Origin: Neisseria leonii
GTDB taxonomy: Bacteria > Pseudomonadota > Gammaproteobacteria > Burkholderiales > Neisseriaceae
DNA length: 64,000 nucleotides
Reading direction: 5' to 3'
Assembly (NCBI RefSeq): GCF_028776105.2
Contig: NZ_CP145606.1
Location: forward strand, 1,736,001 to 1,800,000
Made by a program: the position numbers and the translations under genes. The notes under the pieces were generated by a model. That model saw only the letters and a list, made by a program, of their open reading frames with translations. It had not been told where the DNA came from and did not search any database. Positions within the stretch are counted from its first letter, which is position 1, and each line of letters begins with the position of its first letter. Shown piece by piece: positions 1 through 64,000 of the stretch.

Positions 1-1027
1 GCAAGCGGTTGAATGCCTGAACGGTTTGGTGCATATCGCCGATTTTAATCTGTCCGGCAAAAAAGCGCGGTGCCTGCAACATCAGCGGTAAAAGCTGCAC
101 GCCCTGTGTCAGCAGATCGTTGAAGCCGTTGAGCGCGACGCTTTGGCGGGCAATCTGCCAGCGGTTGCGGATAATGGCGGCAAAACGCTCGGACAGCTGC
201 TGTTTTTCGCGCCATTCGCCGTTGTAAAACGCCACGCTCTCGGCATGGTCGCGCACGCGGATTAAGGAATAGCGGTAATCGCCGTTGAGCTTTTCGTTGT
301 CGTAATGGTAGCGGATCAGCGGTTTGCCGATCCACATGGCCGCAGCGGTGGACAGCAGCACGAAAATGAACACGAAAAACACCATGCCGCGCGGAATCTC
401 CACGCCGAACAGGTTCAAAATCCCCGACAGCCCCCACAGCACAATGGTAAATTCGACGGCCGAAATCACCGAGTTGAGCATTCCGCGCACAAATTCGATG
501 GTCGAGGCGATAAATTCCTGCGCGTCCTGCTGGATGCGCTGGTCGATATTGTCGGGTGCGTGGCGGCGCATTTGCAGGCGGTAGTAGTTTTTGTCGGCCA
601 GCCAGCGCTCGGTCAGCACGGCATTGAGTTTTTCCGACCATTTAATTGCCAGCGCCTGATCGAGAAAATCGTTGATGATGCCGTTGAGCGTGCGCATCAG
701 CACCACGCCCGCATTAATCAGGGCGAAAAACCAGAACGCTTCGGCTTTCACGTCTTGCAGTGCGCTGTATAAGCCGTTGTAGAAAAACGTATTTAAGACA
801 TTTAAACGGATTTCGGTCAGCAGAAGCAGTATCATCAGCACAACGGCCGACGCAGTTTTGATGCCGCTCTTTTTGTCGAGGCAGGGGCGCAGAATATGCC
901 AAAACTGCCGGCCGAAGCGGGTTTTCCCCGCCAAAAAAACCATCAGTACCGAGGCAGCCAGTACGCCGCCCAAGGTTTGAACCAGCCACAGCGGGCTGTC
1001 ATTGAGTTCGATTTGCCATTTTTCCAT
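1..1027 (-). CDS. SbmA/YddA-type ABC transporter, N-terminal part (runs off the window)
   Basis: This is the first 342 codons of a gene that continues past position 1. The start is the ATG at 1025-1027 (MEKWQIELND). The visible part looks like the transmembrane domain of the ABC_membrane_2 family (SbmA/BacA/YddA): a hydrophobic N-terminus, then the stretch DNIDQRIQQD, which resembles the DNPDQRI motif of YddA, and near the window edge KIGDMHQTVQAF. YddA-type proteins carry an ATPase domain after this region while SbmA/BacA proteins do not; the motif favours YddA, but the ATPase part would lie outside the window. The family moves peptides or vitamin-like compounds across the inner membrane. 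It is divergent from a TonB-dependent siderophore receptor, so a role in siderophore traffic is possible but only inferred. Confidence 0.8.
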   Translation of the reverse strand, partial: MEKWQIELNDSPLWLVQTLGGVLAASVLMVFLAGKTRFGRQFWHILRPCLDKKSGIKTASAVVLMILLLLTEIRLNVLNTFFYNGLYSALQDVKAEAFWFFALINAGVVLMRTLNGIINDFLDQALAIKWSEKLNAVLTERWLADKNYYRLQMRRHAPDNIDQRIQQDAQEFIASTIEFVRGMLNSVISAVEFTIVLWGLSGILNLFGVEIPRGMVFFVFIFVLLSTAAAMWIGKPLIRYHYDNEKLNGDYRYSLIRVRDHAESVAFYNGEWREKQQLSERFAAIIRNRWQIARQSVALNGFNDLLTQGVQLLPLMLQAPRFFAGQIKIGDMHQTVQAFNRL

Positions 1028-1442
1028 AATTGATTCGATAAAATGCGCCCGAGGCCGTCTGAATGGCGGGCAGGCTGTTTTCGTTGCGCAGCCATCGTGC
1101 CGTGCACGATTTGAGCTCCGCAGAAACTCTGTTTTAGCTTCGCAGAAACTCGTTTCACTCGTTTTAGCTGCGCAGAAACGGTGCTGCGCACCGTTTTCAG
1201 ACGGCCTTCGGGCGGGTTGGGCATCACATCGGTCCGGCTGTGGGCGGATAAGCCGCACCGGCCGCCGGGATTCCGAGTGTGATGGTGTAGCTAAATTACT
1301 CCGCCGGCGAAAAAATTTGTGTCTTTTCGGTAATTTTTCTTTGGTTTGTGATTATAATACGCCTGATTGATGAAATTGAAGACAATTATCAAATTAATTT
1401 TCTTTTAAGCCGATAGATAAATTGACCGAAGAGAGAAATTTT
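1028..1442. other. Intergenic region with uptake sequence, repeat cluster and receptor promoter
   Basis: This 415-base gap lies between two divergent genes. It holds an uptake sequence near 1053, a cluster of the GCTTCGCAGAAAC repeat (listed separately), and an AT-rich stretch from about 1310. A TATAAT at 1353-1358 and the AT-rich sequence GACAATTATCAAATTAAT at 1381-1398 are the best candidates for a promoter and an iron-regulated (Fur) site for the receptor at 1443. The match to the Fur consensus is weak. No gene is seen. Confidence 0.5.
1114..1206 (-). repeat. Uptake-sequence-anchored repeat cluster (about 3 units)
   Basis: Read on the minus strand this starts with GGCCGTCTGAAAACGG, forms a small GC hairpin (CGGTGCGCAGCACCG), and continues with three copies of the GTTTCTGCG-AGCTAAAAC unit separated by short variable bases. 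The same layout recurs about a dozen times in the window. Confidence 0.8.
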
Positions 1443-3692
1443 ATGAAAAAGCAAAAGCATCAAATTGCACTGCTGCCCCTGCTGCTGGTTCAGGCTTGGG
1501 CTTATGCGGATACTGTTCCTGAGGCTGCCGAGCAGACGCAAATCGATACGGTGGTGGTAAAAGGCCGGGCGGCAAAGTCGTTTTCCGTGGCCAGCGACGG
1601 CGATTTGCGCGACCGTGTCAATCTGGGGCTGTTGGGCAGGGCCAATGCGTTTACCGCGCCGGTTACCGTGGTGAACTACGATGAAAAAGCCCTCAACAAT
1701 ACCGAAGCGCGCACGCTGGTGGATGCGGTGGCGAAAAACGATGCGTCCGTGTGGCAGTTCGGCGGGGAGAGCAATACGCTGACCGGCCTGTATTTCCGCG
1801 GCTACCAGCTGGACGCGCGCCAGTTTAGCGTAAACGGTCTGGCCGGTATGTACGGCACGCAGGGTACATCGGGCGTTCAGGTCGGATCGGCGCAGCTGAT
1901 TAAAGGCGCGTCTACTGCCGTTACCGGCATGGATCCCGAAGGTGCGGTTTCCGGCGCGCTCAATATCGAAACCAAAAAAGCCGCCGATGCGGGCAACCGC
2001 AAAATCGGTGCAGCCTGGTTCAGCGACAGCCGCGTTCAGGGTACGTTCGATTTGGGACAGCGTTTCGGCGCGGACAAAGCGGTGGGCGTGCGTGTGAACG
2101 GCAAGCTGCGCAACGGCGACACGCCGCGCGGGGGTTACAGCGAAGACAGTAAGGAATTTGCGCTGAATACCGATTGGCGCGGCGAGTCGCTGCGTGTGGC
2201 TTTCGATTCCGTTTATGCCAAACGCAAAGCATCAGGCGGCCGTGCGCGTATGCAGGATATTCAAAATGCAGACGGCCGTCTGTTTGATGCACCCGACGGT
2301 AAAACCAATCTGCTGCCCGCGTGGAACCGTCAGACCACTGTCGGCCAAACCAATATGCTGACTTTTGAATGGGACGCGTTCGACAGCGCGCAGATTACGG
2401 GCGGTATCGGTTACAACAAAGCGCGCTACTACGGCACGCTGATTTCGCCGACAATCTGCCGCAATGCTTCGGCACTCTGCGCGTCGGCACAGCAGTACAC
2501 AACCGGCACGGCGCGCCTGACCGACCAATATTTCCGCACGCTGAGCATGAATCTGACGGCGAGGGGCGAGGTGGAAACCGGGCCGGTCAGCCACAATTGG
2601 AGTGCCGCATTCGACCGCATCAAGCGCAAACGCACCACATGGCAGGGGGCGCGGACGGGCAGCAGCAATGTAACCGTTTACCCTGCGCAGGGCGACATTG
2701 CCGGACAGCTGGCGGCCTTTACCGACAACTACCCGCGCGAGCGTGCCGCCGCACCCAGTCTTGACGCCGCCATTACCGTCAATAGCTTGGCACTGTCGGA
2801 TACCTTGGGCTTTGCCGATAACCGCTACCGTCTGACCTTGGGCGGCCGATTCCAGGCGGTGGAATATACCGACCGCAGAGAAAATGCACGCGGCAAGGCT
2901 TCCCGTTTCAGCCCGATGGCGATGGCGGCATGGGTGCCGAACCCCGGTTTTGTGGTGTACGGCAACTATATGGAAGATTTGGAACCGGCCGATATTGCGA
3001 CCGACGATGCAGGCAATACCACGATGGCCAAACCGCGCGTCAGCCGCCAGTTTGAAGTGGGCGTGCGCAAAAACTGGGGCAATGTCGTTACCACGCTGAA
3101 CGCCTTCCAGATCAAACGCCCCGGCTATTGGCGCGGTGCACGCAACAACAGAGGCCTGACCTACGGCAGCAATTCCGATTTTGCCCGTTCCGGCAGACAG
3201 GCGGGCGATGTGCAGGGCATGGAGCGCAACCGCGGCGTGGAGTTTAACGCTTACGCCAACCTGCTCGGCCAAACCCTGCGTCCCAACCTCGGCATCATGT
3301 ATCTGCAATCGCGGGTGAAAAATTACCCCGATTCGCGCGATATGCTGGCCAACGGTGTGCAGGTGGCCAATCCGAATGTGGTGGCGAAAGCCGGTATCGA
3401 ATGGGATACCCCGTTTGCCAAAGGGCTGACGCTCAGCGGCAGCGTCCGCCACTTCGGCAAGTCCTACCAGCGCACCGACAAGGCGTATGCGTTCCCGTCC
3501 TATACGCTGGTGGATGCAGGTGCGCGCTATACCGCGCGTTTGGGCGGTAAAAACGCCCTGACCGTCAGCGGCGCAGTGGAAAACCTGTTCAATAAAAACT
3601 ACTGGCAGGTACAGCGCGGCCTGTACGACCGCAGCTTTGCCGTAGTCGGTATGCCGCGTACTTTCTGGCTCAAAGCCGAATTGGATTTCTAA
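1443..3692 (+). CDS. TonB-dependent siderophore receptor
   Basis: Outer-membrane receptor that would import a ferric siderophore using energy from TonB-ExbBD. The protein of 749 residues has a signal peptide (MKKQKHQIALL to about AYA), a TonB-box-like segment IDTVVVKG, a plug domain containing YFRGYQLDARQFSVNG and the GAVSGALNIETKK plug end, then a long beta-barrel region ending in the aromatic residue F (KAELDF), typical of barrel proteins. The ATG at 1443 is preceded by AAGAGAG; an in-frame TTG at 1422 is less likely. It resembles FhuE/FpvA-class receptors, but the ligand cannot be told. It is divergent from the ABC protein at the window edge. An AT-rich, Fur-like stretch precedes it. Confidence 0.9.
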   Translation: MKKQKHQIALLPLLLVQAWAYADTVPEAAEQTQIDTVVVKGRAAKSFSVASDGDLRDRVNLGLLGRANAFTAPVTVVNYDEKALNNTEARTLVDAVAKNDASVWQFGGESNTLTGLYFRGYQLDARQFSVNGLAGMYGTQGTSGVQVGSAQLIKGASTAVTGMDPEGAVSGALNIETKKAADAGNRKIGAAWFSDSRVQGTFDLGQRFGADKAVGVRVNGKLRNGDTPRGGYSEDSKEFALNTDWRGESLRVAFDSVYAKRKASGGRARMQDIQNADGRLFDAPDGKTNLLPAWNRQTTVGQTNMLTFEWDAFDSAQITGGIGYNKARYYGTLISPTICRNASALCASAQQYTTGTARLTDQYFRTLSMNLTARGEVETGPVSHNWSAAFDRIKRKRTTWQGARTGSSNVTVYPAQGDIAGQLAAFTDNYPRERAAAPSLDAAITVNSLALSDTLGFADNRYRLTLGGRFQAVEYTDRRENARGKASRFSPMAMAAWVPNPGFVVYGNYMEDLEPADIATDDAGNTTMAKPRVSRQFEVGVRKNWGNVVTTLNAFQIKRPGYWRGARNNRGLTYGSNSDFARSGRQAGDVQGMERNRGVEFNAYANLLGQTLRPNLGIMYLQSRVKNYPDSRDMLANGVQVANPNVVAKAGIEWDTPFAKGLTLSGSVRHFGKSYQRTDKAYAFPSYTLVDAGARYTARLGGKNALTVSGAVENLFNKNYWQVQRGLYDRSFAVVGMPRTFWLKAELDF

Positions 3693-3710
3693 GGGCCGGC
3701 AGTACGGATA

Positions 3711-3752
3711 AGGCCGTCTGAACAGCGCGGAATGTGCTTTTCAGACGGCCTT
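3711..3752. terminator. Paired uptake-sequence hairpin behind the receptor
   Basis: AGGCCGTCTGAA and its reverse complement face each other across a short loop, giving a strong stem. In Neisseria such inverted uptake-sequence pairs commonly sit at gene ends and are thought to act as terminators. Confidence 0.7.
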
Positions 3753-4103
3753 TGGCATGGCTTTTTTGTGGTGTACGGCCTGATTTCGGGTCAAAACGCC
3801 GCCTGTGCCTGCGGCGTATGCCGGAACGGGCAAAGCCGGTGCGGCTGAACCGTTTCCCGATGGGCGGCACACAGCGGCAGGGCGGCCAAAAGAGGACTGT
3901 GGGGGCAGGCATGGCGGGATGCCTTTGATGCTAACGGACGGTAAATCAAGGAGTCCGAACCGGACTGATGCCGGTAACCATGCCTGTGAATCCAGGATAT
4001 TGTGCAGTTTTGCCCAGCTTCTTCGAGTCTGTAATGATCAGTCTGTATATCGTCAGGCCGTCTGAAAATAGGCCGGATAAGGTTATGGGGCAGTACGGGA
4101 AAA

Positions 4104-4140
4104 AGGCCGTCTGAAAGGGGACAGTGTTTTCAGACGGCCT
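4104..4140. terminator. Paired uptake-sequence hairpin behind ntrX
   Basis: AGGCCGTCTGAAA pairs with TTTTCAGACGGCCT at the end of the leftward ntr operon, about 20 bases past the stop codon. Confidence 0.7.
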
Positions 4141-4160
4141 CGGGGCGGCGAAAGGGTAGG

Positions 4161-5432
4161 TTATTCTTCGTCTTCTGCTTTGCTGCCGCGACGGGCGAAC
4201 TGGATACCGAGCTGTTTGAGCTTGCGGTAAAGATGGGTGCGCTCCAAGCCCACTTTCTGCGCCACGCGGCTCATGTTCTGCCCTTCCTGCGCGATGTGGT
4301 ATTCAAAATAACGCCGTTCCAGCTCTTCGCGCAGCTCGCGCAGCGGCATATCGAAATTGAAACCGGCGGCGGGTGCGGGCGGTGTCTGCGGCGCGAGACG
4401 GTTCAGCGCGGCCTGTACGGCCTCTTCGCCGACTTCGCTGTTTTCGGCGGTCAGCACCAGACTTTTGACCGTGTCGCGCAACTGGTCGAAATTGCCCGGC
4501 CAGCCGTACCGGCCGAGCAGGACCAGAGCCTCGGGACTGAATTTGACCACCGCGATTTTTTGCGTTTCGGCCAGATCGGCGGCAATTTTATTGACGAGAA
4601 ACGCAATATCCTCAGACTGGCTGCGCAGCGGCGGAATGGTAACGGTCAGGCCGGCCGTCAGCCTGCCGTCCTGATCCGAACGGCCGGGCAATGCTTCGGG
4701 CGCGCTGCTGGCACAGATGATGCGCACGTTTTGCCGTTCGGACTGAGTCATCAGAAAGCCGATGCCCTGCCGGATGTTTTTGCTGTATTGGGCGGTGTCG
4801 CCCAGATAGAGAATGCCGCCGGACGCTTTTTGCAGCAGTTCGACCGGCGTATCGACAATGTGTTCGGTGCGGCCGGGTTCGACCCACGGTGTGCCGTTTT
4901 TGTGGAAATAGCGTGCTACCGTTTCAAAGGGCGAGCCGGTTTCTCCGACGAGCAGGACGGATCCGCTTTCTTTGACGGCGGCTTTCAGGCGGCGGTTCAG
5001 TTCCTGAATGGCGGGGCTGTTGCCCAGTTTGTCCAGCTGCAATCCGGCGGCGGCCTGCATTTCTCCGTATTTGAGCGCGCGGTCCACGGCTTTGATGAGT
5101 GTTTCGTAGCTGATGGGTTTGGCCAGAAAATCCATCGCTCCGATTTTGGTGGCCTCCATGGCCGTATTGATGTCGGCATGGCCGCTCATCATCACGACGG
5201 GCATATTCAGCTGGCCGTTTTTCGCCCACTCTTTGAGCAGGGTGATACCGTCGCAGTCGGGCATCCAGATGTCGAGCAAAACCATGGCCGGACGGGTTTG
5301 GTTGCGCAGACGGCGTGCCTCTTCCGCATTTTCGGCAACGGCAACGGTGTAGCCCTCGTCTTGGAGAATGTCGGAGATGTTTTCGCGGATGCCGATGGCA
5401 TCGTCTACAATCAAGATGTCGCTGCTTCTCAT
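4161..5432 (-). CDS. ntrX: NtrX-type response regulator with degenerate sigma-54 AAA+ domain
   Basis: DNA-binding partner of the NtrY kinase. The 423-residue protein has a complete receiver domain (residues 1-120: D10, D11, phosphoacceptor D54, K in FLAKPIS), a reduced AAA+ region (about 140-370) and a C-terminal Fis-type helix-turn-helix ending in RTHLYRKLKQLGIQF. The central domain is odd. The Walker A position reads GETGSPFETV instead of GETGSGKE, so the ATP-binding lysine is gone, and no GAFTGA loop for sigma-54 contact can be found. The Walker B region is also poor (GGILYLGDT). It therefore probably acts without sigma-54. The start chosen is the ATG at 5430-5432, overlapping the ntrY stop by four bases; longer in-frame starts lie inside ntrY. 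Published work on the gonococcal NtrYX system links it to respiratory enzymes. Confidence 0.9.
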   Translation of the reverse strand: MRSSDILIVDDAIGIRENISDILQDEGYTVAVAENAEEARRLRNQTRPAMVLLDIWMPDCDGITLLKEWAKNGQLNMPVVMMSGHADINTAMEATKIGAMDFLAKPISYETLIKAVDRALKYGEMQAAAGLQLDKLGNSPAIQELNRRLKAAVKESGSVLLVGETGSPFETVARYFHKNGTPWVEPGRTEHIVDTPVELLQKASGGILYLGDTAQYSKNIRQGIGFLMTQSERQNVRIICASSAPEALPGRSDQDGRLTAGLTVTIPPLRSQSEDIAFLVNKIAADLAETQKIAVVKFSPEALVLLGRYGWPGNFDQLRDTVKSLVLTAENSEVGEEAVQAALNRLAPQTPPAPAAGFNFDMPLRELREELERRYFEYHIAQEGQNMSRVAQKVGLERTHLYRKLKQLGIQFARRGSKAEDEE

Positions 5433-7543
5433 GCGGGTTCCATTGATAAAGGCAGGCTGATGCGGACACAGGCACCGCCGCTGCTCTGATTGGCCAGACG
5501 GATTTTCCCGCCGTGCTCGTCGATAATTTTGCGTACCACCGGCAGCCCCAGGCCCGTACCGCCTGCTTTGTCGGTTACATACGGCTCGAAAGCGTGCAGC
5601 AGCATTTCCTTGCTGAAACTGCGGCCGTTGTTGCACACGCTGAGCAGGACTTCGCGGCCGTTTTCGGCGGTTTCCACTTCGACGGCGGGCGTTTCGGCGG
5701 CCTCGGCGGCCTCGGCGGCATTTTTCAGCAGGTTGTGCAGTACTTGGCGCATGGCACCGCCGTCGGCCGATATGAATACGGGTATATTACTGAAATTGGT
5801 GCGGAATGTACACGGACTGCCCTCGTAGAGCACCAGCACTTCGGCAATCAGTGTGTTCAGGTCGAGGGTTTCTGTTTTGTGTGCCGGTGCGCGCGCGTAA
5901 TTGCGGAAAGCCTCGACCATGTCTTTCATGGCGGCCACCTGTTTGACGATGGTGTCGGTGGAGCGGGTGAGGATTTGCGCGTCTTCGGGTGCGAGCTTGT
6001 CTTTCAGTTTCCATGCCATGCGCTCGGCCGACAGCTGTATCGGCGTGAGCGGGTTGCGGATTTCGTGTGCCAGACGTTTGGCCACTTCGCCCCATGCGGC
6101 TTCTTTTTGTGCGTAAACCAGGGCGGTGATGTCGTCGAATACCACAACGGTTCCCTGACTGTCGGGCAGGAAGGTGGCTTTGCCCAGCAGGATATGCGCT
6201 TCGCCGGAGCCGGTGTAGGCCGTCTGAACGGCCTGGCCGGTTTCGGTGGAAGGCAGGACGGCGGCCAGCAGTTCGGCCACCGGCGCGTACCGGGGCGACT
6301 CATCCGGCCAGTCGCGCCAGTTGCGGCCGGCCAGGGTGTCCAAGCTCAGTCCGAGGATGTCGTCTGCGCGGTGGTTGCGGGTTTTCAGACGGCCTGCGGT
6401 GTCCAGCGTCATCACACCGGCGGTTACGCTTTCCAATACGGTTTCCAGATAGCGGCGGGCGGTTTCCTGCTGCCGGCGGTTGTCTGCTTCGGCTGCCCGG
6501 GCGATGCTCAATTGTTCGGTCATGTGGTTGAACAGTTTGGTCAGCCGGCCCAGCTCGTCGTTGCGGTAGATCGGGCGTTTCTGGCTGAAATCGCCCTGTG
6601 CCACGGCACGCGCGCCTTCGGCCAGCGATAGAATCGGTTCGATAAAGCGGCGGGCGAAATACAGCGCCACCACCAAGGCCAGCATCACGGCCAGCAGCGA
6701 AGCCACCAGCAGCGTAATGAGAAAGAAAGTTTGCAGTCCCTGCTTGGCATAACTCAGTTCGGCATATTTGCTGCGTGCCGCCTCGATAAGCTCGGCATCG
6801 CGCGCCACATTGGCGGGAATGGCCTGCCGGAAAAACAGCGCGTCCGGGCTGCCGCTGCGGGCGGGCAGAATCAGCCAGCCCTGGGCGAACAGCGTGCCGT
6901 TTACGCTTTCCACCGAGCGTACGGAACCGGACTGCTCCAATAATTGCCGCTGTTCGTTTTCCAGCGGCGGCAGGGGCAGGTTTTGCGGGTTGCGCAGGTT
7001 TTCCGCTGTCCGATCGTCTGCCAGCGGATATACCGCCAATTGTTCGAAATTGCTGCCGATGCGGCTGTTTTGTACGGTCATCCGCGCATCTTGTGCCAGC
7101 GCGCCCGCGCTGATGAGTTCCACTTGCAGTGCGGTGGCGCGGCGCACACTGTTGTCCAAAGCCAGATTCAGCGCGGATTTGCTCAAATTCAGGCTGCTGT
7201 CGAGTGCTTGGGCGGTATCGTTGCCGAACCATGAATTGATGCTGTGCGAGATAAATTGTGCGGATACGCCGAACAGAAAAACCGCAGGCAGCAGAGCCAC
7301 CAGTGTAAACATCGCGGCCAGCCGCCGGGCGATTTGCGAACCGAGCATATTGTGGCGGCTGTCGCGGCGCAGCAGAACCGTATAGCGCACCACCACAATC
7401 AGCAAGATCAGCATCAACAGGCCGCAGGCGGTCACAATCCACCAGTAATACGGTGCAAACAGCCCGTCGTTGCCCGCAGCGGAAATCAGCATAAAGAAGC
7501 CGAACACGGCGGCGGCACTTAAAACGGCTAACAGGAGGCGCAT
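5429..7543 (-). CDS. ntrY: NtrY-type membrane sensor histidine kinase
   Basis: Sensor kinase that would phosphorylate the NtrX regulator encoded directly downstream. The 704-residue protein begins with three hydrophobic segments (about 5-22, 33-54, 75-97), then a long periplasmic or extracellular loop, a further membrane helix near 275-297, a HAMP linker, a PAS domain (about 370-480), the phosphoacceptor box RLAHEIRNPLTPIQLS near 490, and a HATPase domain with GTGLGLPVVRKIIDEHGG. The arrangement is that of NtrY. The start ATG (7541-7543) is preceded by AGGAGG, and the stop of the DUF4390 gene lies three bases upstream. The signal sensed is unknown. Confidence 0.93.
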   Translation of the reverse strand: MRLLLAVLSAAAVFGFFMLISAAGNDGLFAPYYWWIVTACGLLMLILLIVVVRYTVLLRRDSRHNMLGSQIARRLAAMFTLVALLPAVFLFGVSAQFISHSINSWFGNDTAQALDSSLNLSKSALNLALDNSVRRATALQVELISAGALAQDARMTVQNSRIGSNFEQLAVYPLADDRTAENLRNPQNLPLPPLENEQRQLLEQSGSVRSVESVNGTLFAQGWLILPARSGSPDALFFRQAIPANVARDAELIEAARSKYAELSYAKQGLQTFFLITLLVASLLAVMLALVVALYFARRFIEPILSLAEGARAVAQGDFSQKRPIYRNDELGRLTKLFNHMTEQLSIARAAEADNRRQQETARRYLETVLESVTAGVMTLDTAGRLKTRNHRADDILGLSLDTLAGRNWRDWPDESPRYAPVAELLAAVLPSTETGQAVQTAYTGSGEAHILLGKATFLPDSQGTVVVFDDITALVYAQKEAAWGEVAKRLAHEIRNPLTPIQLSAERMAWKLKDKLAPEDAQILTRSTDTIVKQVAAMKDMVEAFRNYARAPAHKTETLDLNTLIAEVLVLYEGSPCTFRTNFSNIPVFISADGGAMRQVLHNLLKNAAEAAEAAETPAVEVETAENGREVLLSVCNNGRSFSKEMLLHAFEPYVTDKAGGTGLGLPVVRKIIDEHGGKIRLANQSSGGACVRISLPLSMEPA

Positions 7544-7546
7544 GAT

Positions 7547-8152
7547 TCAGTTCCCGCTGATGTTCAGGGCTTTCCAGCCGGAATCCAACTGCCAGTTCTG
7601 CGCTGTGATGCTGTTGATTTGGAACGGTTTGGGCAGTTGGGCCGTGCTGAGTGACAGGCGGACTTCGGCTTTGATCCGCCGTGTTTCATAGCCGGAGAGT
7701 GTGTCCGGCGGCAGGACGCGCCAGTTGGCAATCGCGCCGATGCCGCGCAGGGCGGTATCCAGGCTGTTGTAGTCGCTGGAAAAAGTGCCGACGGTCACGC
7801 GGTAGCGGTTGGTCAGCGGGTGGTAGCTCAAACGGTAGGCCACGCTGTAATCACTGCCGACCAGCTGCCCCAGGCGGAAACGGTAGGCAGGCAGGGTGGG
7901 GCGGCTGAGGCGGTAGTCCAATGTAAAGTGCAGCGGCACGCCCTGACGCAGCGCGGTTTGCAGGCTTTCGGGCAGGGCGGTTTGGAAGCGGCTGCCGACA
8001 TCCATTTGGCCGGACGGGGTAACGGTGCCGGCCGCACGCACGACGGTAATGCTTTCTGCCGCCGCCATATGCGGCAGAAAGACGAGCGGCAGGACGGCCA
8101 AAACAGCCGCCGCCGTTTTAGTTTTTGCGGATAAGTGCGTAATAAAAGCCAT
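7547..8152 (-). CDS. DUF4390 secreted protein
   Basis: Exported protein of unknown function, about 201 residues, that regularly sits beside ntrY in betaproteobacteria. It starts with a clear signal peptide (MAFITHLSAKTKTAAAVLAVLP, with cleavage after HMAAA) and continues with a beta-rich domain containing YRLSRPTLPAYRFRLG and YHPLTNRYRV, which match what I recall of DUF4390. I chose the ATG at 8150-8152, since longer in-frame starts (8164, 8215) add residues before the signal peptide. The first 35 bases overlap the end of rsmB. Placement between rsmB and ntrY, with three bases to ntrY, suggests co-transcription and possibly a role in sensing with NtrY. Confidence 0.8.
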   Translation of the reverse strand: MAFITHLSAKTKTAAAVLAVLPLVFLPHMAAAESITVVRAAGTVTPSGQMDVGSRFQTALPESLQTALRQGVPLHFTLDYRLSRPTLPAYRFRLGQLVGSDYSVAYRLSYHPLTNRYRVTVGTFSSDYNSLDTALRGIGAIANWRVLPPDTLSGYETRRIKAEVRLSLSTAQLPKPFQINSITAQNWQLDSGWKALNISGN

Positions 8153-9377
8153 CTTGGTTCGCATTCGGCAGCAGGGTGTGTGATTCGGTACATTCGGCAT
8201 CGGCATGGCGGGCAAGGAATTTTTGCAGCTGGCCGTGGTTTTCTTCGTGGAAAATCGAGCAGGTCGCCAGCAGCATTCTGCCGCCGCTTTTCAGTACGCT
8301 CCACAGGCTGTCGAGCATGGCTTCCTGCTGGCGGGCGGTTTTGGCCGCATCGTTAGGGCGGCGCAGCCATTTGATGTCGGGATTGCGCTTGACCGTACCC
8401 GATGCGGTGCAGGGAACGTCGGCCAGTACGGCATCAAACGGTTCTCCGTCGTACCATGCCGCCGTATCCTGCGCATCGGCACAGTGCAGCTCGGCGCGGT
8501 CGGACACATTCAGCCGGTTCAGATTGTCGTGTACGCGCGCCAGCCGTGCGGCATCGATATCCAACGCAACGACATGACAATCGGCCGTTTCGAGCAGATG
8601 GCCGGTTTTGCCGCCGGGCGCGGCACAGGCATCGAGAATGCGTTCGCCGGCCTGCGGCGCGATGAGGGCGGCGGCCTGCTGCGCGCCGAAATCCTGAACT
8701 GAAACGAGGCCGTCTGAAAAACCGGGAATTTGGGCAACGGGCAGTGCCTGTTCCAGCTTCACCGCATCATCGCCGAGCTTTTCCGCCGCGATGCCGTTTT
8801 GCGCCAAGAGCGTCAGATAATCGTCGGCACTACTGCGGCGGCGGTTGATGCGCAGCGTCAGCGGCGGGCGGCCGTTGGCGGCGGCAACGATATTGTGCCA
8901 GTGTTTGGGATAGGCCTGCGCCAGATAGTCGAGCCACCATTGGGGGAAATTGTGGCGGGCGGCATCGTGGCGCAGCTGGGCATTGAGTTTGTCTTTTTCG
9001 CGCAGAAAACGGCGCAAAACGGCATTGGCAAAGGCGCGGAATTGGCCGCGCCCGATGCGGCCGGCCGCCTGTACGGCTTCGTTTACTACGGCATGCGGCG
9101 CATTGCGGGTATGGTTGAGCTGGTAGAGGGCGACCAGCAGCAGGCTTTCCAAATCACGCTGCCCGATGGGTTTGGTCAGCAGCCTGCCCAACATGGCGCG
9201 CAGACTGCCCAGATAACGCAGCGTGCCGTAGGCCAAATCCTGCAATGTGCCGTTTTCCTGCGCACTCAAATCGGGGTGGTGCGCACGGATCTGCACCAAT
9301 ATATCTTGCAGATTGCGGCCGTCCGATACGGCGGCAACGGCATCGGCGGCCAGCTGCTGGGCGCGGGCCATACTCAT
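8118..9377 (-). CDS. rsmB: 16S rRNA (cytosine-967-C5) methyltransferase RsmB
   Basis: Methylates C967 of 16S rRNA using S-adenosylmethionine. The 419-residue protein has an N-terminal NusB-like RNA-binding domain (about 1-130) and a Rossmann methyltransferase domain with the SAM loop DACAAPGGKTGHLLE, the catalytic-cysteine motif DVPCTASGT and the second cysteine motif LATCSIFHEEN. The start ATG at 9375-9377 overlaps the fmt stop (ATGA), which shows translational coupling. An uptake sequence lies inside the gene near 8707, coding for FSDGL. The position after def and fmt matches the classic def-fmt-rsmB order. Confidence 0.95.
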   Translation of the reverse strand: MSMARAQQLAADAVAAVSDGRNLQDILVQIRAHHPDLSAQENGTLQDLAYGTLRYLGSLRAMLGRLLTKPIGQRDLESLLLVALYQLNHTRNAPHAVVNEAVQAAGRIGRGQFRAFANAVLRRFLREKDKLNAQLRHDAARHNFPQWWLDYLAQAYPKHWHNIVAAANGRPPLTLRINRRRSSADDYLTLLAQNGIAAEKLGDDAVKLEQALPVAQIPGFSDGLVSVQDFGAQQAAALIAPQAGERILDACAAPGGKTGHLLETADCHVVALDIDAARLARVHDNLNRLNVSDRAELHCADAQDTAAWYDGEPFDAVLADVPCTASGTVKRNPDIKWLRRPNDAAKTARQQEAMLDSLWSVLKSGGRMLLATCSIFHEENHGQLQKFLARHADAECTESHTLLPNANQDGFYYALIRKN

Positions 9378-10300
9378 AAGCAGCTTCCTTGTGCGGGGGC
9401 GTGCCCGGCGGCAAAAGCGGCCGCACTCATTTTTTTGCTGCCGGCCGGTTGCAGTTCGGTGATGCGGACGGCACCCTGCCCGCAGGCGACGGTCAGGCCG
9501 TCTGAACCGGCGGTCAGGATTTCGCCGGGGCGGCCCCTGCCCGCCGTTTCCTGTGCGCGCCAGATTTTCAGCGGCTTGCCCTGCCACTCCGTCCACGCGC
9601 CGGGAACAGGGTTGAAGGCGCGGATTTTGCGCGCCACTGCGGCGGCGGATTCCTGCCAGTCGATGCGTGCTTCGGCTTTGCTGAGTTTTTCGGCGTATGT
9701 GATGCCGTTTTCGGGCTGGGGGGTGCTGTTCAGACGGCCTTCGGCGGCCAAACGGTGCAGATCGGCGACAATGGCGCGCGCGCCGATGGCGGCCAGCGCG
9801 TCATGCACGTCGGCGGCCGTATCGTGCGGCGCGATGGGGCAGCGGTGTTCGCTGACGATATTGCCGGTGTCCAAACCCGCGTCCATCTGCATGATGCACA
9901 CGCCGGTTTCGTCATCGCCCGCTTCGATGGCGCGCTGAATCGGCGCGGCACCGCGCCAGCGCGGCAGCAGTGAGGCATGGATATTGAGGCAGCCGTGAAC
10001 GGGCGCGTCCAGCACGTCCTGCGGCAGAATCAGGCCGTAGGCGGCCACCACCATCACATCGGCCTGCACACTCTGAATCAGCGCCAGTGCTTCACTGTTG
10101 CCGCGCAGTTTGGCCGGCTGCTCGACACGCAAACCCAGCTTCAAGGCCGTCTGTTTGACGGGGGACGGCTGCAACTGCATACCGCGTCCTTTGGGGCGGT
10201 CGGGCTGGGTGAGTACCAGCGGGATACGGAAACCCGCTGCCGCCAGTGCTTCGAGAGACTGGGCGGCAAATTCGGGCGTACCGGCAAAAATCAGGTTCAT
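9374..10300 (-). CDS. fmt: Methionyl-tRNA formyltransferase
   Basis: Adds a formyl group to initiator Met-tRNA from 10-formyl-tetrahydrofolate. The protein of 308 residues has the usual length. It shows the formyltransferase core MNLIFAGTPEFA at the N-terminus, the catalytic region LNIHASLLPRWRGAAPIQRAI (His and surrounding residues), and a C-terminal OB-like domain from about 205. It is translationally coupled to rsmB by a four-base overlap and lies 68 bases behind def. Two uptake sequences lie inside the coding region, near 9495 and 9730. Confidence 0.96.
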   Translation of the reverse strand: MNLIFAGTPEFAAQSLEALAAAGFRIPLVLTQPDRPKGRGMQLQPSPVKQTALKLGLRVEQPAKLRGNSEALALIQSVQADVMVVAAYGLILPQDVLDAPVHGCLNIHASLLPRWRGAAPIQRAIEAGDDETGVCIMQMDAGLDTGNIVSEHRCPIAPHDTAADVHDALAAIGARAIVADLHRLAAEGRLNSTPQPENGITYAEKLSKAEARIDWQESAAAVARKIRAFNPVPGAWTEWQGKPLKIWRAQETAGRGRPGEILTAGSDGLTVACGQGAVRITELQPAGSKKMSAAAFAAGHAPAQGSCL

Positions 10301-10320
10301 GGTATCTTCCGCTATCGGGC

Positions 10321-10363
10321 GCAGGCCGTCTGAAACCGGTATGCACGGTTTTCAGACGGCCTG
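10321..10363. terminator. Paired uptake-sequence hairpin between def and fmt
   Basis: GCAGGCCGTCTGAAACCG pairs with CGGTTTTCAGACGGCCTGC. It lies between def and fmt in the same operon direction, so it may attenuate rather than end transcription. Confidence 0.6.
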
Positions 10364-10368
10364 CGGCT

Positions 10369-10869
10369 TTATGACTGCTTCTGGCGTTTTTTCAGTTTGG
10401 TTTTGATGCGGCTCTGTTTGAGCGGCGAGAGATGCTCGACAAACACCTTGCCCATCAGATGATCCAGCTCGTGCTGGATGCAGATGGCGAGCAGGCCGTC
10501 GGCTTCCAGCGTGAAGGCTTCGCCGTTTTCGTCCAACGCTTCGACGGTTACCCGCTCGGCGCGGGTAACGGTGTCGTAAATGCCCGGCACCGACAGACAG
10601 CCTTCTTCGTATGTGGTTTGGCCGTCTTTGTGTGTGATGACGGGGTTGATGAATACGCGCGGCTCGCTTTTGTCTTCGCTCAAATCCATGACCACCACGC
10701 GCTCGTGTACGTCCACCTGCGTGGCGGCCAGGCCGATGCCGCGCGCCTCGTACATGGTTTCGAACATATCGGCCACCAGTGTACGGATGCGGCTGTCGAT
10801 TTCGGCCACCGGTGCGGCCACGGTGTGCAGCCGTTCGTCGGGATACTGTAAGATACTTAATAATGCCAT
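10369..10869 (-). CDS. def: Peptide deformylase
   Basis: Removes the formyl group from the first methionine of new proteins; iron or zinc metalloenzyme. The 166-residue protein carries all three family motifs: [18 protein letters not shown] (metal-binding Cys) and QHELDHLMG (two metal-binding His and catalytic Glu). It is the first gene of the leftward def-fmt-rsmB-DUF4390-ntrY-ntrX run and is divergent from dprA. The C-terminus is lysine/arginine-rich ([11 protein letters not shown]). Confidence 0.97.
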
Positions 10870-11003
10870 TGTGCTATTCTCTGTGGTAAAACGGCGCGGG
10901 TGTCGCGTGTGTGCCGATGGGATTATACCGCGCTTGGGCGGGCAGGGGAATTGATGGCAGACCCGCCCCGCTTCAAGGCAGGCCGTCTGAAAAAGGAAGT
11001 GTT

Positions 11004-12161
11004 ATGCAGCAGGAAGAACGTGATGCGTGGTTGTGTCTGGCTTTGTTGCCGCAGGTTGGGGCGGATACGTTCGCACGTCTGCTGGCACATTTCGGTTCGG
11101 CACGTTCGGCATGGCGCGCAGGGATTGGCGAAGCGGAAATCTGCCTGCCGCGCAGCGCGGCGCGCGAAGCCTGGCGCAACCGCCGCGCCGAAGCCGAAGC
11201 TGCGGCCGAAGCGGCACTGGCTTGGGTGCGCGAAACCGAAAACGCCCGCCTGCTGCTCTCTTGCGACCCCGATTTTCCGCTCATGCTCCACGAAGGCATC
11301 ACCCCGCCTCCGCTGCTGTTTGTCCGCGGCAATGTAGCGATGCTGCACCGCCCCGCGCTGGCGGTAGTCGGCAGCCGCCATGCCACGCCGCAGGCTCTGC
11401 GTATCGCGCGCGACTTTTCGCAGGCTTTGTCGGCAGCGGGGATAGTAGTGGTTTCGGGCATGGCTTCCGGCATCGACACCGCCGCCCATCAGGGCGCGCT
11501 GGCGGGCGGCGGCGGAACCGCAGCCGTGTGGGGGACGGGCATCGACCGCGTTTACCCCGCCGCCAACCGCAGTCTGGCACACGATATTGCCGCATCGGGC
11601 GTGATTGTGTCGGAATTTCCGCTCGGCGCGCGGCCGCTGGCCGGGCATTTCCCGCGCCGCAACCGCATCATCGCCGCCTTGGCGCAGGCGGTACTGGTGG
11701 TGGAGGCGGCCGTCGAATCCGGTTCGCTGATTACTGCGCGGCTGGCCGCCGAAATGGGCCGAGAAGTGCTGGCCGTGCCGGGTTCCATCGACAACCCGCA
11801 CAGCAAAGGCTGCCACAAGCTGATTAAAGACGGCGCAAAATTGACCGAATGTCTGGAAGATATTCTGATAGAGTGTCCGGGGCTATTGCAAACCGCCCGA
11901 TCTTCGGCATATGCTATAAAAAATAACGCGCCGCCCGATGGCGGCGGGGCAGAGCGGCCGCAGGCCGTTTTTCAGACGGCCGGAAGCGGCGGCGACGGGG
12001 ACGGGCTGCTGGACGCGATGGGCTTTGATTCGGTACACCCAGACAGTCTGGCCGAGCGTCTCAACCGCCCCGCAGCCGATGTTTATGCCGGATTGCTGGA
12101 ATTGGAGTTGGCCGGCAGGGTGGCGGCGGCGGGCGGCGGCCGTTACCAGCGTACCGGCTGA
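11004..12161 (+). CDS. dprA: DNA processing protein DprA
   Basis: Loads RecA on incoming single-stranded DNA during natural transformation, which fits an organism full of uptake sequences. The 385-residue protein has an N-terminal helical domain (about 1-90), the Rossmann-like core with VVSGMASGIDTAAHQGAL and GTGIDRVYPAANRSL, the segment SEFPLGARPLAGHFPRRNRIIAAL, and a C-terminal winged-helix domain (LLDAMGFDSVHPDSLAERL). The ATG at 11004 has AAAGGAAGT just upstream, and an in-frame start 31 codons earlier is unlikely. It is divergent from def and followed by smg. Confidence 0.96.
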   Translation: MQQEERDAWLCLALLPQVGADTFARLLAHFGSARSAWRAGIGEAEICLPRSAAREAWRNRRAEAEAAAEAALAWVRETENARLLLSCDPDFPLMLHEGITPPPLLFVRGNVAMLHRPALAVVGSRHATPQALRIARDFSQALSAAGIVVVSGMASGIDTAAHQGALAGGGGTAAVWGTGIDRVYPAANRSLAHDIAASGVIVSEFPLGARPLAGHFPRRNRIIAALAQAVLVVEAAVESGSLITARLAAEMGREVLAVPGSIDNPHSKGCHKLIKDGAKLTECLEDILIECPGLLQTARSSAYAIKNNAPPDGGGAERPQAVFQTAGSGGDGDGLLDAMGFDSVHPDSLAERLNRPAADVYAGLLELELAGRVAAAGGGRYQRTG

Positions 12162-12242
12162 CTGTGTGACAGATGAACGGGTTGTCGCCGGTTCGGCCGT
12201 TTCCGTCCGGCCGATGCCCGCAGCACAAGGGAAAACTGTGGT

Positions 12243-12698
12243 ATGGCAGAATTGATTGCCTTTTTAATCGAACATTTTCATGATTTTGATGCCTGCCCGC
12301 CGGAGCAGGATTTGGGCGAACTGTTGGAAGAAGAAGGGTTCGGCGAACAGGAAATCGGCCAGTTGCTGATGCTGGTGCAAGTGTTGAAAGAAGAATCGGT
12401 ATGGCAGAGCGAGGCCCCCGGCGGCGGTTCGATGCGGGTTTACTGGCCGGAAGAGGCGGATTGGCTGCCCAACGACGTGCGCGGCCTGCTGCATTTTCTC
12501 CATCAGGCCGGTGCTCTGAACGATGTCCAGCGCGAGTTTGTGATTCACGCGCTGATGAATCTGCCCGCCGAAGAGTTGAGTGCGGATCTGACCAAGGTCA
12601 TCACGCTTTTGGTCTTGTGGGCGCAAAAAGCCGAGCTGCCCGTTTTGGTGGGCGACGATTTAATGATGGCGCTGCACGGCAGGGCCGTCATGCAGTAA
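12243..12698 (+). CDS. smg: Smg family protein (DUF494)
   Basis: Protein of 151 residues in the Smg/DUF494 family, whose function is not settled. It is acidic, begins with MAELIAFLIEHFHDFDACP, and has the usual family length. In many proteobacteria smg sits between dprA and topA, exactly as here (82 bases after dprA, 92 before topA), so it was probably inherited as part of that block. Confidence 0.9.
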   Translation: MAELIAFLIEHFHDFDACPPEQDLGELLEEEGFGEQEIGQLLMLVQVLKEESVWQSEAPGGGSMRVYWPEEADWLPNDVRGLLHFLHQAGALNDVQREFVIHALMNLPAEELSADLTKVITLLVLWAQKAELPVLVGDDLMMALHGRAVMQ

Positions 12699-12710
12699 AA
12701 AACGGCAGGC

Positions 12711-12754
12711 CTTTTTCAGACGGCCTCTGTCGGCGGCAAAGGCCGTCTGAAAAC
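12711..12754. terminator. Paired uptake-sequence hairpin between smg and topA
   Basis: TTTTTCAGACGGCCT and AGGCCGTCTGAAAA face each other with a 14-base loop. There is no T-run after the stem, so termination strength is uncertain. Confidence 0.5.
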
Positions 12755-12790
12755 CGTATGGTAATTGACGAATCGGATTAGGGAACGATA

Positions 12791-15100
12791 ATGGCGAAGA
12801 ATCTGTTGGTGGTGGAGTCCCCCTCCAAAGCCAAAACCCTGAAAAAATATCTGGGCGGCGATTTTGAAATCCTCGCCTCCTACGGCCATGTGCGCGACTT
12901 GGTACCCAAAAGCGGTGCCGTGGATCCCGACAACGGCTTTGCCATGAAATACCAATTGGTAACGCGCAACAGCAAACACGTCGATGCCATCGTTGCCGCC
13001 GCCAAAGAAGCGGAAAACATCTATCTGGCAACCGACCCGGACCGCGAAGGCGAAGCCATTTCGTGGCATCTTTTGGAAATCCTCAAATCCAAACGCGGCC
13101 TGAAAAACATCAATCCGCAGCGCGTGGTGTTCCACGAAATCACCAAAAACGCCGTTCTGGAAGCCGTTGCCAACCCGCGCGGCATCGAGCAGGACTTGGT
13201 CGATGCCCAACAGGCGCGCCGCGCGCTCGACTATCTGGTCGGCTTCAACCTGTCGCCGCTGCTGTGGAAAAAAATCCGCCGAGGATTGAGCGCGGGGCGC
13301 GTGCAAAGTCCCGCCCTGCGCCTGATTTGCGAACGCGAAAACGAAATCCGCGCCTTTGAAACGCAGGAATACTGGACCGTACATCTGGACAGCCACAAAT
13401 CGCGCAGCAAATTCACCGCCAAACTGGTGCAGTATCGCGGCGAAAAGCTGGAACAGTTCGCCCTGCCCGACGAAGCCGCACAGGCCGAAGTTGTGGCCGC
13501 CCTGAAAGACCGCGACGCGCTGGTCGGCGGCATCGAAAAGAAAAAGCGCAGCCGCAACCCCGCCGCCCCGTTCACCACCTCCACCATGCAGCAGGACGCT
13601 GTCCGCAAACTGGGCATGACCACCGACCGCACCATGCGCACCGCCCAACAGCTCTACGAAGGCATCGATGTCGGCCAAGGCGCAGTCGGCCTGATTACCT
13701 ATATGCGTACCGACAGCGTCACCCTGTCGAACGAAGCCCTGACCGAAATCCGCCACTACATCGAAAACAAAATCGGCAGAGAATACCTGCCCGCTTCGGC
13801 CAAGCAGTACAAAACCAAATCGAAAAACGCCCAAGAGGCGCACGAAGCGATACGCCCGACATCGGTTTACCGCACGCCCGACAGCGTGAAACCGTTTTTG
13901 AGTGCCGACCAGTTCAAGCTCTACCAAATGATCTGGCAGCGCACCGTGGCCTGCCAGATGGCGGCGGCCAAATTCGACCAGACCACCGTCGACATCCATG
14001 TCGGCGAAGGCGTGTTCCGCGTCAGCGGCCAAGTGCAGACGTTTGCCGGTTTTTTAAGCGTTTACGAAGAAAGCACCGATGATGCAGACGGCGATGATGA
14101 AAACAAAAAACTGCCCGAACTCAAAAGCGGCGAAAAACTGCCGGTGGACGACCTTTACGGCGAACAGCATTTCACCAGCCCGCCGCCGCGCTTCAACGAA
14201 GCCACGCTGGTTAAAGCATTGGAAGAATACGGCATCGGCCGCCCGTCCACCTACGCCAGCATTATTTCCACCCTAAAAGAGCGCGAATACGTTACCCTCG
14301 AACAAAAACGCTTTATGCCCACCGACACTGGCGAAATCGTCAATAAATTCCTGACCGAACACTTCGCCCAATATGTCGATTACCATTTCACCGCCAAACT
14401 CGAAGACCGCTTGGACGAAATTGCCGGCGGCAAACGCCGCTGGGTGCCCGTCATGGATCAATTCTGGCAGGGCTTCCATAAACAGATTGAAGAAAAAGAA
14501 GGCATCGAACGCGCCAAACTGACCACCGAATCGCTGGACGAAACCTGTCCGCAATGCGGCAGCCACCAACTGCAAATCAAATTCGGCCGCAACGGCCGCT
14601 TCATTGCCTGCGCGGGCTATCCCGAATGCGGCTATACCCGCAACACGAACGAAACCGCCGAAGAAGCCGCCGAACGGCAGGCCAAAGAAGCGGCCGAGCA
14701 GGCCGAACTGGACGGGCGCGAATGCCCCAAATGCGGCGGCCGTCTGGTATACAAACACAGCCGTACCGGCAGCAAATTCATCGGCTGCGCCAACTATCCC
14801 AAGTGCAAACACGTCGAACCGCTGGAAAAACCCAAAGACACCGGCGTCGAATGTCCCCAGTGCAGAAAAGGGCATCTGGTCGAGCGCAAATCGCGCTACG
14901 GCAAACTGTTTTACAGCTGTGCCACCTACCCCGACTGCAACTACGCCACTTGGAACCCGCCCCTGTCCGAAACCTGCCCCAAATGCCAATGGCCGGTTTT
15001 AACCGTCAAAACCACCAAACGCTGGGGTGTGGAAAAAGTCTGCCCGCAAAAAGAATGCGGCTGGAAAGAGCAGATTGAGCCGCCTGCGCCGAAGGAGTAG
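12791..15100 (+). CDS. topA: DNA topoisomerase I
   Basis: Relaxes negatively supercoiled DNA by type IA strand passage. The 769-residue protein has the Toprim domain at the start (VVESPSKAKTLKKYLG and DPDREGEAISWHLLE, the metal-binding acidic motif), the catalytic tyrosine in GLITYMRTDSVTLS, the motif EYGIGRPSTYASII, and C-terminal zinc-ribbon repeats with CxxC pairs (CPQCG, CPKCGG, CPQCRKG, CPKCQW). Start and length agree with the family. The 3' end is followed by a strong hairpin. Confidence 0.97.
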   Translation: MAKNLLVVESPSKAKTLKKYLGGDFEILASYGHVRDLVPKSGAVDPDNGFAMKYQLVTRNSKHVDAIVAAAKEAENIYLATDPDREGEAISWHLLEILKSKRGLKNINPQRVVFHEITKNAVLEAVANPRGIEQDLVDAQQARRALDYLVGFNLSPLLWKKIRRGLSAGRVQSPALRLICERENEIRAFETQEYWTVHLDSHKSRSKFTAKLVQYRGEKLEQFALPDEAAQAEVVAALKDRDALVGGIEKKKRSRNPAAPFTTSTMQQDAVRKLGMTTDRTMRTAQQLYEGIDVGQGAVGLITYMRTDSVTLSNEALTEIRHYIENKIGREYLPASAKQYKTKSKNAQEAHEAIRPTSVYRTPDSVKPFLSADQFKLYQMIWQRTVACQMAAAKFDQTTVDIHVGEGVFRVSGQVQTFAGFLSVYEESTDDADGDDENKKLPELKSGEKLPVDDLYGEQHFTSPPPRFNEATLVKALEEYGIGRPSTYASIISTLKEREYVTLEQKRFMPTDTGEIVNKFLTEHFAQYVDYHFTAKLEDRLDEIAGGKRRWVPVMDQFWQGFHKQIEEKEGIERAKLTTESLDETCPQCGSHQLQIKFGRNGRFIACAGYPECGYTRNTNETAEEAAERQAKEAAEQAELDGRECPKCGGRLVYKHSRTGSKFIGCANYPKCKHVEPLEKPKDTGVECPQCRKGHLVERKSRYGKLFYSCATYPDCNYATWNPPLSETCPKCQWPVLTVKTTKRWGVEKVCPQKECGWKEQIEPPAPKE

Positions 15101-15110
15101 AGCGGATTGG

Positions 15111-15158
15111 AAAAGGCCGTCTGAAAACCGATATTTTGCGGTTTTCAGACGGCCTTTT
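15111..15158 (+). terminator. Paired uptake-sequence terminator behind topA
   Basis: AAAAGGCCGTCTGAAAACCG pairs with CGGTTTTCAGACGGCCTTTT and ends in a T-run, ten bases after the topA stop codon. Confidence 0.8.
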
Positions 15159-15173
15159 CTAATATTTTCAGGT

Positions 15174-15512
15174 TTACCAGGCGCAAATTTTTACTTCATT
15201 GTTTGCCCAGCAGGCCCGCTGAGTTCTAGAGCGTTTAACATCGCCCCAATAGGAACTGTTTCCCCAAAGAGTGAATCCTCTGACTTCTGCGACACTCGGA
15301 GAAATGATGGAAACACTTACCATAGCCGTATCGCCGAATAAATTCCCTCTCTTATTGATGTTTTCTAATGTGAAAGAGCCATTTTTTCCTGCAGAGAAGT
15401 TACAAGTACCTTTGAATAAAATTTCGCCAGCGCTTTCAATCAGGCATTGGGCAGGTTTGGCTTGTGCCGAGAAAGAGGCGGCCAATAACAGAATTGCAAA
15501 AATAGTTTTCAT
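15174..15512 (-). CDS. Small secreted cysteine-containing protein, unknown function
   Basis: Protein of 112 residues with a clean signal peptide (MKTIFAILLLAASFSAQA, cleavage before KPAQ). The mature part of about 94 residues has four cysteines (in QCLIE, GTCNF, RACWAN and KICAW) that could form two disulfides, and ends in ACWANNEVKICAW. That ending reminds me of small secreted proteins of Moraxella and Neisseria that have no assigned function. It lies 19 bases behind a second secreted-protein gene in the same direction, suggesting an operon under the XRE regulator at 16005. Base composition is more AT-rich than neighbouring core genes. I do not assign a function. Confidence 0.75.
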   Translation of the reverse strand: MKTIFAILLLAASFSAQAKPAQCLIESAGEILFKGTCNFSAGKNGSFTLENINKRGNLFGDTAMVSVSIISPSVAEVRGFTLWGNSSYWGDVKRSRTQRACWANNEVKICAW

Positions 15513-15531
15513 AAAATACCTACTTGATTAA

Positions 15532-15864
15532 TCAACACTTCGGAATGGATGCCGCTTTGAAAACACTGTCCCAACCGTTGCGGGTGGCGACTTGTATGCG
15601 GTTGCCGCCAAGTGCTGTGATATGGGTAACGACATCCCAGTCTTGGGCAACCAACAGAATTTTTCCTTTGCCGGAAAAATCATTGCCGATTGTTTTGTTG
15701 GCGCAGGCAACGACCAGGCGGTAACCGTCGCTGTTGGTGTTTGACATTACTTTGGTTCTTTTACCGCTGGGTGTTTCGAATGTGCTGGCGGTGAAGCGGT
15801 TGTTGCCGGCAAAAGCAGTGGCGCAAACCGCAAGGGTGGCCAAGGCGATGAGGGATTTTTTCAT
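15532..15864 (-). CDS. Small secreted protein, unknown function
   Basis: Protein of 110 residues with a signal peptide (MKKSLIALATLAVCATAFA). The mature part of about 91 residues is beta-rich in appearance, with two cysteines (VACAN and the final PKC) that may form one disulfide. I do not recognise the family. The ATG has AAGGAAATCCC upstream. It is the promoter-proximal gene of a two-gene leftward unit and is divergent from the XRE regulator across a region with a perfect palindrome, so it is probably controlled by that regulator. Confidence 0.75.
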   Translation of the reverse strand: MKKSLIALATLAVCATAFAGNNRFTASTFETPSGKRTKVMSNTNSDGYRLVVACANKTIGNDFSGKGKILLVAQDWDVVTHITALGGNRIQVATRNGWDSVFKAASIPKC

Positions 15865-15919
15865 GGGATTTCCTTAATTTGTTTGCGTTTTGTTTAAATA
15901 GGTAAAGCGTGTAAAAATT

Positions 15920-15942
15920 TTAAGCAAAATAAATTTGCTTAA
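15920..15942. promoter_or_regulatory. Palindromic operator between the secreted-protein operon and the XRE gene
   Basis: TTAAGCAAA, five bases, TTTGCTTAA is a perfect inverted repeat in an AT-rich divergent promoter region. Related half-sites flank it (AAAAATTTTAAGC at 15913-15925 and GCAAAAATTTAAA at 15950-15962). The position and symmetry suit a dimeric XRE repressor. Confidence 0.6.
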
Positions 15943-16004
15943 CCAGCGAGCAAAAATTTAAAATCTATTCCCGAAGTTCAAGAAACCGGATGGAAAGTTC
16001 AATT

Positions 16005-16379
16005 ATGGAAACTCATGAGAAAATCCGCCTGATGCGCGAATTGAATAAGTGGTCGCAAGAAGATATGGCGGAGAAGCTGGCGATGTCGGCGGGCGGGTAT
16101 GCGAAAATCGAGCGTGGTGAAACGCAGTTGAGCCTGCCGCGTTTGGAGCAGTTGGCCGCGGTTTTCAAGGTGGATATGTGGGATTTGCTGAAATCGGGCA
16201 ACGGCGGATTGGTTTTGCAGATTAACGAGGGCGACAGTGGTGGCGATATTGCCCTTTGTGCTTCGGGCGATATGGCGGGCAGGCTGGATTTGCTGAAACA
16301 GGAGTTGAAGCACTGCCGTGAGATGCTGGCGCAGAAGGATCGTGAAATTGATTTGCTGAGGCGCTTGCTGGAGCAGTAA
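16005..16379 (+). CDS. XRE-family transcriptional regulator with C-terminal coiled coil
   Basis: Protein of 124 residues. An HTH_3 DNA-binding domain occupies residues about 3-60 (LMRELNKWSQEDMAEKLAMS, YAKIERGETQLSLPRLEQLA), followed by a short linker and a C-terminal helix with heptad-spaced leucines (LDLLKQELKHCREMLAQKD and so on) that should dimerise. I chose the ATG at 16005 because GGAAAG lies seven bases upstream; an in-frame ATG at 15990 adds five residues. It probably represses itself and the two divergent secreted-protein genes through the palindrome at 15920-15942. Confidence 0.82.
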   Translation: METHEKIRLMRELNKWSQEDMAEKLAMSAGGYAKIERGETQLSLPRLEQLAAVFKVDMWDLLKSGNGGLVLQINEGDSGGDIALCASGDMAGRLDLLKQELKHCREMLAQKDREIDLLRRLLEQ

Positions 16380-16390
16380 GGTATTTGGAT

Positions 16391-16436
16391 AAGGCCGTCT
16401 GAAAATCGGGAAATGCCGATTTTCAGACGGCCTTAA
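16391..16436. terminator. Paired uptake-sequence terminator behind the XRE gene
   Basis: AAGGCCGTCTGAAAATCGG pairs with CCGATTTTCAGACGGCCTT, eleven bases after the stop codon. Confidence 0.75.
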
Positions 16437-16516
16437 TATATGGCAGGTGCGAAGGAGTTTAACAAATTTTGTCGGGTATTTTTGTGTGCCGGTGCACGGG
16501 ATTGCCGTTAGGTGTA

Positions 16517-17839
16517 TCAGGGGCGGTATTGCGGGGGAACGCCGTTGGGCAGCAGCTGCCACACGTAGCCGGTGTGTTTCATTTTGCCCGCCGTGCGGCC
16601 GGCTTCGTCGCCGTAGCCCCAGAAGTAGTCCACGCGTACGGCACCGCGTATGGCGGAGCCGGTGTCCTGTGCTATCATCAGTCGGTTGAGGCCGTAGCGG
16701 GTTTCGGGGTGGGTGGTGGCGACGAATATCGGCGCGCCCAAGGTGATGTAGCGGCGGTCGACGGCACCGCTGTAACCGCCGGTCAGCGGTACGCCCAAGG
16801 CGCCGATGGGACCGTCGTTGTTGTCTTCCAGGATACGGAAGAAGACGTAGCTGGGGTTTTGGCCCAGGATTTCGGCCATGCGCTGCGGGTTTTGCCGGAT
16901 ATAGGCTTTGATGCCCTGCATGGTGGTTTGGGCAAGGGGCAGGTAGCCTTTGTCGGCCATGTAGCGGCCGATGGAGGTGTAGGGATAGTCGTTTTTGTCG
17001 GCGTAGCCCAGGCGGATATAGCGGCCGTCGGGCGTCTGGATGCGGCCGGAGCCCTGCACCTGCATGAAGAAGAGTTCGACGGGGTCGTCGGCATAGCCCA
17101 ATATCGGGGCTTTGTTGTCCAATGCGCCGCCGTTGATTTCGTTGCGGGTGTGGTAGGGAACGAAGCGGCTGCCGGCAATGCGGCCTTTGAGTGCGCTGCT
17201 GCGTTCGTTCAGCGGGAAGGAGGAGAGGTCGGCGGTCAGGTTGCCGACGGGGCTGATTTGGCCGCTGTTGGTGCCGGTCTGCTGTATGCGGACGGTGGTT
17301 TTGCTGCCGCGCAGGTGGGCGGGCAGCGGTACGCTGACGAAGTCGGCGGGTATGCCGTAAACGGGAAAGCGCGCTTGGGCGGTGGGGCGGGTGTCGCCGC
17401 GCATGACGGGTTCGTAATAGCCGGTTACCGTGCCGTCGAGGCGGTTGTTGCCGCTGACCTGCCACGGGGTAAAGTAACGCTCGAAGAATTGTCGTGCGGC
17501 GGCAGGGGTGCGCGGGGTTTGCGCGGCCTGTGTGCAGACGTTCTGCCATTCGGTCTGGTTTTTCAGGCGGCTGCAACTGTTGAGAAAGGATTTCAGGCTT
17601 TCGGCAAACTGCTGCTGCGGCCATTGCGGCAGGGCGGAGAAATCGACGCTTTTATAGCTTGCACTGCTGCCTGAGGGGGCAATCACGGTGCCTGCGGGTA
17701 TGCGTTCGCCTGCGGGGAGCGGTACACCGGCGGAAACGGACGGGGTGCCGTCCGGCTGGATCGGTTTGGTTGTACAGGCGGCCAGAACGGCAGCGGCAAG
17801 GGCGGACAGTGTGTGGCGCAGGAGGGCGGTTCGGGTCAT
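16517..17839 (-). CDS. mltA: Membrane-bound lytic murein transglycosylase A (lipoprotein)
   Basis: Cleaves peptidoglycan glycan strands, leaving 1,6-anhydro ends; anchored in the outer membrane. The 440-residue protein has a lipoprotein signal peptide ending in the lipobox LAAC, then the MltA domain (GYYEPVMRG) and the C-terminal 3D domain with the catalytic aspartate region (FVATTHPETRYGLNRLMIAQDTGSAI and DYFWGYGDEAG). In meningococcus the homologue is the surface antigen GNA33. Length and motifs are normal. It stands alone, with intergenic regions rich in uptake sequences on both sides. Confidence 0.95.
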   Translation of the reverse strand: MTRTALLRHTLSALAAAVLAACTTKPIQPDGTPSVSAGVPLPAGERIPAGTVIAPSGSSASYKSVDFSALPQWPQQQFAESLKSFLNSCSRLKNQTEWQNVCTQAAQTPRTPAAARQFFERYFTPWQVSGNNRLDGTVTGYYEPVMRGDTRPTAQARFPVYGIPADFVSVPLPAHLRGSKTTVRIQQTGTNSGQISPVGNLTADLSSFPLNERSSALKGRIAGSRFVPYHTRNEINGGALDNKAPILGYADDPVELFFMQVQGSGRIQTPDGRYIRLGYADKNDYPYTSIGRYMADKGYLPLAQTTMQGIKAYIRQNPQRMAEILGQNPSYVFFRILEDNNDGPIGALGVPLTGGYSGAVDRRYITLGAPIFVATTHPETRYGLNRLMIAQDTGSAIRGAVRVDYFWGYGDEAGRTAGKMKHTGYVWQLLPNGVPPQYRP

Positions 17840-18221
17840 AAAGGGTTCCGTATCTGGGGGTGAGGCCGTCTGAAAGCTGCATATGGACGCAGCGGCTGCT
17901 GCGGTATCGGCAGATTTCAGACGGCCTGAATCGACATCAGGGGCGAATATAACAGAATGCGCCCGCCCTTTGCAGCGGCCTAACCTGATCTAACGTTCCC
18001 GTTTGAGCGGCACGGGCTGCCTGTTTACTCTGCTTGCGCCTTTGTGCGTTGCCGGTATCGGGCCGACTATGCGCCGCCGATGCGGCCTGTATGAATGTCT
18101 GTCGGATCCAAGAATCCGACCTGCGTCAATCTGCCGGTGCCGTCAGCCCGAATATCAGTCGGATTCGGCATCCGGGCTGCTTCAATCCGTGCAGCCGAAA
18201 GATTTCCGGCGCGGTTCCGGT
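17840..18221. other. Intergenic region with uptake-sequence hairpin and GTCGGAT palindromes
   Basis: This 382-base gap holds a long-loop pair of uptake sequences (17864-17928) and a palindrome GTCGGAT-ccaaga-ATCCGAC at 18101-18120, followed by CCTGCGTCAAT. A degenerate second copy is near 18161-18178. The same palindrome type flanks phhB at 54 kb. No gene is seen. Confidence 0.6.
18101..18120. repeat. GTCGGAT/ATCCGAC palindromic repeat
   Basis: Seven-base arms around a six-base loop. It is the same palindrome type as the repeats at 53997-54048 and 54679-54730. Confidence 0.65.
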
Positions 18222-19175
18222 TCAGACGACGTTTTGCGGCTGCCCGCGCACAAAGGCGTTGATGTTGTCGGTCAGGATTTCAAACAGCCGCTGCACGGCT
18301 TCGCGGCTGGCCCATGCGATATGCGGGGTAACAATCAGATTGGGCAGGCGGGCATTGAGCAGCGGGTTGCCGTTCACGGGCGGTTCTTCGCCGAGTACGT
18401 CAAAACCCGCGCCGCCCAGCGTGCCGTATTTGAGGGCGGCCAGCAGGGCTTTTTCGTCCACCAGTCCGCCGCGGCTGCAATTGATTAATACCGCGCCGGG
18501 TTTCATGGCCTGCAATTCGGCCTCGCCGATTAAATGGCGGGTCTCTTCATTGAGCGGACAGTGCAGCGACAGGACGTCGGCAGAAGAGACGGCTTCGGCA
18601 AACGGCACATAGCCCGTCCGCACGGCGGCAGCGTGTTTGTGTTCGGCAAAAACCACATTCATTTTGAATGCGCGCGCGTATTGCGCCAGCATCGATCCGA
18701 TATTGCCGCGGCCGAAAACGGCCAGCGTTTTGCTGTTCAAATCGCGCATCGGCGCGCCGAAATGGCAGAAAAACGGCGACTGCTGCCACAAGCCCGCTGC
18801 GACATCGCGCTGGTAGGCAGGCAGGTTGCGCATTAGCGCCATCATCAGCATAAAGGCGTGTTCGGCCACTGATTCGTTGCCGTAGGCGCGCACGTTGCAT
18901 ACGGTGATGCCTGCCCGCGCGGCCGCTTCGGTATCGACGTTGTTGTAACCCGTGGCGGCCACCGCAATCATTTTGAGCTGCGGATTGGCGGCCATCAGTC
19001 CGGCATCTATCACGACTTTGTTGGTAATCACAATATCGGCGGTTTTCAGACGGCCTGCCGTTTCGTGCGGCTGCGTGTTGGGGTATTCGGTCAGGCGGTG
19101 GGGAAAGTCGAAGGCAAACGGGGCGCGGTGCAGCGAATCGCGGTCGAGCGCGACGATGTGGATTTCTGGATTCAT
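18222..19175 (-). CDS. D-2-hydroxyacid dehydrogenase (glycerate dehydrogenase-like)
   Basis: NAD-dependent reduction of a 2-keto acid such as hydroxypyruvate. The 317-residue protein has the family layout: an N-terminal catalytic half, the NAD-binding motif GRGNIGSMLAQYARAF, the catalytic arginine region INCSRGGLVDEKALL, and the catalytic histidine in PHIAWASREAVQR. The sequence around VAATGYNNVDTEAA is typical of the HprA group. The ATG at 19173-19175 has AGGAAAAG seven bases upstream, while the longer frame starting at 19361 would overlap the divergent nitroreductase. The exact substrate is inferred only. Confidence 0.88.
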   Translation of the reverse strand: MNPEIHIVALDRDSLHRAPFAFDFPHRLTEYPNTQPHETAGRLKTADIVITNKVVIDAGLMAANPQLKMIAVAATGYNNVDTEAAARAGITVCNVRAYGNESVAEHAFMLMMALMRNLPAYQRDVAAGLWQQSPFFCHFGAPMRDLNSKTLAVFGRGNIGSMLAQYARAFKMNVVFAEHKHAAAVRTGYVPFAEAVSSADVLSLHCPLNEETRHLIGEAELQAMKPGAVLINCSRGGLVDEKALLAALKYGTLGGAGFDVLGEEPPVNGNPLLNARLPNLIVTPHIAWASREAVQRLFEILTDNINAFVRGQPQNVV

Positions 19176-19316
19176 GGCGGTTCTTTTCCTGATGGCGGAA
19201 AGTCGGATAAGCGGGCGCGCCGCGCGGAAAACAGGCTGCATCATAACCGATTTGCCGTTTGTGCAAAACCGGCGCAGCTGATAAAGTAAACCCGTTTTGC
19301 CATATGGAGAAATGCA

Positions 19317-20060
19317 ATGAGTCTGAACAGCCTGCCCGTTTTGGAAACCGCGCTGAACCACCGTTCGATCCGCCGTTTCACCGAAGAACCGGTTTCGCCC
19401 GAGATGCTGGCCGCCGTTTTGGAAGCCGGACGCGCTTCATCCACTTCGAGCTATCTGCAAAACGCGAGCATTATCCGCGTGAGCGACCGCGAAATCTGCC
19501 GTGAAATCCGCGCCATCTGTGCGGGAGAAGGCGGGGCGGGTCATGCCTATGTCGAGCACTGCGCCGAATTTCTGGTGTTCTGCATGGACGCGGCGCGCCA
19601 CAAAGCCCTCGCGCCCGAAGCGCAAACCGATTGGGCGGAAGTCTTGCTGATCGGCGCGGTGGACGCGGCGATTCTGGCACAAAGCGTGGTGCTGGCGGCC
19701 GAATCGCTGGGCTTGGGCGCGGTATATATCGGCAGCGTGCGCAACGACATTGCCAAGTTGGGTGCGCTGCTGGGCACGCCCGAACACGTTGTCCCGCTGT
19801 TCGGCCTGTGCTTAGGCCACCCCGACCAAGACCCGCTGCCGCGCCCTCGTCTGCCGCTGGATACGCTGGTATCGGAAAACCGCTATCAGGCCGCCGCGCC
19901 CGAAGTGCTGGAACACTATAACGAAGAAGTGAAAACCTATTACCGCGAACGCAGCGGCAAGGATTTGGATTGGGCACAGCAGGTACGCAACACCCTGTGC
20001 CGCCCCGTGCGCCCGTTTATGCTGGACTATTTGAACCGGCAGGGCTTTATCAAACGCTAA
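19317..20060 (+). CDS. nfsA: Oxygen-insensitive NADPH nitroreductase (NfsA family)
   Basis: Flavin-dependent two-electron reduction of nitro compounds and quinones with NADPH. The 247-residue protein begins with the family FMN-binding signature HRSIRRF and has SSTSSYLQNASIIRV, the central AAESLGLGAVYIGSVRND and the C-terminal segment LGHPDQDPLPRPRLPLDTLV, all as in NfsA/FRP enzymes. It is divergent from the hydroxyacid dehydrogenase and lies 27 bases upstream of the FKBP gene, probably in one transcript. Confidence 0.9.
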   Translation: MSLNSLPVLETALNHRSIRRFTEEPVSPEMLAAVLEAGRASSTSSYLQNASIIRVSDREICREIRAICAGEGGAGHAYVEHCAEFLVFCMDAARHKALAPEAQTDWAEVLLIGAVDAAILAQSVVLAAESLGLGAVYIGSVRNDIAKLGALLGTPEHVVPLFGLCLGHPDQDPLPRPRLPLDTLVSENRYQAAAPEVLEHYNEEVKTYYRERSGKDLDWAQQVRNTLCRPVRPFMLDYLNRQGFIKR

Positions 20061-20087
20061 ACCGCGAGCAGAAAGGAAACGAACGAT

Positions 20088-20414
20088 ATGGGCTTGATCA
20101 TTGAAGATTTGGCGGAAGGCCAAGGCGCACCGGCCGAAAAAGGCAGGGAAATCACCGTGCATTACACCGGTTGGCTGGCCGACGGCACAAAATTCGATTC
20201 CAGCCGTGACCGCCGCCAGCCGCTCACCATCACTCTGGGCGTAGGGCAGGTGATTGCCGGTTGGGACAAGGGTTTCGACGGCATGAAAGAAGGCGGCAAG
20301 CGCAAGCTGACCATTCCGCCCGAAATGGGCTACGGCGCGCGCGGCGCAGGCGGCGTAATTCCGCCTGATGCCACCCTGATATTTGAAGTGGAACTGCTGA
20401 AAGTCCACGGATAA
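20088..20414 (+). CDS. FKBP-type peptidyl-prolyl isomerase
   Basis: Cis-trans proline isomerase of 108 residues made of a single FKBP domain. It contains [67 protein letters not shown]. There is no signal peptide, so it acts in the cytoplasm. It follows nfsA and ends at a strong terminator. Confidence 0.95.
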
Positions 20415-20434
20415 ACGTATCCATTCTATTCAGA

Positions 20435-20458
20435 GTCCGGCCGCCGCCGGACTTTTTG
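20435..20458 (+). terminator. Rho-independent terminator behind the FKBP gene
   Basis: AGTCCGGC, four-base loop, GCCGGACT, followed directly by a T-run. Confidence 0.9.
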
Positions 20459-20531
20459 CTGCGCCGCTACCGGCAAAAGATACTGTATTTTTTGTAAAGT
20501 GCAATCCGGTTAATTTTTGTAAAACGCAAAT

Positions 20532-20617
20532 AACTCTGCATACTGACAAGCAGCAGAGTTGATAGAGTATATTTAACCGACTCAGACGGCAGGTGTAAAT
20601 CTGCCGTCTGTTATTTT
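20532..20617 (+). ncRNA. Candidate small RNA (two stem-loops and a terminator)
   Basis: AACTCTGC (20532-20539) pairs with GCAGAGTT (20553-20560). A second perfect ten-base stem follows, CAGACGGCAG (20583-20592) with CTGCCGTCTG (20601-20610), and ends in TTATTTTA like a terminator. The region is AT-rich and lies between a terminator and a repeat cluster, so the second hairpin has no obvious gene to end. No convincing promoter is seen, so this remains a candidate. Confidence 0.3.
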
Positions 20618-20751
20618 ATGCTTGTGCCGTTCGGGGTCGAACGGTGTATTGTTCTGGATGCAGGCGCAGGCAAATTTCAAAATCCTGCACATCATCAGAA
20701 CATCAATCTGTTTTGGAGGTTTTCTTTCTTTAGATTTTCTGCTCAAACCAA

Positions 20752-20849
20752 GGCCGTCTGAAAACGGTGTGCAGCACCGTTTCTGCGAAGCTAAAACGCA
20801 GTTTCTGCGAAGCTAAAATCGTGCACGGTACGACTTCTGCGCAGCGGAA
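20752..20849 (+). repeat. Uptake-sequence-anchored repeat cluster (about 3 units)
   Basis: Begins with AGGCCGTCTGAAAACGG, a small GC hairpin, then three units of TTTCTGCGAAGCTAAAA or its degenerate form (the last is TTCTGCGCAGCGGAAAC). It borders the 5' side of the first GIY-YIG cassette. Confidence 0.8.
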
Positions 20850-21282
20850 ACGGCAGGAAACGCAACATGCGGCCAAACGCACCAAACGGCTGCCGTGTTA
20901 AGATTCGCCGATGAACGGAATACGGCAAAACGGCGGCGCGGCCGAAACCGGCACATGGAGCGTTTATCTGCTGCTGTGCACCAACAGCGCACTTTACTGC
21001 GGCATCAGCAATGCGCCCGCGCGGCGGTTTGCCGCCCACTTATCCGGCAAAGGTGCGCGGTTTACCCGTATGCACAAGCCGCTGGCGATGCGTCTGGCCG
21101 CTTCGAACCTTTCCCGTTCGGCCGCCGCGCGTATGGAGGCGCACATCAAAACCTGGCCGAGAACGCGCAAAGAAACCTTGTGGCACAGCCTGCCCGATTT
21201 TCCCGTCGGCACCGGCCAGCCTGCTTCATGACCTTGGTCCGCACCGCAGGCCGTCTGAAAACGGCGCGGTGTACCGTTTCTG
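20850..21282. repeat. 433-base duplicated segment, copy A (GIY-YIG cassette)
   Basis: The same 433 bases occur inverted at 31644-32076 with no length change and only about four base differences seen by eye. The segment holds the whole GIY-YIG gene plus an uptake sequence and GC hairpin at its 3' end. Confidence 0.9.
20911..21231 (+). CDS. GIY-YIG nuclease-superfamily protein, copy A
   Basis: Single-domain GIY-YIG protein of 106 residues, close in size to the UPF0213/YhbQ group. The signature residues are [17 protein letters not shown] (the GIY-YIG equivalents are VYLL and YCGISN), with the conserved [16 protein letters not shown] and the helix carrying the metal-binding Glu (RMEAHIKTW). The family cuts DNA in repair or mobile elements, but the role of YhbQ-like members is not firmly known. 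An almost identical gene (copy B, 31695-32015) differs at residue 2 (N here, D there). The gene sits between two repeat clusters, like a cassette. Confidence 0.85.
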   Translation: MNGIRQNGGAAETGTWSVYLLLCTNSALYCGISNAPARRFAAHLSGKGARFTRMHKPLAMRLAASNLSRSAAARMEAHIKTWPRTRKETLWHSLPDFPVGTGQPAS

Positions 21283-21356
21283 AGAAGCTAAAACGAGTGC
21301 AGCGGGTTTCTGCGCAGCTAAAACGAACCCTGTGCGTTTCTGCGGAGCTAACTGGA
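21248..21356 (+). repeat. Uptake-sequence-anchored repeat cluster (about 3 units)
   Basis: GGCCGTCTGAAAACGG, a GC hairpin, then TTTCTGAGAAGCTAAAACG, TTTCTGCGCAGCTAAAACG and TTTCTGCGGAGCTAA. It separates the GIY-YIG and ASCH genes; its first 35 bases belong to the duplicated segment. Confidence 0.8.
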
Positions 21357-21374
21357 GTTTGAAGTTAACAAGAC

Positions 21375-21833
21375 ATGATGACAATAGAAGAGATTATCAA
21401 AGCCTACCAAGTCATCAACCCCGACTGCCCCAGCCAGATACAGGCTTGGCAGTTTGGCATAATGCCGGATGAACTGGCTCAATTAGTCGTAACAGGTCAA
21501 AAAACAGCAACTGCGTCAGCTTATGATGCGTATCTAATTCATGATGAACCGCTACCAAGCGTTACCAACAATCCATATAGCGTGGTTCTCAATAGTCAAA
21601 ATGAGCCTGTCTGTATCATCAAGACGACCAAGGTAACCATTTTGCCCTTTAAGGAGGTATCGGCAGACCATGCCTACAAGGAGGGTGAGGGCAACCGCAG
21701 CCTGGCCTATTGGCGTCAGATTCATTGGAAGGTTTTTAGTCAGTGGTTGGCAGCAGACGGTGCGGCCTTTACCGAAGATAGTTTGGTCGTCTGTGAAGAA
21801 TTTGGGGTGGTCTATTACCCAAAGAAAATCTAA
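21375..21833 (+). CDS. ASCH-domain protein, probably horizontally acquired
   Basis: Protein of 152 residues with an ASCH (PUA-like RNA-binding) domain. Visible family features are QAWQFGIMPDELAQLVVTGQKTATAS near the start (the K in GQKTAT is typical), ICIIKTTKVTILPFKEV-like core strands, and GEGNRSLAYWRQIHWKVFSQW. Close relatives I recall are from streptococci and other Firmicutes. The gene is clearly more AT-rich than its neighbours and has no uptake sequence in its coding region, consistent with transfer from an oral Gram-positive. It is bordered by repeat clusters on both sides. Start could be ATG 21375 or 21378. Cellular role unknown. Confidence 0.8.
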   Translation: MMTIEEIIKAYQVINPDCPSQIQAWQFGIMPDELAQLVVTGQKTATASAYDAYLIHDEPLPSVTNNPYSVVLNSQNEPVCIIKTTKVTILPFKEVSADHAYKEGEGNRSLAYWRQIHWKVFSQWLAADGAAFTEDSLVVCEEFGVVYYPKKI

Positions 21834-21865
21834 GATGAAATTAGCCCTACTGGGGACACACCAAA

Positions 21866-21945
21866 ACGAGCGCAGCGGGTTTCTGCGAAGCTAAAACGGG
21901 CACAGCGGGTTTTTCAGACACAGCGGGTTTCAGACGGCCTAAATG
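21866..21945. repeat. Short repeat cluster between the ASCH gene and the RNB gene
   Basis: One full unit (CAGCGGGTTTCTGCGAAGC and so on) and two partial CAGCGGGTTT units, ending in a reversed uptake sequence (TTTCAGACGGCCT). The uptake sequence is on the opposite side from other clusters, so the copy looks rearranged. Confidence 0.7.
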
Positions 21946-21989
21946 CTTTTCTGCTAAAATCCGCCCACGATAAAAACAGACAGCGCCCC

Positions 21990-23864
21990 ATGAATATTTT
22001 TTACGAAGAATCCGGCCGGTTCAAAGTAGCATCGGTGGTCCAGAAAAACGATGCCACCTACCAAGTGGACACCCCGCACGGCAAACGCACCAAAGTCAAA
22101 GCCAACAATGTGTTTGCCGAGTTCGACGGCGATGCGGCCGCTTTTTTGGCCGAAGCCGAAGCCCAAGCGGCCGAAATCGACACCGATTTATTATGGGAGG
22201 TGTGCGGCGGAGACGAATTTGATGCCGCTTTCATTGCCGAAGAGTATTTCGGCCGCCCTCCGGCCAAAAACGAACTGGCCGCCGTACTCATCGCGCTGTA
22301 TGCCGCGCCGATGTATTTCTACAAAAAAGGCAAAGGCATTTTCAAAGCCGCCCCCGAAGAAACGCTCAAACAGGCCCTGGCCGCACTGGCACGCAAGCAG
22401 GAGCAGGAAGCACAAATCGAAGCATGGGCCGCCGAGCTGGCAGAAGGCCGCCTGCCTGCCGAAGTGGCCGCCGATCTGAAAACCATTCTGCACGCGCCCG
22501 ACAAGCAGGCCTTAACCTACAAAGCCTTTACCAAAGCGGCCGATGCCAAAAAATGCACACTCTACGATTTGGCGCGCCAAACCGGCGGCGTGGCCTCGCT
22601 GCCGCAATATCTGCAAGACGGTTTCGAGCTGAAAAATTACCCGCACGGCGCGTATCAGGCCGATATTGACCTGCCTGAACTGCCCGAGCTGCCTCTGGCC
22701 GAGGGTGTGCGCGCTTTTTCGGTGGACGACGAATCGACCAACGAAGTCGATGACGCCCTCTCCGTGCAGCACCTGCCCGACGGCACGGTGCGCGTGGGTA
22801 TCCACATCGCCGTGCCTGCCTTGGCCGTTCAGGCGGGCAGCCCCGTCGAGCAGGCCGTTTCCCGCCGCCAGAGTACGGCCTACTTCCCCGGCGGCAAAAT
22901 CACCATGCTGCCGGACAATTGGATTGCCGCGTTCAGTTTGGACGAAGGCGCGGCGCGCCCTGCCGCCAGTATTTATTTCAATGTCGATGCCGAATGGCGG
23001 GCGACGTTTGCCGGACAGCGCATTGAGCGCGTGATGATCGACAACAATCTGCGTATCCAGCAGATCGAGCCGCTGTTCAACCGCGAAACCGGTTTGGACG
23101 GCAGCGGCGCGGAAACCTTTCCCCACCGGCACGATATGGCGTGGCTCTACCGTTTCGCCTGCGCCCTGCAACAGCAGCGCGGCAAATACGAGCCGGAGCG
23201 TGCGCCGCAATACGATTACGGCATCGAACTGGGCGAAAACGGCGAAGTATCGGTCAGCGTGCGCGAGCGCGGTTCGCCGATCGATACCGTGGTCAGCGAA
23301 ATGATGATTCTGGCCAACAGCACTTGGGCACAGATGCTGCATGAAAACGGCCTGCCCGGCCTGTTCCGCGTGCAGCCCGCCTTGGGCAAGGTGCGCATGA
23401 GCACCCAATCCGAACCGCATATCGGCATGGGCGTGCAGCATTACGGCTGGTTTACCTCGCCGCTGCGCCGTGCCGCCGACTGTATCAACCAGAAACAGTT
23501 AATCAGCCTGATGGACGAAACCGCCGCCCCGCGCTTTGAAACGGGCGATTCCATGCTGTTTGCCGCGCTGCGCGATTTCGAGGCCGCCTATGCCGCCTAC
23601 AACGATTTCCAGCGCGAAATGGAAGCCTATTGGAGCTTGGTCTATATGCAGCAGCAGGATTGGAAAGAAGCCGAGGCCGTACTGCTGAAAGACGATCTGG
23701 TACGCATCAGCGGCCTGCCGCTGGTAACCCGCGCCGCCGGTATCCCGTTCGACACACTGCCGCGCACCAAAATCCTGCTGTCGGTCAGCGGTTTGGATAC
23801 AGAAAAACGGTTTGTCGGCCTGAATTACCTGAAAACCCTGGCACCGCAAACGCCCGCCGTTTGA
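21990..23864 (+). CDS. RNB-domain exoribonuclease (RNase II/R family)
   Basis: 3'-to-5' hydrolytic exoribonuclease of 624 residues. The central RNB catalytic domain carries the acidic cluster FSVDDESTNEVDDALSV that binds magnesium, followed by VRVGIHIAVPALAV and, near the C-terminus, the family segment YGWFTSPLRRAADCINQ. The N-terminal 200 residues form a shorter, unusual region without obvious paired cold-shock domains, and no long basic S1 tail is seen, so it is neither a standard RNase R nor clearly RNase II. A run of repeats lies on both sides. Confidence 0.88.
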   Translation: MNIFYEESGRFKVASVVQKNDATYQVDTPHGKRTKVKANNVFAEFDGDAAAFLAEAEAQAAEIDTDLLWEVCGGDEFDAAFIAEEYFGRPPAKNELAAVLIALYAAPMYFYKKGKGIFKAAPEETLKQALAALARKQEQEAQIEAWAAELAEGRLPAEVAADLKTILHAPDKQALTYKAFTKAADAKKCTLYDLARQTGGVASLPQYLQDGFELKNYPHGAYQADIDLPELPELPLAEGVRAFSVDDESTNEVDDALSVQHLPDGTVRVGIHIAVPALAVQAGSPVEQAVSRRQSTAYFPGGKITMLPDNWIAAFSLDEGAARPAASIYFNVDAEWRATFAGQRIERVMIDNNLRIQQIEPLFNRETGLDGSGAETFPHRHDMAWLYRFACALQQQRGKYEPERAPQYDYGIELGENGEVSVSVRERGSPIDTVVSEMMILANSTWAQMLHENGLPGLFRVQPALGKVRMSTQSEPHIGMGVQHYGWFTSPLRRAADCINQKQLISLMDETAAPRFETGDSMLFAALRDFEAAYAAYNDFQREMEAYWSLVYMQQQDWKEAEAVLLKDDLVRISGLPLVTRAAGIPFDTLPRTKILLSVSGLDTEKRFVGLNYLKTLAPQTPAV

Positions 23865-24119
23865 CCGTACTTTCCCTGAGGCCGTCTGAAATGCCGGTAC
23901 ACTGTTTCTTCTCGTTTTGCAGAAGCAGCGTAGCGGCTTTTTTCTGCTTCTTCAAACCGCCTTTTCCGGCAGCTTTGTTCACCGGCAGCAGCCTGCTGCG
24001 CTTTGTTTCGGTTTCGCAAAAGCCCGCATGTAAGCGGCTTTTGCTGGCAAAAACTGCGTTTTAGCTTCACAGAAACAGCGCAGCCGTATTTCAGACGGCC
24101 TTGGTACGGCGGGCTTTCC
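23865..24119. repeat. Degenerate repeat and uptake sequences between the RNB gene and thiC
   Basis: Holds an uptake sequence at about 23879-23890, several TTTTGCAGAAGC/GCGGCTTTT-like degenerate units, one good reversed unit (TTTTAGCTTCACAGAAAC, 24059-24076) and a reversed uptake sequence at about 24091-24102. The two genes converge here. No gene is seen. Confidence 0.6.
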
Positions 24120-26089
<1,970 letters not shown>

Positions 26090-26095
26090 TATGAC

Positions 26096-26181
26096 GCTGA
26101 ACACTCCCCACGCAGGTATTGTCCTGATCGGGTGTTGAGGGTCTTTCTCAGCCGCGCCGGTCAAAGCGCAGCACCCCTGTT
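26096..26181 (-). promoter_or_regulatory. TPP riboswitch (THI box) upstream of thiC
   Basis: On the minus strand the leader reads ACAGGGGTGC, later GGCTGAGAAAGACCC, then ACCCGATCAGGACAATACCTGC and GTGGGGAGTGTT. These are the conserved blocks of the thiamine pyrophosphate aptamer in the right order and spacing. It lies about 100 bases ahead of the thiC start codon. Confidence 0.95.
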
Positions 26182-26232
26182 TCACTGCGCCGATTAAAGC
26201 ATAAAAAGGCAGAAAGTGTAAACAGGCAGCAA

Positions 26233-26273
26233 AAGGCCGTCTGAACGGGCTTTTCCCGTTTCAGACGGCCTGA
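26233..26273. terminator. Paired uptake-sequence terminator behind purB
   Basis: AAGGCCGTCTGAACGGG pairs with CCCGTTTCAGACGGCCT, about 40 bases past the purB stop, and separates purB from the thiC leader. Confidence 0.75.
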
Positions 26274-26313
26274 TTGCGTACAGAGGCGGACAGATACTGC
26301 GCACCGAGCCGCA

Positions 26314-27726
<1,413 letters not shown>

Positions 27727-27759
27727 TTATACACCAAGCTGCCGTGCAGATACGCAAAG

Positions 27760-27805
27760 AGGCCGTCTGAAAAACGGTTTGACACGCGCTTTTCAGACGG
27801 CCTTA
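27760..27805. terminator. Paired uptake-sequence hairpin between purB and the lipoprotein gene
   Basis: AGGCCGTCTGAAAA pairs with TTTTCAGACGGCCT. It lies downstream of the leftward lipoprotein gene and upstream of purB. Confidence 0.7.
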
Positions 27806-27819
27806 AACAAGCATCATGC

Positions 27820-28158
27820 TTATTTGCTGGCAGCGGCTTCTTCCACTTTCTGAGCCGCCTCTTTGGCCGCGTTCACTGCATCGCCGGCTGCATCTTTTGC
27901 CGCGTCGGCTGCATCTTTCGCTGCATCGGCAGCACCTTTGGCGGCATCTTCGGCACCGCTGCTGACAGAATCCACAGCAGAAGCCGCCGCTTCTTTGGCA
28001 CCTTCAACCGCACCGGCAACGGCGGAAGCCGCCGCACCTGCTGCATCGGCCGCATCGGAAGCCACAGCTTGGGCAGCTTCTTTGGTTTCTTGTTTCGCTT
28101 CTTGCGAGCAGGCAGCCAAAGCCAATGCCATTGCCGCAGCAATCCAGATATTTTTCAT
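27820..28158 (-). CDS. Alanine-rich repeat lipoprotein
   Basis: Lipoprotein of 112 residues: the signal peptide MKNIWIAAAMALALAAC ends in the lipobox LAAC. The mature part is almost entirely alanine, lysine, aspartate and glutamate in an 11-residue-like pattern (AAKDAADAAKDAAGDA and similar), which should form one long amphipathic helix, like late-embryogenesis-abundant or YtxH-like proteins. The family is low in complexity, so homology is hard to judge; a protective or periplasmic structural role is only a guess. The strong upstream sequence GAAAGGAAGAACG serves as ribosome site. Confidence 0.8.
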   Translation of the reverse strand: MKNIWIAAAMALALAACSQEAKQETKEAAQAVASDAADAAGAAASAVAGAVEGAKEAAASAVDSVSSGAEDAAKGAADAAKDAADAAKDAAGDAVNAAKEAAQKVEEAAASK

Positions 28159-28277
28159 CGTTCTTCCTTTCGGTTACAAAAAAACGGCAGCATACTGCCG
28201 AATGTGCGATTATAACGCAAAATATCCGTCTTCCGATATGCTGCATACGGCAGCGGTCGTTTTTCAACCCGAAATGC

Positions 28278-28305
28278 TTGACACTGCCCGAAAGCGCGTT
28301 ATAAT
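28278..28305 (+). promoter_or_regulatory. Sigma-70 promoter of tRNA-Lys
   Basis: TTGACA at 28278-28283 and TATAAT at 28300-28305, sixteen bases apart, ten bases ahead of the tRNA. This is a near-perfect consensus promoter. Confidence 0.9.
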
Positions 28306-28315
28306 ACACGCTTTC

Positions 28316-28391
28316 GGGTCGTTAGCTCAGCCGGTAGAGCAGCGGACTTTTAATCCGTTGGTCGAAGGTTCGAATCCTTCACGACCCACCA
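28316..28391 (+). tRNA. tRNA-Lys (anticodon UUU)
   Basis: A 76-base cloverleaf: acceptor GGGTCGT with ACGACCC, D-arm GCTCAGCCGGTAGAGC, anticodon loop CTTTTAA with anticodon TTT, T-arm GAAGGTTCGAATCCTTC, and an encoded CCA end. Its own promoter lies directly upstream and a terminator follows. Confidence 0.97.
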
Positions 28392-28401
28392 GCATTTTGA
28401 A

Positions 28402-28428
28402 AACCCCAAGCCTAGGCTTGGGGTTTTT
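28402..28428 (+). terminator. Rho-independent terminator of tRNA-Lys
   Basis: ACCCCAAGCC and GGCTTGGGGT form a ten-base stem with a minimal loop, followed by a T-run. Confidence 0.93.
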
Positions 28429-28514
28429 CTTTGGCCGTCCAAACAGCGGCGGAACGCAAAGCAGGATACTCCTGCATATAAATCAAACAGATGGCGATTG
28501 CACCCGGCTGAACA

Positions 28515-28555
28515 AGGCCGTCCGAAAACCGTCCCCCAATGTTCAGACGGCCTCA
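28515..28555. terminator. Imperfect uptake-sequence pair behind efeB
   Basis: AGGCCGTCCGAAAAC (one mismatch to the uptake core) pairs with TGTTCAGACGGCCT, about twenty bases past the efeB stop codon. Confidence 0.6.
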
Positions 28556-28574
28556 AAACCGGATACACCGCTGC

Positions 28575-29849
28575 TCAGGCCGCCAGCAGCCCCTGCCCGA
28601 AAAAGCCGCCTTTTTCCACCCCCGGCAGGATAAAGAAATAACCGCCGCCGAACGGGCTGATGTATTCTTCCAGCGGCTCGAAATCCAGCAGTTTCTGCAC
28701 AAAAATAAAACCGTCGGCCAAATTGGCCTGATAACAGATAAACATCAGCCCGACATCGAGCTGGCCGCTTTTGGCCAAACCGCGCGAGTAGTTGAACGGT
28801 CGTCTGAACAGCAGGTGTTTGCGCATGAATTGCGGCGAACGCGGATTGGCCATACGGATATGGCTGTCATCCGGAATGGTGCCGCTTTCGGGGTGATCGG
28901 CATAATCGGGCGTATCATGCTCTTTTTTTCTGCCTAAAGGGGCACCGCTGTATTTATTGCGCCCGAAAATGGCTTCCTGTTCCTGTAGCGGCGTTCTGTC
29001 CCAAAACTCTACAAACTGACGGATCAGGCGCACGGCCTGATAGCTGCCGTTTTTGGTCCATGCCGGTTCGTCCAGACTGTTTTCCGCCACGCCCGTCCAC
29101 AAAACACGTTTGGCCGTATCGGGATCGGCAACATCGGGATTGGCAGTGCCGTCGCGGAAGCCGAACAGGTTGCGTGCGGCCGCACCCGGCGCGCTTTTGG
29201 GCAGAAAGCCCTCCATGCTCCAACGGGGAACCAGCAGGCGGGCAGTGTGTTTGATAATGTCGCGCAGGGCGTTTTGGCAGGTTTCGGGCGAGAAGGCACA
29301 GATTTGCAGGCTGATGTCGCCGTCGCACCAGGCCGCTTGCAGACGGTCGTTGGAGAAATCTGTCATTTCCTGCAAATGTCTGGGCTTTTTGCCGGACAGG
29401 CCGAAACGGCCGTCAAACAGGCTCGCACCCACGCCCAGTGTGACCGTCAGCCCGTCGGGCGGAACGGTTTTGCCCAGTATGCCGCTGCCTGCGGGCGGCA
29501 GTTTGGCATCGCCGTCGATGAGTTCGCCGCCTTGGGTGAGAAATTCGATGCGTGCGGTGATGATGCGGAACAACCGTTCCAAATCTGCGACATCGGCAGC
29601 AACGGTATCGAATGCAGTCATGATGCCGAACGGCTGGTGCGGCGTGGTGATGCCGGCCTGATGCGTGCCGTAGCAGGGATAGGATTGTGCGGAATGTTGC
29701 GCCTGCACGCCCGCCTGCACAGCTGCGCCCTGCCGCCGCCCCAAAACCCAGCCGCCTGTTGCCGATGCAGCACCGGCCGCACCGGCGGCCAGCGCGGTTT
29801 TCAACAGGGTACGCCTGGCAGGTTGCTCGGGCGCGTTTGAATCGGTCAT
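28575..29849 (-). CDS. efeB: EfeB-type deferrochelatase / Dyp-type heme peroxidase
   Basis: Heme-dependent peroxidase exported by the Tat system; with EfeO and EfeU it forms a ferrous iron uptake system, and it may also free iron from heme. The 424-residue protein starts MTDSNAPEQ, followed by a Tat-like signal ARRTLLKTALAAGAAG, and carries the Dyp family motif GFRDGTANP and the C-terminal heme-pocket segment LLFRRPFNYSRG and GLMFICYQANLADGFIFVQ. The ATG at 29847-29849 has AAAGGAAA upstream. efeO lies 280 bases upstream in the same direction, with a repeat cluster between them. No efeU permease gene is in the window. Confidence 0.93.
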   Translation of the reverse strand: MTDSNAPEQPARRTLLKTALAAGAAGAASATGGWVLGRRQGAAVQAGVQAQHSAQSYPCYGTHQAGITTPHQPFGIMTAFDTVAADVADLERLFRIITARIEFLTQGGELIDGDAKLPPAGSGILGKTVPPDGLTVTLGVGASLFDGRFGLSGKKPRHLQEMTDFSNDRLQAAWCDGDISLQICAFSPETCQNALRDIIKHTARLLVPRWSMEGFLPKSAPGAAARNLFGFRDGTANPDVADPDTAKRVLWTGVAENSLDEPAWTKNGSYQAVRLIRQFVEFWDRTPLQEQEAIFGRNKYSGAPLGRKKEHDTPDYADHPESGTIPDDSHIRMANPRSPQFMRKHLLFRRPFNYSRGLAKSGQLDVGLMFICYQANLADGFIFVQKLLDFEPLEEYISPFGGGYFFILPGVEKGGFFGQGLLAA

Positions 29850-29908
29850 GTCGTTTCCTTTACATCTTTCTTGCATCCGCCCGATATGTCAGATGGCCTG
29901 CCGAAAAC

Positions 29909-30012
29909 CAGGCCGTCTGAAAACGCAGTTTCTGCGCAGCTAAAACGCAGTTTCTGCGAAGCTAAAACGCAGTTTCTGCGAAGCTAAACGGGCGGAGTGG
30001 GCTTCTGTGGAG
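29909..30012 (+). repeat. Uptake-sequence-anchored repeat cluster (4 units)
   Basis: AGGCCGTCTGAAAACGCAG followed by three 20-base-spaced units of TTTCTGCGCAGCTAAAACG or TTTCTGCGAAGCTAAAACG and one degenerate unit. It splits efeO from efeB. Confidence 0.85.
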
Positions 30013-30129
30013 TCCAAAACAGGCGTTCCGCGCATTTCCGTATGATAAAAACCCACTTAAAAATATGGACTTGCACCAACCAAACAGAAAATCGGTTTCC
30101 GCAGACTGAAATGCGGCCGCCCGTGCCCG

Positions 30130-31026
30130 TCAATTCAAACCGAGTGTGCCGCGCAGTTGTGCCAATCCTTCGGCCAGCGCGTTAATCGGCGCCTGCATGG
30201 CTTTGCGGTCGGCTTCGGACAACTGGTTGTAGGGTGCGAATCCGCCATCGGTTCGGTATTTCGCCAAGGCTTCGTTTACCTGCTTGAAGTCGGCATCAAT
30301 CTGTTCGGCCAATGGCGGATTTTTGGCAACAATCTGCGGGCGGAACAGTTCGAAGATTTTCTGCGCACCCTCGACATTGGCTTGGAAGTCGCTCAAATCC
30401 ACCGAACTGTAACGGTTTTCTTCGCCGCTGATTTTGCTGGCCGCCACCTCTTCAATCAACTCGGCCGCACCGCCGACCACTTTTTCCGGCGGAAAATCCA
30501 GCACATCGATTTCGCTTTGCAGTTTGTTCACGTCGGCCACCAGCTTATCAGCCGTTTCCTGCACACCCGCAGTCGATTTTTCCACCCACAGCGCGTATTC
30601 GATGCGGTGGAAGCCGGTAAACTCCGGGTCTTTCGGCCCGGCTTTATAATCGTCCTCGCGCGCATCAATGGCCAGATCCAACTCATTGAACAGTTCGGCC
30701 ACCGGCTCGATGCGCTCATAATGGCTGCGGGTATCGGCATACAGGGCTTTGGCTTTTTCCACGTCGCCCGCTTTCACGGCAGCGGCAAAATCGGCTGTTT
30801 TGGCTACCAAAGCCTTTGCTTCTGCCTGCACATAAACCTTATAGTCGGAAAGCGGCTGCGCCAAATCTGCCATAGTGGCATCGGAGGCCGTCTGAACCAT
30901 GCCTCCGCCGGCCTCCGATGCGGCAGACGCAGCAGGGGCAGACGGACTTTGCTCGGCAGCGGGACGGCAGGCGGCCAAGCCCAAAGCCAGCAGCAGGGAT
31001 AATGCGATACGGTTGGTCGGTTTCAT
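30130..31026 (-). CDS. efeO: EfeO/EfeM-type iron-binding lipoprotein (imelysin, M75 family)
   Basis: Periplasmic iron-binding component of the Efe ferrous iron system. The 298-residue protein is a lipoprotein (signal peptide ending LGLAAC), then an alanine/serine-rich linker and a single M75/imelysin domain with the metal motif HRIEYALW (HxxE) around residue 140. The N-terminal cupredoxin domain of E. coli EfeO is absent, as in the shorter EfeM type. A good Fur box lies about 87 bases upstream. It is followed by efeB after 280 bases of repeats. Confidence 0.9.
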
Positions 31027-31112
31027 GGTTTTACCTCATCAATCGGTTTTAACAAACGGCAGCGGACAGACAGCGGCTGATACCGGCAGTCTGCCTCCTG
31101 CCACAATTTAAA

Positions 31113-31131
31113 GATAATGATAACAGTTTTT
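31113..31131. promoter_or_regulatory. Fur box upstream of efeO
   Basis: GATAATGATAACAGTTTTT matches the 19-base Fur consensus GATAATGATAATCATTATC well in its first eleven bases and poorly afterwards. The position, 87 bases ahead of the efeO start, suits repression of the efe genes by iron-bound Fur. Confidence 0.7.
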
Positions 31132-31320
31132 ATTTAATAAATGTTAATCCCGTTTGAACCAAAATTCAACCGGTGTGCCGGATTTCTTTGATGCAGCACA
31201 AACCGCCTCGCCGCCGCAACACAGGACACCGCGCCCGACAGGCCCGAAGCGCGGCGGCTTCCCGATATCGGGCCGTCTGAAACACACGGCGTTTGTTTTG
31301 GCTGCGCCCGCTTCTGCTAC

Positions 31321-31458
31321 GCAGCAATGTTTCTGGCGGGTCAAGGCGTATCCCGCTTTATTGCCAAATATTTCCGCCAGCCCGACGACTACCTCGGCCT
31401 GCGCACGCTTGGTCTGTCGATGGGGCAATGGCTGAGCCTGCCGATGGTGGTACCGGGG
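31321..31458 (+). pseudogene. Remnant of lgt (prolipoprotein diacylglyceryl transferase)
   Basis: A stretch of about 45 codons reads [19 protein letters not shown], then [19 protein letters not shown], close to the C-terminal end of Lgt (GYGxxRFxxExFRxPDxxLG ... SMGQxLSLPM). Upstream residues do not continue the family, and downstream a frame change would be needed ([12 protein letters not shown] in the next frame, then a stop). It is too short to work and is best read as a fragment left after rearrangement. A functional lgt should lie elsewhere. Confidence 0.6.
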
Positions 31459-31643
31459 CGGCAGGATTGGTCTGCTCGGATACAAACCGGCAGCCTGATT
31501 CCTTCCTTTGCTGCCAACCGGCCATGTCGGATTCGGACAACTCGGCAAACGGCATGGCCGGATAGCGGGTATCCGGCTTGCATTCCCGTTTCAGACGGCA
31601 TCACGGCATGGTTGCCGCAGTATGGCGCATATTTTCTGCTCCG

Positions 31644-32076
31644 CAGAAACGGCACACCGCGCCGTTTTCAGACGGCCTGCGGTGCGGACCAAGGTCATGA
31701 AGCAGGCTGGCCGGTGCCGACGGGAAAATCGGGCAGGCTGTGCCACAAGGTTTCTTTGCGCGTTCTCGGCCAGGTTTTGATATGCGCCTCCATGCGCGCG
31801 GCGGCCGAACGGGAAAGGTTCGAAGCGGCCAGACGCATCGCCAGCGGCTTGTGCATACGGGTAAACCGCGCACCTTTGCCGGATAAGTGGGCGGCAAACC
31901 GCCGCGCGGGCGCATTGCTGATGCCGCAGTAAAGTGCGCTGTTGGTGCACAGCAGCAGATAAACGCTCCATGTGCCGGTTTCGGCCGCGCCGCCGTTTTG
32001 CCGTATTCCGTCCATCGGCGAATCTTAACACGGCAGCCGTTTGGTGCGTTTGGCCGCATGTTGCGTTTCCTGCCGT
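31644..32076. repeat. 433-base duplicated segment, copy B (inverted relative to copy A)
   Basis: Reverse complement of 20850-21282 with about four base differences and no gap. Both copies end in the same uptake sequence and GC hairpin; sequence beyond each edge is unrelated. Confidence 0.9.
31695..32015 (-). CDS. GIY-YIG nuclease-superfamily protein, copy B
   Basis: Protein of 106 residues identical to the protein at 20911-21231 except for residue 2 (D here, N there); two silent differences are visible around RMEAHIKT. Domain features are as for copy [18 protein letters not shown] and RMEAHIKTW. It is convergent with the efe side and divergent from uvrD. Two near-identical copies in one 12 kb stretch point to recent duplication or gene conversion. 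Confidence 0.85.
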
Positions 32077-32155
32077 CCGGGTTTATCAGAAACTGCGTTT
32101 TCAGACGGCCTAAGTGTTACAATCAGGCTGTTTTGATTTTTGAACCCTGCCGCCC

Positions 32156-34351
32156 GTGTTTGCCGAATCTGCTCCCGCGTCTCTGCTTGAAGGCCTGAAT
32201 CCCGAACAACTCGCTGCCGTGACGTGGCCGCCGCAGTCGGCGCTGGTGTTGGCCGGTGCGGGCAGCGGCAAAACCCGCGTGCTGACCACCCGCATCGCGT
32301 GGCTGCTGCAAAGCGGACAGGCTGGCGTGCACAGCATTCTGGCCGTAACTTTTACCAATAAAGCCGCCAAAGAAATGCAGACCCGCTTGGGCGTGATGAT
32401 ACCCGTGAACGTGCGCGCGATGTGGCTGGGCACGTTCCACGGCCTGTGCCACCGTTTTTTACGCCTGCACCACAAAGCGGCCGGGTTGCCGTCCTCCTTT
32501 CAGATTCTCGACAGCAGCGACCAGCTTTCCTTAATCAAACGCTTGCTCAAACAGCTCAATATCGCCGAAGAAGTGATTGCGCCGCGCGCCTTGCAGGGCT
32601 TTATCAATGCGCAGAAAGAAAACGGCCTGCGCGCCGGCCAGCTGACCGCGCCCGACCCGCATACCCGCCACCTGATTGAATGTTACGCCGCTTACGACCA
32701 AACCTGTATGCGCGAAGGCGTGGTCGATTTTGCCGAGCTGATGCTCCGAAGCTATGAAATGCTGCAAGCGGATGAAACGCTGCGCCGCCATTACCAAAAC
32801 CGCTTCAACCATATCTTGGTGGACGAATTTCAAGATACCAACAAACTGCAATATGCGTGGCTCAAACTAATGGCGGGCGATACGGCCGCCGTGTTTGCCG
32901 TGGGCGACGACGACCAGTCGATTTACCGCTTCCGCGGTGCGCACGTCGGCAATATGACCGCCCTGATGCGCGAATTCGGTATCGAAGCACCGATTAAACT
33001 GGAACAGAACTACCGTTCAGACGGCCATATCCTGATCGCCGCCAACGCCGTGATTGCCCACAATGCCGACCGTTTGGGCAAAAACCTGCGCACCGATGCC
33101 GACAAGGGCGACAAAATCCGTTTCTACACCGCGCCGACGGATTTCGACGAAGCGCGCTTTATTGTCGAAGAAGCGCAGATGCTGCACCGTGAAGGCCGCC
33201 CGCTCGACCAAATCGCCGTGCTGTACCGCAGCAACGCCCAATCGCGCATCATCGAGCAGGCACTGTTTGCCGCCGCCGTTCCCTATAAAATCTACGGCGG
33301 CCTGCGCTTTTACGAACGGCAGGAAATCAAACACGCGCTGGCTTATCTGCGGCTGGCCGTCAATCCCGACGACGACAACGCGCTGCTGCGCGTGATTAAT
33401 GTTCCCCCGCGCGGTATCGGCACCCGCACCGTGGAAAACATTCAGGCCGCTGCCGCAGAGCAGGGCGTTTCACTGTGGCAGGCGGCCTGCGGCATGGGCG
33501 CGAAAGCCGCCAAAGTCGCCGCGTTTGTGCGCCTGATTGACGGTTTGCGCGAACAGGCACCGAATGTGCCGCTGGCGGAAATGGTGTCGGCGGCCACCCG
33601 CGACAGCGGCCTGATCGAATACTATCAAAACCAGAAAGGCGACCATCAGGACCGTCTCGACAATCTGGACGAACTCATCAATGCCGCTGTGGCGTTCAGG
33701 CCGTCTGAAAGCAATTTTGAAATTTTGCCCGAAAATGCGGCGGAACACCCGCTGTTTCCCGTTCTGGCATTTTTAAGTGCCGCCGCGCTTGAATCCGGAG
33801 AAAATCAGGCCGCGACAGGCGAAGCGGTGCAATTGATGACCGTCCACGCGGCCAAGGGATTGGAATTTGAGGCCGTTTTCCTCACCGGTATGGAAGAGGG
33901 GCTGTTTCCCAGCGAATACAGTTTGGCCGAACGCGGCGGCCTCGAAGAAGAACGCCGTCTGATGTATGTGGCCATTACCCGCGCCCGCAAACGGCTCTAT
34001 ATCAGTACGGCACAACAGCGGCTCTTGCACGGCCAAACCCATTTCGGCGTGGTATCGCGGTTTGTCGAAGAAATTCCCGAAGAAGTGCTGCACCGCCTGT
34101 CGCCCGCATCTCAGTTTTCCGCTAATTTTGCCGCCCCGCCCAAGGCCAAACCGCGCCCGGCGGTTACTGTTGCCGCAACACAGCAGTACGGCGGCTTCCG
34201 TATCGGACAGAACGTGCGCCATGCCAAATTCGGTACGGGTGTGATTATTGATGCGCTGGACAAAGGCGGCACGGCGCGGCTGACCATCAATTTCGGCAAA
34301 CAGGGCATCAAAGATTTGGACACCCGGTTCGCCCAATTAGAGGCCGTCTGA
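32156..34351 (+). CDS. uvrD: UvrD/Rep-family DNA helicase (helicase II)
   Basis: ATP-dependent 3'-to-5' helicase of nucleotide-excision and mismatch repair. The 731-residue protein has all superfamily I motifs in order: AGAGSGKTRVLTTR (Walker A), VTFTNKAAKEMQ, VDEFQDTN (Walker B), VGDDDQSIYRFRGA, LEQNYRSDGHIL, VHAAKGLEFEAVFL and YVAITRARKRL, with a C-terminal Tudor-like segment (IGQNVRHAKFGTGVI). It starts with GTG at 32156; no strong ribosome site is seen, so the exact start is uncertain. An uptake sequence lies inside the gene near 33700. Confidence 0.95.
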   Translation: MFAESAPASLLEGLNPEQLAAVTWPPQSALVLAGAGSGKTRVLTTRIAWLLQSGQAGVHSILAVTFTNKAAKEMQTRLGVMIPVNVRAMWLGTFHGLCHRFLRLHHKAAGLPSSFQILDSSDQLSLIKRLLKQLNIAEEVIAPRALQGFINAQKENGLRAGQLTAPDPHTRHLIECYAAYDQTCMREGVVDFAELMLRSYEMLQADETLRRHYQNRFNHILVDEFQDTNKLQYAWLKLMAGDTAAVFAVGDDDQSIYRFRGAHVGNMTALMREFGIEAPIKLEQNYRSDGHILIAANAVIAHNADRLGKNLRTDADKGDKIRFYTAPTDFDEARFIVEEAQMLHREGRPLDQIAVLYRSNAQSRIIEQALFAAAVPYKIYGGLRFYERQEIKHALAYLRLAVNPDDDNALLRVINVPPRGIGTRTVENIQAAAAEQGVSLWQAACGMGAKAAKVAAFVRLIDGLREQAPNVPLAEMVSAATRDSGLIEYYQNQKGDHQDRLDNLDELINAAVAFRPSESNFEILPENAAEHPLFPVLAFLSAAALESGENQAATGEAVQLMTVHAAKGLEFEAVFLTGMEEGLFPSEYSLAERGGLEEERRLMYVAITRARKRLYISTAQQRLLHGQTHFGVVSRFVEEIPEEVLHRLSPASQFSANFAAPPKAKPRPAVTVAATQQYGGFRIGQNVRHAKFGTGVIIDALDKGGTARLTINFGKQGIKDLDTRFAQLEAV

Positions 34352-34446
34352 AAACGAGCGAAGCGGGTTTCTGTGAAGCTAAAACGCGCAACGCGAGTTG
34401 CAGTAAAGCTAAAACGCGCGAAGCAGGTTTTTTGCGAAGCGGAAAC
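34341..34446 (+). repeat. Uptake-sequence-anchored repeat cluster behind uvrD
   Basis: AGGCCGTCTGAAAACGAGCG then units TTTCTGTGAAGCTAAAACG, TTGCAGTAAAGCTAAAACG and TTTTTGCGAAGCGGAAACG at roughly 30-base spacing. The uptake sequence overlaps the last uvrD codons. Confidence 0.8.
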
Positions 34447-34569
34447 GGACCGGTGGGTTTGTGCGGAACGGGAAAGACCGAAGCGGATTCCGCCGCTGCA
34501 ACGGCAAACAGCGCAAACAGAATCCCGACGCTGACGGCAAGACCATTTCCAACCCGACAGGAGCAAGCC

Positions 34570-34977
34570 ATGTCTCATATTGCCACCGTCCGCTACTGCG
34601 GCAGTCTGCACAACGATTTGACCCATTCGGCCAGCGGCAGCACCATCAGCACCGACGCGCCCGTCGATAATCAGGGCAAAGGCGAAGCCTTTTCGCCTAC
34701 CGATTTATTATCCGCCTCACTGGCAGCCTGTGCGATGACGATTATGGGCATCAAGGCTGCCGGTTTGGGCGTGGAGCTGACCGGCGCGCGTGCCGAAGTA
34801 GCGAAAGAAATGGCGGCCGATCCGCGCCGCGTGGCCGCCGTGCGCATCGATTTCTTCCTGAGCCGCGATTTGGACGAACGCAGCCGCCGCATTTTGGAGG
34901 CTGCCGCCCATACCTGCCCCGTTGCCCAAAGCCTGCACCCCGATGTGGTCCAGCAGTTCCGTTTCCACTACGAATGA
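34570..34977 (+). CDS. OsmC/Ohr-family protein
   Basis: Protein of 135 residues of the OsmC family, thiol-dependent peroxidases that reduce organic hydroperoxides. The two active cysteines are seen in AACAMTIMG and HTCPVAQSLHPDV. The start at 34570 has AGGAG six bases upstream; a longer frame from 34432 runs into repeats. It probably stands alone and ends at a bidirectional terminator shared with parA. Confidence 0.88.
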   Translation: MSHIATVRYCGSLHNDLTHSASGSTISTDAPVDNQGKGEAFSPTDLLSASLAACAMTIMGIKAAGLGVELTGARAEVAKEMAADPRRVAAVRIDFFLSRDLDERSRRILEAAAHTCPVAQSLHPDVVQQFRFHYE

Positions 34978-34994
34978 CACCGGTATCCGCAAAT

Positions 34995-35024
34995 GAAAAA
35001 CGCCCGATTGGTCGGGCGTTTTTT
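34995..35024. terminator. Bidirectional terminator between osmC-like gene and parA
   Basis: AAAAACGCCCG, six-base loop, CGGGCGTTTTTT, with A-run and T-run on the two sides. The two flanking genes converge on it. Confidence 0.92.
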
Positions 35025-35034
35025 GGTCCGATGC

Positions 35035-35805
35035 CTAAGCGGCGGTGCGCGCCAGGACTTCTTGTGCCAATGCCTGATAGGCCAGCGCGCCTTTGGATTT
35101 GGCATCGTAAACCAACGCGGGCATACCGTGGCTGGGGGCTTCGGCCAGCCGCACGTTGCGCGGAATGGCGGTATCGAATATTTGGCGGCCGAAATGCTGT
35201 TGCAGCTGGGCGTTTACTTCCAGCACCAAACGGCTGCGGCTGTCGTACATGGTGCGCACAATGCCCAGAATATCGACTTGCGGATTGATGGCCTGACGCA
35301 CTTTGCGCAGCGTGGCCACCAAATCCGAAATGCCTTCAAGCGCATAATATTCGCACACCATCGGTACAATCACATGGCGCGCGGCCACCAGACCGTTGAG
35401 CGTGAGCAGGGTCAGCGTGGGCGGGCAGTCGATTAAAATGTAGTCGTAATCGCCGGCCACTTCGGCCAGCGCGTTTTTCAGGCGCATCTCGCGCGCCAGC
35501 TCCTGCACCAGCTCCACTTCCGCACCGGCCAGCGCACGGTTGGCACCCAGCACGGCATAACCGCCCTGCGGGCTGGCTACGGCCGCATCGCGCACGGCCG
35601 CATCGCCGAGCAGCACTTGATACACCCCCGACTTGATGGTGTTTTTATCGACACCGCTGCCCGTAGTGGCATTGCCCTGCGGATCCAGATCCGCCACCAG
35701 CACACGCTTGCCCGCCTGTGCCAGCGACGCAGCCAGATTGACGGCGGTCGTGGTTTTGCCGACCCCGCCTTTTTGATTGGCAACCGCGATAATGTGTGCG
35801 CTCAT
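35035..35805 (-). CDS. parA: ParA-family chromosome partitioning ATPase
   Basis: Walker-type ATPase that positions chromosome or plasmid DNA with ParB. The 256-residue protein starts MSAHIIAVANQKGGVGKTTTAVNLA (deviant Walker A), with VADLDPQGNATTG and YDYILIDCPPTLTLLTLN (Walker B). Length and start agree with chromosomal Soj/ParA, which lacks the N-terminal HTH of plasmid ParA proteins. The 15 extra upstream codons in frame are not supported. A parB gene is not adjacent: downstream there is a terminator, upstream the XRE regulator of the dnd island. Confidence 0.93.
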   Translation of the reverse strand: MSAHIIAVANQKGGVGKTTTAVNLAASLAQAGKRVLVADLDPQGNATTGSGVDKNTIKSGVYQVLLGDAAVRDAAVASPQGGYAVLGANRALAGAEVELVQELAREMRLKNALAEVAGDYDYILIDCPPTLTLLTLNGLVAARHVIVPMVCEYYALEGISDLVATLRKVRQAINPQVDILGIVRTMYDSRSRLVLEVNAQLQQHFGRQIFDTAIPRNVRLAEAPSHGMPALVYDAKSKGALAYQALAQEVLARTAA

Positions 35806-35907
35806 AATGCCTGCCGCAAGAAAATCAAAGACAGCGGATTGTACCGCCATTCACGCTGTTTGGGTATGGCGCGGGAAGAGTCAGGCCGTCTGAAAACTTT
35901 CAGACAG

Positions 35908-36168
35908 TCAATATGGCAGGTTTTGTTTCTCAATGAAATTGCCCAGCACATCGGGGGCATACCATTCCAATGCCCGGCAGTATGCCGCAAATTCAAAAAC
36001 GTCCAAACGCCTGTCGCCGGTTTCCACTTTGCCCACAAACGAATGAATCACATTCAGCCGGTCGGCCAGAGCACGCTGCGACAAACCCAGTTCCAGCCGG
36101 CGCTGAATCAGAATTTGCCGCAGGTGCAGATGCTCGGCGGAGTGGACGGAAAGACGCAGATTGGCCAT
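35908..36168 (-). CDS. XRE-family repressor of the dnd-like island
   Basis: Small regulator of 86 residues consisting of one helix-turn-helix domain (LRQILIQRRLELGLSQRALADRLNVIHSFVGKVETGDRRLDVFEFAAYCRAL). It is divergent from dndC, with two matching palindromes in the 68-base gap, one of them covering its own start codon. It thus probably represses itself and the dnd genes. It may take the place of DndB, the usual repressor of dnd operons, which is not present here. Confidence 0.8.
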   Translation of the reverse strand: MANLRLSVHSAEHLHLRQILIQRRLELGLSQRALADRLNVIHSFVGKVETGDRRLDVFEFAAYCRALEWYAPDVLGNFIEKQNLPY

Positions 36169-36189
36169 TGCACCGATTTTAGGTACAAT
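36167..36189. promoter_or_regulatory. Operator O1 over the XRE start codon
   Basis: ATTGCACC, seven bases (gatttta), GGTACAAT: an inverted repeat with one mismatch. It shares arm sequence and spacing with O2, 27 bases away centre to centre (2.6 helical turns). Confidence 0.65.
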
Positions 36190-36192
36190 AGC

Positions 36193-36217
36193 TGTTGCAC
36201 CTGTTTTGGGTGCAACA
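36193..36217. promoter_or_regulatory. Operator O2 upstream of dndC
   Basis: TGTTGCACC, seven bases (tgttttg), GGTGCAACA: a perfect nine-base inverted repeat located 20 bases ahead of the dndC start. Confidence 0.7.
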
Positions 36218-36236
36218 CCATTTTAATACTCAGGCC

Positions 36237-37397
36237 ATGACTGCGATTCCCATCTGCCTAGAAACACCGTTCGACCGGATCCGCAACGGCATCATCGACG
36301 AATACCTCAGCAGCGTGCAAGACTACCCGTGGATTGTTACCTTTTCCGGCGGTAAAGACAGCACACTGGTGGCGCATCTGGTGTTTGAAGCCCTGCTCGA
36401 ACTGCCGCCCAGCCTGAGGCGGCGGCAGCTCTATTTCGTGTCCAACGATACGCTGGTGGAAAGCCCACTGGTGGTGCGGCATATGCGCGAAGTACTGAAA
36501 CAGATCGAAACGGCCGCTGCCATCCTGAAACTGCCGGTCAGCGGACACATCACCACGCCGAGGCCGTCTGAAACCTTTTGGACGCTGCTGATCGGTAAAG
36601 GCTATCCCTCGCCCAACCGCTCTATGCGCTGGTGCACCGACCGACTGAAAATCGAACCGACCAGCACATTTGTCAAAGAAACCGTCAATGCCAACGGTGC
36701 GGCCATCATCATTTTAGGCGTGCGCAAAGACGAGTCGGCCACGCGCAAAGCCAGCATCGAAAACCATCAAAATCTGGAAAACTCCAATCTCACGCCGCAT
36801 ACCGGCCTGCCCAACGCTTTTGTTTACCGCCCGATTGCCGATTTGACCACCGACGATGTATGGGAATTTCTTGCCGCCAACACCCCGCCGTGGGGCGGCA
36901 CGCATGATGCCCTAATCCGTCTCTACCGCGAAGCGGCCGGCGGCGAATGCCCGATTGTCCTTTCTCGGGAAGAAGCACCCGGCTGCGGTACCAATTCCAG
37001 CCGCTTCGGCTGCTGGACGTGTACCGTCGTCAATAAAGATAAAAGCCTGCAAGGCTTTGTCGATGCGGGAAAAACCGAATTTCAGCCGCTGCTGGATTTC
37101 CGCGACTGGCTGGTTGAAATCCGCAACAGGCCGGAATACCGCCAAGTCGAACGGCGCAACGGCACGGTAACCATCAAAGGCGGCAGACACATTCCCGGCC
37201 CGTTTACGCTGGAAGCGCGGCAGATGATTTTGGACAGACTCCTGGCTGTTCAGACGGCCTACGGCGGCGAACTGATTTCACAGGAAGAAGTCGACATGAT
37301 TAAAAAAATCTGGACGGAAGATGTCATTCAGACCTACACAAGGAAAAAGTATGAGCAAAGCAGAAGAAAAAGTAGCCGATTTATTGCTGTGGAGTGA
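36237..37397 (+). CDS. dndC: DndC-like DNA phosphorothioation protein (PAPS reductase/ATP pyrophosphatase family)
   Basis: Member of the PP-loop ATP pyrophosphatases; in Dnd systems DndC activates or transfers sulfur that replaces an oxygen in the DNA backbone. The 386-residue protein has the PP-loop SGGKDST at residues 37-43, the segment RSMRWCTDRLKI near 133, LGVRKDESATRK, and a C-terminal cysteine cluster (GECPIVLS, PGCGT, FGCWTCTVVNKDK) suited to a [4Fe-4S] cluster. These features match DndC, although it is shorter than several known DndC proteins. I chose the ATG at 36237 because an earlier frame start lies within operator O2. An uptake sequence lies inside the gene near 36561. It overlaps the small downstream gene by 47 bases. 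Confidence 0.88.
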   Translation: MTAIPICLETPFDRIRNGIIDEYLSSVQDYPWIVTFSGGKDSTLVAHLVFEALLELPPSLRRRQLYFVSNDTLVESPLVVRHMREVLKQIETAAAILKLPVSGHITTPRPSETFWTLLIGKGYPSPNRSMRWCTDRLKIEPTSTFVKETVNANGAAIIILGVRKDESATRKASIENHQNLENSNLTPHTGLPNAFVYRPIADLTTDDVWEFLAANTPPWGGTHDALIRLYREAAGGECPIVLSREEAPGCGTNSSRFGCWTCTVVNKDKSLQGFVDAGKTEFQPLLDFRDWLVEIRNRPEYRQVERRNGTVTIKGGRHIPGPFTLEARQMILDRLLAVQTAYGGELISQEEVDMIKKIWTEDVIQTYTRKKYEQSRRKSSRFIAVE

Positions 37398-37566
37398 TGA
37401 CGCAGCCAAACAGCTGATGACCGAAATTGCCGCCGAACACGGCGTATCCGTTGAAGCATTGGCCGAATTGGTGGCGTGGGAGCGCGACCAGCAGGAACGT
37501 GTCCGCCGGCGCGGTATGACGGAAATGTTTGACGAAATTTTTGAAAATAAAAGCTACTGGAAATAA
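37351..37566 (+). CDS. Small Dnd-associated protein
   Basis: Protein of 71 residues (MSKAEEKVADLLLWSDD to ENKSYWK), with AAGGAAAAAGT directly ahead of the ATG. It overlaps the last 47 bases of dndC in another frame and ends three bases before dndD, so it is clearly part of the operon. It is charged and helical, without membrane segments or cysteines. Small proteins of this size are annotated beside some dnd and other DNA-modification genes as DNA modification system-associated small proteins; I believe this is one, but I could not check. Function unknown. Confidence 0.75.
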   Translation: MSKAEEKVADLLLWSDDAAKQLMTEIAAEHGVSVEALAELVAWERDQQERVRRRGMTEMFDEIFENKSYWK

Positions 37567-37569
37567 ATC

Positions 37570-39615
37570 ATGTGGATACATTCAATCCGCCTGCGTAATT
37601 TTAAGTCTTACGACAATGCGTTTTTCAGTTTTCCGGAATCTGACGGTGAGCGCAATATCGTATTAATCAGTGCACAAAACGGCCACGGTAAAACCACGCT
37701 TTTAGAAGCTGTTTATCTGTGTCTGTATGACAAGGATGCGGTCAGCCATCTGCAACGGGCGGGTTTGAACGGCAGGGGAAAAGGTTATGCCGATTTTCTG
37801 CAATCGGCTTTGCACCATCAGGCCGAAATCAAATACGGCCGCAGTGAAATGGCTTTGGAGTTGGAAATCCGGCAACACTATCAAGGTAGGAAATACGGTT
37901 TGCGCATCAAGCGTAAATGGTATTTCGACAGTAACGGCAAATACCAGCCTGCCGACAACTCGGTCATCATTGAGTTGGCTAAAAATGACAATTACAAATT
38001 GGTTGACGAAGATATGGCGGACAAGTATCTGAACGCATATGCGCTGCCGATAGACTATGCACCGTTTTTCTTTTTCGACGGAGAAAAAATTGTGAAAACC
38101 GCTGAAGGAAGCGGCGCTGGAGTGTGGCTGAATCAGGCTCTGAAAGGCTTGTTGGGTGTGACTTTGCTGGAAAAGCTGCGCGTCAGTTTAAAAGACTACC
38201 GCACCAAAAATATTTCTCAGAACAGCAGCGATAAAATGCAGAAAGATTTGGTAGAAGCCGAACGTAAGCTGCAACAGGTGCAAGCTGCTTTGGCGGTGTC
38301 CAATGAAGAGCTGGCAGATGCCCAGGCACAATGGCAGCATTGGACGGAAAAACGCGACAGTTTGATGCAGCAGCTCGGCGGCGGCAGCGATATCCGTACT
38401 TCGCAAGATTTGATGGCTCAGCGTGAAAAGCTGGAAAAAGAAATGGAGGAGTTTCAGAGCCATATCAAAGCTGCTGTGAAAGCCATGCCGCTGGCTTTTC
38501 TCCCCAGAGGCCGTCTGAAAAATTTACAGGTGCAATTGGAGCGCGAGAAAAACCGTTTGAACCACGAAGCAGGCAAAGACCAGATTGCCGACAAAGTGGA
38601 TGATTTTTGGCAGGCTTTTGTTGCCAGCGAAAAAGTCGGACAGGCATTTGGCGCCATGGCAGACACCATTTTCAACCAGCCCGTATTGAAAGAGGCGGTC
38701 AAAGACTGCTGGGAAAAGCTGTTTTACCCGCTACCTGAGAACTGTGCGGACAAAATCGAACACAATTATCTTTCAGTCAATGCCCATGCGGAGATTCAAA
38801 ATGAAATCAGTAGATTAAGTGGCATTCCGCAAGGCGGAATCGGCAAATGGCTGGAGGAAAATGAAAAACGCGAATCGGAACGCAAACGGGTGATTGCCGA
38901 AATCGAGAATCTGCAAGGTACTAATAATGACGAGCTTGTCGGGCAACTGAAAGAAGCCAACCAAGAAACCGATAAATACAAAGAGCGTTCAGGCCGTTTG
39001 AAAAGCAATCTGATTCAATCCCAAAAACAGCAGGAACGTTTGAGCAATGAAGTTTCTGATTTACAGAACAGAATCAGCGACAGCAATCCTCAATTGCTTA
39101 AATCGCGCCGTGCAGGAGAGGTGGATAACGTCATCGTACGCCTGATTGAAGAATTGCTGAAACAGAAAGTTGGCGCTGTGGGAGAAGCTGCTACACGGAT
39201 TAACCGTGACATCGCCCACGACAAACGTATCGACCGTATCCGTATTAAAGCTAACGGGCAAATGAGTCTGTTCGGTTATGACGGTTATGAAACCCATGTC
39301 GATACATCGGCAGGGCAAATGCAGATTTTGATTATGTCGCTGGTGTCGGCATTGGCGGAAGTGACGCACTATCAAGCCCCATTTATTATTGACACGCCTC
39401 TGGCGCGTTTGGACAAAGGCCACCGTGAGGGCTTGTTTAACCACTGGGCCGGTTTAAGGCAGCAAGTGGTTTTGTTGTCGCAGGATACGGAAATCACATC
39501 CGAAGTGTACCGCCGTTTGGAGCCGCATATCAGCCGTACCTATCTGGTGAAGGCCGAATCATTGATGAGCGGCGGTGCACGCTCGCAGGTAACTGCCGAC
39601 GTATATTTTGAATAA
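37570..39615 (+). CDS. dndD: DndD-like SMC/Rad50-type ATPase of DNA phosphorothioation
   Basis: ATPase of the SMC/RecN/Rad50 kind; in Dnd systems DndD is thought to open DNA or nick it for sulfur insertion together with DndC and DndE. The 681-residue protein starts with IRLRNFKSYDN and the Walker A loop SAQNGHGKTTLLEA (about residues 37-48), has the marker APFFFFDGEKI, long coiled-coil arms (about 210-540, EKLEKEMEEFQSH and many Q/E/K-rich heptads), and ends with the signature SAGQMQILIMSLV and Walker B PFIIDTPLARLD. FFFDGE and the overall layout are typical of DndD. Base composition is more AT-rich than the core genes. An uptake sequence lies inside near 38510. Confidence 0.9.
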   Translation: MWIHSIRLRNFKSYDNAFFSFPESDGERNIVLISAQNGHGKTTLLEAVYLCLYDKDAVSHLQRAGLNGRGKGYADFLQSALHHQAEIKYGRSEMALELEIRQHYQGRKYGLRIKRKWYFDSNGKYQPADNSVIIELAKNDNYKLVDEDMADKYLNAYALPIDYAPFFFFDGEKIVKTAEGSGAGVWLNQALKGLLGVTLLEKLRVSLKDYRTKNISQNSSDKMQKDLVEAERKLQQVQAALAVSNEELADAQAQWQHWTEKRDSLMQQLGGGSDIRTSQDLMAQREKLEKEMEEFQSHIKAAVKAMPLAFLPRGRLKNLQVQLEREKNRLNHEAGKDQIADKVDDFWQAFVASEKVGQAFGAMADTIFNQPVLKEAVKDCWEKLFYPLPENCADKIEHNYLSVNAHAEIQNEISRLSGIPQGGIGKWLEENEKRESERKRVIAEIENLQGTNNDELVGQLKEANQETDKYKERSGRLKSNLIQSQKQQERLSNEVSDLQNRISDSNPQLLKSRRAGEVDNVIVRLIEELLKQKVGAVGEAATRINRDIAHDKRIDRIRIKANGQMSLFGYDGYETHVDTSAGQMQILIMSLVSALAEVTHYQAPFIIDTPLARLDKGHREGLFNHWAGLRQQVVLLSQDTEITSEVYRRLEPHISRTYLVKAESLMSGGARSQVTADVYFE

Positions 39616-39645
39616 CAGGCCGTCTGAAATATACAGGAAAACATC

Positions 39646-41213
39646 ATGTACCAATTGGAACATACCGATAAAGGTTGGGACACCGACTTTTTCCACACCC
39701 TGATGGGCGAAAAGCGGATTTTTTCCAGCAAAGCCGCCAAACAGATCCGCACCCGTCTCCATGATGCGGGCGCACTGCCCCCGTTTGACGGCCATTACGA
39801 CTGGGCGATGCTGTGCATCGGCTACTGTTTGGCCAGAGGCTTTGCCGACAGCGCGGGCAGGCTGATTCCCGCGCCCGACACACAAGGGACGGAAATTGTT
39901 TCGTTCCAAACCTGTTTTCAGAGCTATTCGCGCCTGTGGCTGGTGATGTTGAGCGATACATTGTTCCGTCTCAATCCCGACAAAGCCGTCACCAAAGACG
40001 ATTTATATACGCTGATTCAGAACTTATGGCACACCGGCGCGGTGGAGCTGGAAAAATCTTGGGAAGGATGTAAACGGTTTAAGCCTGACGATGAATTGGC
40101 CGCACGGCAGACTTTTTTGAATGAGCTGACCGATTTGGCGGTAAAAAATGCCGGCACCGGCACGTCTGCCTCCGTTTCAGACGGCCCCGGAAATACGGCA
40201 CAAACGGAAAACCGCAAACAGTCTCTGCGCAAAGCACTCAGCCAAATGAATATTCCCGTGGCCGAGCTGGCATTCAGCCATGCCGGTGCACGTTACGATA
40301 TTTACCGTTTGCGTTTGAGTGAATATAAAGATGTGAAAAAATCCCATCAGGCTTTATGTTCGGCCTTGGGCGTGAAAGCGGAATCGCTGCACATTGTGCC
40401 CAGCTACAACAACGGCAGCCATGCTTATGATGTGAGCTGCTGCGCGATGAGTCAAGCTGGCACAAACTGGGGGCGCAGAAATTCAGAGAAGCCATGCAGT
40501 CGTATCAGGACGACTTTGCCCTGCCTGTGTGCATCGGCATCGACGAATACGGCAAAGCGCATTTTCAGGACTTGGCCCGCGCGCCGCATCTGCTGATCGG
40601 CGGCAGCACCGGTTCGGGCAAATCGGTTTTGGTGCGTACGATGCTGCGCAGCCTGTTTGATTTGTGCAGAGGGCAGGACAAATTGGAAGTGGCCATTCTC
40701 GATGTCAAAAAAATCGATTATCAGATATTTGCAGACGAAGAAGACCTCTATGAAGAGCGGATTCTGGACGATTATGACGAAATGTATCAATTTTTGCGCG
40801 ACAGCGTTGCTGAATCCGACCGCCGTTACAGCCTGATGCAGCAATACGGCGTACAGAAATTGCAGGAGCTGCCCGATTCGGTGCGCCCGCGCTACCGCGT
40901 GATTGTGGTGGACGAGTTGGCCAATCTGCTCAAACAGCATAACAATATGGAAAAGCCATTGATAATGTTGGCGGAAAAAGCACGCGCTTCGGGCATTCAT
41001 CTGGTTTTGAGTACCCAACGCCCCGATGCCGAAACGTTTAGCGGTACACTTCGCACCAACCTGCCTGCGCGCATTGCCCTGAAGGTGCAGAAGTCCACAG
41101 AATCGAAAATCATTCTGGACGAAACCGGCGCGGAACACCTGCTCGGACAGGGCGACCATTTGGTTCGCTGGGGCAGCGGCAGCGCGTATTTTCTGCATGG
41201 CTTTGATGTGTAG
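39646..41213 (+). pseudogene. DndE-like/FtsK-HerA-like ATPase, broken by a one-base frameshift
   Basis: Two adjacent frames make one protein of about 520 residues. The first frame (39646-40440) gives an N-terminal part with the segment HYDWAMLCIGYCLARGFA, which resembles the core of DndE (WNILCRWAFCRSLAEP), followed by a middle domain. The second frame (from about 40434 to 41213) gives an FtsK/SpoIIIE-type ATPase: LLIGGSTGSGKSVLVRTML (Walker A), RVIVVDELANLL (Walker B), LVLSTQRPDAETF. The join is at about 40437: the sequence gatgtgagctgctgcgc would read D-V-S-L-L-R with one more C. Upstream in the second frame there is a stop at 40428. It may be a real inactivating or slippage site, or a sequencing error. 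ACAGGAAAAC precedes the ATG. An uptake sequence lies inside near 40180. Confidence 0.8.
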
Positions 41214-41359
41214 GAACGGTTGAAAATCCAAGGCCGTCTGAAAATCTTTTCAGACGGCCTTGCCGCAGGCATTTGAATGTTGCACCTGATATGCGGATGT
41301 AAGATGTCCGGCTCAGCAAACCAAACTGCCCGAAAGCAAACAAATCTGCCGGAAACCGC
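41214..41359. terminator. Intergenic region with paired uptake-sequence terminator
   Basis: A tight hairpin AGGCCGTCTGAAAA / TTTTCAGACGGCCT sits at 41230-41261, just after the dnd operon. The rest of the gap has no gene; the next gene converges from the right. Confidence 0.7.
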
Positions 41360-42232
41360 TCATGCCGCTTGCGGGCGGTAGCGGCTTGGCGGCCACCCGA
41401 ACAGTTTTTTAAAGGCTTTACTGAAACACTCGGGATTGCCGTATCCGGCCAGCGCCGCCGCTTCGCCGACGCTGTGGTTTTGCAGCAGTGCGTTGCGTGC
41501 CAGTTGCAGGCGGTATTCGCGGCGGTAGTGGGCGATGCTGATGCCGAAGGCCGTCTGAAACTCCTGCTGCAATGTGGTGGGGTTGCTGTGGCAGGCTTTG
41601 GCCAATGTGTTCAGGCAGGCATTGGCAGCCGCCGGGTCGTGCAGCAGTTTGAGCAGTTTTTGCAGCCGCGCAGACAACGGTTCGGCACAGTGGTCGGGAA
41701 ACAGGGTCTGCAAAACTTCTGCGGCCAGTGCCATGCTCTGCATGGTTTGGTGCAGTGCGCGCCACGGTGCGGGGCGGCGGCAAGTCTGCATCAGGCTGCG
41801 GATTTTCTCGGCCAAAGGCCGGGTAATCTCCAGATAATGCGGTTGGAGATGGGCCCGGCGTAAGGCTTTCAGAATGTGGGGCGGACAGCCCATATTTTCC
41901 AGCCAAACATTGCTGCACAATAAAACCAGTTCGCGCTGGCAGCCGCTATGGAAGATTTTGCAGCCTTCTTCCGGTGTATTGATTGGCAGGCAGACCGCCG
42001 AGCGGCTGCTGTCTGCCTGCAGTCTGATTTCACGGCTGCCGAAGCGGAGATGGGATTGCCCTTCCAACGTAAAAATAAGGCGTAACGCCGGATAGAAACG
42101 GCCGCTTTCGCGGCAGGTGCCGTTCAGGGTGGTGAGTTCGCTGTGTTTCAAGTCGAGGCCGCCGAGCATGAAATAAGTGTTGACGGTGCCGTGTTGGTGA
42201 GAGAGGCGGACGGGGTGGGCGGTATGAATCAT
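41360..42232 (-). CDS. AraC-family transcriptional regulator
   Basis: Regulator of 290 residues with a C-terminal double helix-turn-helix (LNTLAKACHSNPTTLQQEFQTAFG ... NHSVGEAAALAGYGNPECFSKAFKKLFGWPPSRYRPQ), the AraC signature, and an N-terminal ligand-binding part with two cysteine pairs. It is divergent from a TonB-dependent receptor with a downstream esterase. Regulators of this type (PchR and MpeR are known examples) sense an incoming ferric siderophore and switch on its receptor; this role is inferred. An uptake sequence lies inside near 41550. Confidence 0.88.
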   Translation of the reverse strand: MIHTAHPVRLSHQHGTVNTYFMLGGLDLKHSELTTLNGTCRESGRFYPALRLIFTLEGQSHLRFGSREIRLQADSSRSAVCLPINTPEEGCKIFHSGCQRELVLLCSNVWLENMGCPPHILKALRRAHLQPHYLEITRPLAEKIRSLMQTCRRPAPWRALHQTMQSMALAAEVLQTLFPDHCAEPLSARLQKLLKLLHDPAAANACLNTLAKACHSNPTTLQQEFQTAFGISIAHYRREYRLQLARNALLQNHSVGEAAALAGYGNPECFSKAFKKLFGWPPSRYRPQAA

Positions 42233-42303
42233 TTTGTTGCGGTAGGGGTATTGTTGCGGATTTTTCGGGTCGTGCGGTAACGGTTAATCATATAATAAAT
42301 CTA

Positions 42304-42321
42304 AGAATAGTTCTCAATTCT
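42304..42321. promoter_or_regulatory. Possible Fur or AraC-regulator site ahead of the receptor
   Basis: AGAAT-agttctca-ATTCT is an imperfect palindrome overlapping AATAGTTCTCAATT, similar to the AATAATTCTCATT core of some neisserial Fur boxes. It ends just ahead of the receptor ribosome site. Confidence 0.45.
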
Positions 42322-42335
42322 AAGGAGTATCCGTG

Positions 42336-44459
42336 ATGAAAACAAGCCGTTTGATTTTCCGCCTCGCGCCATTGCCCGCGCTGTTTGCCGCTGCATTCGC
42401 CTCTGCCGCCGAGCAGGCCGAATTGGAAAGGGTTGATGTGTACGGCACGCGTAATGCCGCGCGTTACGAATATGTGTCCGACTCCGCGCAAACGCGCACT
42501 GCCGCCAAAACCGACGGTTCGCTGATGGATGTTCCGCAATCCTCCAGTACGGTTACGCGCCGCCATTTGGATGAACGCGAACCGCAGGATATTGCGGAAA
42601 CGCTGGCTTATACTTCGGGTGTGTCGGGCGGCTACCGCGGTGAAAATACGCATATCGAAATGTCGGTGCGCGGCATCGGCGGCAAAAGCAACGGCGGCGG
42701 CCAGCCGACGTTTTGGGACGGTTTGCGCTACGGTGCTTCGCTGGAAATCAATCCCTACATCATCGACCGCATCGATATTCTGAAAGGTCCGGCTTCCATG
42801 CTGTACGGGCAGAGCAATCCGGGCGGCATTGTCAACCTGATGACCAAACAGGCCACCGGCAGCAACGAAAGTGAAATCGTGCTGAAAACAGGAAGCGGAA
42901 ACCGCGCGGAAATCGGTTTGGATATAGATAAAGAATGGAACGGACAATTGGCCTACCGTTTGGTGGCCAATGCCAAACAAGTGGACTGGCAGGCGGGCAA
43001 ACAGACGCGCCAACGCAGCCTGACGCTCGCACCCTCATTGATGTGGCGGCCTACGGAACGCACCAAGTTGGTATTGAAAGGGCTTTACGAAAGGCAGCCG
43101 GAGGCAGGCGATCGCAATTTTCTGATTAGCGATGGAACGCTGTTTCCCGTCGACAGGCAACGTATTCCGCTCGACTTTTTCAGCGGCGACCCTGACTACC
43201 ACAATCTGAACAATACCAAAAACCAAATCGGCTACGAACTGGAACACAAGTTTAACGACAATCTGAGCCTGCAGCAGAACCTGCGTTACGGTGCCTATAA
43301 CAACTATCTGAAATCCTTGGTGGTGTGGAACTCGCTCGGCGGCAGCAATGTCCGGCGCATGGCACGCATTTTTGATGAAAACTGGCGTGAGTTTCAGGCA
43401 GATACCCGGCTGGTGTGGAAAACGGGTTCGGATGCCTTGCGCCACACGGTGCTGTTCGGCGCGGATTACCAGGACAGCCGCAGCGGTTTGAAAAGCTATT
43501 TGGGCGATGCGCCGCCGATTGACTGGCGCAAACCGGTTTACGGTGTGGCAGTCGATACTCCGGCTTTAAGCGGCGACGAAAAGAGCCGTGTCCGCCAAAC
43601 CGGCCTTTATCTGCAAGACCGGATCGAATGGGGCAACTGGCGCTTCCTGCTCGGCGGCCGTTACGATATGGCCGGTACTTCGCAGGAGAATAGGTTCAGG
43701 GCAACATCCAACAGCCATTCCGACAATAAATTCACTTGGCGGGCAGGCGCGGTTTACCGTTTTTCAGACGGCCTCAGTGCCTACGCCAATTATGCGACTT
43801 CGTTTCTGCCCGAAGCGGGCATCTCGGCCGACGGCGGCAGCTTAAAACCGACTACCGCCAATCAGGTGGAAGTGGGTGTGAAATACCGGCCGACGCCGCG
43901 GGTATTGCTGACCGGCGCACTGTTCAACATCAATCAATCCAATTTGTCGGTGTACGATCCGGTAACCTGGCAGAAAACGCAGGTCGGCAAAGTCCGTACA
44001 CGCGGTGCGGAAATCGAAGTACAGGGCGACATCACGCCGCAATGGGGCATCAGCGGCAGCTATACCTATTTAGACAAGAAAGTGCGCGAGGACAGCAATC
44101 CCGCCTTGGTCGGCACCACACAATGGGGCGTACCGAAACACTCCGCTTCGCTTTGGCTGGATTACCGCTTCGGCAGCCAAAACCCGCTCAAAGGCCTGAG
44201 CATCGGCACGGGTCTGCGCCATACCGGCAAAACCTGGGGCGATAACGCCAATACCTTCCGAGTGCCCGCCTATACGGTTTGGGACATGAAACTGGCCTAC
44301 AAACCCGGCAGCGCCGTTCCCGCGCTGAAAGGCACGCAAGTGCAGCTGAACGTGCAGAATCTCGCCGGCAAACAATATGTAGCCTCTTGCGCCAACCGCG
44401 TCTCATGTTTCTATGGAAAAGGCCGTGTTTGGACGCTTTCCGGCGGCTATCGTTGGTAA
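42336..44459 (+). CDS. TonB-dependent siderophore receptor
   Basis: Outer-membrane ferric-siderophore receptor of 707 residues. It has a signal peptide (MKTSRLIFRLAPLPALFAAAFASAA), a TonB box-like ERVDVYGT, a plug with VPQSSSTVTRR, YRGENTHIEMSVRGIGG, GPASMLYGQSNPGGIVNLMTK, all typical of the FhuA/FoxA class, and a C-terminal barrel ending GGYRW. AAGGAG lies eight bases ahead of ATG 42336; an in-frame GTG at 42333 is less likely. The esterase gene starts 12 bases downstream, and an AraC regulator is divergent, forming a siderophore-use unit. An uptake sequence lies inside near 43763. Confidence 0.93.
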   Translation: MKTSRLIFRLAPLPALFAAAFASAAEQAELERVDVYGTRNAARYEYVSDSAQTRTAAKTDGSLMDVPQSSSTVTRRHLDEREPQDIAETLAYTSGVSGGYRGENTHIEMSVRGIGGKSNGGGQPTFWDGLRYGASLEINPYIIDRIDILKGPASMLYGQSNPGGIVNLMTKQATGSNESEIVLKTGSGNRAEIGLDIDKEWNGQLAYRLVANAKQVDWQAGKQTRQRSLTLAPSLMWRPTERTKLVLKGLYERQPEAGDRNFLISDGTLFPVDRQRIPLDFFSGDPDYHNLNNTKNQIGYELEHKFNDNLSLQQNLRYGAYNNYLKSLVVWNSLGGSNVRRMARIFDENWREFQADTRLVWKTGSDALRHTVLFGADYQDSRSGLKSYLGDAPPIDWRKPVYGVAVDTPALSGDEKSRVRQTGLYLQDRIEWGNWRFLLGGRYDMAGTSQENRFRATSNSHSDNKFTWRAGAVYRFSDGLSAYANYATSFLPEAGISADGGSLKPTTANQVEVGVKYRPTPRVLLTGALFNINQSNLSVYDPVTWQKTQVGKVRTRGAEIEVQGDITPQWGISGSYTYLDKKVREDSNPALVGTTQWGVPKHSASLWLDYRFGSQNPLKGLSIGTGLRHTGKTWGDNANTFRVPAYTVWDMKLAYKPGSAVPALKGTQVQLNVQNLAGKQYVASCANRVSCFYGKGRVWTLSGGYRW

Positions 44460-44470
44460 GGGCAGGCCGA

Positions 44471-46003
44471 ATGAAATATTTGCTTGCTTTGGTCTTAACC
44501 GCCGCGCCGCTCGCGGCCGCTGCCGATACGGTACGGCAGGCCTGTCTGAAAGGCCGTGCCGAAGATCGGATTGCCGTTGATTTAACTGAAGGCCGTTATA
44601 TTGAAGGAAACATCGAATTCAGCCGTCTTGACTTTTCCCGCAGCGGCGTGTCGCTGAGCGCGGTTTCCGACACCGCACCCGAACGCAAATTGTTCGGCGA
44701 CCAAACCAACCCGCAGGATTTTTTACTGTGGTATCCGTACGGCAGCCGCGTTTGGCTGAAATTGAGCGCACCGGACAACCGCCGTATGTGTTACCGGCTC
44801 ACCCTGAAACAGAGTGCGGCGCATTACGATGAAACGGTGCGTGAAAACGCAGTGCCGCAAAGCCCGCGTTTGCAGCAGTTGCAGCGGGAAATTGCCCGGC
44901 AAGGCAGCCGTGCCGAAGAGCGGTTTTGGACGGAAATCCGCCGGCAGGGCGCACCTTTGGTGGAAAAAGCCGATAGCGGGCACAGCCTGCTCACTTTTCT
45001 TTACCGCAACGCCGCGCACAACGTGCGCCTGCTCGGCGGGCCGTCGAATGATCACGAATGGCTGGAGAAACTGCCCGGCAGCAGCGTGTGGTATAAAACA
45101 TTTAAAGTCCGCAACGATTTGCGGCTGAGCTATCGTTTGGCACCCGATATTCCCACGCCATACGGTGCCGATGCTTACCGTCGTCGCCGTGCCCTATTAT
45201 CGGTTTTGATGCCCGACCCGCTCAACCGCCGCCGTTTTGCCGAATTCTCGCTGGTCGATTTGGCTGAGCCGCACGACCAAGCAGCCGCTGCACCGCGAGG
45301 CCGTCTGAAAAATTATGCGTTCCACAGCAAAAAACTCGGCAACTCCCGCCGTATCTGGATTTACCAAACCGACCCGCAAGCTGCCGACCCTGTGGTGCTG
45401 TATTTGTTCGACGGTTGGCAGTATCTCTACGAAACCCGCCTGGTACCGATACTTGACGGCCTGCGGCGCCAAAACAGATTGCCGCCCGTAGCCGTGGTAT
45501 TTATCGATAATGCCGACAGACGCGCCGAATTACCGGCCAATCCCGATTTTGCCGATATGCTCGCCGAAGAGCTGATGCCTTTTGTCGAACAACATACCGC
45601 CATCCGCCACCGGCCACAGCATACCGTTGTTTCAGGCAGCAGCTATGGCGGATTGGCCGCTGCCTATGCTGCCTACCGCAGGCCGGAAACTTTCGGCAAT
45701 GCCATTCCGCTTTCCGGCTCGTTCTGGCACAAAAACAATAACGGACAGAAGCTGGCCGACCAAGTCGCCGCAAAAAAACTTCCGCCCCAACATTGGTTTA
45801 TCGCTGCCGGCAGTTACGAAACCGCACGTACCGGCGAAGATCCCGCTGACGGCATTGCCGCCGGCAGCCGCCGTTTGGCCGATGTGCTGACTGCGCAAGG
45901 GCATGATGCCGTCTATCGGGAATACAGCGGCGGCCACGACTATGCCGTCTGGCAATATGCCTTAACCGACGGCTTGGTTTATTTGTTTGGCAGATCCCGT
46001 TAG
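44471..46003 (+). CDS. Enterochelin-esterase-like hydrolase (Fes/IroD type), exported
   Basis: Alpha/beta hydrolase of 510 residues with a signal peptide (MKYLLALVLTAAPLAAAA). An N-terminal Fes-like domain (SNDHEWLEKLPGSSVWYKTFKV, YRLAPDIP) is followed by an esterase domain with the nucleophile serine in VVSGSSYGGLAAAYAA and the catalytic histidine in YSGGHDYAVWQYAL. Fes enzymes hydrolyse ferric enterobactin to release iron. Most are cytoplasmic, but the signal peptide here means it would act in the periplasm, like IroE. It is encoded 12 bases behind the receptor, so it probably breaks down the siderophore brought in by it. An uptake sequence lies inside near 45298. Confidence 0.88.
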   Translation: MKYLLALVLTAAPLAAAADTVRQACLKGRAEDRIAVDLTEGRYIEGNIEFSRLDFSRSGVSLSAVSDTAPERKLFGDQTNPQDFLLWYPYGSRVWLKLSAPDNRRMCYRLTLKQSAAHYDETVRENAVPQSPRLQQLQREIARQGSRAEERFWTEIRRQGAPLVEKADSGHSLLTFLYRNAAHNVRLLGGPSNDHEWLEKLPGSSVWYKTFKVRNDLRLSYRLAPDIPTPYGADAYRRRRALLSVLMPDPLNRRRFAEFSLVDLAEPHDQAAAAPRGRLKNYAFHSKKLGNSRRIWIYQTDPQAADPVVLYLFDGWQYLYETRLVPILDGLRRQNRLPPVAVVFIDNADRRAELPANPDFADMLAEELMPFVEQHTAIRHRPQHTVVSGSSYGGLAAAYAAYRRPETFGNAIPLSGSFWHKNNNGQKLADQVAAKKLPPQHWFIAAGSYETARTGEDPADGIAAGSRRLADVLTAQGHDAVYREYSGGHDYAVWQYALTDGLVYLFGRSR

Positions 46004-46123
46004 CAAATTGAGCTGTGTGATTTTTGAGCAATACGCAGTTTGGGTTGCCAAACCCAACCAAACCGCAAACTTAACCCAACCCTTGCAGACGGCCTTGTCG
46101 GCTGTTTTCAGCGGTTTGAACAA

Positions 46124-48229
46124 TCAGCCCACTTTATCGCCCGGCTGTGCACCTTCGTGTACGTCGAGCAGGCGCAGTTTGCCGTCTGCACCGGCGGCGG
46201 AGAGAATCATGCCTTCGGACATGCCGAATTTGGCCATTTTGCGCGGGGCGAAGTTGGCGACGGCGATGACCATGCGGCCGTTGAGCGCGGCGGGGTCGGG
46301 ATAGCTGGCGGCGATGCCGGAGAAAATCACGCGCTGTTCAAAGCCGAAATCGAGGTCGAATTTCAGCAGTTTGGTGCTGCCCTCGACCGCTTCGCAGTTG
46401 AGTACTTTGGCCACGCGCATATCGATTTTCATAAAGTCGTCGAAACTTGCCTGTTCGGCTACGGGGGCGTAGGCCGGAGTTTCGGCGGAGGCGGTTTCGG
46501 CTGGGGTCGTACCACCGGCAGGCTGCGCACTCTGAATGCTTTGTTTGTTGGCTTCGATTAAGTTGTCCACTTGTTTTTGCTCCACGCGCTGCATTAAATG
46601 TCGGTATGGGTTGATGGTATGGTTTTCAGGCAGGGGTTCGCGGGTGTTTGTCCAGGTAATCGCGTCTAAATTCAGGAATTTGGCGGCGTTTTGCGCGGTT
46701 TGCGGCAAGACGGGCGCGAGGTAGGCGGTGAGCATGGCAAAAGCATTAATCAGCTCGCTGCATACTTCGTGCAGCCTGTCGTCCTGCCCTTCCTGTTTGG
46801 CCAGTTCCCACGGTTTGTTGGCATCGACATATTCGTTTACTGTGTCGGCCAGTGCCATGATTTCGCGCAGGGCGCGGGCGTATTCGCGGTTTTCGTAATC
46901 TTCGGCAATGTGTTCTGATTTTTCGGCCAGCTGTTTCAATAACGGGCTGCCTGAAACGTCTTTCAGACGGCCGTCAAAGCGTTTGTGGATAAAGCCGGCG
47001 GCACGGGCGGCGATGTTGACGTATTTGCCGACCAGATCGCTGTTTACGCGGGCGATGAAGTCGTTCAGGTTCAAATCGATGTCTTCGATTTTGCTGTTGA
47101 GCTTGGCGGCGATGTAGTAGCGCATCCATTCGGGGTTCAGACCCTGTTCCAGATACGAGCGGGCGGTGATGAAGGTGCCGCGCGATTTGGACATTTTTTG
47201 GCCGTCAACCGTTAAGAAGCCGTGGGCGAATACGCCTGTCGGCGCGCGGTGGCCGCTGAACTTCAGCATGGCCGGCCAAAAGAGCGCGTGAAAATAGAGA
47301 ATGTCTTTACCGATAAAGTGGTACATCTCGGTTTGGCTGCCGGCTTTGAAAAACTCGTCGAAATCCACGCCGATGCGGTCGCACAGGTTTTTAAACGAAG
47401 CCATGTAGCCGACGGGCGCATCCAGCCACACATAGAAATATTTGCCCGGCGCGTCGGGGATTTCAAAGCCGAAATAAGGCGCGTCGCGCGAAATGTCCCA
47501 GTCGGATAAGCCGCCTTCGCCGTTGCCGTCAGGGTGCAGCCATTCGTTCATTTTGTTCAGGGCTTCGGGTTGCAGGTGCGGCCGGATGCGGCCGTCTGAA
47601 AGCGTGGTGCTGCCCGCTGTCCATTCTTTCAGATAGTCGGCGCATTCGCCCAGTTTGAAGAAAAAGTGTTCCGATTCGCGCAGTTCGGGCTTGGCACCGG
47701 AAACGGCGGAATAGGGGTTAATCAGTTCGGTGGGCGAGTAGGTGGTGCCGCAGCTTTCGCAGTTGTCGCCGTATTGGTCTTTGGCACGGCATTTGGGGCA
47801 TTCGCCTTTGACAAAGCGGTCGGGCAGGAACATCTGTTTTTCGGGGTCGTACAGCTGGGCTATGGTGCGGCTTTCGATTTTGCCGTCTGCTTTGAGTGCG
47901 AGGTAAATCTGTTCCGACAGTTGGCGGTTTTCGGGGGAGTGGGTGGAGTAGTAGTTGTCGTAGCCGATGAGAAAGCCGGTAAAGTCGGCCAAGTGTTCGG
48001 CATGGGTTTTTTCAATTAGGGCTTCGGGCGTGATGCCCTGTTTTTGCGCGGCGAGCATGACGGGTGTGCCGTGCGTGTCGTCGGCGCAGCAGTAGTGGCA
48101 TTCGTGGCCGCGCAGTTTTTGGAAGCGTACCCAGATATCGGTTTGGATATGTTCGACCATATGGCCGAGATGGATACTGCCGTTGGCATAGGGCAGGGCG
48201 GAGGTAACGAGAATTTTGCGTGGGGTCAT
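46124..48229 (-). CDS. metG: Methionyl-tRNA synthetase
   Basis: Charges tRNA-Met with methionine. The 701-residue protein has the class I signatures HLGH (in [12 protein letters not shown]) and KMSKS (in [11 protein letters not shown]), a zinc knuckle ([19 protein letters not shown]) near residue 145, and the C-terminal Arc1p/EMAP-like tRNA-binding domain ([19 protein letters not shown] ... GGVLPGDKVG-type end) used for dimerisation. Start and length are normal. Its upstream region is filled by a long repeat cluster. Confidence 0.97.
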
Positions 48230-48286
48230 GATGGCTCGGAACAGACGGAAAGAAAACGCAATTATAGCGCAAAGCCGCGCACAAAG

Positions 48287-48540
48287 GCCGTCTGAAAACG
48301 AGCGCAGCGAGTTTCTGCGAAGCTAAAACGGGCGCAGCGAGTTTCTGCGAAGCTAAAACGGGCGCAGCGGGTTTCTGCGAAGCTAAAACGGGCGCAGCGG
48401 GTTTCTGCGAAGCTAAAACGGGTAAAGCGGGTTTCTGCGAAGCTAAAACGGGTAAAGCGGGTTCTGCGGAGCGGAAACGGAGTGCGGTACGGTTTCTGTG
48501 CGGCAAAACGGACGGAATGGTTTCAGCGGAACGGAGACAC
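48287..48540 (+). repeat. Largest repeat cluster: uptake sequence plus six 30-base tandem units and degenerate units
   Basis: After AGGCCGTCTGAAAACG, six 30-base units follow exactly in register (48301-48330, 48331-48360 and so on to 48480), each with TTTCTGCGAAGCTAAAAC and a GCGCAGCG or GTAAAGCG lead; the sixth is altered. Two more degenerate units follow. Perfect spacing and near identity show recent tandem expansion. The whole gap 48230-48607 between waaA and metG contains nothing else I can call. Confidence 0.9.
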
Positions 48541-48607
48541 AGCCCAACCCACACGGCTTGTCCGGCAGGAATCGGCCAAGTGGGTTTTGCAAACGGAATA
48601 CAGCCGT

Positions 48608-49882
48608 TCAGACGGCCTGCCGTATGGCGGCCAGATGGGCGGCGACGGCTTCGGCGGTGCGGCGGCTGGCACCTTGGTGCTGCCGTATCCAGCCTGCCGC
48701 ACGGTCGGCCATGTCCTGCCGTGCGGCCGCGTCGCAGAGCAGGCGTTCGGTTTGCGCGCGCCATCCGGCGGCATCGGCTACCTGTATGGCGGCACCGGCA
48801 TTCAGGGCCGCGGCGCAGGCAGCGGCAAAGTTATAGGTGGACGGGCCGAAGAGAGTCGGCACACCGGCGGCAATCGGTTCGATGATGTTCTGGCAGCCGC
48901 TGTCCACCAGGCTGCCGCCGACAAAGGCGACATCGGCCGCCGCATAATAGGCCGCCAATTCGCCCATACTGTCGCCGATCCAGACTTGGGTGTCGGCCGC
49001 TATGGGTGTGCCGCTGCTACGCTTTTGGACGCGGAATCCCAATCTGCGCGCGGTTTCATACGCAGCACCGAAGCGTTCGGGGTGGCGCGGTACGATGACC
49101 AGCAGCGCGTTTCCCCGATAGTCCCGCCAGGCATGCAGCAGTTTTTCCGCTTCGTCTCCGCCCTGATGGTGGCGCGTACTGCCGCATACGACGGTCGGGC
49201 GCGTGCCGGTCAGGCGGCGGAACAGGGCGGCGGCCTGCTGCTGTTGCGCAGTCGGTTCGACATCGTATTTGGTGTTGCCGAACACTTCGATGCGGCGCGC
49301 GCCCAGTTTTGCCAAGCGGCGGGCATCGTCGGTGCTTTGGGCGAAACAGCCGCTCAGCCCGGCCAGTGCGGGGGCGACCAGTCCGCGGATTTTTTGGTAG
49401 CCGCGCAGGGATTTTTCCGACAGCCGCGCATTGGCCAGAAACAGCGGCACACCGTTTTTGTGGCAGGCGTGCATCAGGTTCGGCCAGATTTCGGTTTCCA
49501 TCAGAATGCCTGCCAGCGGGCGGTGTTCGCGCAGAAACTGTGCGGCATATTCGGGCTTGTCGTAAGGCAGATAGCGGCATTGCGCATCGGGAAACAGGGC
49601 TTGGGCGGTGGCGCGGCCGGTGGGGGTCATTTGTGTTACCAGCAGCGGCGTGTCGGGAAAACGGCGGCGCAGTTCGGCGGCCAAGGGTTGGGCGGCACGG
49701 GTTTCGCCCACGGAAACGGCGTGTATCCACAGCACGCCCGTGCGCGCATCGGGCAGCGGTCTGCCGAAGCGTTCGTCCCAGTGGGCGGCATAGGCGGCAT
49801 CGGTTTTGGCGCGGCGGTTCAGGTAATATTTTGCTGCGGCCGGTGCCATCGTCCACAGTGCGCGGTAAACGGTTTGCCACAT
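48608..49882 (-). CDS. waaA: 3-deoxy-D-manno-octulosonic-acid transferase (Kdo transferase)
   Basis: Adds Kdo to lipid A precursor in lipooligosaccharide synthesis at the inner membrane. The 424-residue protein has the short N-terminal membrane anchor region, the catalytic glutamate region ASVGETRAAQPLAAELR, PYDKPEYAAQFLREHRP, METEIWPNLMHAC (LxETExWPN motif) and the C-terminal segment VGGSLVDSGCQNIIEPIAAGVPTLFGP typical of the GT30 family. It is bordered on both sides by repeat clusters. Confidence 0.95.
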   Translation of the reverse strand: MWQTVYRALWTMAPAAAKYYLNRRAKTDAAYAAHWDERFGRPLPDARTGVLWIHAVSVGETRAAQPLAAELRRRFPDTPLLVTQMTPTGRATAQALFPDAQCRYLPYDKPEYAAQFLREHRPLAGILMETEIWPNLMHACHKNGVPLFLANARLSEKSLRGYQKIRGLVAPALAGLSGCFAQSTDDARRLAKLGARRIEVFGNTKYDVEPTAQQQQAAALFRRLTGTRPTVVCGSTRHHQGGDEAEKLLHAWRDYRGNALLVIVPRHPERFGAAYETARRLGFRVQKRSSGTPIAADTQVWIGDSMGELAAYYAAADVAFVGGSLVDSGCQNIIEPIAAGVPTLFGPSTYNFAAACAAALNAGAAIQVADAAGWRAQTERLLCDAAARQDMADRAAGWIRQHQGASRRTAEAVAAHLAAIRQAV

Positions 49883-50318
49883 GATTGGGAGTCCTTTAAC
49901 GGCGGCGGTGCAAAAGGCCGTCTGAAAACGGCGCGGTGCGCCGTTTCTGCACAGCTAAAACGAACGAAGCAGGTTTTTGTGAAGCTAAAAGTGTTTCTGC
50001 ACAGCCGAAACAATACCGGATTTTCAGACGGCCTGTGTGCTGTCTGCCGATACGGACGGCTCCGGCAGCACTTGTCGGGCAAGGCCGTCTGAAAACGGCA
50101 GGAGCGGGAAAACGGATGGGTTTCGGTACAGAAGCCAATGTTCCCGTTTCAGTGGCGCAAACCCGCATTTTGAATGGTTTTTGGCCACGCGGGAATCCGC
50201 TTGGATGATTTGCAACTGTGCAGACAGGCCGTTATTTTTCCGCTTTGCCTGATTCTATGCAGAAACAGTTCTGGGTTGCGCTGAAACGGCGCGGTGCACC
50301 GTTTCAGGCGGCCTGTGG
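49883..50318. repeat. Intergenic region with repeat cluster and degenerate units
   Basis: This 436-base gap holds a repeat cluster at 49914-50035 (AGGCCGTCTGAAAACGGCG, hairpin, units TTTCTGCACAGCTAAAACG, TTTTTGTGAAGCTAAAA, TTTCTGCACAGCCGAAAC, and a closing reversed uptake sequence), another uptake sequence at about 50082-50093, and a worn copy near 50262-50315 ending in TTTCAGGCGGCCT, where the uptake core has a mismatch. No gene is seen. Confidence 0.75.
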
Positions 50319-51523
<1,205 letters not shown>

Positions 51524-51666
51524 ATGACACCTCATTGGCGGATTGGCGACGGCGGCAGTATGGCACAGGCACACGGCAATTGAAAACCTTTATCATCCGA
51601 TAGTGGGCAAAGCCGCCAAATTTGCGTATTATATCGGCAATCATCATCTTGCGGTAGGAAAGTGCC

Positions 51667-52095
51667 ATGAACAGTAATATTGCCCAATTGAAAGACAGCG
51701 GTTTGAAAGTAACCGGCCCGCGCCTGAAAATTCTGGATTTGTTCGAATCGCGCCCGGGCGAACATATGAGTGCGGAAGATGTCTACCGCATTTTGCTTGA
51801 TGAAGGTGTAGAAATCGGCGTGGCCACCATTTACCGCGTGCTGACCCAGTTCGAGCAGGCGGGCATTCTGCTGCGCCACCATTTCGAAACCGGCAAGGCG
51901 GTGTACGAACTCAATCAGGGCGGCCACCACGACCATCTTGTCTGTGTCAAATGCAGCCATGTCACCGAGTTCCACAACGAAGAAATCGAGGCTTTGCAGG
52001 AAAAAATCGCCGAAGAAAACGGCTACCGCATCGTCGATCATGCGTTGTATATGTACGGTGTGTGCAGCAACTGCCGTAAAAAGGAAAAACGCTGA
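51667..52095 (+). CDS. fur: Ferric uptake regulator Fur
   Basis: Iron-sensing repressor of 142 residues. It has an N-terminal winged helix (LKVTGPRLKILDLFESRPGEHMSAEDVYRIL, GVATIYRVLTQFEQAG) and a C-terminal metal-binding dimer domain (NQGGHHDHLVCVKCSHVTEF, HALYMYGVCSNC). It would control the TonB receptors, the efe genes and probably others in this window. It is divergent from bamE and followed by aat after a tight uptake-sequence hairpin. Confidence 0.97.
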   Translation: MNSNIAQLKDSGLKVTGPRLKILDLFESRPGEHMSAEDVYRILLDEGVEIGVATIYRVLTQFEQAGILLRHHFETGKAVYELNQGGHHDHLVCVKCSHVTEFHNEEIEALQEKIAEENGYRIVDHALYMYGVCSNCRKKEKR

Positions 52096-52102
52096 TGGAT
52101 GT

Positions 52103-52131
52103 TTTCAGACGGCCTCGAAGGCCGTCTGAAA
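52103..52131. terminator. Tight uptake-sequence hairpin between fur and aat
   Basis: TTTTCAGACGGCCT and AGGCCGTCTGAAA are only a few bases apart, starting eight bases after the fur stop codon. There is no T-run. Confidence 0.6.
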
Positions 52132-52149
52132 GCGTTTTCCCGCCGCACG

Positions 52150-52872
52150 ATGATTCCCTTTCTGCCTGAGGGCGACTACCGCTTTCCCGACCCCGCCCGC
52201 GCCTTGGCCGAACATGACGGCCTGGTCGGCGTGAGTGCCGATTTGGATTCCGGCCGCCTGCTTTCGGCCTACCGTGCGGGCATTTTTCCGTGGTATGCCG
52301 ACGGACACTTTTTCTATTGGTTTGCCACCGCGCCGCGCGCCGTCATTTTCCCCGACCGGCTGCACATCGGCCGTTCTCTGGCCAAAACCCTGCGCAACCG
52401 TTCCTACCGCATCACGGTGAATTTGGATTTTTCTGCCGTGATTGCCGCCTGTGCCGCCGCGCCGCGTCCCGGTCAGGACGGCACTTGGATCGCACCCGAA
52501 TTTCAGACGGCCTATACGCATCTGCACCAAATCGGCCATGCCCATTCTTTCGAGTGCCGCTATCCCGACGGTGCGGGCGGCGAATATCTGGCGGGCGGCT
52601 TCTACGGCGTGCAGATCGGCCGCGTGTTTTACGGCGAATCCATGTTTGCCGCCGCGCCCGATGCGTCGAAAACCGCTTTTGCCTGCGCCGTGCCGTATTT
52701 GGCGCGCTGCGGCATCGCGTTGATTGACTGCCAGCAGGATACACCGCATATGCGCCGCTTCGGCGCGCAGGCCATACCGTTTGCCGAATTTCAGGCGGCC
52801 TTGCGCCGCGAAAACGCCCGCCCGCCGGTATCCCCGATCGGCCGCGGTACCATTGCGCAAAACGGCTGTTGA
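52150..52872 (+). CDS. aat: Leucyl/phenylalanyl-tRNA--protein transferase
   Basis: Adds Leu or Phe from charged tRNA to proteins with N-terminal Arg or Lys, marking them for ClpAP (N-end rule). The 240-residue protein has the family start [18 protein letters not shown], then [26 protein letters not shown] and [17 protein letters not shown], which are typical. The ATG at 52150 was chosen because the longer frame reads through the uptake-sequence hairpin. An uptake sequence lies inside near 52503. Confidence 0.95.
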
Positions 52873-52979
52873 ACGCCTGCCACGTCCGTACCGTTTCGGG
52901 TTAAAATATACGCCGTTACCCGTCAGGCCGTCTGAAAACAGACAGGCCGTTTCCCCCTTTTTCTTTCAGGAACCGCATT

Positions 52980-53801
52980 ATGTCATTGCAGAACACCATC
53001 GAAACCGCGTTTGAAAACCGCACCGACATTAACCCCGCCAACGTTGCCCCCGAAGTCAGGGAGGCCGTTTTGGAAACCCTGCGCCGTCTGGACGACGGCA
53101 GCCTGCGCGTGGCAGAGCGCGAAAGTACCGGCAAATGGAAAGTCAACGAATGGGCGAAAAAAGCCGTGCTGCTTTCGTTCCGCATTCAGGACAATGTCTT
53201 GCTGGACGACGGTGTCAACCGCTATTTCGACAAAGTGCCGACCAAATTCGCCGGCTGGCAGGCGGCCGATTTTCAGGCTGCCGGTTTCCGTGCCGTACCC
53301 GGCGCGCTGGTGCGCCACGGCAGTTTTATCGGTAAAAACGCCGTATTGATGCCGTCTTATGTCAATATCGGTGCGTATGTGGGCGAAGGGGCGATGATCG
53401 ATACTTGGGCGACGGTCGGCTCGTGCGCCCAAATCGGCAAAAATGTCCACTTGTCCGGCGGTGCCGGTATCGGCGGCGTGTTGGAGCCTTTGCAGGCCGC
53501 ACCCACCATTATCGAAGACAACTGCTTTATCGGTGTGCGTTCGGAAATCGTCGAAGGCGTGATTGTGGAAGAAGGCAGCGTGATTTCCATGGGCGTGTAC
53601 ATCGGCCAGTCTACCAAAATCTATGACCGCGAAACCGGCGAAATCCACTACGGCCGCGTACCGGCAGGCTCGGTGGTGGTGTCGGGCAGCCTGCCTGCCC
53701 AAGACGGCAGCCACAGCCTCTATTGCGCGGTTATCGTGAAAAAAGTTGATGCGCAAACCCGTGCCAAAACCAGCGTAAACGACCTGCTGCGCGGCGTATA
53801 A
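52980..53801 (+). CDS. dapD: Tetrahydrodipicolinate N-succinyltransferase
   Basis: Succinylates tetrahydrodipicolinate in the succinylase branch of lysine and diaminopimelate synthesis. The 273-residue protein has an N-terminal helical domain and a left-handed beta-helix of hexapeptide repeats ([37 protein letters not shown] and onward). Length and end ([11 protein letters not shown]) are typical. It is in the block that contains dapB. It ends at a strong terminator at 53821. Confidence 0.97.
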
Positions 53802-53820
53802 GCCGGCGGGCAGAGCAGAA

Positions 53821-53851
53821 ATACCCCGTATGCGGATACGGGGTATTTTTT
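53821..53851 (+). terminator. Rho-independent terminator behind dapD
   Basis: ATACCCCGTAT, four-base loop, ATACGGGGTAT and a T-run. Confidence 0.93.
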
Positions 53852-53929
53852 ATCGGCAGTATTCCGGCTTAGGGTGTTTGGCGCACAGAAGATGCCGTGA
53901 AGTTTGATGAACGGCCTCCGAGCCTGCCA

Positions 53930-54130
53930 ACAGGCCGTCTGAAAACGGCGCGGTGCGCCGTTTCTGCGGAGCTAAAATGCAGTTTCTGCGTAGCTAAAAT
54001 AAACAAAATTCCTTTTGTCGGATGCAAGTATCCGACCTACATTAAGTGCACAGCACGATTTCTGCGCAGCTAAAACGGACGCTGTCCGTTTCGCGGAAAG
54101 CGGGCGCAGAGGGTTTGTGTACGGCTGAAA
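53930..54130 (+). repeat. Composite repeat on the left of phhB
   Basis: In order: AGGCCGTCTGAAAACGGCG with a GC hairpin, two units (TTTCTGCGGAGCTAAAATG, TTTCTGCGTAGCTAAAAT), the 52-base GTCGGAT palindrome repeat (53997-54048), then two degenerate units (TTTCTGCGCAGCTAAAACG). The mirror image follows phhB on the other side. The rest of 53802-54224 contains the dapD terminator and no gene. Confidence 0.85.
53997..54048 (+). repeat. 52-base GTCGGAT palindrome repeat, left copy
   Basis: Contains GTCGGAT-gcaagt-ATCCGAC and ends CCTACATTAAGTG. It matches the inverted copy at 54679-54730 at 50 of 52 positions. Confidence 0.9.
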
Positions 54131-54209
54131 AGTGCATAGTAAAGTGCCGTACGGTAAAAACCCGCCGTCGGCGGGTTTCGCGGAACGAAAAACAAATCCT
54201 GCGGGTTGC

Positions 54210-54219
54210 GGGGGGGGGG
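54210..54219. repeat. Run of ten G
   Basis: A ten-base G tract six bases past the phhB stop codon (phhB reads from the other strand). Such tracts vary in length by slippage, but this one is outside any gene I recognise. Confidence 0.75.
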
Positions 54220-54224
54220 AACGG

Positions 54225-54572
54225 TCAGGCCGGTGTTTCGGCCAGCGTATCGGTTTTGGCGGCCATGATAAAGTCGTTTCGGTGCAGGCCGCCGATGCTG
54301 TGCGACCACCAGGTTACGGTTACTTTGCCCCATTCGGTGAAAATGCCGGGGTGGTGGCCCGCTTCTTCGGCCAAGTCGGCCAAGCGGTTGCTGAACGCCA
54401 TGGCCTGTTTGAAGTTTTTAAAACGGAATTCGCGTTTCAACTGCAACACGCCGTCGATGACGACCGGCTGCCAGTCGGGAATTTCCCGAATCAGGACGGC
54501 CAGTTCTTCATCGCTGACTTTGGGCGCGTCGGCGCGGCAGGCTTCGCATGTTTGTTGGGATAATCCGCTCAT
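54225..54572 (-). CDS. phhB: Pterin-4a-carbinolamine dehydratase
   Basis: Recycles the tetrahydrobiopterin-type cofactor used by phenylalanine hydroxylase. The 115-residue protein has the family motif [31 protein letters not shown] (the catalytic histidines HH and H), normal length, and an N-terminal cysteine-containing tail. phhA lies 273 bases upstream on the same strand. The gene is set between large inverted repeats (53930-54130 and 54655-54857), unlike most other genes here. Confidence 0.94.
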
Positions 54573-54654
54573 AGTTTGTCTCCTTTGTGTGGTGGAATGT
54601 GGAAAATGTCGGGCCGGATGGGTTTGGGTTGCGCAGTCAAGCCGCTTGGCCCGT

Positions 54655-54857
54655 TTCTGCTTCGCAGAAGTAGCTTTACACTTAATGTAGGTCGGATACT
54701 TGTATCCGACAAAAGGGATTTTGTTTATTTCAGCTGCGCAGAAACTGCGTTTTAGCTCCGCAGAAACCCGTTTTGCCTGTTTTAGCTTCGCAGAAACTCA
54801 CTTCGCTCGTTTTAGCTTCGCATAAACGGCGCATCGCGCCGTTTTCAGACGGCCTGT
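54655..54857 (-). repeat. Composite repeat on the right of phhB (mirror of the left one)
   Basis: From right to left: reversed uptake sequence, GC hairpin, units GTTTCTGCGAAGCTAAAACG (several, some altered), then the 52-base GTCGGAT repeat at 54679-54730. It separates phhB from phhA and makes the left and right flanks of phhB an inverted pair. Confidence 0.85.
54679..54730 (-). repeat. 52-base GTCGGAT palindrome repeat, right copy
   Basis: Reverse complement of 53997-54048 with two differences; contains GTCGGAT-acttgt-ATCCGAC. Confidence 0.9.
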
Positions 54858-55648
54858 TTGTCCAGCAGGCTGGGGTGCGGTGCGAACAAACCCTGACGCA
54901 TGGCGCGGCGTACATGACCCATAATGTCGCTTTCGGCAACGGTGAACAGTTGGTCGATGTTGTCGATGACATAGTAAATCGGCTGGATGCGATCGATGCG
55001 GTAGGGCGTGCGCAGTACGTCGCCGATGTCGAAGGCACGGTATTCGGGACGGCCGCTGAGGGCGTATTCGGTTTCCGAGGGCGAGCTGAGAATGCCGCCG
55101 CCGTAGATGCGGCGGTTTTCCGGCGTGCTGCCGACCAGGCCGAATTCGATGGTAAACCAGTACAGGCGTGCCAGAAAAACGCGCTCTTCTTTGTCGGCGG
55201 CCAATCCGAGGCGGCCGTAGGTTTCGTTGAAAGCGGCAAAGGCAGGGTGGGTCAGCAGGGGGCAGTGGCCGGCGATTTCGTGGAAAATGTCCGGTTCCTG
55301 GATGTAGTCGAAATCTTCGCGGCGGCGGATAAAAGTGGCGACGGGAAAGGCTTTGTCGGCGAGCAGGCCGAAAAAGCGGCCGAAGGAAATCAGGGCGGGT
55401 ACGGCGGCGGTGCGCCAGCCGGTGGCCGCCTGTAATACCGCGTCGATGTCGGGCAGCTGCGGTATGCGGTCGTGCGGCAGTTGCAGTTTGGCCAGCCCGT
55501 CGAGATATTCCTGACAGGCGCGGCCGGGCAGGTTGGCCTGTTGGCGGACAATCAGATCATGCCAGACGGCGTGTTCGGCAGGCGGGTAGTCGATGCGGCC
55601 GTTTTCGTCGGCTTCGCGGGCGAGATAATTGGGGGTGGGTTTCTCCAT
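54845..55648 (-). CDS. phhA: Phenylalanine-4-hydroxylase
   Basis: Iron- and pterin-dependent enzyme that converts phenylalanine to tyrosine. The 267-residue protein has the bacterial length (no N-terminal regulatory domain), the iron-binding HEIAGHCPLL (two His), the third ligand Glu in LYWFTIEFGL, and the pterin-binding region. Together with phhB it forms the complete bacterial system. Upstream lies an AT-rich region with a 20-base palindrome. The last codons run into the repeat cluster: the stop overlaps the reversed uptake sequence (CAGACGGCCTG). Confidence 0.95.
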   Translation of the reverse strand: MEKPTPNYLAREADENGRIDYPPAEHAVWHDLIVRQQANLPGRACQEYLDGLAKLQLPHDRIPQLPDIDAVLQAATGWRTAAVPALISFGRFFGLLADKAFPVATFIRRREDFDYIQEPDIFHEIAGHCPLLTHPAFAAFNETYGRLGLAADKEERVFLARLYWFTIEFGLVGSTPENRRIYGGGILSSPSETEYALSGRPEYRAFDIGDVLRTPYRIDRIQPIYYVIDNIDQLFTVAESDIMGHVRRAMRQGLFAPHPSLLDKQAV

Positions 55649-55705
55649 GGCGTACTCCTTGATTGGTATAAAATTGCTTGGTTTTTGCTGTTTTTGGATT
55701 TTCTG

Positions 55706-55725
55706 TTTAATAATATATTATTAAA
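55706..55725. promoter_or_regulatory. Perfect 20-base AT palindrome upstream of phhA
   Basis: TTTAATAATATATTATTAAA is a perfect palindrome about 60 bases ahead of the phhA start, in the AT-rich gap between phhA and the divergent photolyase gene. It could be an operator; its protein is unknown. Confidence 0.5.
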
Positions 55726-55883
55726 TAACAGTAATTTTGTCTTTTTTTTGAAGTTTGGCATTTTTATTCTCATTTGGCAATAGTTTTTCGTCGGTCGGCC
55801 CGGGGCGGTGCTGTTTGGGACGCTGACAGTGGGCGGGCAAAGGTTTTACAATAGCTTTCCGGCAATTTTCAGACGGCCTTTTT

Positions 55884-57260
55884 ATGATGCAGCCCTGTTC
55901 TTTGGTATGGTTCCGGCATGATTTGCGCGTGTTTGATCATGGTGCGTTGCAGGCAGCGGTGCGGCGCGGTTTGCCGGTGGTCGGGGTGTTTGTGGCCGAA
56001 AGTCCGGCGGACGGGCAGATGGCCGATGGCGGCCGACGGGCAGAGTTTGTGCATCAGTGTGTGCGGGATTTGCGGCGCAGTTTGGCGCAGCACGGTGTGC
56101 CGCTGTTTGTATTGACGGGCAGTGCGGATAAGGTATTGCCCGAATTTGCCGTGTATTGCGGTGCGGAGGCGGTGTTTTGCAGTGAAGAGGATGAACCCGA
56201 AGCACGTGCGCGCGACGGGCGTACGGCTGCCCGTCTGACGGCACACCGTATTGCGTTTCACGCGGTGCGTGGTCAGTCGGTATTTGCCCGATCGGATTTG
56301 CTGACACCGGACGGGCGGCCGCATACGGCGTTTTCGGCGTATCGGGAGGCGTGGCTGGCACGCTTTGATGCGGAGTACGGTACATGGCGGGTGCAGGACG
56401 ATTGGGCGGCATTGTATGAGCTGCAAAAGAGACTGCCCGACCGTTTGCGTTGTGCCCCGCCGCTGCCGTCGGCGGGTGGGGGCGGTTTTCTGCCGCTTGC
56501 GGGCGGGGAAGCGGCGGCGCAGACGGCCTTGGCCGGCTTTCTGCCGCATTTGGCCGGTTACGCGCAAAACCGCGATTTTCCTGCCAGAAAAGGGGCATCG
56601 CAGCTTTCCGTATATTTGCGTTACGGAACGTTGTCGGTCCGCCATACCGCCGGTTTGATCCGGCAGGCAGATGGCGGCAGCATCTGGCTGGACGGACTGA
56701 TCCGGCGCGAATTTTTCCGGCAGTTTTTTTATCATGTCCCCGATAAGGCGGGCGGGTACGCCGGGGCAGGGCAGGAGCGGCATTCCGCCGGTCTGGTGCG
56801 CTGGCGAAACGGTGAAACGGGTTATCCGCTGGTGGATGCGGCCATGCGCCATCTGGTGCAGACGGGCATGATGCACCACCGTCTGCGGCAGTTGTGTGCT
56901 TCTTTTCTGGTACACGGCCTGTTGATTGACTGGCGCGCGGGTGCCGACTGGTTTGCATGCCAGCTGTTGGATTTCGACCGGGCGGCCAATACCGGAAACT
57001 GGCGGCGTGTGGCGGCGGGTCTGCCTGCTTTCCGTCCGCCCGATCCGGTGTTGCAGTCGCGGAAAATCGATCCCGATGGCCGCTTTATCCGCCGCCACCT
57101 GCCGCAATTGGCGCATCTGGACAAAAATACCGTCCACGCTCCTTGGACGGTGAAAAACGGGATTAATACATTCGGCTATCCGCCGCCGCTGATCGATTAT
57201 GCCGGACAGCGCGCCAAAGCAGAGATGCGGCTGCGGGCCGCAAAGGAGGTTTCCCGATGA
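55884..57260 (+). CDS. phrB: Deoxyribodipyrimidine photolyase (cryptochrome/photolyase family)
   Basis: Repairs cyclobutane pyrimidine dimers with blue light, using FAD. The 458-residue protein has an N-terminal antenna domain (CSLVWFRHDLRVFDHGAL) and a C-terminal FAD domain (SQLSVYLRYGTLSVRH, RREFFRQFFYH, GYPLVDAAMRHLVQTGMMHHRLRQ). One odd point: the segment GNWRRVAAGLPAF replaces the common GNWQWVAGTGTDA, so one of the usual tryptophans is absent. The start codon is ATG 55884 or 55887. It overlaps the next small gene by four bases. Confidence 0.92.
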   Translation: MMQPCSLVWFRHDLRVFDHGALQAAVRRGLPVVGVFVAESPADGQMADGGRRAEFVHQCVRDLRRSLAQHGVPLFVLTGSADKVLPEFAVYCGAEAVFCSEEDEPEARARDGRTAARLTAHRIAFHAVRGQSVFARSDLLTPDGRPHTAFSAYREAWLARFDAEYGTWRVQDDWAALYELQKRLPDRLRCAPPLPSAGGGGFLPLAGGEAAAQTALAGFLPHLAGYAQNRDFPARKGASQLSVYLRYGTLSVRHTAGLIRQADGGSIWLDGLIRREFFRQFFYHVPDKAGGYAGAGQERHSAGLVRWRNGETGYPLVDAAMRHLVQTGMMHHRLRQLCASFLVHGLLIDWRAGADWFACQLLDFDRAANTGNWRRVAAGLPAFRPPDPVLQSRKIDPDGRFIRRHLPQLAHLDKNTVHAPWTVKNGINTFGYPPPLIDYAGQRAKAEMRLRAAKEVSR

Positions 57261-57538
57261 TGAAGTGCAAATGGTTTGCCCAAGCCGCGTTTTACCGTAA
57301 CTTGACGGTTTTCACCGCCGTAACCGGATCGCTGCTGATCTGGCGGCACGGCGGCGGTATCAGTTATGCGGCGTTTGCCGCCGTGCTGTTTCTGTTTGCC
57401 GGTGCATTGGTGGCGGTGGCGGCCGTTTTGCTGGCACTCAGGCAGCGCAGCCATGTGGTAGTGATACAGGGGTTGCTGCTGATGTTGTGGCAGATTGCTT
57501 TGCCGCTGGCTGTTTTGGCACGTTTGGACGGCGGATAA
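57257..57538 (+). CDS. Small membrane protein, unknown
   Basis: Protein of 93 residues with about three hydrophobic segments (around 14-28, 35-60 and 68-88). No motif I recognise. The start ATG overlaps the phrB stop, so the two are probably co-translated. No ribosome site other than AAGGAGG at 57244-57250, which is well placed. Function not assigned. Confidence 0.6.
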   Translation: MMKCKWFAQAAFYRNLTVFTAVTGSLLIWRHGGGISYAAFAAVLFLFAGALVAVAAVLLALRQRSHVVVIQGLLLMLWQIALPLAVLARLDGG

Positions 57539-57839
57539 GTTTGCGATATTGGGTGCCGGTTATTTTTTGGGGGCGGGCTGCGGTTTTGCCGATCGCTTCG
57601 GATCGGATTTGCCGCTTTGCAGGAGCGTTGCCATACCTGCTGTGGGTTGGTTTCCCGTTCGGGTATTTTGTTCTGTAACGGCTTTGACTGTTTGGCTGTG
57701 CGGGTTTGCACTCGGGGTGTAGAAACGGTACGGTACGCTGTTTTGGCTTAGCAGAAACCCGCTTCGCCCGTTTTAGCTTTGCAGAAACGGCGTACCGCGC
57801 CGTTTTCAGACGGCCTGTCGGGGTTATGGAAGGAAAGAG
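57539..57839. other. Intergenic region with repeat cluster
   Basis: This 301-base gap holds sequence without a supported gene, then a reversed repeat cluster at 57721-57814 (GCAGAAACCC, TTTTAGCTTTGCAGAAACGG, a GC hairpin and a reversed uptake sequence). The ribosome site of the META-domain gene follows. Confidence 0.6.
57721..57814 (-). repeat. Uptake-sequence-anchored repeat cluster (about 2-3 units)
   Basis: On the minus strand: GGCCGTCTGAAAACGGCG, GC hairpin, TTTCTGCAAAGCTAAAACG, TTTCTGCTAAGCCAAAAC, one worn unit. Confidence 0.8.
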
Positions 57840-58259
57840 ATGATGAAAAAAATAGGGTATCTGTCGGCAGTTTGGCTGTTGGCGGCGTGTACGGCGGTTA
57901 CGCCGCCGGTTGGGGCTGATATGCCTTTGGACGGACAGTGGCGTATACGGATGTTGGGTCAGTCTGCCGCACCGCAGGGGGCGGTGCTGGCGTTTGACCC
58001 TCAGGCGGAACGGCTGGCGGCGACGGCAGGCTGCAACCGCATCAACACGTCTTATCAGGCTTTGCCGCCCGCGCTGCGCTTCGGCCCGGCCGCTGCTACC
58101 CGTATGGCCTGCCCGCCCGAAACGCAGTCTGCCGAAACGGCGCTGCTGAATATTCTGACCCGTTCGGATCTGCACTACCGCATCAGCGGCGGCCGCCTGA
58201 TATTGCAGCAGGCGGACGGTACGGTGCTGTTGCAGGCGGAAAGGCTGCCGTCAGACTGA
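57840..58259 (+). CDS. META-domain (HslJ-like) lipoprotein
   Basis: Lipoprotein of 139 residues: signal peptide MMKKIGYLSAVWLLAAC with lipobox LAAC. The mature part is one META domain (LDGQWRIRMLG, AATAGCNRINTSYQ, ATRMACPPETQSAETALLNIL), as in HslJ and related heat-shock or stress proteins; exact function unknown. Start could be the first or second ATG (57840 or 57843). Ribosome site GGAAAGAG is just upstream. Confidence 0.88.
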   Translation: MMKKIGYLSAVWLLAACTAVTPPVGADMPLDGQWRIRMLGQSAAPQGAVLAFDPQAERLAATAGCNRINTSYQALPPALRFGPAAATRMACPPETQSAETALLNILTRSDLHYRISGGRLILQQADGTVLLQAERLPSD

Positions 58260-58466
58260 TTGGCCTGAGAGGCCGTGTGAATCTGGGCGGTATCGGGTTC
58301 TGGACTGCGGTTGCAGGCGGGGTTGGAAATCCGGTTGCTGTGCTTTGATGCGCGGGTCGGATTTCGCAGCCGCTCCGTGTGCGTCTGCCTTTTTCGGCAG
58401 CGTGGGCGGTTCTGATGAAGCTGGTGGGGCGGAAATCGGGTTCGGCAGGTGTACCATCGGGGCAAA

Positions 58467-58506
58467 AGGCCGTCTGAAACGCGTGTTTGCTGTTTCAGAC
58501 GGCCTT
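58467..58506. terminator. Paired uptake-sequence terminator behind accC
   Basis: AAGGCCGTCTGAAACG pairs with TGTTTCAGACGGCCTT, about 30 bases past the accC stop. The rest of the gap 58260-58533 contains no gene. Confidence 0.75.
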
Positions 58507-58533
58507 ATTACAGATTTTGATCGGATTTTCCGA

Positions 58534-59889
58534 TTACAGCTGCGCTTTGCGCGCTTCCAACCAGTGTTCCAGATAGTGGATGCTGACACCGCCTTCGATA
58601 AAGCCGGGGTCGGCGAAGAGGTCGCGGTGCAGCGGGGTGTTGGTTTTGATGCCCTGAACGGCCAATTCGGCCAGTGCTACGCGCATTTTGGCCATTGCCT
58701 GTTCGCGGGTTTTGCCGTGAACACAGACTTTTCCGATCAGGCTGTCGTAGTTCGGCGGAATGCGGTAGCCCTGATAAATGTGGCTGTCCACGCGTACGCC
58801 CAAGCCGCCGGGCAGGTGGCAGGTGGTAATCTGGCCGGGGCTGGGGATAAAGTTGTACGGGTCTTCGGCGTTGATACGGCATTCAAACGCATGGCCTTCG
58901 AGAACGATGTCTTCCTGACGGTATTGCAGCGGCTCGCCCGCCGCCACGCGCAATTGTTCCTGCACGATGTCCACGCCGCTGATCAGTTCGGTAACGGGGT
59001 GTTCCACCTGAACGCGCGTGTTCATTTCGATAAAGAAAAATTCGCCGTCTTCGTACAGAAATTCAAATGTACCCGCGCCGCGGTAGCCGATGCGTTGGCA
59101 GGCGGCCACACAGGCTTCGCCGATTTGGCGGCGTTCGGCTTCGGTAATGCCCGGTGCGGGGGCTTCTTCGATGACTTTCTGGTGCCGCCGCTGCATCGAG
59201 CAGTCGCGTTCGCCCAGATAAACTGCATTGCCGTGTTCGTCGGCCAATACCTGGATTTCGACATGGCGCGGCTTTTGCAGATAACGCTCCATATACACCA
59301 TCGGGTTGCCGAATGCGGCACCGGCTTCGGCTTTGGTCATTTCCACCGCACGCAGCAGGTCTTCTTTCTTTTCGACGACGCGCATACCGCGTCCGCCGCC
59401 ACCACCGGAGGCTTTGATAATGACGGGGAAACCGACTTGGTCGGCAATCGCCAGTACTTCCGCATCGTTGTCGGGCAGTGCGCCTTCCGAGCCGGGAACG
59501 CAGGGAACGCCTGCCGCAATCATGGCGTGTTTGGCGGAAACTTTATCGCCCATCAGGCGGATGGTATCGGCGCGCGGGCCGATGAAGACAAAGCCCGATT
59601 CTTCCACCTGCTCGGCAAAATCGGCGTTTTCGGCCAAAAAACCGTAACCGGGATGGATACCGTCGGCACCGGTCACTTCGGCGGCGGCGATGATGGCAGG
59701 AACGTTCAGGTAGCTTTGCGGAGAAGGTGAGGGGCCGATGCACACCGATTCGTCGGCCAGTTTGACGTGCAGGCTGTCGCGGTCGGCTTCGGAGTGTACG
59801 GCCACGGTGGCAATGCCCATTTCGCGGCAGGCGCGCAGGATGCGCAGCGCGATTTCGCCCCGGTTGGCGATGAGAACTTTTTTCAGCAT
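58534..59889 (-). CDS. accC: Biotin carboxylase (acetyl-CoA carboxylase subunit)
   Basis: ATP-dependent carboxylation of biotin on AccB, first half-reaction of fatty-acid synthesis. The 451-residue protein shows [26 protein letters not shown], the ATP-grasp glycine loop [30 protein letters not shown] and [13 protein letters not shown]. It lies 106 bases behind accB, with an uptake-sequence hairpin between. Confidence 0.98.
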
Positions 59890-59945
59890 GGCATTCTTTC
59901 AAGATACGGCCGGAACGGTCCGGCAACAGGGAGGGCAGCGGCGTT

Positions 59946-59978
59946 TTCAGACGGCCGGTCAGGCAGGCCGTCTGAACA
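59946..59978. terminator. Uptake-sequence hairpin between accB and accC
   Basis: TTTTCAGACGGCC and GGCCGTCTGAA with a nine-base loop, within the operon; may tune the amount of accC message. Confidence 0.5.
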
Positions 59979-59995
59979 ATGTGCGGCCAAGGTGT

Positions 59996-60457
59996 TTACT
60001 CGATAATGAACAGCGGTTCGCCGAATTCGACGGGCTGGCCGTTTTCCACCAGAATTTCTTTTACCACGCCGGATTTTTCCGCTTCGATTTCGTTCATCAG
60101 CTTCATGGCTTCGATGATGCACAAAGTATCGCCTGCTTTGACGGTTTGGCCGACTTCGACGAAAGGTGCCGCCGTCGGGCTGGGGGCGCGGTAGAACGTG
60201 CCGACCATCGGCGAGCGTTGTGCATTGCTCAAATCGGCCGCAGGTGCTGCCGCAGGAGCAGCAGGGGCGGGTGCGGCAGACGGAACGGCGGCGGGCGCAG
60301 GGGCGGCGGCCATCGGTGCAGGAGCGGCATAAACGGCAGCCTGCGGCGCGGTGGTGCGCGTGATGCGTACTTTTTCTTCGCCTTCGGTTACTTCGATTTC
60401 GGCAATGCCCGATTCTTCCACCAGGTCGATCAGTTTTTTCAGTTTGCGTAAGTCCAT
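59996..60457 (-). CDS. accB: Biotin carboxyl carrier protein
   Basis: Carrier subunit of acetyl-CoA carboxylase. The 153-residue protein has an N-terminal part ([18 protein letters not shown]), an alanine/proline-rich linker (about 40-75) and the biotinyl domain with the biotin lysine in [13 protein letters not shown]. The ATG at 60455-60457 has AAAGGAAA upstream; the longer frame is not supported. Confidence 0.97.
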
Positions 60458-60933
60458 GGGATTTCCTTTTGCAGAACGCCCGTTGGTTCGGGCGCGGTGA
60501 ACCGCACCGGCGGTACACAAAATTTTACCGGTCTGCGCGTGCCGGGCAGGCCGTCTGAAATATGAAACTGCCGGCAGAAAGCAGGCGGCAGGCGGAATCA
60601 TTTTTACCAAAATGCTGCCAAATGTCCAGCAAAATATCGAAAAACGGGCAAAAAAGCGTGTTTTTGTTTATATCTTAATTTTTTGCTTCGGAGCGTCCGC
60701 TGAGGGATAGAGTGTTTATTCTATTGAATTTGATGGTGTTTTAAGCTGAATAAAACTGAAAAAAAGATACCGTGAAGTTTTGTTAAGCTTCTTCGGACTC
60801 TATATATCAGCCGTGGGGCGGATTCGGATTTCGGGTTTGTGCGGGGTGGCGGGCGGGTACGGCAAGCAGATAAGGCGGGTAAAAACAGGCCGTCTGAAAG
60901 GCGGATGCTTTCAGACGGCCCGTCTGCGGCGGG
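60458..60933. other. Intergenic region ahead of accB and behind ppk
   Basis: This 476-base gap holds a GC-rich part with an uptake sequence at about 60549, an AT-rich part (60600-60790) that should contain the accB promoter, and a paired uptake-sequence terminator at 60888-60920 behind ppk. I cannot place a promoter with confidence and see no gene. Confidence 0.55.
60888..60920. terminator. Paired uptake-sequence terminator behind ppk
   Basis: AGGCCGTCTGAAAGG pairs with CTTTCAGACGGCC, fourteen bases past the ppk stop. Confidence 0.75.
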
Positions 60934-62988
60934 TCAGCTGCCGTATTGCTGCCACAGGGCTTCCTGCATACTGCATTCTGCGTCTTCGCCCGCTTCGGCG
61001 CGCAGATAGCTGCCGTCGGGCTGCATCAGCCACGCCTGGCGGTTGTCGGCCAGTGCCAGCGTGATGCTTTCGCGTACCACGCGCGCTTTGAGGTCGGGGT
61101 GTTCGATCGGGGTGCAGGTTTCGATACGGCGGAAAAAGTTGCGTGCCATCCAGTCGGCGCTGGAAATATAGACGTTTTCGGTACCGTCGTTATAGAAGTA
61201 GTAAACGCGCGCGTGTTCGAGCTGGCGGCCGATAATCGAGCGCACGCGGATGTTGTCCGACAGTCCCGGTACCTGCGGGCGCAGTGCGCACATGCCGCGC
61301 ACAATCAGGTCGATTTCCACGCCGGCGGCCGAGGCTTCGTACAGGGCCTCGATAATGCCCGGCTCGATCAGTGAGTTCATTTTGGCGCAAATCTGCGCAC
61401 GGCGGCCGGCTTGGGCGTGTTCTGTTTCGCGGGCGATGTTTTCCAGCAGCATTTTGTGCAGGGTAAACGGGCTTTGGTAGAGCTTGTTGAGACTGAGCGG
61501 CTGCCCCAGGCCGGTGATGGACAGAAATAAGGTGTTGATGTCGGCGGTCATGCCGTCATCTGCGGTCAGCAGGCCGAAGTCGGTGTAAATGCGGGAAGTG
61601 CCGGCGTGGTAGTTGCCGGTACCCAGATGGGCGTAGCGTTTGAGTACGCCGTTTTCCCGCCGGATGACCAGTGCCATTTTGGCGTGGACTTTGTAGCCGA
61701 ATACGCCGTATACCACGTGTGCGCCCGCGTCTTCCAGCTGCTGTGCCCAGCTGACGTTGTTGGCTTCGTCAAAGCGCGCCATCAGTTCGACCACGACCGT
61801 TACCTGTTTGCCCGCCAGTGCGGCTTTGAGCAGGGCGGCGGCCAGTTCGGAATGGGAACCGGTACGGTAAATCGTCATTTTGATGGCGACCACATCGGGG
61901 TCGGCGGCCGCTTCGCGGATAAAGCGCACCACCGGTTCGAAGGACTGGTAGGGGTGGTGCAGCAGCACGGGCGCCCGCTGGACGGCGCGGATAACCGATT
62001 TGTTTTTTGCCAGATTTTTCGGCAGGCCGGGATTGCGCGGGGGAAATTTCAAATCGGGGCGCGCCACCATGTCGGGGACGGCCATCAGGCGCACCAGGTT
62101 GACCGGTCCGTTTACGCGGTACAGCCCGCTCTCTTCGAGTTTGAACTGATCCAGCAGGAAGCGGCTGATATGGCGGGGACAGGTTTCGGAAACTTCGAGG
62201 CGCACACCGTCGCCGTATTCGCGGTCGTGCAGCTCGCTCTGAATGGCGGTGCGCAGATTGGTCAGGTCTTCTTCGGCGACGGTCAGGTCGCTGTCGCGCG
62301 TCAGGCGGAACTGGTGGCAGCCTTTGACTTCCATGCCGGGGAACAGGTGGTGGACGTATTCGTGCAGAATGGAGGATAAAAAGACAAAGCCGTGTTCGTT
62401 GCCGCAGAGATCGGCTGGCAGTTTGACGACGCGCGGCAGAATGCGCGGTGCCTGTACGATGGCCATGCCGGAGGTGCGGCCGAAAGCGTCGGTGCCTTCC
62501 AGTTCCACTGCGAAATTGAGCGATTTGTTGGACGGGCGGGGGAAGGGGTGGGCGGATACCAGGCCGATGGGGGTCAGCACCGGCAGCAGTTCGCGGCGGA
62601 AATAGTCTTCAATCCATTCGCGCTGTGCGGCCGTCCAGTTGCGGCGGCGGTAAAAATGGATGCCTTCGCGGCCGAGGGCGGGTTGGAGCTGTTCGTTGAA
62701 CAGTGTGTATTGTTCGTGAATCAGACGGCGTGCCGTTTCGCCGGCGGCGGTCAGGGTCTGCTGCGCGGTCAGACCGCTGTCGAGCAGGGCGTTCGGGTTT
62801 TGTTTGTGCCGGCGTTTCAGGTAAGCCATGCGCACTTCGAAAAATTCGTCGAGATTGGACGAGACGATGCACAAAAAGCGCAGCCGTTCCAGCAGCGGGA
62901 CGCGTTCGTCCTGCGCCTGCGCCAAGACGCGGCGGTTGAATTCCAGAAGGCTTTGTTCGCGGCAGAGCAGACGGTGGGATTGGGGCAT
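60934..62988 (-). CDS. ppk: Polyphosphate kinase 1
   Basis: Makes long-chain polyphosphate from ATP. The 684-residue protein has the N-terminal domain (LLEFNRRVLAQAQDERVPLLERLRFLCIVSSNLDEFFEVR), the phosphorylated histidine in GYKVHAKMALVIRRE, GTGNYHAGTSRIYTDFG and the second histidine domain near SADWMARNF. Length is standard. The gene stands alone, divergent from rsmJ. Confidence 0.97.
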   Translation of the reverse strand: MPQSHRLLCREQSLLEFNRRVLAQAQDERVPLLERLRFLCIVSSNLDEFFEVRMAYLKRRHKQNPNALLDSGLTAQQTLTAAGETARRLIHEQYTLFNEQLQPALGREGIHFYRRRNWTAAQREWIEDYFRRELLPVLTPIGLVSAHPFPRPSNKSLNFAVELEGTDAFGRTSGMAIVQAPRILPRVVKLPADLCGNEHGFVFLSSILHEYVHHLFPGMEVKGCHQFRLTRDSDLTVAEEDLTNLRTAIQSELHDREYGDGVRLEVSETCPRHISRFLLDQFKLEESGLYRVNGPVNLVRLMAVPDMVARPDLKFPPRNPGLPKNLAKNKSVIRAVQRAPVLLHHPYQSFEPVVRFIREAAADPDVVAIKMTIYRTGSHSELAAALLKAALAGKQVTVVVELMARFDEANNVSWAQQLEDAGAHVVYGVFGYKVHAKMALVIRRENGVLKRYAHLGTGNYHAGTSRIYTDFGLLTADDGMTADINTLFLSITGLGQPLSLNKLYQSPFTLHKMLLENIARETEHAQAGRRAQICAKMNSLIEPGIIEALYEASAAGVEIDLIVRGMCALRPQVPGLSDNIRVRSIIGRQLEHARVYYFYNDGTENVYISSADWMARNFFRRIETCTPIEHPDLKARVVRESITLALADNRQAWLMQPDGSYLRAEAGEDAECSMQEALWQQYGS

Positions 62989-63179
62989 GGCCGGTTCCTT
63001 GGTGGCAGATGGAAAAAAACATTATAGCAAAGCCTTTTTGACAGAAATATGGCAGCGGGGCGGTGTTGATGCCGTCTGAAAACAAACGGTGCCGCTTTTT
63101 TTCGGGCGGCCTGCGGCGCGGTTTTGCATGCGGAGGATTGCTGTGCTAGTCTGCGGGCGCGAAAACGGGAGGGACGGGT

Positions 63180-63923
63180 ATGACGGAAATTGCAGTCTGG
63201 CGTACCGCCGATGCGGTGCCGGTGGAAGATTACGGTTTGGCCGAAACAGACAGGCCGCCTGAAACGGGGCTGTATCTGCTGGCCGACGGCAGCGGTGTGA
63301 GTTTGTGCAAAAGCGGCGAGAAAGGGCGGGTGCGTGCCGAGTTTGCCGAAGGGGCGGCACAGCACCGGCGCACACAGGGCGGCGGCGAACTGATTGCCCG
63401 GGCGGTGAACCATACTGCCTGCCCGTCGGTGTGGGACGCGACGGGCGGTTTGGGGCGCGATGCGTTTGTGCTGGCCTCGCTGGGTTTGAATGTGAAAGTG
63501 TTCGAGCGGCATCCGGCCGTGGCTGCTCTGTTTTCAGACGGCCTCAGGCGGGCGGCGGCCGACCCCGATGCGGCAGCGGCAGCGGCGCGGATCGAACTGG
63601 TATACGCCGATGCGGCGGCATATATGGACACGGCGCAGGAACGCCCCGATGTGGTGTATCTCGATCCGATGTATCCGGTGCGCCGCAAATCGGCAGCGGT
63701 CAAAAAAGAAATGGCGTATTTTCACGAGCTGGTAGGTGCGGCGGAGGCCGGTGATGAAGCGGCATTGTTGGCGGCGGCACGCCGCTGCGCCAAAAAACGG
63801 GTGGTGGTCAAACGGCCGCGGCTGGGCGACTGTCTGGCCGGTGAGCCGCCTGCTTATCATTACGGCGGCAAATCCACACGGTTTGATGTGTATCTGCCGT
63901 TTTTTCCGCAACAGGACGATTAA
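63180..63923 (+). CDS. rsmJ: 16S rRNA (guanine-1516-N2) methyltransferase RsmJ
   Basis: SAM-dependent methyltransferase of 247 residues. It has the SAM loop WDATGGLGRDAFVLASLG, the acidic residue in VKVFERHP, the catalytic DPMYPVRRKSA, and a C-terminal VVKRPRLGDCL ... KSTRFDVYLP, all typical of RsmJ (UPF0341). An uptake sequence lies inside near 63531. The next gene starts ten bases downstream. Confidence 0.93.
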   Translation: MTEIAVWRTADAVPVEDYGLAETDRPPETGLYLLADGSGVSLCKSGEKGRVRAEFAEGAAQHRRTQGGGELIARAVNHTACPSVWDATGGLGRDAFVLASLGLNVKVFERHPAVAALFSDGLRRAAADPDAAAAAARIELVYADAAAYMDTAQERPDVVYLDPMYPVRRKSAAVKKEMAYFHELVGAAEAGDEAALLAAARRCAKKRVVVKRPRLGDCLAGEPPAYHYGGKSTRFDVYLPFFPQQDD

Positions 63924-63932
63924 GGAAGGCGT

Positions 63933-64000
63933 ATGGAAGTGCCGCAGTTTGAGCATATTTTGAGCCGTGCGCTGCACGATGCGCTGTGGCGGCGCGTGCA
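63933..64000 (+). CDS. Start of an unidentified gene (runs off the window)
   Basis: The ATG at 63933 has AAGGAAGG six bases upstream and opens 22 codons (MEVPQFEHILSRALHDALWR) to the window edge. It follows rsmJ by ten bases and is probably in its operon. Too short to identify. Confidence 0.6.
   Translation, partial: MEVPQFEHILSRALHDALWRRV

What the first reader, a model, noticed from the sequence alone, without database searches (positions are those of the whole stretch)
36167..41213. Compact Dnd-like phosphorothioation island without dndA, dndB or restriction genes
The sequence shows an XRE repressor, dndC (PP-loop SGGKDST plus Cys cluster), a 71-residue protein, dndD (SMC-type ATPase) and a gene that seems to join a DndE-like N-terminus to an FtsK/HerA-like ATPase. 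Known Dnd operons (dndBCDE, with dndFGH as restriction partner, or the Ssp type) have a separate small DndE, usually a DndB regulator, and often restriction genes nearby. Here DndB seems replaced by an XRE protein and the DNA translocase is built into the last protein. This could be a modification-only system, a self-contained modification/restriction system in which the translocase is the effector, or a reduced form. The layout is not one I can match to a described subtype.
Basis: partly seen in the sequence, partly recalled or inferred. Interest (0 to 1): 0.8.

Follow-up and report, generated by a model that had tools for sequence, protein, structure and literature searches.

The report
Split-gene DNA sulfur-tagging operon, one broken
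This is a small operon of a known kind that is predicted to swap sulfur into the DNA backbone, here with its last gene broken; comparison with relatives suggests that its puzzling 71-residue protein is a piece split off the sulfur-transfer enzyme that may still dock it to its partner.

Summary
The genes are real: divergent XRE regulator, dndC, a 71-aa protein (Pfam Sp-DndD), dndD, then DndE-like and FtsK parts. Corrections: (1) the last gene lies in two frames here; 11 of 13 genus relatives show one ORF, a twelfth has a long open frame, one is decayed. (2) The layout is in print: DndE fused to HerA/FtsK beside a DndD-type ATPase (PMC10853773); of the 80 dndC loci kept from my scan, 49 show such a protein. 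(3) XRE belongs to the cassette: two palindromic operators lie between it and dndC, the genome's only exact matches. Added result: the small protein is homologous to the C-terminal tail of unsplit DndC (HHalign 97.7%, E 1.3e-12; 20 shuffles at or below 1%). In E. coli that tail is predicted, with pull-down support, to bind DndD (PMC12193691); the L, E, R mutated there align to L40, E44, R53 here. No DndB; DndF and DndH searches also found nothing convincing but had no positive control. IscS is present. An SBD (PT-reader) gene sits beside XRE in three relatives, not here. Verdict: new member of a described subtype, probably impaired in this genome; function predicted, not shown.

The parts
35908..36168 (-). 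XRE-family regulator gene, divergent from dndC; conserved part of the cassette in the genus
   Evidence: PF01381 31.6 bits; beside dndC in 13 of 14 genus genomes with dndC
36161..36189 (+). predicted dndC promoter TTGGCC-17-TACAAT
   Evidence: consensus scan only, mean 0.1 expected in shuffles
36168..36188 (.). operator 1, TTGCACC-N7-GGTACAA, inside the predicted promoter
36195..36215 (.). operator 2, TTGCACC-N7-GGTGCAA, 27 bp from operator 1
36237..37397 (+). dndC, sulfurtransferase core without the DndD-docking tail; PP-loop SGGKDST at residue 37, cysteines 133/238/250/259/262, loop GYPSPNRSMRW at 122
   Evidence: TIGR03183 378.7 bits; motifs
37351..37566 (+). Sp-DndD small protein, read here as the detached DndC C-terminal (DndD-docking) domain
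   Evidence: PF20306; HHalign to unsplit DndC tails; tail/gap complementarity; E. coli residue mapping
37570..39615 (+). dndD, SMC/Rad50-like ABC ATPase without a CxC hook
   Evidence: TIGR03185 239.2 bits, just under cut-off; no CxC
39646..40596 (+). first part of the broken last gene: DndE-like domain, in frame with relatives up to about 40434
40449..41213 (+). second part of the broken last gene, other frame: FtsK/HerA ATPase, Walker A at 40602, Walker B near 40896
   Evidence: PF01580 80.9 bits

Best explanation
A Dnd-type DNA phosphorothioation operon of the DndE-FtsK-fusion subtype with a split DndC. Proposed working of the intact family: IscS gives sulfur to DndC (4Fe-4S, PP-loop), which puts it into the DNA backbone at a short site; because this DndC lacks the C-terminal tail that is thought to hold canonical DndC to DndD, the small protein Sp docks on the DndD head and bridges to DndC; DndE binds the DndD coiled coil and DNA; the FtsK/HerA domain fused to DndE pumps duplex DNA so that the complex scans the chromosome. 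XRE represses itself and the operon through two operators over the dndC promoter. In this genome the DndE and FtsK halves are separated by a frame break, so activity is probably lost or weakened. Shown by sequence: gene identities, the split, the conserved operators, the break in this assembly. Inferred: docking by Sp, repression, pumping, loss of function.
For: HMM hits; Sp against unsplit DndC tails HHalign 97.7%, E 1.3e-12, 20 column-shuffled controls at or below 1.0%; among 80 dndC loci, DndC tails of 84-103 aa go with a dndC-dndD gap of -44 to +6 nt (15 of 15 measurable) and tails of 27 aa or less with a gap of 185-259 nt (50 of 53 measurable; a separate small protein was recognised by profile in 34 of these 50); E. 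coli DndC 433-482 is predicted to bind DndD and the triple change L458D/E462A/R471A broke binding in pull-down (PMC12193691), and these three align to L40/E44/R53 of the window Sp; two exact operators only here in 2.2 Mb; IscS 766.5 bits; unbroken DndE-FtsK in relatives.
Against: No PT measured. E. coli DndC has a second predicted DndD interface in its very last helix, beyond the part that Sp aligns to (439-484). The position of R471 is R/K in 13 of 13 neisserial Sp but A in 15 of 35 others. In 16 of the 50 loci with the right gap no small protein was recognised. PADLOC scores the window DndD higher as PbeC (373 bits) than as DndD (280). The frame break could be an assembly error or, less likely, recoded; DndE and FtsK pieces might work as two proteins. 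No fold could be computed.
Confidence: 0.7

Rival explanations
1. Self-contained defence system: the DndE-FtsK translocase is also the effector, acting on unmodified invader DNA (for example by pumping or blocking), so no nuclease is needed.
For: No restriction-type hit among 6 flanking proteins of the window and 8 flanking proteins of six relatives scanned with PADLOC (helicase and weak ATPase hits only); DndB not found in 14 of 14 genomes; DndH effectors include HerA/FtsK domains of the same clade 3 as the DndE-fused ones (PMC10853773).
Against: No nuclease hit for any cassette protein; a translocase alone is not known to me to restrict DNA (recalled); most flanking genes of relatives were only listed, not profile-searched; absence tests for DndF and DndH had no positive control.
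Confidence: 0.15
2. The last gene is not truly broken: programmed frameshift, or an assembly error.
For: No other stop in the 789 + 765 bases of the two parts; both parts align well to intact relatives.
Against: Relatives use one frame with no shift (11 of 13 read as one ORF, a twelfth by a 565-aa open frame); the longest single-base run within 40400-40500 is GGGGG; the genus shows other decayed copies: G008 broken in several genes, G020 a DndE remnant without dndC. None of this excludes an assembly error.
Confidence: 0.25
3. The small protein is a negative regulator or viral sensor, as proposed for the small disordered protein (PbeB) of CxC systems, not a docking domain.
For: PMC10853773 proposes such a role for the CxC-system SP.
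Against: Homology to the DndC tail and positional complementarity; 13 invariant columns among 13 neisserial-type Sp.
Confidence: 0.12

Closest known systems
Dnd systems with DndE fused to a clade-3 HerA/FtsK domain (Rakesh et al. 2024, PMC10853773, citing an earlier paper, its reference 24, which is not held)
   Same: DndD-type ATPase gene next to a DndE + HerA/FtsK protein; a Burkholderia glumae plasmid cassette is annotated dndC, small protein, dndD, 'DNA translocase FtsK'; Sp-DndD is a Pfam family
   Different: Here the last gene is broken; XRE with two operators and no DndB-like gene. The split DndC is shared with most of the fusion-type relatives in my sample
Canonical dndBCDE (E. coli B7A type, PMC12193691)
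   Same: DndC catalytic core with the four cluster cysteines, DndD, DndE domain, IscS as possible donor
   Different: DndC of 386 aa (372-389 in most relatives) + separate 71-aa tail rather than about 540 aa; DndE tied to FtsK; no DndB; no DndFGH found (weak test)
PbeABCD / CxC-ATPase systems
   Same: PADLOC's PbeC models score the window DndD best
   Different: No CxC hook; no PbeA hit among cassette or flanking window proteins
SspABCD
   Same: PP-loop sulfurtransferase; FtsK part matches the end of PADLOC SspH models
   Different: ATPase is ABC/Rad50-like, not ORC/CDC6; no SspB or SspC hit among the cassette proteins

Membership tests
Dnd phosphorothioation (DndCDE core) | DndC with PP-loop and cluster cysteines | tested here: met
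   TIGR03183 over cut-off; C133, C250, C259, C262 and C238
Dnd phosphorothioation (DndCDE core) | DndD ABC ATPase | tested here: met
   TIGR03185 239.2 against cut-off 245.85 (just below); full-length PADLOC DndD match 280 bits, but PbeC 373
Dnd phosphorothioation (DndCDE core) | DndE | tested here: met
   remote: PF08870 in 39 of 42 homologous fusions; profile match 93.9%; window piece alone no Pfam hit
Dnd phosphorothioation (DndCDE core) | PT bonds in genomic DNA | not testable with these tools
   needs LC-MS or iodine cleavage
DndE-HerA/FtsK fusion subset | one polypeptide DndE + HerA/FtsK | tested here: not met
   two frames in the window; one ORF in 11 of 13 genus relatives, a twelfth by open frame
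DndE-HerA/FtsK fusion subset | adjacent DndD-type ATPase gene | tested here: met
dndBCDE with DndFGH | DndB | tested here: not met
   PF14072 in 0 of 14 genomes; 2 of 14 control genomes rang
dndBCDE with DndFGH | DndF/DndH | tested here: inconclusive
   TIGR03238: 8 of 14 genomes with 18.9-21.8-bit hits over 68 positions, none over the 50-bit cut-off; DndF model, own genome only: no match; no control genome rang for either
PbeABCD/CxC | CxC zinc hook in the ATPase | tested here: not met
   no CxC in window DndD
SspABCD | ORC/CDC6-type SspC and SspB | tested here: not met
   no such hits among the cassette proteins; rest of genome not searched

The most novel reading that the evidence does not exclude
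DndC was divided into a catalytic subunit and a free DndD-docking adaptor (Sp), so that the sulfurtransferase can be loaded on or kept off the scanning motor separately; in Neisseria the XRE/operator arm, which in a few species carries its own PT-reader (SBD) gene, senses the state of modification of the DNA and adjusts the dose, and the DndE-FtsK pump does both scanning and exclusion of unmodified DNA.
Probability: 0.15. Interest if true: 0.65.

Novelty: new member of a known kind. Interest (0 to 1): 0.4.

Why it matters
The locus itself is a further example of a layout described from sequence; I saw no experiment on it in the papers I read. What is useful is that it turns a Pfam family named only by its neighbourhood into a testable statement: the small protein is the DndD-docking domain of DndC, set free. 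It also gives an XRE-operator pair that can be assayed directly, and a genus in which the same cassette is found intact, broken and as remnants.

Tried and rejected
Programmed or phase-variable frameshift: no long single-base run at the change and relatives need no shift. PbeABCD and Ssp membership: see membership test. A conserved restriction partner: clustering of ORFs of at least 90 aa from the window, 13 genus loci and 51 other loci, families in at least three loci only, gave no nuclease family shared by the genus; a family of sulfur-binding-domain proteins came up in three genus loci and, joined to HNH, in two others. Rare partners would be missed. PADLOC on 6 window neighbours found UvrD-type helicase matches (GajB and others, as expected of a UvrD-like helicase; my reading) and a weak ParA match; on 8 neighbours of six relatives, a DinG-type helicase, a 19-bit match and nothing else. 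Empty site: the neighbouring soj/parA gene is in 46 of 46 genus genomes, but its upstream neighbour varies among the 30 loci read, so no clean empty site was shown. DNA uptake signals: 7 of the window's 82 copies of GCCGTCTGAA start in 35911-41300, about the window's average density (motif recalled). Downstream terminator scan: none found. Structure prediction was tried ten times and never ran: queue full; so no fold search either. PDB sequence searches with DndC and DndD gave no relative.

Weak points of my own calls: one row of the FtsK profile (L062) was read out of frame with stops set to X; that profile was used for labels only. Rows of the window, L061 and L062 (the same contig as L138) were in the profiles, so their E-values there are not independent. 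L119 was dropped from the tails because its tail is not Sp-like, and L071 (39 aa) from the Sp set; L119 still counts as unsplit. Split/unsplit labels were set by me; 12 of 85 rows had no label. That tree is a quick one without bootstrap, with long branches and no known root. Three of the 80 scan loci repeat genomes already in the genus or phylum sets (L063 = G016, L066 = G033, L138 = G208).
Full report
WHAT IS THERE. The window lies in a single 2.2 Mb contig. I take it for Neisseria: the nearest named rows in the DndC tree are Neisseria and the window holds 82 copies of the neisserial uptake motif (motif recalled). Reading right from 35908: an XRE gene on the minus strand, then on the plus strand dndC, a 71-aa gene that overlaps the end of dndC, dndD, and a last gene that should run to 41213. 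Profile hits are in the observation check. The island has 51.5% G+C against 57.9 and 58.1% in the 10 kb on each side.

THE LAST GENE IS BROKEN. In the window it occupies two frames: the DndE-like part is in frame with relatives up to about 40434, the FtsK part from about 40449 on. Of 13 genus relatives, 11 loci show one ORF; the aligned proteins are 521-531 aa. One more (G031, cut by a contig end in L028) has its DndE part on another contig inside a 565-aa open frame that I did not read further. One (G008) is broken in dndC, dndD and dndE-ftsK. So intact copies exist. Neither part of the window gene has another stop, which fits a recent break or an assembly error.

THE SUBTYPE IS IN PRINT. PMC10853773 (abstract, passages, and sections 16, 17, 22 and 24 seen) states that clade-3 HerA/FtsK domains occur in a subset of Dnd systems next to a DndD-related ATPase and fused to DndE, citing an earlier paper that is not held. 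They come from Proteobacteria, Bacteroidota, Planctomycetota and others. PF08870 DndE matches 39 of the 42 fusion proteins that I aligned (the other seven, with doubtful starts or otherwise left out, were not given). Their ATPase parts are not all of one sort: FtsK_SpoIIIE matches 23 of 42, HerA (DUF87) 38, TrwB 29, with overlaps. Within the genus 14 of 46 genomes have dndC; in the family 18 of 83 have the DndE-like part.

THE SMALL PROTEIN LOOKS LIKE A PIECE OF DndC. The first hint was that the last 60 or so positions of DndC models match the small protein (E 3e-4 to 7e-4), and that the only PF20306 matches outside the window's own genome among 398 sampled genomes of the phylum lie inside 503- and 461-aa open frames: G401 (29.5 bits, over cut-off) and G208 (20.9 bits, under it), where dndC proves unsplit. 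That survey also shows that PF20306 is seldom recognised: 3 of 398. HHalign of 48 small proteins (13 neisserial-type, 35 others) against 15 tails of unsplit DndC gives 97.7%, E 1.3e-12; neisserial ones alone 95.6%, E 1.2e-8; 20 column-shuffled tails give at most 1.0% and E of at least 0.057. Position agrees: of 80 loci, 16 have a long DndC tail (84-103 aa), and in the 15 with dndD downstream the gap between the genes is -44 to +6 nt; 64 have a tail of 27 aa or less, and of the 53 with a measurable gap 50 show 185-259 nt, the room of one small gene; in 34 of these 50 the small protein was recognised by profile, in 16 only the gap speaks. The three exceptions (L065, L071, L106) have something else between or beside. 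Eleven short-tail loci had no dndD downstream. On a quick tree of 85 DndC cores the split/unsplit state needs 2 changes among the 73 labelled rows; with the 12 unlabelled rows as a third state it needs 6. The root is unknown, so the direction of the change is not shown.

WHY THIS MATTERS FOR MECHANISM. PMC12193691 (abstract, outline, passages and part 1 of section 4 seen) predicts that E. coli B7A DndC 433-482 and, at a second interface, its last helix hold DndD, and reports that L458D/E462A/R471A breaks binding in pull-down. I took DndC from the record of E. coli H240: its GYPAP loop at 135, cysteines 146, 273, 280 and 283, and L458, E462 and R471 fall at the numbers named in the paper. The Sp profile aligns to residues 439-484 (weak score, 15.6 bits), so the second interface has no counterpart in Sp. 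The three residues align to L40, E44 and R53 of the window small protein. L is kept in 13 of 13 neisserial-type and 35 of 35 other small proteins and 12 of 15 unsplit tails; E or Q in 11 of 13, 31 of 35 and 14 of 15; R or K in 13 of 13, 17 of 35 and 14 of 15. Hence my reading: Sp is the free DndD-docking domain. I found no statement of this in print: two searches and the passages; the library holds only openly licensed PubMed Central papers, and the earlier paper on these systems is not in it.

REGULATION. Between XRE and dndC lie two palindromes, 36168-36188 and 36195-36215. The pattern TTGNACCNNTTTTNGGTNCAA with up to 2 mismatches matches the 2.2 Mb genome at these two places only, both exact; the same pattern read backwards has 4 hits at that looseness, so it is the exactness and the pairing that count. 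By my reading of the 13 intergenic stretches printed (window and 12 relatives), 11 have two sites, several with altered left arms, and 2 (L025, L031) have one; two genomes with XRE but no dndC (G012, G032) have such sites too. The predicted dndC promoter overlaps site 1. XRE relatives of at least 59% identity occur in 15 of 46 genus genomes: 13 of the 14 with dndC, and these two; three more genomes have only weak matches of about 31-32%.

PARTNERS. IscS is present (766.5 bits), so absence of dndA is not unusual. DndB was found in 0 of 14 genomes, with 2 of 14 control genomes ringing. TIGR03238 gave sub-cut-off matches of 18.9-21.8 bits in 8 of 14 genomes, which I did not identify, and the DndF model nothing in the own genome; for both no control genome rang, so absence is not proved. 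Three relatives (G014, G031, G037) carry, overlapping XRE, an ORF of 173-178 aa; the one of G014 (L027) matches the sulfur-binding domain SBDHga1 (PDB 8h0l, E 6.8e-12) and those of G037 and G031 are 98% and 77% identical to it. G005 has a fragment beside XRE; G001, G038 and G020 have a more distant copy (35-37%) elsewhere and G016 a fragment; G000 has none (8 of 46 in all). PADLOC results for 14 flanking proteins are in Tried and rejected.

EVOLUTION. Parts of the cassette have been exchanged: L029 and L027 have nearly identical FtsK parts and DndC, but L029's DndD and DndE parts are only 36% and 31% identical to the window's, where L027's are 64% and 48%. Flanking genes differ in most genus loci; the window, L027 and L029 share a UvrD-type helicase gene on the left. 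The cassette has decayed in G008 and G020, and relatives of the last protein covering at least 80% of it occur in 5 plasmid records.

OTHER PAPERS. PMC11662687: abstract and introduction, for IscS standing in for DndA. PMC7464106: one table passage that names Neisseria strains. PMC12707154: passages. Other papers only as search listings.

VERDICT. A member of a Dnd subtype described from sequence, probably crippled in this genome; the identity of the small protein is the part worth following.

Noticed in passing
L027:11222-11755, L028:10370-10891, L029:6267-6803: Sulfur-binding-domain (PT reader) protein without a recognised nuclease, overlapping the XRE gene of the dnd cassette in three genomes of the genus.
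   Followed up: partly
L065:3580-4536 and L106:8936-9916: SBD-HNH endonuclease gene sits after dndC; no small protein and only the later part of DndD was recognised behind it in both.
   Followed up: no
L107, L110, L111, L127: Loci with dndA, dndC, dndD and a short dndE followed by a second DndD and a DndE-FtsK fusion.
   Followed up: no
L059 (G012) and L060 (G032): XRE relative with the same kind of operators but no dnd genes beside it.
   Followed up: partly
L031 (G008); G020:C1:2397789-2399260: Decayed copies of the cassette: several breaks in G008; a DndE remnant without dndC in G020.
   Followed up: partly
window 41360-46003: AraC-type regulator, TonB-dependent-receptor-like and esterase-like genes downstream of the cassette; by eye they look like a siderophore uptake locus.
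   Followed up: no
L174 (Moraxella osloensis plasmid pSKB0120-5): A 48% identical DndE-FtsK homologue annotated only as hypothetical on a 46 kb plasmid, with a dndC-like match elsewhere on the same plasmid.
   Followed up: no
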